Virus record (IMG/VR): IMGVR_UViG_3300045136_000183
Span: 1 to 22,690 of that record
From: a virus
Length of the DNA stretch: 22,690 bases
Reading direction: 5' to 3' (one strand)
Position numbers and translations under genes: made by a program. Shown here in pieces: positions 1 to 22,690 of the stretch. The notes under the pieces are model-generated. The model was not told the DNA's origin. It made no database searches and saw only the letters and a program-made list of their open reading frames with translations. Numbering within the stretch: position 1 is the stretch's first letter; every line of letters starts with the position of its first letter.

Positions 1-2536
1 CGGCGTTGAGATTGTTGGCGAGGCTCGCCGGGTCCGCCGGGTTCGACGCCGCCTTCATGTCGTCGAACACGGTCGCGACCGTCGGGATTTTGGCGACAGC
101 GTTCGCGACGAAGGCGTCGATCGCTGCTTGGCTCGCCTGGATGTATTCGGTGGCGGTCTGCACGTCCACGCCGAGAGCCAAGGCGGCCTGAGCGGCGTTC
201 GCTTCCGTAACCGCGCCTGCCGCGACGGCCTGTGTGAGCGCGGTCCACGCGGCGGCGTTCTCCCCGAGCTTCGCGTTGGCGGCGGCCTGCTGCTCCGTAG
301 CGGCCGCCTGCTGCTGAGCGAGAACCTGGAGCCGTGCCGAGTACGAGTCGACGCCGAACTGCTGCTGTGCTTGCACACCGATGTTTCGCAGCTGTTCGTC
401 GGTGAGTCCTTGCTGCGCGGCGATCAGGTCGTAGTTCGCTTGAGCTTGCGCGTCTGTCTGGAGTGACAGGTCGATGAACCCTCGGAGCAGCTCACCGCCG
501 GTTACGACCTGAGTGTTCTCGGAGTTGAGCAGGTCGGTGAGCGCCCCGTTGAGGTTCAGGATCGAGTCCGCTGTCTGCTCGACGCCACCGACGTTGATCT
601 GCACCTGGCCGGCGCGGATCGCCTGCGCCGTGAACTCCTTCAGCCCGGCGTCCAGGCTGCCCGCCTGGCGACGCAGATCCTCGAAGCTGATGCCGGTGCG
701 GCGAAGCGCGTTCAGCAGCGTCGGGTCACCTGCGAACTGCGACTGTGTGAGCACGAACGACTCGAACGATTGGTTCGCTGTAGCAAGCGAGTCGCGGAGT
801 TCGTCTACGCTCCCGACTGTCGCTTTCAGGCCGGCGCGGTACTCGCGCTGCGCGTCAGCGGCCTGCCCGGTGTTGTCAGAGAGAATCCCCCACTCGCGTG
901 CGAGCGCGAGCAGCGGCCCGAAGATGTCCGACAGCACCTCACCTGTCTTGCTGACCATCAATGCGAGAACATCGACGATCGCGCCGAGCGCGAGAGCGGC
1001 ACCCTCAGCGGCCTTGCCGAGGATGTTGCCGAACAGCTCCGCGAGCGGCTGCATCAGATCGACAAGCGGGTCGGTTGCGTCCACGATCGCGCCGAACAGC
1101 CGCACGATCGCCTGGAACAGCGGGTCGAGGGACGACAACGCTGGGCCCAGCAGCGACGTGATCTGCACCGCTACGTTCTCGAACAGCGGGGTCAGGCTCG
1201 CGACGACGTCAGCGAGTGTGTTCAGCACCCCGGAGATGAGTGGTTGCAGTGCCGACACAGCCGCGTCGAGGATCGGCGCGAACGCGGCGGCGAGCCCGCC
1301 GAGAAGATTCGCGGCGGACTCCGCGATGGGAAGCAACGACTCCAGGATGTTGATGACTGGGGAGATGAGCGGCTGCCCGAGCGCTGTCGTGAACTTGCCG
1401 AACTCTGCGGAAAGGGCCCGCAACGCGATGACCGGGTTCTGGGTGCCCTGCGCGATGTCTCGCTGCAACGAGCTGCCGTACCTCTCAGCGGCGATAGCAG
1501 CGCCGGCGGCGGCCTTGTCGAACTGGGTGAGTTCAGAAGCGGATCGCTTCCCGGTGTCGGCTAGTGCACGCGCTTCGATCTCCGCCGCGGTGAGGGACAC
1601 GCCGAACTGCGCCGCGAACCGACCACCCCGCGCGAGGCCGGTTGACAATCGGGACGCGACCTCTCCGACAGACCCGAGGTTCGGGTTCAGCGCTACGGCT
1701 CGCGCTGACAACGCAACAAGCTGTTCGGATGCGAGCGCCACATCCTCAGCTGAGCGGCCTGATGCGGAGCCGAGCTGCCCGAACGTCGACAGCACATTCC
1801 TGACCTCGGACGTGGACGACCCGAGCGACAAGTTCAGGTCCCCAAGCTTCGTGTTGAGGCCGCCGATGTCGACGGTGTTGATCTGCCCGGCGAGCGCCCC
1901 GAACGTCTGGTTGAACCGATCGGTAGCGGCGTTCGCGTTCAACGCGGACGAGAAGAACTGGTCGCCTGCCGCTGCGATAGCTCCGATAGCTCCTGCTGCT
2001 GGGAGCGCCGCCCCCGGAATCTTCGAGAGCGCGCCTGTGGCTCCTGACAGGCCACCCGCACCGGAGAACGACGCCAGACCCGCAGTGGCGCCGACCGCCG
2101 AGGACGCTACAGAGTCGAGGCTAGACGAGGCAGAGACAGCCTGGGTGGTGACAGACGAGAGAGCACTCGTGTCAGCCGATACCACGATAGTCGCGTCAAC
2201 CGATGTCGCCGCTTCGATGTCAGCTTCGAGCTGTGAGGTGTCGCCGTCGACGAGGACGGTCGCGTCAACCGACGCGAGCGCCTCGTCGATTGATCCGCCT
2301 AGCGTTTCGGTGTCGGCGTCCACCGGGATCGTCGTTGTCGACGAGTCGACTGCTTCGTTGATCGCGTCGGTGACGCCGGTGGCGTCGCCGTCGATCGACA
2401 CGGACGCCAGCCGGGACAACGCGTCGTCTAGCTCGCTCCGAAACGCCTGAGCCGCGTCGGTGAGTGCTTCGCCGATGCGCCCCACGGAGTCGAGAGCCGA
2501 CCCGATGTCGAGGCTCACCTCCTCGCTAATCGGCAT
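1..2536 (-). CDS. Tape measure protein (3' end outside the window)
   Basis: The frame is open from an ATG at 2536 to the left edge, giving at least 845 codons without a stop, so the gene is cut by the window. The tape measure sets tail length and is threaded through the tail tube. Support comes from its position directly after the two frameshifted chaperone frames, its great length, and its composition: Ala/Ser/Leu-rich, long amphipathic helices, and hydrophobic stretches around residues 370-420 (Leu/Ala/Ile-rich with Pro breaks). Residues about 45-130 hold four short repeats with a Val-Asp-Ala-Asp-Thr type core, annotated separately. A Gln/Ala-rich coiled-coil-like section lies near residues 730-790. 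The start lies 3 bp after the chaperone stop, which suggests translational coupling. A long plus-strand frame over the same DNA (513-2450) is a mirror shadow. The tape-measure identity is confident; the missing C-terminus may carry further domains. Confidence 0.9.
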   Translation of the reverse strand, partial: MPISEEVSLDIGSALDSVGRIGEALTDAAQAFRSELDDALSRLASVSIDGDATGVTDAINEAVDSSTTTIPVDADTETLGGSIDEALASVDATVLVDGDTSQLEADIEAATSVDATIVVSADTSALSSVTTQAVSASSSLDSVASSAVGATAGLASFSGAGGLSGATGALSKIPGAALPAAGAIGAIAAAGDQFFSSALNANAATDRFNQTFGALAGQINTVDIGGLNTKLGDLNLSLGSSTSEVRNVLSTFGQLGSASGRSAEDVALASEQLVALSARAVALNPNLGSVGEVASRLSTGLARGGRFAAQFGVSLTAAEIEARALADTGKRSASELTQFDKAAAGAAIAAERYGSSLQRDIAQGTQNPVIALRALSAEFGKFTTALGQPLISPVINILESLLPIAESAANLLGGLAAAFAPILDAAVSALQPLISGVLNTLADVVASLTPLFENVAVQITSLLGPALSSLDPLFQAIVRLFGAIVDATDPLVDLMQPLAELFGNILGKAAEGAALALGAIVDVLALMVSKTGEVLSDIFGPLLALAREWGILSDNTGQAADAQREYRAGLKATVGSVDELRDSLATANQSFESFVLTQSQFAGDPTLLNALRRTGISFEDLRRQAGSLDAGLKEFTAQAIRAGQVQINVGGVEQTADSILNLNGALTDLLNSENTQVVTGGELLRGFIDLSLQTDAQAQANYDLIAAQQGLTDEQLRNIGVQAQQQFGVDSYSARLQVLAQQQAAATEQQAAANAKLGENAAAWTALTQAVAAGAVTEANAAQAALALGVDVQTATEYIQASQAAIDAFVANAVAKIPTVATVFDDMKAASNPADPASLANNLNA
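2147..2404 (-). repeat. Four ~24-residue repeats in the tape measure N-terminus
   Basis: Translating the tape measure at residues about 45-130 gives four successive units. Each has a short hydrophobic strand, a core such as IDGDATG, VDADTET, VDGDTSQ or VSADTSA, and then a helix of about 12 residues. The pattern is strand-acidic turn-helix, repeated every 23-24 residues. Similar D-x-D-T repeats occur in other actinophage tape measures, to my knowledge without an assigned function. Confidence 0.75.
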
Positions 2537-2539
2537 CAG

Positions 2540-3468
2540 TCATCCCCCGCGGCGGAGCAGCCGGGCCACAAGCTCGATACCGGCGCCGCTCGGTGCTGCC
2601 GGTTCGGGCTCGGGGCCCTCCCCTCTGGCAGCAGCACGGCGTGCGTCGAACAGGCGCTTTGACCGCGCGATTCGGTCGGAAGACAGACGAGCACCCCGCG
2701 ATGGTACACCACCGCCACGCCGCGACGGTCGACGACGCCGGCGTTCCTCGTCGAGCTCGGCGGCAGCCTTCTCGCGTCTAGCGTCGGCCCACGCCTCCCA
2801 GTAGTCGGGGTGGCGGTGCTGCCCGAGTATGGACCGCACCTGATACCAGTCCCAGCGGTCCACCTGGTCGGGCCCGAAACCTCGTTCAGCCATCGCCCGA
2901 TACAGGTCCGCGTACACTTCAAGTTCGCTGCCAGCGAGAGGGCCTGGTGGGATGGAGGCGATCAGCTGTGGGTCTGGAACGCCGAGAGGGCGCCCCGTAG
3001 CTGCTGCTGCGCTTTCTGCGCCTCCTGCTGGCTCGGACTCCCACCAGGCCCCCAAGGGATCGACAGCCAGACACGACGTGTCTCCACCGTCAGCTGAGGG
3101 CCGAGAAGCCACGCAGGGAGGTCGTCGTCGCTGTCGGGGAGAACCGCGCCGTCTGTCTCCAGCGTGCTGATCACGAGACGCCACCACGCTAGGAGCTGTT
3201 CCTCAGCGAGTCGTTCAGCGGCGCGTCGTTCCGCTCGCACAGACGCTGCTGCCTCCTGGTCGCCGGCCGCTGCCGCGTCGACCATCGCGTTGATGAACTC
3301 GGTGCGTCGGGTCTGCTCGTCGGCGATCTCCTCCAGCCGCTCAACGAACTCGCGCTGCTCACCGATCGTCGGGCGTCGCAGGCGGAACCGCACACCCCCG
3401 ACGACCGCTTTGATCGTGCCGTTCGCCTGCGGCTCCCATTTGTCGTCCTGCTGTCTTTCTTTCGCCAC
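2540..3468 (-). CDS. Tail assembly chaperone, long form by -1 frameshift (gpGT-like)
   Basis: This is the long chaperone. It starts at the GTG of the short form (3468), shifts -1 near 3049-3058, and ends at 2540, for about 309 residues (join of 3468-3049 and 3049-2540). The downstream frame has no start of its own past the slip site; its first possible start, at 3187, lies inside the upstream gene. That is the standard arrangement for the lambda G/GT type. The downstream part holds an aromatic-rich segment (Tyr-Leu-Tyr, Asp-Arg-Trp-Asp-Trp-Tyr) and an Arg/Glu-rich helical tail ending in a Pro/Glu/Ala linker and RRGG. In this family the long form binds the tape measure while the short form coats it, and neither stays in the virion. 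The gene lies immediately upstream of the tape measure, as expected. The exact slip position is inferred. Confidence 0.82.
2962..3468 (-). CDS. Tail assembly chaperone, short form (gpG-like)
   Basis: This is a 168-residue protein made when ribosomes do not shift frame. The start is GTG at 3468, with GGAGGA and AAGG about 8-16 bases upstream; no better in-frame start is seen. The N-terminus is beta-like (a GTIKAVVGGVRFRLRRPT segment), followed by long charged helices (residues 35-100) and an acidic segment before an Arg/Trp patch (about 115-138). It is preceded by a 66-bp gap with a -10-like TATGAT, so the chaperone/tape-measure unit may have its own promoter. The function is assigned from position and from the overlapping -1 frame; sequence similarity between chaperone families is low. 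Confidence 0.82.
   Translation of the reverse strand: MAKERQQDDKWEPQANGTIKAVVGGVRFRLRRPTIGEQREFVERLEEIADEQTRRTEFINAMVDAAAAGDQEAAASVRAERRAAERLAEEQLLAWWRLVISTLETDGAVLPDSDDDLPAWLLGPQLTVETRRVWLSIPWGPGGSPSQQEAQKAQQQLRGALSAFQTHS
3047..3058 (-). other. Probable -1 programmed frameshift site
   Basis: On the coding strand the bases read CCCTTGGGGGCC. The upstream frame reads CCT TGG GGG CCT; the -1 frame reads CCC TTG GGG GCC and continues open to 2540. A GGG codon preceded by G (3053-3049) lets its tRNA re-pair perfectly one base back, giving Trp-Gly then Ala-Trp-Trp-Glu. The heptamer is not a classical X-XXY-YYZ site, so the exact slip base is a prediction. Confidence 0.6.
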
Positions 3469-3497
3469 CGGAATGCCCCTTCCTCCGGGTAGGTCAC

Positions 3498-3513
3498 ATG
3501 ATCGCCGATCATA
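3498..3513 (-). promoter_or_regulatory. -10-like TATGAT overlapped by a dyad, before the tail chaperones
   Basis: On the minus strand TATGAT (3513-3508) matches the -10 consensus at five of six positions. It overlaps a perfect inverted repeat, ATGATC-GCC-GATCAT (3498-3512). The element lies in the 66-bp gap between the tail-terminator candidate and the chaperone start, about 40 bases ahead of the GTG. No good -35 hexamer is seen at 17 bases. A local promoter with an operator-like dyad is the likeliest reading, unproven. Confidence 0.4.
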
Positions 3514-3534
3514 CCCCGAGTGGAAGGGATGGGG

Positions 3535-4011
3535 TTAGCCGAGGGTCAGGGTGACGGTCCAGTCCCAGCCCGCTACCGCGCCCTGCGGGCCGAGCGGTAC
3601 TGCTGTGCCCCATTGCACGGACCAGCAGTCAGCGAACGGCGGGTCCGCTATCACACCGCCCTCGACGGCGGCTAGGTCGACGAGCAGGCCGTGCGCTGCG
3701 GTGTCCATCGCGGCGACGGTCGGCGGGCCAGCGTCGGTCAACGCCGGGTGGCATCGCACAAGCTGTGCGTGCAACGCGGCGACAAGCTGCGCTTGGCCTC
3801 GGACGATGCGGCCAGCGTCCTGCCGGACGATCGTGGACGCGAGGTGGACGGTCAGCTGATCGGTTTCGCAGAGGTCCCAAGCGGGCGGGCCGTGCGATAC
3901 GAACTGCCTGGATGGCGCTCCGAGCCCGAACGAGCTGAGCGCTGCCGCTACTGCGGCGAGGAGATCGTCGCACGCGTCGGCGAGAAGCTGCGGGTCTGGT
4001 GGGCTGCTCAT
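3535..4011 (-). CDS. Probable tail terminator / head-tail joining protein
   Basis: A 158-residue protein. I chose the ATG at 4011 because it overlaps the stop of the gp10-like gene by 4 bp (ATGA); the frame extends to 4044, but that start would overlap more and adds an unlikely leader. An N-terminal helix (residues 5-30) is followed by mixed strands, and the C-terminus ends in a Gly/Trp-rich strand (AGWDWTVTLTLG) typical of actinophage neck proteins in this slot. In siphoviruses the gene after the gp10-like protein and before the chaperones is normally the tail terminator, a hexamer that caps the tube and docks with the head. The assignment rests on position and overall character rather than on a diagnostic motif. 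Confidence 0.6.
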   Translation of the reverse strand: MSSPPDPQLLADACDDLLAAVAAALSSFGLGAPSRQFVSHGPPAWDLCETDQLTVHLASTIVRQDAGRIVRGQAQLVAALHAQLVRCHPALTDAGPPTVAAMDTAAHGLLVDLAAVEGGVIADPPFADCWSVQWGTAVPLGPQGAVAGWDWTVTLTLG

Positions 4012-4448
4012 CGTTGCGCGACTCGTTCCAACAGGTCCGGCCATTCCGTCATCGTTGACGAGAACCAGCCGTCGTGCTTGTGCGATCCGGGGTGGATCAC
4101 TCGCGCGAGGAACACGACGTCACCCACCTTAGGCCAGTAGAACCGCAGCGCGTCCGGTGGTCTCCCAGGTTCGATGACGTGTGGTTCGGTGCCACGCTCG
4201 GTGTATTCGGCTTGCGGCGCCGTGTACGCGATCGACGCGGAGAACACGCGCCCGTCGAATGGGCGTTCCGTGATGACACGCGACGCTCGCAGCTTCTCCC
4301 CGCTTTCGTTCACGCTGCCCGAGTCGGGGACAACCCGATCGAGTTCGTATCGCAGTTCGGCTAACGCGTCGCCGAACAGCTGCGCGCCGCGGCGAACCAC
4401 TTTGTCGGTGAGTGAGTCGAGGGAAGCCACGTCAGGACCCTGCCCCAT
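4008..4448 (-). CDS. HK97 gp10-like neck / tail completion protein
   Basis: A 146-residue protein of the HK97 gp10 type, which helps join tail to head. The features seen are an N-terminal helix (residues 10-40), then a Tyr-Thr-Glu-Arg-Gly-Thr-x-Pro-His-Val-Ile segment (82-92), an Ala-Leu-Arg-Phe-Tyr-Trp strand (100-105), and a late His-Pro-Gly followed by Gly-Trp-Phe (119-129). This order matches the family signature. The ATG at 4448 gives a 17-bp overlap with the adaptor gene; a GTG at 4430, just after the adaptor stop, is an alternative start. It overlaps the next gene by ATGA, so the neck genes are translationally coupled. Confidence 0.75.
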   Translation of the reverse strand: MGQGPDVASLDSLTDKVVRRGAQLFGDALAELRYELDRVVPDSGSVNESGEKLRASRVITERPFDGRVFSASIAYTAPQAEYTERGTEPHVIEPGRPPDALRFYWPKVGDVVFLARVIHPGSHKHDGWFSSTMTEWPDLLERVAQR

Positions 4449-5253
4449 CCGACGCCGAACGGAGGCGGCGTGGGATGTCCGGCGACACTATCTGCATCGG
4501 GAACGGCGGACGGTCCCCGCCGTTCACCGCACGAATCCATGTGTCGACTACTTCGACGCCGGTGTAGCCGCCGCGAGAGAGCTGCCCCTGAGACGCGAAT
4601 GTGGCTGTCACGCCTTGCCGGGTGATCGACGCGACTCGTGACGGGAGTTCGCATTCCTGCCCGCACCACGACCTCGCGATCTGACACGCGTAGATCGCCG
4701 CCGCGACAATCCCACCTTCGGGGACAGGCTCCCCCCACGTGAACCGCACACCGAACGTGTCCGGTTCGGTGAGAGGGGCTGCCAGGTTCTGGCAGCACGG
4801 CCACGCCTCTCCGTCGGTGCGGACAAGCCAGCGGCGCTCGTCGAGACGGTACGCGGACGGGTCGAGTTCGGCTCCGTCGACCATCACCCACAGAATGTCG
4901 TCGATCGGGTACGCGCCGAGCGTGATCTCGGACAGCCGGTTGCATCCGCACGACCGGCCGCGTTGACATGAGCAGATGTTCCACGTCGGGTCCCACACCC
5001 AGGATTGAGCGTCAGGCGGATAGGCGGACGGAAGCCGCGGCCACGCCGCAGCACCCTGTTCGTTGCGGGCGCACGGCCGTACCGTCTGCTCGCAGAGACC
5101 ACCGAACCGTTCGCCGGTCAGTCCCCACAGCACAGATGATGCGAGCACAATCGCTGACACGACTTTCTCGACGTCCGGTGGGTCGTCGCCGCAGCACGGC
5201 CCGGCTTCGCCGATCACGTCGTCTACCGAGCACCAATCGTCGCAGAGCCTCAC
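4432..5253 (-). CDS. Head-to-tail adaptor protein, cysteine-rich
   Basis: A 273-residue protein resembling actinophage head-to-tail adaptors, which sit under the portal. An N-terminal helical part (residues 27-52) contains a Leu-x-Gly-x-Arg-Phe-Gly-Gly-Leu-Cys motif (45-54) and Thr-Val-Arg-Pro-Cys. Then come a Cys cluster (94, 96, 102, 104), beta segments with Val-Asp-Gly (125-127), an LVRTDG-x-x-WPCC stretch (143-154), a late helix with Cys190, 197 and 201, and SITRQGV (209-215). There are 15 cysteines, far above normal for a cytoplasmic protein, so disulfides or metal binding are possible. The start is GTG 5253; GGAG lies very close to it, so the start is less certain. The gene lies after the tail tube gene, which is unusual (see findings). 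Confidence 0.8.
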   Translation of the reverse strand: MRLCDDWCSVDDVIGEAGPCCGDDPPDVEKVVSAIVLASSVLWGLTGERFGGLCEQTVRPCARNEQGAAAWPRLPSAYPPDAQSWVWDPTWNICSCQRGRSCGCNRLSEITLGAYPIDDILWVMVDGAELDPSAYRLDERRWLVRTDGEAWPCCQNLAAPLTEPDTFGVRFTWGEPVPEGGIVAAAIYACQIARSWCGQECELPSRVASITRQGVTATFASQGQLSRGGYTGVEVVDTWIRAVNGGDRPPFPMQIVSPDIPRRLRSASDGAGS

Positions 5254-5271
5254 GACTCCAAGACTAGTCCG

Positions 5272-5967
5272 TCACACGCAGCCGCAGGAGAACAAGTCGT
5301 AGGTTTGCTGCCCGACGCCCAGGTTGGCTCCGATCAGCCCCGCGTACCGGAACGCCGGCGCGGCGATGTTGTCCGTGTACCCCCACAGCGTGCCAGCCAC
5401 GACGCACGACAGTCGACCCCCGCCCGTGTGGGGGTCGTAGACGGCGCGTACGACGTCGCCTTTCTGCGGCTGAACACGCGCAGGGTCGAGGACAGCGAAC
5501 GGCGAGCCGGTGAGCCCGCCGAGCCCGTCAGAACCTAACACGATCGGATCGTTCTCGGTCACCCACAACACGCCGAGGATGTTCGCTGACAGGACCGTGT
5601 CGATCGGCGCTATGCGGTCCGACCAGCCGACCCACGCGCCGGCATGATCCGGTCCTTCTCGGTCAGCTGCACCCTCGACGAACAACGCGGACGACGCCGC
5701 GCATCTGCACGCGATCCGATAACCGAACCCACCGATGCTGGTCCGCACGACGGCGGGGAGGTCGTCGGTGTGGTTTGCCACATCCCGGTATGAGCCTGTG
5801 ATCCCCGACGGGGTGCGCCGCCACCCTGACGGCAACTCGATTGTGTGTTCGCCGGTGTCTGCGCGGAGAAGCCGACCAGCTGGGCCGCCGGCGGCGGTCG
5901 TGACTATGGGGGCATGGTCCCGGCACAGGTGCTGCGGTCTGGATCGACACCCGCCGCATCGGGTCAC
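5272..5967 (-). CDS. Unknown Cys-rich structural-region protein
   Basis: A 231-residue protein starting at GTG 5967, which overlaps the tailspike stop by 4 bp (GTGA); the two are therefore probably co-translated. The N-terminus carries Cys4-x2-Cys7 and Cys15 in an Arg-rich context. Further cysteines are a Cys-x-Cys (87, 89), Cys188, and a terminal Ser-Cys-Gly-Cys-Val. The middle is rich in beta-forming segments with Trp and Gly (residues 110-200). I recognise no family. Its position between the tailspike-like gene and the head-tail adaptor suggests a virion component, perhaps a collar or a partner of the tailspike. The N-terminal CxxC-x7-C could bind metal, but a full four-ligand site is not evident. 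Confidence 0.65.
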   Translation of the reverse strand: MTRCGGCRSRPQHLCRDHAPIVTTAAGGPAGRLLRADTGEHTIELPSGWRRTPSGITGSYRDVANHTDDLPAVVRTSIGGFGYRIACRCAASSALFVEGAADREGPDHAGAWVGWSDRIAPIDTVLSANILGVLWVTENDPIVLGSDGLGGLTGSPFAVLDPARVQPQKGDVVRAVYDPHTGGGRLSCVVAGTLWGYTDNIAAPAFRYAGLIGANLGVGQQTYDLFSCGCV

Positions 5968-7901
5968 CGCAGACTCCGTGCTGTTATCTCGACAAGCTGG
6001 ATGTCGCGGGCGACAGCGTTGATCGTCCGGAGGAGAGCTACCGTCCGGAACGCTACGCCTTCACCTGGCAGTCGGCTGGTTGTCGTGCCGGTGTTGATCG
6101 TCCCGGCGGTCCAGTCGATGATCCTCCACCACACCCCTTCGGAACCCGGAAGCACTGCCATCTCAAGGTCGTAGATGTTGCCTGGCGTGAACGGAACCCC
6201 GGTGTCGGCTAGCGCCTCCGCGATGTTGTCTCTCGTAGTGACGTGCCACGTCGTCTGCTGCTTGCCGCCGTTGACGTGGATGCGCTGAAACCCTGCCCGA
6301 TGGCCTGCCGGGTCGTCTGAGCCGACACTGTTCGACGCGGTCTGGTTGGTGACACCGATGAAGATGCGGGAGCCTGTCGACGCGCCCGACTCGTTGTAGC
6401 TCGCGTTCGGGAACCGCAACCCCGCTGCCCGGAACCGCACCCCTGCGCCGACGTTCTGTGACGCCGACCCAGGCATGAACACCTGTGCGGTCGAGCTGGG
6501 GCCGGCGTCCGAGTTCGCGGACGCAGCGGTCCGCCACTGCGACACCCACCCGAGAGTCGTGTCCGAAGCCCCCGACACCGTGCCGTTCGATGTCGTAGAC
6601 GCCCCGATCGTCGATACACCGGTCCCGGTGTTCGCTACGACAGACCACAGGATCGTTCCGCTGCGCTGCGGGGAATCCTCCCATTTCTCGACGTTGCCGA
6701 CGGGGCCGACGATCCCGGAGACGTTCCGCCACTGGTTCGCAGCGATCTGGATGTTGCGGGGCGTAGCGAACGACGGAGCCGACACGATTCTGATAGTGGC
6801 GGGCCCGTCGAGGGCGCCCGAGTCGACCTGGACCTCGTTGCCGAGAACAGCGGCGCCGCCCTGACTCATCCCGGTGATTTTCAGAGCCCCGCATCGCTGC
6901 ACACGGAAACCGCCGCCGGGCGCGTTGCTCAGCGACGCATCAGAGAACACGACCTGACGCGGGTACTGGCCGAGACCGTCCGCTCGCACCACAACGGAGA
7001 ACTGGCCGGCTGGCGCGCTGTTCGTCTTCATACGGGCGACAACCACGTCGGTTAGACGGCCTTCCAGGATCATCAAGGGGTGCGGCTGCGCTGACACGGC
7101 CGCGCCTTTGCCGTGCAACATCAGGTCGTTGATCGTGAGGCGCCGCTGAACCTCCGTGCCGCCAGCCTCGTTGAACACGCGGAACGGGCCGTTGTTGTAC
7201 AAGAACTCGAGCTGCGTCCACGTCAGATGGTTCGTGCCGTCGCCCGCCCCGATCTTGGTGTTGACCGCGGCGACAGGGAACCCCGATGAGTTGTCGCCGC
7301 ACTGCTCGAACCGCAGGTGATGCAGATACGACTCACGCACGAAGTCGTTCGTGCTGCCGCCGGCCGCTGCGAGACTGAGCGCTACACCGCGCATCAGCAT
7401 GAAATAGCAGTCCGAGATGTGGGCGAGGTCGTTGCGGCCGACGAACCAGACGCCATGATGCTCGTCCGCCCAGTTCTCCGCGACGAACGTGAGCCCCTGC
7501 ACGACGCCCGCCACCGTCCAGGACGGGAAGTTGATTGTGGTCGTGTTGACCTGCCCGCTGGGTCCGCGGCGCAGGTCGTCGAACACGATCGCTGGCCCCG
7601 CATAGGACGGGTCGGGGATCAGCTGCGTGGACAGCCACGGACCGCCGACCGCGGCAACCGGGGTGGTCGCGTGGAACAGCAAATCGCGGTAGCGGAGCCG
7701 GGCTCCGGCAGGGAACAGGATCACACCCCGCTCCGCTATCGCGTCTGCTGCCGCCGCCTGGATCGCGTCGGTGGCGTCAACGACGCCGCGGCGGACGTCG
7801 TCCGGGTCGGTACCGGCAGCGACGTAGTCGAGGACAGCGAACACGCCGTTCTGCGCCAGCCACTCCGCCGGGCTGTCCGGTCTGCACGCTGCCGGGATCA
7901 C
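5964..7901 (-). CDS. Tailspike-like protein with beta-helix N-terminal signature
   Basis: A 645-residue protein. Residues 20-66 match the usual opening of pectate-lyase-fold phage spikes: a Val-Leu-Asp-Tyr strand, an Asp-x-Thr-Asp-Ala-Ile-Gln type helix, and an Ile-Leu-Phe-Pro-Ala-Gly strand. Repetitive Asn/Gly-rich strands typical of a right-handed beta-helix follow to about residue 370. From about 400 to 645 there is Thr/Ser/Gly-rich beta structure, with a segment around 590-620 (YDLEMAVLP and a following Trp-Trp) that looks like a jelly-roll binding domain. Such proteins bind and often cleave host surface glycans; no catalytic residues can be assigned here. GTG 7901 has AAGGAGG just upstream. 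The gene lies between the tail tube and head-tail adaptor genes, an odd place for a host-recognition protein, and is coupled to the next gene by GTGA. Confidence 0.8.
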   Translation of the reverse strand: MIPAACRPDSPAEWLAQNGVFAVLDYVAAGTDPDDVRRGVVDATDAIQAAAADAIAERGVILFPAGARLRYRDLLFHATTPVAAVGGPWLSTQLIPDPSYAGPAIVFDDLRRGPSGQVNTTTINFPSWTVAGVVQGLTFVAENWADEHHGVWFVGRNDLAHISDCYFMLMRGVALSLAAAGGSTNDFVRESYLHHLRFEQCGDNSSGFPVAAVNTKIGAGDGTNHLTWTQLEFLYNNGPFRVFNEAGGTEVQRRLTINDLMLHGKGAAVSAQPHPLMILEGRLTDVVVARMKTNSAPAGQFSVVVRADGLGQYPRQVVFSDASLSNAPGGGFRVQRCGALKITGMSQGGAAVLGNEVQVDSGALDGPATIRIVSAPSFATPRNIQIAANQWRNVSGIVGPVGNVEKWEDSPQRSGTILWSVVANTGTGVSTIGASTTSNGTVSGASDTTLGWVSQWRTAASANSDAGPSSTAQVFMPGSASQNVGAGVRFRAAGLRFPNASYNESGASTGSRIFIGVTNQTASNSVGSDDPAGHRAGFQRIHVNGGKQQTTWHVTTRDNIAEALADTGVPFTPGNIYDLEMAVLPGSEGVWWRIIDWTAGTINTGTTTSRLPGEGVAFRTVALLRTINAVARDIQLVEITARSLR

Positions 7902-7930
7902 TGACCCTCCTTAGCCGAACCCGATCGGTG

Positions 7931-8635
7931 TCAGCTCGACTGTGCCGGCACGGCGATGAAGTCGCACGACGCCTGCGGCAAGTTCGAGTCGAGGAACAGC
8001 CCGCCGACGGAGACGATGCCGCCACCGGCGCTGATGCTCGCCGGCCAGTCCCCGAACGGCCCAGCCGGGGGCATGTTGGCGTTCTCCTCACCGAAGCCGG
8101 TCAGTGAGAAGTCCAGGAAATCGTTCTCCATCGTCATGTCGTCGAGCGAGAACTTGGCGCGTGGGAACACCCAGTGCCAGTAGGCGGCCTGGTTCCCGAG
8201 AGCAGTCGGGGTCGCCTGCTGCGACGAATCCCACGCCTTTGTCCATACTTCGAACGACACGCCGTTCGCGCACGCGTCCGACACGCTGGGAAGCTCCCAG
8301 CCGATCGTGTCACCAGCACCCGGCGACCCGACCTTCGTGAACAGCTGCCCGCCGACGAGCAGCGACGCCACCTGGATGTCGAGTTCGCACAGCGCGACAC
8401 CGAGGTTCGCTCGCTTGATGTGGTCGCAGCCCTTGAACGACTGGCACACCGCACCACAGCCGTTCTTCTTCTCGAGGTCGTCGCCTTCGGACAGCTCGAT
8501 GCCGACGTCTACCGTGATGACAGAGTGCGTGACGTACCCGTTCTCTGGGCCCGCCAGCGGCACTCCGTTCGGCCCCAGGAGCGCCACACGGAGGGCGCAG
8601 ACCTGGAGGGAGCCGTAGCAACTCGGGTCGCTCAT
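7931..8635 (-). CDS. Major tail protein (tail tube)
   Basis: A 234-residue protein resembling actinophage major tail proteins. It opens with an ALRVALL strand and a Gly-Pro/Gly-rich turn (20-31). Then come an acidic 'ELSEGDDLE' segment (47-55), Lys-Asn-Gly-Cys-Gly (57-61), Cys64, and a Cys-Asp-x-x-Lys-Arg motif (70-75). Later parts include VSFEVWTKAW and a WHWVFPRAKF strand followed by an ENDFLDFSLTGFGEEN region, all typical of the tube family. It polymerises into the tail tube around the tape measure. ATG 8635 is preceded by GGAAGGGA at about 9 bases. Four well-spaced cysteines in the N-terminal half are shared by homologs I know. It is separated from the chaperones and tape measure by six genes. 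Confidence 0.85.
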   Translation of the reverse strand: MSDPSCYGSLQVCALRVALLGPNGVPLAGPENGYVTHSVITVDVGIELSEGDDLEKKNGCGAVCQSFKGCDHIKRANLGVALCELDIQVASLLVGGQLFTKVGSPGAGDTIGWELPSVSDACANGVSFEVWTKAWDSSQQATPTALGNQAAYWHWVFPRAKFSLDDMTMENDFLDFSLTGFGEENANMPPAGPFGDWPASISAGGGIVSVGGLFLDSNLPQASCDFIAVPAQSS

Positions 8636-8665
8636 GGTGGTTGTTCCCTTCCGTGGTTGATGGGT

Positions 8666-8693
8666 TGGTTAGCTGGGTCTAGATGGTTAGCTG
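8666..8693 (-). promoter_or_regulatory. Leader element before the tail tube gene: repeat and near-operator
   Basis: The plus-strand decamer TGGTTAGCTG occurs twice (8666-8675 and 8684-8693), one start 18 bases from the next. Between and across them lies TAGCTGGGTCTA (8670-8681). On the coding strand this is TAGACCCAGCTA, matching 10 of 12 positions of the TAGCCRCRGCTA motif found at three other gene junctions. The following hexamer is TAACCA, a poor -10. Part of the second decamer includes the stop codon of the upstream gene. Confidence 0.4.
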
Positions 8694-9574
8694 CCGGTTG
8701 GTTCGCAGCACGGCGAACAGAGGTCGATTTCTGCTGCGGCGTGAGCGCATCCGTCCCAGAACGCCGCGACGGTTCGTTCGGCGCGCATCGTGACGGTGTT
8801 CGTGGCACGGTCAAGGGCCTCGCCGATGGTGTCCGGTGTTAACACGATCTCGTCTTCGAGGACATGAACGAGCCCTGTAGCGTACGCCCACTGCCGGTCA
8901 CCGGACAACGGGGCGGGGGTGCCGCCAGGCCCGGAGCCGTCGTAGCCGGTGCCGGGAACGACGATGTTGTCCATGACGTCAAGAAGGACTGTGCCTTCGC
9001 GGCGGATCACCCCTGCGGACAACCAGAGCGTCGCTGTCCGCACGGTGCAATGGATCATCCCTCGACCAGGGATCGTGTCCGCCAGGTACTGCTGGAGCGC
9101 TGCGAGCCCGTAGACGAGCGGGAACACGCCGAGATCGACAGCCGACGCAGCGTCAGCGAGATACGCGTTAGGGAGGTTCGCGGCGATCGCAGCGGTCCCC
9201 GACCACAGTTCCGCTTCCATCTTGCGCGACTGCTGAGCGATCAGCGCCCGACGCGCCCGCGCCTGATAGTCCGCGACCGTGTAGCCGAGCGCCGAGCAGG
9301 TGTCGTGCGTCACGATCGTCACAGGCCGATACCGCACCAGTCCCGGGCGGACGCTTTCCGCTTGTTTCGGGTCTGGGGGTGAGCCGCCTTCCCCTTCTGG
9401 GCACGACCACCAGATCGGGTCGTCGTCTAGGCACGCCTCGGGGGCGAACTCGATGCCGTTCACCCATCGCGGGTCGACGCCTGTCGGACGGACAGCAGAT
9501 GAGAGGAGGCCGAGACGAGGCGGCGTCGCTTGCGGCGCGTCGACGGGGACGTGAGCGTTCGTCGCGCCTGCCAC
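8687..9574 (-). CDS. Capsid-associated structural protein (possible HK97-fold relative)
   Basis: A 295-residue protein that follows the major capsid gene. GTG 9574 has AAGGAGG at 7 bases, a strong start. The layout recalls capsid or encapsulin-like shells: a helix with Ala-Asp-Tyr-Gln-Ala-Arg-Ala-Arg-Arg and Glu-Leu-Trp (101-124), a Leu-Pro-Asn-x-Tyr-Leu-Ala segment (134-140), an RGMIHCT strand (171-177), then VVPGTGY (205-211), AYATGLVHVLED (230-241), and a final ATNTVTMRAERTVAAF strand pair (257-272). The N-terminal 80 residues are Pro/Gly-rich and look extended. Six cysteines include a terminal Cys-x2-CysCys. I have seen similar genes next to actinophage capsid genes but know no proven function; a second shell, vertex or decoration protein is inferred. 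Confidence 0.65.
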   Translation of the reverse strand: MAGATNAHVPVDAPQATPPRLGLLSSAVRPTGVDPRWVNGIEFAPEACLDDDPIWWSCPEGEGGSPPDPKQAESVRPGLVRYRPVTIVTHDTCSALGYTVADYQARARRALIAQQSRKMEAELWSGTAAIAANLPNAYLADAASAVDLGVFPLVYGLAALQQYLADTIPGRGMIHCTVRTATLWLSAGVIRREGTVLLDVMDNIVVPGTGYDGSGPGGTPAPLSGDRQWAYATGLVHVLEDEIVLTPDTIGEALDRATNTVTMRAERTVAAFWDGCAHAAAEIDLCSPCCEPTGS

Positions 9575-9617
9575 TAGCCTGCCTCCTTCTCGGCCTCTCT
9601 CATGCCTCTACCCCGTG

Positions 9618-11369
9618 TCAGCTACCGCACGACACGGCGCCGTCGACGCCGGCGGCGTAGCTGCCGTCAGCGACGACGTTCTGCGTCACCCACAGCGCCT
9701 CGGGGCCCCGCCGTGCCACGATACCCTCGAACGTCTCCGCGAACGTCTCGAAGTCGTTCGTGCTGTTCAGGGTGGAGTCGCGGATGACGCCAAGGTCGAG
9801 CGTGCCGCCGTCGAGGAAACCGAAGTGGCCTTCCGCGAACAGCGCCCACTGGATCTGGCACGGCCAGGCTGCGAGCGTGCCGCCGTTCGTCTGCCTCGGC
9901 AGCAGCTGCGACGTCCCGGTCGACGGCGAGTCGACGTAGAACGTCGGGGTGACACCGGCGTCGGACAGCATCTGGATGATCTCGGATCGGGCGGTCACCA
10001 GGTCGGTGCGTCCCTCCCCGGAGCGGATCAAGTCCGCTTGCATGAGGTCGATGATCCACGCGGGTCCGAGCCAACGCAGCCGGACGTCGCCGGTCCGTTC
10101 AGATGACCGCCGGGCGGCGGCAGCGCGGATGACCGACTCGAGGATGTCGCGTGCGGCCCCGAACGTCTGCCCGTCCGTCACCTGAGTCGTGCCGGCGTCG
10201 TTCTTGATGGCGTCGAGAAGCAACGTCTCCGCGAGCCTGGCGTGGGCGGCCTGAGCGAGCCCGCTCCACTGCGCGACGTTCTCCGGGAAAGCACGCTGAC
10301 CGAGGTTCCCGAACCGCAGCCGCTTCGTCACGGCGTAGGCGCGGAACTCAGCGAACTCGGGGCAGTCGATCACCTGGACCGGCTTGGTCGCCTCGTTGAT
10401 GTCCTCGGTGTTCGTGTGCTGCCCGACAGCTGCGTCAGCGCCGGTCGTGTCGATCGACGACAGAGTCGGCGACACAGGGAGACGCACCCCGCCACGATCA
10501 GCCCCGAAGTCGGGGAGCGCGTCACGGACCGGCCGCGACGCCTGCGCTTCCAGCACGAGCGAGTAGTCGACAGCCGAGGGGGCGCACCAGCCTCCTGACG
10601 CGACCACTGCGTCGGTCCACGCGTCCGGGTTGTTGGCTGCGGCCACTACGGCGTCGAACCGATCGGCGCTCAGCCGCGGGTCGAGGCCGAGGCGGCGGTG
10701 CTCCGGGTAGTCGCCGACCACGGACAGGAGCACTCGCTTACCTGCGTTGCTGCCCAGCTCGTGGAACCGGCTCGCCATGTGCTCGTAGCCTTCGCGGATC
10801 GTTGACACCGGACGGCCGGTGTCGGTGGAGAGATGCAGGTTCGACGGACGGTGGCTGTCGGCGGGCTTGGTCCTCCGAGGTCGGGTCCGGATCATGCCGC
10901 TGCGGGCGACGATCTCCGAGATGGACGGCGTAGCAGCAGCGACGACAGCTTCGGGCTGCTCCTGCTCCTGCTCCTCGGTCTTCTCGTCGGACTCGTCAGC
11001 GTTCTCAGGCTGCTGCCCCGCAGCCTGCACCGGCTCCTCGTCGGGCTCGCTGACATTCTCAGCTTCCTCACCGTCGCTTGACTCGGGTTCGGCGTCGTCG
11101 TCGCCGTGGACGGATCGGGCAAGCTCAGCGATCTCGTCGTTGCGTTGCTGCGCCTCAGCGATGCGGACAGCGGCCAACGCACGCAGGTTCTCGACGGCCT
11201 GAGCGATCGCACGCAGCACTTCGACGTCGTCGGCGGCGTAATGCTCGCTCTCCCCGGCGCGGATCGCGTCGAAGTGGCGCAGCAGCTCGGCCTCCAGCTC
11301 GCCGACTCGCTCATCGGTGAGATCGGAGGCGTCCTCGGCCTCCTGTAGCAGTTCCTGGATGGGGTCCAC
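9618..11369 (-). CDS. Major capsid protein with fused N-terminal scaffold (delta) domain
   Basis: A 583-residue HK97-type capsid protein. Residues 1-88 are predicted helical coiled coil. Residues 89-141 are a low-complexity Glu/Asp/Gln/Pro/Ser linker, visible in the DNA as a run of CTC-CTG triplets. The capsid domain starts near 185-200. A Gly-Gly-Trp-Cys-Ala-Pro-Ser motif (259-265), a following RPVRDALPDFGADRGGVRLP region, a central NVAQWSGLAQAAHARLAE helix, and a late QWALFAEGHFGFLDGG strand fit actinophage capsid proteins. The N-terminal part probably acts as a built-in scaffold cleaved by the upstream-encoded protease near residues 155-190; no separate scaffold gene is present. GTG 11369 has AAGGAG at about 6 bases. 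It has a 172-bp leader, suggesting independent expression. Confidence 0.88.
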   Translation of the reverse strand: MDPIQELLQEAEDASDLTDERVGELEAELLRHFDAIRAGESEHYAADDVEVLRAIAQAVENLRALAAVRIAEAQQRNDEIAELARSVHGDDDAEPESSDGEEAENVSEPDEEPVQAAGQQPENADESDEKTEEQEQEQPEAVVAAATPSISEIVARSGMIRTRPRRTKPADSHRPSNLHLSTDTGRPVSTIREGYEHMASRFHELGSNAGKRVLLSVVGDYPEHRRLGLDPRLSADRFDAVVAAANNPDAWTDAVVASGGWCAPSAVDYSLVLEAQASRPVRDALPDFGADRGGVRLPVSPTLSSIDTTGADAAVGQHTNTEDINEATKPVQVIDCPEFAEFRAYAVTKRLRFGNLGQRAFPENVAQWSGLAQAAHARLAETLLLDAIKNDAGTTQVTDGQTFGAARDILESVIRAAAARRSSERTGDVRLRWLGPAWIIDLMQADLIRSGEGRTDLVTARSEIIQMLSDAGVTPTFYVDSPSTGTSQLLPRQTNGGTLAAWPCQIQWALFAEGHFGFLDGGTLDLGVIRDSTLNSTNDFETFAETFEGIVARRGPEALWVTQNVVADGSYAAGVDGAVSCGS

Positions 11370-11541
11370 AGCGGGCTCCTTGGTCGGTCTGGACGAAAGG
11401 GTGAGACCCCTGAGGGGTCGGGTCCTGTCGAGCAGTCAGACCGCCCCGGCTGTGCCGGCGTGCGGACCATCCCCCGCGCCTATGGCTGCGGGTCGCTCCG
11501 ATGTCGCAAACACGGTAACAGGTGTGTGAGTGGCCCGTCAA
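11370..11541 (-). promoter_or_regulatory. Capsid-gene leader region with hairpin
   Basis: This 172-bp gap precedes the capsid gene. It holds a compact palindrome, GACCCCT-G-AGGGGTC (11405-11419), without a U-tract, about 36 bases before the start. At 11513-11521 it has CGGTAACAG, a nonamer repeated in the terminase leader (21421-21429). No convincing -35/-10 pair was found. A 76-codon minus-strand frame over this region (11311-11541) looks like a shadow: Arg/His/Gly-rich, and running into the capsid gene. A structured 5' leader for the most highly expressed gene is plausible. Confidence 0.4.
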
Positions 11542-11793
11542 TCATCGTCCGATGCGGAGGCGGACGATCCGTTCCCGGAGAGCGGCCGCGTCGACGACCG
11601 TGGATTCGCCGCCGGCGGTCACCCGCAGATCTGCGTAAGCTGCTGCGAGCGATTCGAGGTTGTCGGAGACCCATCGCCATGCGCGAGCCTCCCGCGGGAA
11701 CTGACCCAGATGCTCCCACGACCCGTCGGGGTGGGCGCGGCCGTGAACGTCGGCGTGTGGTGGGACCACCCGGAGATGCTGCCTAGCTGCCAT
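11542..11793 (-). CDS. Small protein of unknown function between protease and capsid genes
   Basis: An 83-residue protein from ATG 11793; two TTG codons upstream (11802, 11799) are less likely starts. It is His/Arg-rich at the N-terminus (residues 4-25), then has Trp-Glu-His-Leu and a Trp-Arg-Trp-Val motif leading into a long helix (SDNLESLAAAYADLR), a short strand, and a basic C-terminal helix. There is no Shine-Dalgarno sequence. Instead a TATACT hexamer ends 8 bases before the ATG, so the mRNA may be leaderless. A scaffold, decoration or regulatory role is possible, but no family is recognised. Confidence 0.6.
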   Translation of the reverse strand: MAARQHLRVVPPHADVHGRAHPDGSWEHLGQFPREARAWRWVSDNLESLAAAYADLRVTAGGESTVVDAAALRERIVRLRIGR

Positions 11794-11801
11794 ACCCAAC
11801 A

Positions 11802-11816
11802 AGTATAGCCGCGGCT
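11802..11816 (-). promoter_or_regulatory. Palindrome TAGCCGCGGCTA with -10 TATACT
   Basis: TAGCCGCGGCTA (11805-11816) is a perfect 12-bp palindrome in the 41-bp gap downstream of the protease gene. Read on the minus strand its last TA begins TATACT (11807-11802), which matches the -10 consensus at five of six positions. No clear -35 is seen. The transcript would start very near the ATG at 11793. This is one of three near-identical sites in the window. Confidence 0.5.
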
Positions 11817-11834
11817 AGGCGGCTGGGTTGGGGT

Positions 11835-13241
11835 TCAGCGGCCGAGACGGGAGCTGAGCTGATCCCTCGCGGCGGCGTCGAGACCCATCACGGCAAGGAT
11901 CGCCTCGACGTTCGCCAGACGGCGTTCGAGGCCGGCCTGTGCGGCTGACGCTGCGCCGTTCGGCTTGCCGGCGCATCCGCAGGCCGCTGACGCCGCTGAC
12001 GCCGCACCAGCGGCCACTAGAGCGGTCTGCTCCCCTGACGCGACGAGAGTCCTCACCCTCGGGACCGGGAACCCTGGCGTGTTGACAGCGAGCACACGCA
12101 CCAGCTCTAGCGAACCGCCGATTCGCCGCCAGTCCCCTGACGCCGATGCAGCCATGAGTACACGCAGCTGAGCGGGAGTCACGTCGGGCGACCGGGCTCC
12201 AGCAATCCAGATGCCGTGGTCGTCCTCACCGGCGGCGACCTGAGCTACCTGCGTCCCCGTCGAGTCGTAATGCTCCACGACCTGTGACGGAGACATGTCG
12301 AGGGGTGCGTGGCCGGTGCCCATCGTCAGCGACCCGACCGGCACCCGGCTGCCGTCGGAGCACCGCACCTCCCCGGTCCGGAAGTACGCGTACCCGCTCT
12401 GCGAGCGGGGAGGCGACAGGCAGCAGTCGGTTCTAGCGATGTGGCATGTCCCCCACAGAGCGATGTGGCCGTAGACGCGGCCGGTGTCTTCCCACACGAG
12501 CGGCGACGGTTCGTCGAAGCCTGGCGACTCGAACCACTCCCGCGGCGGATCATCTGGCTGGGCATCAGCGGCCAGACGCTCAGGCTCTCGAACGACCACA
12601 ACACCGGAAGCGATGATCGCCTCCGCGTCGGCGTCGCCGGTCGTGATTGTCTGGGCATCCTCGATCGCCTGGAACGGGGTGAACGTCACAGCACCGATCC
12701 TGAACCGAACGAACCGGATCAGATAGTCGAGGCAGAACTCGGGGTCGTCGGGGTCCTCGCGGACACACTCGAACTCGACGTGGATGTCGCCGAGTTCAGC
12801 TGAGACGCCGCGCAGGAACCCGTTGTCGACTTCGCGTGCCGCCTGCCGCCCCGGGGCTTGAGGGTCGACCAGTCGGCCGTCGGAGTCGAGACCTAGGTCG
12901 AACTGCACGAGCCCCACGATGAAGTCGCCGGTGTCGCCGACAGCCGCCGCGAAGCTCTCCGGCAGGTTCGTGTCGTCGAGGGCCCCAGCGAACGCGTCGA
13001 TGTCAGCGACCCGGCCGATACGGACGATCTGCCCGACCCGCTGATCCGGGTCGTGGTTCACGGTCATAGTGAGTGGCGGTTCCCGCCAAGACCCGCCTCC
13101 CGGAGCGAACCAGCGTCCGTCGGACGACTCGACCCCTTCGCGCAGGATCGTCACAACTGCGTGCGCCGGGAGCGTCGCGGACGGGGCGACAAGCGCCGCC
13201 GCTAACGCATCCTCTCTCGCGGCTGCGGTCGTGCCGTGCAT
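11835..13241 (-). CDS. Capsid maturation (prohead) protease with C-terminal extension
   Basis: A 468-residue protein. The N-terminal part looks like a prohead serine protease: a Thr-Val-Asn-His-Asp-Pro motif (His63, then Val-Gly-x-Ile at 69-72), a Leu-Arg-Gly-Val-Ser-Ala-Glu-Leu motif (Ser147), and a Gly-Ala-Val-Thr-Phe-Thr-Pro-Phe strand (183-190). His63 and Ser147 are the likely catalytic pair. The C-terminal part (about 245-400) carries the actinophage extension with GHIALWGTCH, TGHAPL, HYD-x-TGT, GIWIAGA and SGDWRRIGG-x-LEL segments, followed by an Ala/Cys-rich linker and a final coiled-coil helix. It would cleave the capsid delta domain, itself and possibly the portal. The ATG at 13241 has no Shine-Dalgarno sequence, but TACGCT ends 7 bases before it. 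Upstream is a 154-bp leader. Confidence 0.85.
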   Translation of the reverse strand: MHGTTAAAREDALAAALVAPSATLPAHAVVTILREGVESSDGRWFAPGGGSWREPPLTMTVNHDPDQRVGQIVRIGRVADIDAFAGALDDTNLPESFAAAVGDTGDFIVGLVQFDLGLDSDGRLVDPQAPGRQAAREVDNGFLRGVSAELGDIHVEFECVREDPDDPEFCLDYLIRFVRFRIGAVTFTPFQAIEDAQTITTGDADAEAIIASGVVVVREPERLAADAQPDDPPREWFESPGFDEPSPLVWEDTGRVYGHIALWGTCHIARTDCCLSPPRSQSGYAYFRTGEVRCSDGSRVPVGSLTMGTGHAPLDMSPSQVVEHYDSTGTQVAQVAAGEDDHGIWIAGARSPDVTPAQLRVLMAASASGDWRRIGGSLELVRVLAVNTPGFPVPRVRTLVASGEQTALVAAGAASAASAACGCAGKPNGAASAAQAGLERRLANVEAILAVMGLDAAARDQLSSRLGR

Positions 13242-13395
13242 GGCATCCAGCGTAGACCGCGCGAAGGGGTTCGGTCCACTATCGTGGCTAGTCGTCGTCG
13301 ACGGCGCGAGTGTCGACGAAGGAGAGCCGAGCGGAAGCGGCGTCGAACAGGTCCGACATGCTGACCGCGATCGAACCGCGCGGCTCGTCGTCTGG
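13242..13395 (-). promoter_or_regulatory. Leader region between portal and protease genes
   Basis: Candidate signals on the minus strand are CCAC-GATA-GTGG, a perfect-arm dyad (13276-13287) containing GATAGT, preceded by CTAGCCAC (a half-copy of the TAGCCRCRGCTA motif), and TACGCT (13254-13249), 7 bases ahead of the protease ATG. After the portal TAG the same frame stays open for 35 codons to another TAG at 13288. Within it an ATG (13359) would encode a 23-residue acidic peptide without a visible ribosome site. I regard the region as mainly regulatory. Confidence 0.4.
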
Positions 13396-15846
13396 CTACT
13401 GCTGCTCGCGGAGATCGACGAAGCGGGGAACAGCGTCGCACTGGCAGCCGTCGTGGTCGCCAGGGAACAGGAACTGGGTGTCGGGAAACGCGGCGCTGTT
13501 AGCGAGCGCCGGGTCGTCCCACGTGTCGAACTGAACGCCGTCGAGGGACTCGTGCAGCGGGAACGGCGTCTGCCGTGTCGACGCGTCGCCGTAATCCCAG
13601 ATGTAGCCGGCGATCTCTAGGCCGATCTCACGCGCGAAATCCGCGACGGTCTGGCCGGTAGCGAGCTGCCCGGCGATCCGCTCGTCGGGGCCCCGGAACG
13701 CTCCGCCTCGGGTCGGCTCACCACGAGCGCCACCAGCCACCGAAAGGGCTTGCCGCATCACGCCAGCCGGCACCGACATGTCCGGGTCGTGCTCACCGAT
13801 CGGCGGTGCGGACGGGCGCGGGTCGAACAGGCGACTTGATGCGAGCCCGACGAGCAATGCGAGCAGCAGTTCCGCGCCCCGCTCACGACCCTCTGCTTGC
13901 GCTCGCTCCATGCGCTCGACCTGCTCGTCGTCGAGGCCAAGCTCGGCGAGTTCGCTGCGGGTCTGCCGCTGCGCCCTGCCGACCTGAGCCCGGAACCTAG
14001 CGACAATCTCGTCGAACTCGCTTTCGATTAGTGTCGCGGGGTCTGCGTCGATCGCGGCGGTGACCGCTGCGGGCCCGATGAGCGACGCGACTTCACGGTT
14101 GGGGTGTCCGTCGATGATGTCCCGCCACGGCGAATGCTTCGCCGCGCCTAGCCTTGAACGCAGCCGCGCCCCAGCACGGTCAAGCGCGCGTGTCATCGCC
14201 GCGTCTGCCGCGACGAGCAGCCTGGAGCGGAGCTGCCGGTCTCGGTCGGCCCAACGGCGGCCGAGCTGCGCGACCCGGTCCGTGCCGCGTGACACTGCCG
14301 CCGCCGCTGTGAGCGCATCCTCAGTCGCGGGTTCGTCGCCGGTTCCGCCCGATTCGCTAGGGGCAGAGCCTCCAGGCGCAGTAGCGGCACTACCGAGGCG
14401 TTCCGCGCGTTCCTCCGGTGTTGGTGCTTCCGCTTCCGAGTAGCCGATCCTGCGGCGTCCTGCGGCGTCGCTGATGAGACCCAGCTCCACAGCCCTGAAC
14501 GCGTTAGCGCTCTCGTCGGGGTCGGCGACGAGATCAGACGCGTCGTAGGCGACGACGATGCGTGCAACCACATCCGGCGGGACGTTCGCTGCGGCGAGCG
14601 CCGGCCGCAGGTAGCCGGTCGTGATCGCCTCGACGAACTGGTCGGCGTCGGGCTGCACGTAGTCGCGGAACTGCGAGTCGGTGATCAGCCACGCCGACCA
14701 GTGGTTCGCGTCTCCGAGCTGCCCCGTCAGCACCTCTTTGGGGAGGTCGACGCCGTTCGCGATGCGATCAATGAGCGCTCTGATCCGGTTGTCTACTGCG
14801 TCGTCGAATGGACGCCCGAACGTGAGGTGTCGGAAGCGGTCGATGTCTTCGGGGTCGGCTGAGATGATGATGGGCGCCGCAGCGGACGCAGACCGCGGAT
14901 TGCCGATAGGGGTGATGATGTGCTGTAGCAGGTCGTCGAGTGTCACGGACCGCTGCGCCTCGCCGTCCGTTCCGTCCGAGTCTGGGAGCCGCCCCCCATG
15001 CACGGTCGCGCCGCGTGGGACAAGCAGCACACCGTTGTTCATCCGCGACATGGCCGCGCCGAGGCTTTCCTGTTGCAGCGTCACGAGATGCTCGCAGTGG
15101 TCAAGTACCCCTGCGACCGGTGAGTCCGCCATCGCGGAATAGCGGGCGTGCTGATACCACACGCGGACGACAAGCGAAGTGGCAGGGTCGAGACGCACAG
15201 CGTCCTCGACGCTCGCTCCGGGATCAGGCTGGTATTCCCATCGGCCGTCCCCTGACACACGCAGCTCGTCAATCGACGCAAACGCGAATCTGTCCCGTTC
15301 CGCCTCAGAAGCAGACGGGTCCTGCCAGCCGACGAGGTAGCCCTCCCCGACCACGAAGCCGTTCTGCCCCCATCGCTCGAGCATCGTGCGGTGGGCGTCG
15401 CGTCCGCCGCCAAGCCTGCGGAGAAGCGTGTCGGCGATCTCAGCAATCTCGGGTGCGACAACCGGACGTTCGTCGATCTCCGTTGTCAGCGGAACAGCCT
15501 CGTGTTCCCCTGGGAGAATGATCGCGGGGAAAAGCCGCAGCTTGCTGAGCGCTCTGCCTTTGAACCGCGCGGCCTGCTTGATCTCGCTCAGGACGTCGTA
15601 GTAGAGCCATGCGTCGTCCTGCCATCCGCCTCGCTGCGACCCTTGCCGCCGTTTCATCAGTGTCGCTTCCCGCTGAGACGCCAGGTCGATGGTCTTGGCG
15701 GCTGCGAGAAGCCCGGCGGGCCCTTCGCGGCGGCGCCGTTCACGCAGCCCCTGAAGTCGGCCCTCCATTCGTCCGAGACGGTACGCGCGATCCGGTATCG
15801 GTTCCGGGGCCGTCAGGATGGGCGACAGGTCGTCAGTCACCGTCAC
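13396..15846 (-). CDS. Portal protein fused to a MuF-like C-terminal domain
   Basis: An 816-residue protein from GTG 15846, chosen because it overlaps the upstream stop as GTGA; the frame runs open to 15987 but that extension lies inside the DUF1360-like gene. The portal part (about 60-480) has the actinophage signatures DLPKEVLTG (367-375) and NHWSAWLITDSQF (381-393), the latter close to an Asn-His-Trp-Ser-Ala-Trp motif common in this family. An Ala/Ser/Gly/Glu linker (484-515) leads to helices and a C-terminal domain (about 715-816) with LHESLDGVQF (764-773) and Asp-His-Asp-Gly-Cys-Gln-Cys-Asp-Ala-Val-Pro (797-807), the closing motif of Mu gpF-like head morphogenesis proteins. The portal forms the packaging and ejection ring; the MuF part faces the capsid interior. 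No separate MuF gene is seen nearby. The fusion makes it about twice normal portal length. Confidence 0.88.
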   Translation of the reverse strand: MTVTDDLSPILTAPEPIPDRAYRLGRMEGRLQGLRERRRREGPAGLLAAAKTIDLASQREATLMKRRQGSQRGGWQDDAWLYYDVLSEIKQAARFKGRALSKLRLFPAIILPGEHEAVPLTTEIDERPVVAPEIAEIADTLLRRLGGGRDAHRTMLERWGQNGFVVGEGYLVGWQDPSASEAERDRFAFASIDELRVSGDGRWEYQPDPGASVEDAVRLDPATSLVVRVWYQHARYSAMADSPVAGVLDHCEHLVTLQQESLGAAMSRMNNGVLLVPRGATVHGGRLPDSDGTDGEAQRSVTLDDLLQHIITPIGNPRSASAAAPIIISADPEDIDRFRHLTFGRPFDDAVDNRIRALIDRIANGVDLPKEVLTGQLGDANHWSAWLITDSQFRDYVQPDADQFVEAITTGYLRPALAAANVPPDVVARIVVAYDASDLVADPDESANAFRAVELGLISDAAGRRRIGYSEAEAPTPEERAERLGSAATAPGGSAPSESGGTGDEPATEDALTAAAAVSRGTDRVAQLGRRWADRDRQLRSRLLVAADAAMTRALDRAGARLRSRLGAAKHSPWRDIIDGHPNREVASLIGPAAVTAAIDADPATLIESEFDEIVARFRAQVGRAQRQTRSELAELGLDDEQVERMERAQAEGRERGAELLLALLVGLASSRLFDPRPSAPPIGEHDPDMSVPAGVMRQALSVAGGARGEPTRGGAFRGPDERIAGQLATGQTVADFAREIGLEIAGYIWDYGDASTRQTPFPLHESLDGVQFDTWDDPALANSAAFPDTQFLFPGDHDGCQCDAVPRFVDLREQQ

Positions 15847-16133
15847 GACCCAGAATCGTAGCGGAGCGACCCGAGCAGCCCCGCGATAGCGGACAACGCG
15901 AGCGTCGCGGCGACCGGACGCCACATGCGCGGCGCGCACGTCCGCGCGCACACAACCCCTGCGGAAACCCACATCCCTGCGCACCAATAGCAGGACAGCA
16001 GGTCCGCGGCGAAGTCGCTGGCGCTGCTGCCGCCGATCCGTTCCGCTGTCGTGAGGGTAAGGGAACGGGCCTTGTCGGTGATTGTGTCGTCGACGACCAG
16101 GCGGGTGAGCCGGAACGCCGCGAGCCCATCCAC
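15843..16133 (-). CDS. DUF1360-like small membrane protein
   Basis: A 96-residue protein from GTG 16133; the frame extends to 16304, but the upstream part overlaps the transferase gene and looks out of frame with coding. It opens with Gly-Leu-Ala-Ala-Phe-Arg-Leu-Thr-Arg-Leu (3-12), then Val-Asp-Asp-Thr-Ile-Thr-Asp-Lys-Ala-Arg, a Leu-Ser-Cys-Tyr-Trp-Cys-Ala-Gly-Met-Trp motif entering a membrane helix (about 47-62), and a second membrane helix near the end. This order matches the DUF1360 family known from bacteria and actinophages; its function is unknown. It has no strong ribosome site and overlaps the portal by GTGA. Its place beside two transferases may mean it works at the membrane with them. 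Confidence 0.7.
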   Translation of the reverse strand: MDGLAAFRLTRLVVDDTITDKARSLTLTTAERIGGSSASDFAADLLSCYWCAGMWVSAGVVCARTCAPRMWRPVAATLALSAIAGLLGSLRYDSGS

Positions 16134-16158
16134 GACTAGAGCTGCGAGCTGATCTCTG

Positions 16159-17166
16159 TCAGTCGTAGAACGCACGCATCGCCTCCACAGCCCGAACAGC
16201 TGCGCCTCCGTCAAGCGGACCGTACAGCAGGCTGGCGACCTCGGCTCGTCTCGCCGCCCACACGTCGCCTGCGAGCGCGGCGTCGATCGTGGCGGCCAGC
16301 TCACCCGGGTCGTTTACCTGCGGGCCCACGTCAGCGTACTGCCAGAAGCGGAGGCCGTGGTTCACGTCCCGTCGGTATCGCCGCGAGTTGACTACGACGA
16401 CTGGGATGTCGAGGGCGACGGCTTCCCACATCGCCGACGTGTTGTCCGCGACCAGCAGACGGGCTCGGGCTAACGCCTCTCGGAGTTCTCGGACGGGTTC
16501 GATGCCAGCGGCACGGTAATACGCCTCGTAGTGGCTCCACGCTCTCGGATGGCCGTGGCCGAGCATAAGCCAGCGACGCTCAGACGCGAGCGCCGCAACA
16601 GCGTCGGCGTACTCGGCGTGCGCTGACCCGGCCTCAGGGACAGACGCAGCGACCGGTGGGTGCCAATGCCAAGCGAACACGACAGCGTCCGATTCGCCAC
16701 GCGAGTAGGTGTCGAGCTTCGGGCATCCGACTGCTACCGCCATAGCGTCCGGGTACACGGCGGCGTTGCGGTCCGCTACGACCCGGTTCGGGCAGACGAA
16801 CACGTCGACGCGGTGGCGGTCGCGACCACCGGCGTGATACGGGAGTGAGGCGGCGGTTCCTCCGTCGCCGCCGTAGTGCTGGCCGGCGCCGTGCTCGACG
16901 AGCACAGCTCGCCGATGCGGGCCCAACGCAACGAGATCGGAGTACGACGCGACAAGCCACGGGGGTTGCCGGCCATCGACAAGTGACCGGCGGGCGGGGA
17001 GCTGCGCACGGTGCAGCATCACCGGGACGCCTCGTCGGCCAAGCCATTCCCACGCGTCCCGAGACGCCGCGACGAACATGCCGCGCTCTGACGGGTCGAG
17101 AGCCTGCCAGATCGGTAGCAGATGCTCGGCGTAATGGCGGTGCGACGCGAGCGCGTGGATCAGCAC
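16159..17166 (-). CDS. GT-B / CDP-glycerol glycerophosphotransferase-like transferase
   Basis: A 335-residue protein with GT-B features. Glu-His-Gly-Ala-Gly-Gln (91-96) follows a strand (AVLV), Leu-Gly-His-Gly-His-Pro (202-207) ends a central strand, and Ala-Asp-Asn-Thr-Ser-Ala-Met-Trp-Glu-Ala (240-249) precedes a strand, IPVVVVN. These three positions correspond to the histidines and the Asp-x-Ser/Thr-Ser...Glu segment of the CDP-glycerol glycerophosphotransferase (TagB/TagF-like) family and related glycosyltransferases. The substrate could be a nucleotide sugar or CDP-polyol. GTG 17166 overlaps the GT4 gene by 7 bp. No signal peptide is visible, so the enzyme is probably cytoplasmic. Its likely targets are virion proteins or a host surface polymer; sequence cannot decide. 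Confidence 0.7.
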   Translation of the reverse strand: MLIHALASHRHYAEHLLPIWQALDPSERGMFVAASRDAWEWLGRRGVPVMLHRAQLPARRSLVDGRQPPWLVASYSDLVALGPHRRAVLVEHGAGQHYGGDGGTAASLPYHAGGRDRHRVDVFVCPNRVVADRNAAVYPDAMAVAVGCPKLDTYSRGESDAVVFAWHWHPPVAASVPEAGSAHAEYADAVAALASERRWLMLGHGHPRAWSHYEAYYRAAGIEPVRELREALARARLLVADNTSAMWEAVALDIPVVVVNSRRYRRDVNHGLRFWQYADVGPQVNDPGELAATIDAALAGDVWAARRAEVASLLYGPLDGGAAVRAVEAMRAFYD

Positions 17167-18119
17167 AGCGACCCCAGCCGTTCAGCGAGGTCGGCGAGCT
17201 GATCTCGGGACTCCGCTTCGAGCGCGACAGCCCGCGCGTGGGCTCGGGTGGCGGCCTCGCCCCATGCGTCGTCGTCGTTGAGGAGTCGACGCAGGAGCCG
17301 TTCCCATTCGTCGATGTCGTCGTGCGCGGCGAAACCCGCGGGGACACCTGTCTCACGGAGCCCTGGTGTGGGTGCTGCGAGCGTCGGGACGCGTGCTGCT
17401 GCGGCCTCGACTGCTACGCGCCCCCACGATTCGTAGTGGGACGGCATCAGCACGACCCGCGCCTGGGCGTACAGCGCTGCGACATCCGGAGTGTTCTCGA
17501 CGACCGACACGTTCGACAGCCCGGGGGGAGGCTCAGTCTGCGCGGCGTAGGCGCCACGCACCCCAACGAACCGGGTCGTCGGGAACCGAGCGGCTAAAGC
17601 GTAGAAGGTCCGTGCGCCCTTCGCTGCGGCGAGGTTCAGGAGGAGCACAGCGTCGTGCGGTCCGGGCGCAGGCCGGTAGTCAGCGACCCACACCGGCGGG
17701 TGCAGCACCATCGACGGGCCATCCCATTCGACAGTCTCAGCGATCCATCGCGAGTTGAAGCAGACGAGATGCGCCTCCTCTCGGGTTACGCGATGGTACG
17801 CGAGCTGACGGTCGTTGTGGACGAGATGCACGAGGGGTCGCCGCTCACGCTGAGCACACGCGATTGCCTGTCTGGTCGCGTCGAGATGCGTGACGATCAC
17901 GTCAGCGTCACGGTACAGGCTGCGGGCCCGTCGAGGGTCCCGGATCATCGACACCCGCACCCCCTGGAACGTGTCGTGGCGGCGAGGCGGGCGGTTCGTG
18001 ATCACGCTGACATCAGCGTCGTATTCGGCTCGGAGATGCCGGAGCGTCGAATGCAACGCCCATTCCGCGCCAGCGTTATGAGATGGCGGGTACAGATGGA
18101 CGTGCGCGAGAACCCTCAC
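17160..18119 (-). CDS. Glycosyltransferase, GT4-like
   Basis: A 319-residue GT-B glycosyltransferase. The N-terminal half has a first strand, VLAHVHLYPPS, with a Gly-Ala-Glu (17-19) loop typical of GT4 donors and acceptors. A linker VLHPPVWV (138-145) leads to the C-terminal half. There a Tyr-Glu-Ser-Trp-Gly-Arg segment carries the Glu-x7-Glu pair (Glu230, Glu238) followed by AARVPTLAAPTPGLRE. The Glu-x7-Glu motif binds the nucleotide sugar. The start is GTG 18119, overlapping the stop of the tiny membrane peptide by 4 bp. Placed in the head operon between methyltransferase and portal, it may decorate virion proteins; phage-encoded glycosyltransferases that do this are known in mycobacteriophages. 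Modification of the host surface is the alternative. Confidence 0.85.
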   Translation of the reverse strand: MRVLAHVHLYPPSHNAGAEWALHSTLRHLRAEYDADVSVITNRPPRRHDTFQGVRVSMIRDPRRARSLYRDADVIVTHLDATRQAIACAQRERRPLVHLVHNDRQLAYHRVTREEAHLVCFNSRWIAETVEWDGPSMVLHPPVWVADYRPAPGPHDAVLLLNLAAAKGARTFYALAARFPTTRFVGVRGAYAAQTEPPPGLSNVSVVENTPDVAALYAQARVVLMPSHYESWGRVAVEAAAARVPTLAAPTPGLRETGVPAGFAAHDDIDEWERLLRRLLNDDDAWGEAATRAHARAVALEAESRDQLADLAERLGSLC

Positions 18120-18196
18120 CTGTCAAGCCTCCACCTGAGGATCTCCGCTACCCCGACAGCGACGCCTACTATGACGACGCCGACCAGAAGCCCCAC
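18116..18196 (-). CDS. Tiny single-pass membrane peptide
   Basis: This is a 26-residue peptide from GTG 18196 with GAGGGA about 8 bases upstream; a TTG at 18214 would give 32 residues. A Gly/Val/Ile run (residues 2-17) is long enough for one membrane helix and is followed by a charged end, EILRWRLDR, so it is probably N-out, C-in. Its stop overlaps the GT4 start as GTGA, and it fills the 103-bp gap after the methyltransferase. The frame continues far upstream inside the methyltransferase gene, so a real gene is supported mainly by the hydrophobic run, the ribosome site and the coupling. Confidence 0.5.
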   Translation of the reverse strand: MGLLVGVVIVGVAVGVAEILRWRLDR

Positions 18197-18222
18197 GGCT
18201 GCGTCCCTCGCCAAGCCAGCGG

Positions 18223-18891
18223 TCAGCGGTCCGGCTTGCAGAGGACGTGGATCGCGGCGTGGTTCGGGCCGACCGCGTCGAACGAGAACACGCCGGGGTT
18301 CGCTTCGGCTCGCTCGACAATCAGACCCGCGGATTCTGCCGCGGCGCAGAGCCCGCCGACCGTCCAGACTGTCACGTCGGTCCAATGTTCCCCCTCCCTC
18401 GGCTCGTCGTAGAGCGGGATGTGGAGGAGCATCACCCCGCCAGGTCGCAGCAGCCCCGCCCATTCCCGCACCATCTCCTGCCCGTTCGCGACCGACTGGT
18501 GGATCAGGACAGCGACCGCGAACACCACGCTCGCTCGCAGCTTCGGGAGCGGGCCTGCCGGGTCGATCAGCACGCCGTCTACCTCAGGGTAGTTGTCGGC
18601 GAGATGGCGCAGCATCGTCGGGGATGTGTCGAGGCCAGTCACCTTCCAGCCGAGGCGTGCTAGCGGGCCGGCGATGCGGCCGTCGCCGACCCCGACCTCG
18701 ATGACGTCGCGTCGGCGCCCCTTCGGCAGCCACGCCGCTGCGAGGTCCGAGAGATGCGCGGCGAGCGTCTCGCCCGATGCGCGGTACGCGGCGAGGTCCG
18801 AGCCGAGCGGATGGATAGCGGCTCGATAGTCGACGCGGCGGGCCGCCTCCTCCCAAGCGTCAGCTACGGCCGTCGCGTGGCGTTCGTCCAT
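18223..18891 (-). CDS. Class I SAM-dependent methyltransferase
   Basis: A 222-residue enzyme with the Rossmann methyltransferase order: motif I Val-Ile-Glu-Val-Gly-Val-Gly-Asp-Gly-Arg (63-72), an acidic end of strand 2 in Val-Thr-Gly-Leu-Asp (84-88), a strand 4 region AVAVLIHQS (125-133), and Leu-Leu-Arg-Pro-Gly-Gly before a strand (147-156). The target is not readable: there is no DNA-type Asn-Pro-Pro-Tyr motif, so it is more like UbiE/sugar or small-molecule/protein O- or N-methyltransferases. ATG 18891 is preceded by GGGGAGAG. It is the first gene of the block followed by two transferases, so a likely role is methylating a sugar or the same acceptor. It could act in the same decoration pathway. 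Confidence 0.85.
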   Translation of the reverse strand: MDERHATAVADAWEEAARRVDYRAAIHPLGSDLAAYRASGETLAAHLSDLAAAWLPKGRRRDVIEVGVGDGRIAGPLARLGWKVTGLDTSPTMLRHLADNYPEVDGVLIDPAGPLPKLRASVVFAVAVLIHQSVANGQEMVREWAGLLRPGGVMLLHIPLYDEPREGEHWTDVTVWTVGGLCAAAESAGLIVERAEANPGVFSFDAVGPNHAAIHVLCKPDR

Positions 18892-18910
18892 AATCTCTCC
18901 CCTTTCGGTC

Positions 18911-19156
18911 TTAGCTGCGGCAGCCGCAGACCCGCTCGGCTTTCGCTACCGCCCCGTCGGGGTCGGCGAGGTAAAGGAGCACTACCCCGCGAGACGGCCG
19001 CTCCACGCCGGACAGCTGCGCCTCCCACACGCGTTGGCCTCTACTGTCCAGCGCGTACGCCTCGCTGTCGCTGTAGACGACACGCACCCGCTCGATGCGG
19101 GAGCCGTCCGGGAGGTCCAGCGTCGCTCTCGTGATCATCGCAGTCATGACACGCAT
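18911..19156 (-). CDS. Small beta-rich protein of unknown function
   Basis: An 81-residue protein. Starts are possible at ATG 19156, 19147 and 19138; none has a ribosome site. ATG 19147 lies 7 bases after a TACGAT hexamer, so leaderless translation from there (78 residues) is attractive. The sequence alternates strands: TRATLDLPDGSRI, ERVRVVYSDSEAYAL, GVVLLYLA. It ends in Val-Cys-Gly-Cys-Arg-Ser. This looks like a small beta-barrel or sandwich. The gene begins 11 bp after the terminase stop and may be coupled to it. No family is recognised. Confidence 0.65.
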   Translation of the reverse strand: MRVMTAMITRATLDLPDGSRIERVRVVYSDSEAYALDSRGQRVWEAQLSGVERPSRGVVLLYLADPDGAVAKAERVCGCRS

Positions 19157-19170
19157 CGTAGCTGCGGCTA
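19155..19170 (-). promoter_or_regulatory. Motif TAGCTGCGGCTA with -10-like TACGAT
   Basis: On the coding strand TAGCCGCAGCTA (19170-19159) matches the motif at 11805 and 22576. It includes the terminase stop codon TAG (19170-19168). Its final TA opens TACGAT (19160-19155), four of six to the -10 consensus, and TGGCTA at a 17-base spacing is a weak -35. A transcript would begin close to the ATG at 19147. Confidence 0.45.
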
Positions 19171-20700
19171 GAGGCCGTAGCCACGACCACTGCGACTACG
19201 CCCTGGGATGAGCCCCGCAGCCTGCACCGGCGCACGGGGGACGACAGCCTGGCGGCGCTGCGAGCCGGGTCGAGGCAGGCTCGGCGCGGCAGCCGGGCGA
19301 GCCACGACAGTAGCTGGGCCCGCCTCTCGCAGCACTTGGAACGCACCTGCTACCGCGTCCACCTGGTCGTCGTGCGGGCCGTCCGGGAACTCCTCCGCCT
19401 CGTCAAGGAACGCCTCGACCCACTGGGCGTCATCAGGGATCGTGACCCGACCCTGCTCCGCAGCGGTCGCCAACAGCTCGGCGCGCACAGTCTTCGGGCC
19501 AGTAACCGGGTTGCCTTTCACGGCGGCGATGCCGTCCAGCTCGCGTCCGATCATCATGAGCTGTGCCTTGCCGGCGTTGCCTGGCTCCTTCTCGATCCAG
19601 ACGACTGGGAGGCCGTCAGCTTTCGCGACAGCCCGGATGCGGGTCTCCCTAGCCCCGGGAGGGAGCCGGAACCGTTCGATGTGCTCGACGCGGTAAAGGC
19701 GCCTCTCGGGCTCGAACGCGACGAGAGCGCCTACCGTCCAGTCCGGGTCGGGGTTCGCCTCGCTCTCCTCCCCCGACGCCAGATCCCAGTAGCGGACCCT
19801 GCGGACCGCCGCGTCGCGAGGCCATTCGGGTGCGCCCCTGCGGAACCATCCACGTGCGAACAGCACGCCGACCCCTTCGAGAAGCTCGGCGTCCAGTTCC
19901 TGGCGGCCAAGCCTCGTCCCCTCATAGCGTGCGACAACGACCGCCCGGAACAGGTCCGACAGGTTCGCGAGGTTGTCGCGGGTTCTGCCGACCGTCTCGA
20001 TGAGACCGGGGAGGGAACGAATATCGCGGATCAGCCGGACGTTCCTGGGTGTGCCGGTCACCAGTAACCGGTTCCAGGGAGGGAGCCGCAACCCCAGCAG
20101 CAGGTTCGAGAACGCGGTGTCGTCGTCCATGCCTCGGTGCGCGTCAGGGAGCGTCGCCGGTTCGTCGATCCACGCGCCGTGATGCTGCGGGCCCCGCAAC
20201 GCCGACGGAGTGCGACCGGAGAAGCCACGCACCTGATGTCCGCCGTCGAGTGTCAACGTAAGCTCCGAACGGTTGAACGACCTGTCCCACGACCCACCTA
20301 CGAGCATGGACGGAGGGAGAACCGCGGCTAGACCCGACTCGCCTTCGAGCTGGATGGACAGCACGTCCTCACGGCGAGGAGCCAGAAGCGCCCACCGGAC
20401 AGGGTCCGACGTCTGCGCCGCCAGCTCACGGATCGACTCTTTCGTCGCCTCCGCGCCTGTGCGTGTCTTACCCCAGCCGCGCCCCGCCCGGATCAGCCAC
20501 ACCAGCCAGTCGTGCCCCTCGGGGAGAAGCTGCTCAGGTCTCGCGACCACAGACCAGTCGCGTGCCATCAGCGCCGCCAGCTCGTCCGGGGTCAGCTCAG
20601 CGATCCACGCCGCCCGCTCCTCGTCCGACAGGAGAGCTAGCTCGTCCTCGATCGACAGCCCCGGAGGCCGCCACCCCGAGTCGTCCTCGACGCGTGTCAC
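19168..20700 (-). CDS. terL: Terminase large subunit (ATPase and nuclease)
   Basis: A 510-residue DNA packaging motor. The ATPase half shows Walker A Arg-Ala-Gly-Arg-Gly-Trp-Gly-Lys-Thr-Arg-Thr (71-81), Walker B Gly-Ala-Trp-Ile-Asp-Glu (175-180) and the coupling motif Val-Thr-Gly-Thr-Pro-Arg (214-219). The RNase H-like nuclease half shows Arg-Tyr-Trp-Asp-Leu-Ala (303-308, Asp306), Trp-Ile-Glu-Lys-Glu-Pro-Gly (368-374, Glu370), and Gly-Pro-His-Asp-Asp-Gln-Val-Asp-Ala (441-449), giving three acidic metal ligands. It docks on the portal, pumps DNA into the prohead and cuts it. GTG 20700 overlaps the small-subunit stop as GTGA. The C-terminal 50 residues are Arg/Ala/Pro-rich and probably disordered. 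Confidence 0.97.
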   Translation of the reverse strand: MTRVEDDSGWRPPGLSIEDELALLSDEERAAWIAELTPDELAALMARDWSVVARPEQLLPEGHDWLVWLIRAGRGWGKTRTGAEATKESIRELAAQTSDPVRWALLAPRREDVLSIQLEGESGLAAVLPPSMLVGGSWDRSFNRSELTLTLDGGHQVRGFSGRTPSALRGPQHHGAWIDEPATLPDAHRGMDDDTAFSNLLLGLRLPPWNRLLVTGTPRNVRLIRDIRSLPGLIETVGRTRDNLANLSDLFRAVVVARYEGTRLGRQELDAELLEGVGVLFARGWFRRGAPEWPRDAAVRRVRYWDLASGEESEANPDPDWTVGALVAFEPERRLYRVEHIERFRLPPGARETRIRAVAKADGLPVVWIEKEPGNAGKAQLMMIGRELDGIAAVKGNPVTGPKTVRAELLATAAEQGRVTIPDDAQWVEAFLDEAEEFPDGPHDDQVDAVAGAFQVLREAGPATVVARPAAAPSLPRPGSQRRQAVVPRAPVQAAGLIPGRSRSGRGYGL

Positions 20701-21329
20701 TCGTCGCTCTGCTCGCTGCCGCTACTCGGCTCGCTGGTGTCGAGCAGACGCCGACGTCGCTCCGCTAGCCGCTCCGCGAGGGCCTCACGCTGCTCCGCGA
20801 CGCTCAGCTCGATGGGGCCGCCCTCCGGGCCCGTCACCTCGACATGCTGCCTACCCCACCTGTCCGGGTGGCGGCGCTCCAACCTCCAACGGATCGTCGC
20901 CGCGTCCGGGATCGTCGTTTCCGTGCGTTCCGTTCGCTCGATCAGCCTGCCGTCGGCGTCGCGCTTCTCGACGACTGTGGTGGCGGTGAGGCCGCCGCGA
21001 GCGAGGGATGCGAGGCGGGCGACGTCGTCGACTTCCGCGGCGGCTTGCGCTTGGGCTACTGCGTCGGAGAACTCCATCCAGGCGCGTTCGTTGTCGGTGA
21101 CATCGACGCTGGTGTTTCCGTCGGCTAGGGCTGCTTCGAGGCGGGCTCGGGCTCGGGCGCCTTCGCGCAGCCAATGGTAGATCGTGTCTTTGTGGACGCC
21201 GGCGAACGCAGCTGCGGTTTCGATGTAGTTGCCGGCTCGGATGGCGGAGATGATGCGGTCGCCGACGGTGATGGGGTCGCCGGTGTCGGTGTGGCCGATG
21301 ACGTCGTGGATTCGGGTGGGGCGAGCCAT
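20697..21329 (-). CDS. terS: Terminase small subunit
   Basis: A 210-residue DNA-recognition subunit. A helix-turn-helix lies at about 34-56 (NYIETAAAFAGVHKDTIYHW). A long helical middle (65-110) is the likely oligomerisation part, followed by a WRLERRHPDRWG-type motif (about 147-158), common in actinophage small terminases, and an Arg/Glu-rich helical tail that would bind the large subunit. ATG 21329 is preceded by GAGAGGA at about 6 bases. It binds the packaging site, which in many phages is near this gene, but no cos or pac sequence can be defined here. It is coupled to terL. Confidence 0.9.
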   Translation of the reverse strand: MARPTRIHDVIGHTDTGDPITVGDRIISAIRAGNYIETAAAFAGVHKDTIYHWLREGARARARLEAALADGNTSVDVTDNERAWMEFSDAVAQAQAAAEVDDVARLASLARGGLTATTVVEKRDADGRLIERTERTETTIPDAATIRWRLERRHPDRWGRQHVEVTGPEGGPIELSVAEQREALAERLAERRRRLLDTSEPSSGSEQSDE

Positions 21330-21439
21330 GCGTGTCCTCTCGCGGATCGAGTGTCGTGGGCTCGGGTTCGTTCAGGCTAGCCGTGGTGAGTGTGTGGCCT
21401 AGGCTACCGCACTCGCACTGCGGTAACAGCTCCTAACGT
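21330..21439 (-). promoter_or_regulatory. Terminase leader with short inverted repeat
   Basis: This gap holds TACCGC (21405-21410) and GCGGTA (21420-21425), an inverted repeat around ACTCGCACT, and CGGTAACAG (21421-21429), shared with the capsid leader. On the plus strand CTAGCCGTGG (from 21377) resembles half of the TAGCCRCRGCTA motif. No strong -35/-10 pair is seen, so the terminase promoter is not located. Confidence 0.35.
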
Positions 21440-21480
21440 CAGATGGGCCCACACCGGTCGCTTCGATGTGGGCCCATCTG
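21440..21480 (-). terminator. Perfect 14-bp hairpin between small-gene unit and terminase
   Basis: CAGATGGGCCCACA (21440-21453) and TGTGGGCCCATCTG (21467-21480) are perfect reverse complements with a 13-base loop that can itself pair three bases. It follows the 78-aa gene stop by about 45 bases. There is no U-tract after it on either strand, which is common for GC-rich phage terminators, so termination or a bidirectional boundary is inferred. A G-run (21487-21501) adjoins it. Confidence 0.65.
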
Positions 21481-21524
21481 TGATGTGGGTGGGGTGGGGG
21501 GTGTGTTGGTTCAGGCGGTGAAGG

Positions 21525-21761
21525 TCAGGCGGTAGTTGTGCCCTGCGAGAAGCCCGCAGCGGCGTCGATAGCGGCAGCCAGGTCGGCGGCGAGCTGCCGC
21601 AGCGTCTCGGCGGAGCCGTGGACGGTCAAGTCACCGCAGCGGACCGAGTAGCGGTCGTCGCCGTGGTGCTGCACCGCGATCGGCGGCACACCATGCGACA
21701 GCGCCATCGCGACGCCACTGATGAGCCCGAGACGCGGGTCCATGAGCGAGTCAGTGGTCAT
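21525..21761 (-). CDS. Small protein of unknown function upstream of terminase
   Basis: A 78-residue protein. ATG 21761 has AAGGAGAG at about 8 bases, a good start, and lies 3 bp after the stop of the previous gene. The N-terminus is Met/Asp-rich then hydrophobic (residues 10-22). The second half is a strand pair (RYSVRCGDLTVHGS) followed by an Ala/Leu-rich helix (LRQLAADLAAAIDAAAGF) and a Thr-rich end. No family is recognised. It is the last gene of the four-gene unit closed by the hairpin at 21440-21480. Confidence 0.7.
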   Translation of the reverse strand: MTTDSLMDPRLGLISGVAMALSHGVPPIAVQHHGDDRYSVRCGDLTVHGSAETLRQLAADLAAAIDAAAGFSQGTTTA

Positions 21762-21764
21762 GGT

Positions 21765-22040
21765 CTACTCTCCTTGTGTCGGACGGCCGCGCCCCGGTCC
21801 CTGGCATGGAGATGGGGTGCGGCCGTTGGCTGTGGTGGCACGGCGGAGCCGGCCGGTGAGGTCGAGCGGCACCGGCGCCGTCTCGGCCGGTGCGGTGCGG
21901 GCGATGACCGCCCAAGCGGCGCAGCCGAGCGTCCAGGTGCCGATAGCGGCGAGGGCGCGGACAGCGAGGTCGGCGTCGGCCTGGATGAGCACGAGCACGG
22001 CAGCGGCCGCCGCCAGGATGCGGACTGGGGTCGGCGTCAC
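21765..22040 (-). CDS. Small two-helix membrane protein
   Basis: A 91-residue protein. I prefer GTG 22040 because GGAGG lies 8 bases upstream and GTGA overlaps the previous stop; the ATG at 22055 would add five residues. Two hydrophobic segments are seen: VRILAAAAAVLVLI (about 6-19) and VRALAAIGTWTLGCAAWAVIA (27-47). A soluble Pro/Thr/Arg-rich tail follows (50-91). It is likely an inner-membrane protein and part of a run of small genes. Its function is unknown; a holin is possible on size but there is no endolysin in view. Confidence 0.7.
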   Translation of the reverse strand: MTPTPVRILAAAAAVLVLIQADADLAVRALAAIGTWTLGCAAWAVIARTAPAETAPVPLDLTGRLRRATTANGRTPSPCQGPGRGRPTQGE

Positions 22041-22270
22041 CACGGCGTCCTCCATGACTCGACCCCGGCGAGCGCTTCGCGCACCTCGTCGGCGAAGTCG
22101 GGCGGGTCAAGGCGAGCGAGGTCTGCCTCCCTGGCGGCCTGCTGCATCTGTCGTGCCAGCCGCTCACCCTCGGCGGCGCGCCGCTGCTCCCGGTCCACGA
22201 CGACGAGCACGACGGCGAGGCCGGCGGCGATCAGCGCGAGCCGCGCGACGACCACGACGACAGTGCCCAT
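22037..22270 (-). CDS. Small single-pass membrane protein with helical tail
   Basis: A 77-residue protein from ATG 22270, overlapping the previous stop by one base (TGATG). A Val/Ala/Leu membrane helix (residues 3-25) is followed at once by a charged amphipathic helix (EQRRAAEGERLARQMQQAAR, 28-47) and an acidic end with Trp72 and Trp77. This is the layout of a membrane-anchored coiled coil. No family is recognised. The frame extends upstream to 22420 but that part is Arg-rich noise inside the zinc-ribbon gene. Confidence 0.7.
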   Translation of the reverse strand: MGTVVVVVARLALIAAGLAVVLVVVDREQRRAAEGERLARQMQQAAREADLARLDPPDFADEVREALAGVESWRTPW

Positions 22271-22530
22271 CACGCCGCCCCCTCGGAGGGGGTGCCGCCG
22301 ACGCGTCCAGGCGGGAGGGTGGACGCGGTCGGCACGCCGCGATTGGTCTCGGCGCAGCCAAGCTCGATGCACTCGCCACACAGCCAGCCGACGTCGACCT
22401 GGGTCTCGCAGCAGTAGCACCGGCCGTCGAGCGACATGTGGTCCGAGATCATTTCGAGCAGGACGGTGCAGCGGGCGTCCTCCAGCTCCTCGACCATCGC
22501 GAGGTAGTCGTCAGGGTTCCAGCGTCCCAT
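22270..22530 (-). CDS. Small zinc-ribbon protein
   Basis: An 86-residue protein. ATG 22530 has AAGGAGG about 7 bases upstream, the best ribosome site in the window, so the longer frame to 22644 is rejected. An N-terminal acidic helix (7-33) is followed by Cys38-x2-Cys41, nine residues, then Cys51-x2-Cys54, a zinc-ribbon knuckle pair, plus nearby Cys40 and Cys59. The C-terminus is Gly/Pro-rich. It could bind DNA, RNA or a host protein; small zinc-ribbon proteins are common in actinophages but functionally unassigned. It is the first gene after the promoter at 22571-22599. Confidence 0.8.
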   Translation of the reverse strand: MGRWNPDDYLAMVEELEDARCTVLLEMISDHMSLDGRCYCCETQVDVGWLCGECIELGCAETNRGVPTASTLPPGRVGGTPSEGAA

Positions 22531-22570
22531 AGGGTGCCTCCTTGGGTAGGTGGGCGTTCTACCACCCCAA

Positions 22571-22599
22571 ATGATAGCTGTGGCTAGGGGTGGATGCAA
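22571..22599 (-). promoter_or_regulatory. Sigma70-like promoter with overlapping operator-like motif
   Basis: On the minus strand TTGCAT (22599-22594), a 17-base spacer and TATCAT (22576-22571) form the best promoter in the window; the -10 matches five of six. The spacer end and -10 start contain TAGCCACAGCTA (22587-22576), the recurrent motif. Transcription would begin near 22563, giving a leader of about 33 bases with the strong ribosome site of the zinc-ribbon gene. Confidence 0.65.
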
Positions 22600-22617
22600 G
22601 GGTGGGGAAAGGGGGAA

Positions 22618-22662
22618 GGCGCCCGGTTCGGGAGGCAGCCTCAACCGACCGAACCGGGCGCC
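22618..22662 (-). terminator. Perfect 14-bp hairpin terminator at the right edge
   Basis: GGCGCCCGGTTCGG (22618-22631) and CCGAACCGGGCGCC (22649-22662) pair perfectly. The 17-base loop contains a smaller GAGG-CAG-CCTC stem. On the minus strand it is followed by TTCCCCCTTTCCCC, a pyrimidine run. It would end a leftward transcript from outside the window just before the promoter at 22599. Bases 22663-22690 show no gene I can call. Confidence 0.75.
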
Positions 22663-22690
22663 TGGGCGTCGCCGCCGGCGGCCTGTGGCA

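Follow-up and report, generated by a model that had tools for sequence, protein, structure and literature searches.

The locus analysed here raises the question of what two glycosyltransferase-like enzymes and a methyltransferase contribute when they are encoded among the DNA-packaging and head genes of a virus. The window, i.e. the whole stretch of DNA that was analysed, is a virus record of 22,690 bases and evidently a fragment. We consider it rather likely that the methyltransferase (MT), a GT4 glycosyltransferase (GT4) and a second GT-B enzyme (GTB) form a virion-decoration cassette, which would work with a glycosyl/polyol-phosphate (or sugar-phosphate) unit.

Organization of the cassette

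On the minus strand the genes follow each other in the order small terminase, large terminase, an 81-aa gene, MT, a hydrophobic peptide, GT4, GTB, DUF1360, portal, a protease-related structural gene and the major head protein (9618–11369, minus strand; phrog_777, 8.2e-64). The cassette is flanked upstream by the terminase subunits and downstream by the portal (phrog_776). Five coupled genes between terminase and portal, as listed in a preliminary description of this DNA, were confirmed at the minus-strand coordinates given with each gene below. They are nearly gap-free, with intergenic distances of -9 to +25 nt except for 103 nt between MT and GT4, and this larger gap is occupied by the membrane peptide. 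Consensus scans of positions 15500–19500 revealed neither a promoter-like nor a terminator-like site. Because of this arrangement and the lack of such sites, the cassette genes look like part of a late operon. Their reading frames are kept intact in relatives at 40–73% identity; hence, they are real genes. The host is plausibly actinobacterial, judging from L167, L168 and the Streptomyces phage TurkishDelight.

MT (222 aa, 18223–18891, minus strand) carries the previously noted SAM-methyltransfer motif. Pfam methyltransferase domains (PF08241, 4.5e-12; PF13649, 3.4e-11) and the glycine-rich motif EVGVGDGR are both present, which identifies a SAM-dependent class I methyltransferase. In the close relative L005 the protein has an internal deletion. 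Since about 73 residues are lost there, MT appears to be dispensable in L005, unless the deletion is an assembly error. MT is probably an accessory enzyme of the cassette.

Two phage-specific transferases

GT4 (319 aa, 17160–18119, minus strand) contains Pfam GT4 domains (PF13692, 1.2e-13) and belongs to phrog_26352 (1.8e-70), a PHROG without function annotation. The AlphaFold2 model of this region is confident (pLDDT 95.5) and closest in fold to MshA, BshA and PimA. The E-x7-E motif, formed by E230 and E238, is invariant in 68/68 aligned rows, so that the initial assignment as a GT4 enzyme with a Glu-x7-Glu signature holds. Together, this motif, the Pfam GT4 domain and the GT-B fold characterize a retaining glycosyltransferase.

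GTB (335 aa, 16159–17166, minus strand) matches no Pfam, PHROG or NCBIfam family above cut-off, and a direct comparison of the window sequence with the PF04464 (Glyphos_transf) model gave no match at E up to 1. Two of its relatives, however, exceed the PF04464 cut-off of 22.1 bits (L044 with 34 bits, L167 with 52.8 bits), and hhalign aligned the GTB family with cellular PF04464 members at 98.2% (E 6e-14, 310 columns). A search of the PDB with the family profile returned Cps3D (6e-4), TarL and TagF, Cps3D alone being significant. H91 and H205 are invariant in 72/72 rows and align with the histidines in the HGTPLK and RLHY-type motifs of PF04464 members from cells; the catalytic histidines of TagF are H444 and H584 (PMC5974469). 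By these sequence comparisons, the GTB family is judged homologous to TagF-like CDP-glycerol phosphotransferases, in agreement with the TagB/F-like reading and the CDP-glycerol-transferase-like histidines of the preliminary description. The predicted structure is less decisive than the profile comparison. The AlphaFold2 model of GTB is confident (pLDDT 94.4), but TagF (TM 0.62–0.64) and 2-epimerases (TM 0.63–0.65) are tied in the fold search and the fold alone does not separate them. In its 335 residues GTB has no hydrophobic segment and no N-terminal membrane-associating region as found in the TagF polymerase proper. It represents an enzyme family without a Pfam or PHROG model of its own within the teichoic-acid synthase superfamily.

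GT4 and GTB are phage-specific families. Relatives of GT4 were found in at least 110 viral contigs by a pattern scan, and relatives of GTB are encoded in at least 125. We also searched 397 bacterial genomes by profile, all from the phylum to which a MAG with a GTB relative belongs. One genome matched GT4, the sole match adjoining a head-tail adaptor, and one matched GTB. By pattern, GTB was detected at just 2 loci among 84,980 species genomes.

Partnership of GT4 and GTB

The two transferase genes lie side by side in L006, L036 and the lineage of the window; L044 and L090 also encode both. In L013 they are fused to a single 825-aa protein, with a major head protein gene on one side and a head-tail adaptor gene on the other. 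At ten further distinct loci GTB carries a fused C-terminal GT-A-like domain with a YIDAD/YVDAD motif and a PF03407 match just under the cut-off. Methyltransferase and glycosyltransferase families recur beside GTB.

A TagD-like cytidylyltransferase, overlapping or near GTB, is encoded in 6/50 GTB contigs and in 0/50 GT4-only contigs (Fisher two-sided p 0.027). The protein shows HxGH, GDDW and PRTxGxST-type motifs. NCBIfam points to glycerol-3-phosphate or heptose-1-phosphate as substrate, with both matches under cut-off, and the best full-length solved match is a glycerol-3-phosphate cytidylyltransferase. In a tree of 72 GTBs the TagD-bearing and the GT-A-fused members constitute two separate groups, and the window enzyme falls in neither. 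A TagD gene in the window's own lineage was looked for in L003 and L005, the contigs most closely related to it, and was not found there.

Polyol-phosphate chemistry is a plausible prediction for the window phage. It is nevertheless quite possible that GTB is an ordinary NDP-sugar transferase and that the same virion decoration consists of a plain, perhaps methylated, phosphate-free oligosaccharide. The missing direct PF04464 match of the window GTB, the sugar-nucleotide enzymes on the top ranks of the fold search and the lack of TagD in the contigs searched from the window lineage would all fit such an enzyme; the profile-profile homology to PF04464, the invariance of both TagF-type histidines and the TagD-like gene beside or overlapping GTB in a sister clade speak against it.

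Location at the capsid gene in related phages and proposed mechanism

We counted 72 GT4 loci. A major capsid gene is recognisable upstream at 53 of them, and at 38 of the 53 the start of GT4 is within 150 bp of it. GTB directly follows the major capsid gene at 19 of the 39 loci where such a gene was recognised upstream. Since the counts come from related phages, they overstate independence. The genes directly flanking GTB belong, among others, to prohead protease/capsid, portal, adaptor, glycosyltransferase and methyltransferase families. Because members of both transferase families are so often encoded at the major capsid gene, virion decoration, which had been suggested for this locus before, is the likely purpose.

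What we observed is the order of the genes, their homology and catalytic motifs, GT4 and GTB being linked and in one case fused, and a capsid-side location in many phages; the virion modification itself, its acceptor, its donor and the order of steps are inferred. MT, GT4 and GTB would be produced together with the late structural genes. GT4 would place a sugar on a structural protein, for which the major head protein is the best candidate acceptor, or extend a sugar already there. The TagF-like GTB would add a nucleotide-activated polyol-phosphate (CDP-glycerol-like) or a sugar-phosphate group, and MT might cap or tune the product. It counts against this model that the window cassette sits between terminase and portal, not at the capsid gene. 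The TagD clade excluding the window, the failure to find TagD in L003 and L005, the truncated methyltransferase in L005 and the tie of TagF with 2-epimerases in the fold search also speak against it.

Rather speculatively, the proposal may be extended to tailed phages with a self-contained teichoic-acid-like pathway. In such phages a TagD-like enzyme would activate the polyol-phosphate, a TagF-like one would transfer it and a glycosyltransferase would add sugar, with some of these activities fused in one protein. A glycosyl-polyol-phosphate group or a short polymer would thereby be assembled on the capsid itself, resulting in a negatively charged, wall-polymer-like virion coat. TagF-like virion decoration was not reported in the literature covered by our search, outside which many subscription papers lie.

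Comparison with known systems

By profile comparison GTB belongs to the same superfamily as the capsule polymerases Cps1B, Cps3D and Cps7D (PMC5974469) and the PF04464 enzymes TagF, TagB and TarL. Two conserved histidines and a D-x-S-S-type motif are common to all of them, and the capsule polymerases are, like GTB, paired with or fused to a GT-A or GT-B sugar transferase. The TagD-like activation gene adds a further likeness in one GTB clade, which is not that of the window. In contrast to these enzymes, GTB is phage-encoded, comprises only about 335 aa without an N-terminal membrane-binding region and is located in head operons. Furthermore, the order of the fusion is reversed, with GT4 before the TagF-like part in one case and the TagF-like part before GT-A in the other.

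Capsid decoration by phage-encoded glycosyltransferases is established for the mycobacteriophages Che8 (gp108–gp110) and Corndog (gp38) (PMC12363180). The likeness includes a methyltransferase domain, which in Che8 gp108 is joined to a GT2 domain. The Che8 enzymes, however, are GT2-/GT25-like, lie near the genome end rather than in the head operon and include no TagF-like enzyme. Homology of the cassette to gp108–gp110 was considered and not found; hhalign of the window GT4 against gp108 gave a probability of 1.1. In our analysis, the cassette most likely works in the way that GT/TagF-like pairs do in teichoic-acid-like capsule synthesis, and serves the purpose of the Che8 glycosyltransferases.

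The Streptomyces phage TurkishDelight shares portal, head protein and DUF1360 with the window. Its gp20, encoded between the major capsid and major tail genes, is a tandem GT4 of the window family whose halves are 37% and 32% identical to the window enzyme. It differs in having two GT4 halves in one protein; its function is predicted, and a search of phage records found no GTB in TurkishDelight. Among annotated phage records, only that of virus Rctr41k (KX853513) contains a relative of GTB, and no GT4 of the window family was detected in it. Its gene 32 (36% identity over 91%) lies two genes downstream of the capsid/protease gene and is annotated as a hypothetical protein.

In the available literature virion glycosylation is proven for few mycobacteriophages only, while our analysis suggests that a cassette linked to the capsid is widespread among phages from the environment. 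Polyol-phosphate on a capsid, if true, would be a new virion chemistry. It would matter for the charge and stability of the particles, for how they adsorb to Gram-positive envelopes and for how the immune system recognises therapeutic phages. Since TurkishDelight is in culture, the GT4 part is open to experiment now.

Possible targets other than the virion

Wall or capsule polymers are the usual targets of TagF-like enzymes. The preliminary description also envisaged lipid-linked or polymer chemistry and, as an alternative to virion decoration, an altered host envelope that blocks superinfection. The change would then affect teichoic acid or glycolipid, in infected cells or lysogens. Two genes alongside, for the one-helix peptide and for a protein with borderline membrane character, would fit, but we regard this purpose as unlikely. 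Neither transferase has a membrane segment, the consensus scan of 15500–19500 found no promoter of the cassette's own, and in relatives the genes lie in the late operon, next to those for capsid and neck proteins. Moreover, the window genes that were scanned include no recognisable flippase or lipid primase. Serotype-conversion genes of the Gtr type (flippase, membrane-bound glycosyltransferase) were likewise not recognised among the proteins scanned in the window, itself a fragment.

Glycosylation of phage DNA as protection against restriction is very improbable. We know of no precedent for TagF-like transferases acting on DNA, no base-hypermodification gene was recognised in the fragment represented by the window, and the relatives are grouped with genes for capsid and neck proteins. 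In favour of this reading are the position of the cassette after the terminase gene and the existence of virus-encoded glycosyltransferases that hypermodify DNA (Pyle 2024, cited in PMC12619734).

That GTB resembles a UDP-GlcNAc 2-epimerase, making a donor sugar instead of transferring one, can practically be dismissed, because despite the good scores of the non-hydrolysing 2-epimerases as its best fold matches the hhalign control with the epimerase family (PF02350) reached only 4.0% (E 0.011) compared to PF04464, the Pfam Epimerase_2 match (0.11) is far under cut-off and the sequence has no GTRPE-type start.

Remaining genes of the interval

Besides the enzymes of the proposed cassette, two membrane proteins had been proposed for the interval. 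The one-helix hydrophobic peptide (about 32 aa, about 18116–18214, minus strand, likely with a TTG start) fits this description with a hydropathy of 2.7 over 19 residues, but the DUF1360 protein is merely borderline (best 19-residue hydropathy 1.55). The peptide was seen in the window lineage only, where it is conserved at 88% (L004) and 62% (L005).

The DUF1360 protein (about 96 aa, about 15843–16133, minus strand; PF07098, 2.2e-14; phrog_781) gave no match to phage records at E 1e-3. Since DUF1360 in TurkishDelight stays at the portal without an adjacent GT4, the GT4 homologue being about 10 kb away, it probably has no role in decoration and is a neighbour of the portal rather than a partner. 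We have therefore removed it from the pathway in which the preliminary description had placed it.

The terminase–portal interval also contains the 81-aa gene between large terminase and MT (18911–19156, minus strand), which was missing from the earlier list. It matches no Pfam or PHROG family and is conserved in L004 and L005.

Gene neighborhoods of the transferase relatives

Relatives of the GT4 glycosyltransferase can occur in more than one copy. At least two GT4-family genes per locus were found in 30 loci, including L030, L063 and L047, with a spacing of approximately 0.7 kb between the multiple copies among the loci listed. On the capsid side, the GT4 gene is directly preceded by a member of one protein cluster in L054, L055, L056, L057, L062 and L072. 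The single cluster member tested, that from L057, is an FkbM-type methyltransferase. A glycosylation operon located downstream of the major head gene in contig L044 (7992-14734) comprises GT4, other glycosyltransferases, an FkbM methyltransferase and a relative of the TagF-like GT-B transferase (GTB). This operon further encodes a possible homing endonuclease, a Vsr/DUF559-like protein that bears a NUMOD3 motif.

In many Streptomyces phages TagD-like nucleotidyltransferases adjoin glycosyltransferases, as exemplified by Comrade gp77-gp79 (L210). The TagD-like proteins are annotated as bifunctional heptose kinase/adenylyltransferases, a label cast into doubt by their size and by the TagD-like proteins that they match.

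Interrupted and shortened reading frames

The GTB frame of locus L009 (7959-9329) contains a tRNA-Met gene (8562-8635), which sits in an insertion of about 120 codons separating the two conserved GTB halves. The adjoining ORF of 686 aa (5615-7675) appears, as judged by eye, to be a candidate glycosyltransferase split by an intein. In L005, a close relative of the window, an in-frame internal deletion of about 73 residues shortens the SAM-dependent methyltransferase (3542-4039).

Other genes of the structural region

Between the tail and adaptor genes, the window encodes a protein of 645 aa (5964-7901) that matched no PHROG family; by eye its N-terminus resembles pectate lyases and tailspikes. 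A phrog_779 protein follows the major head protein both in the window (8687-9574) and in the Streptomyces phage TurkishDelight (gp18, L215:5318-6166); the TurkishDelight protein carries a membrane-protein annotation.
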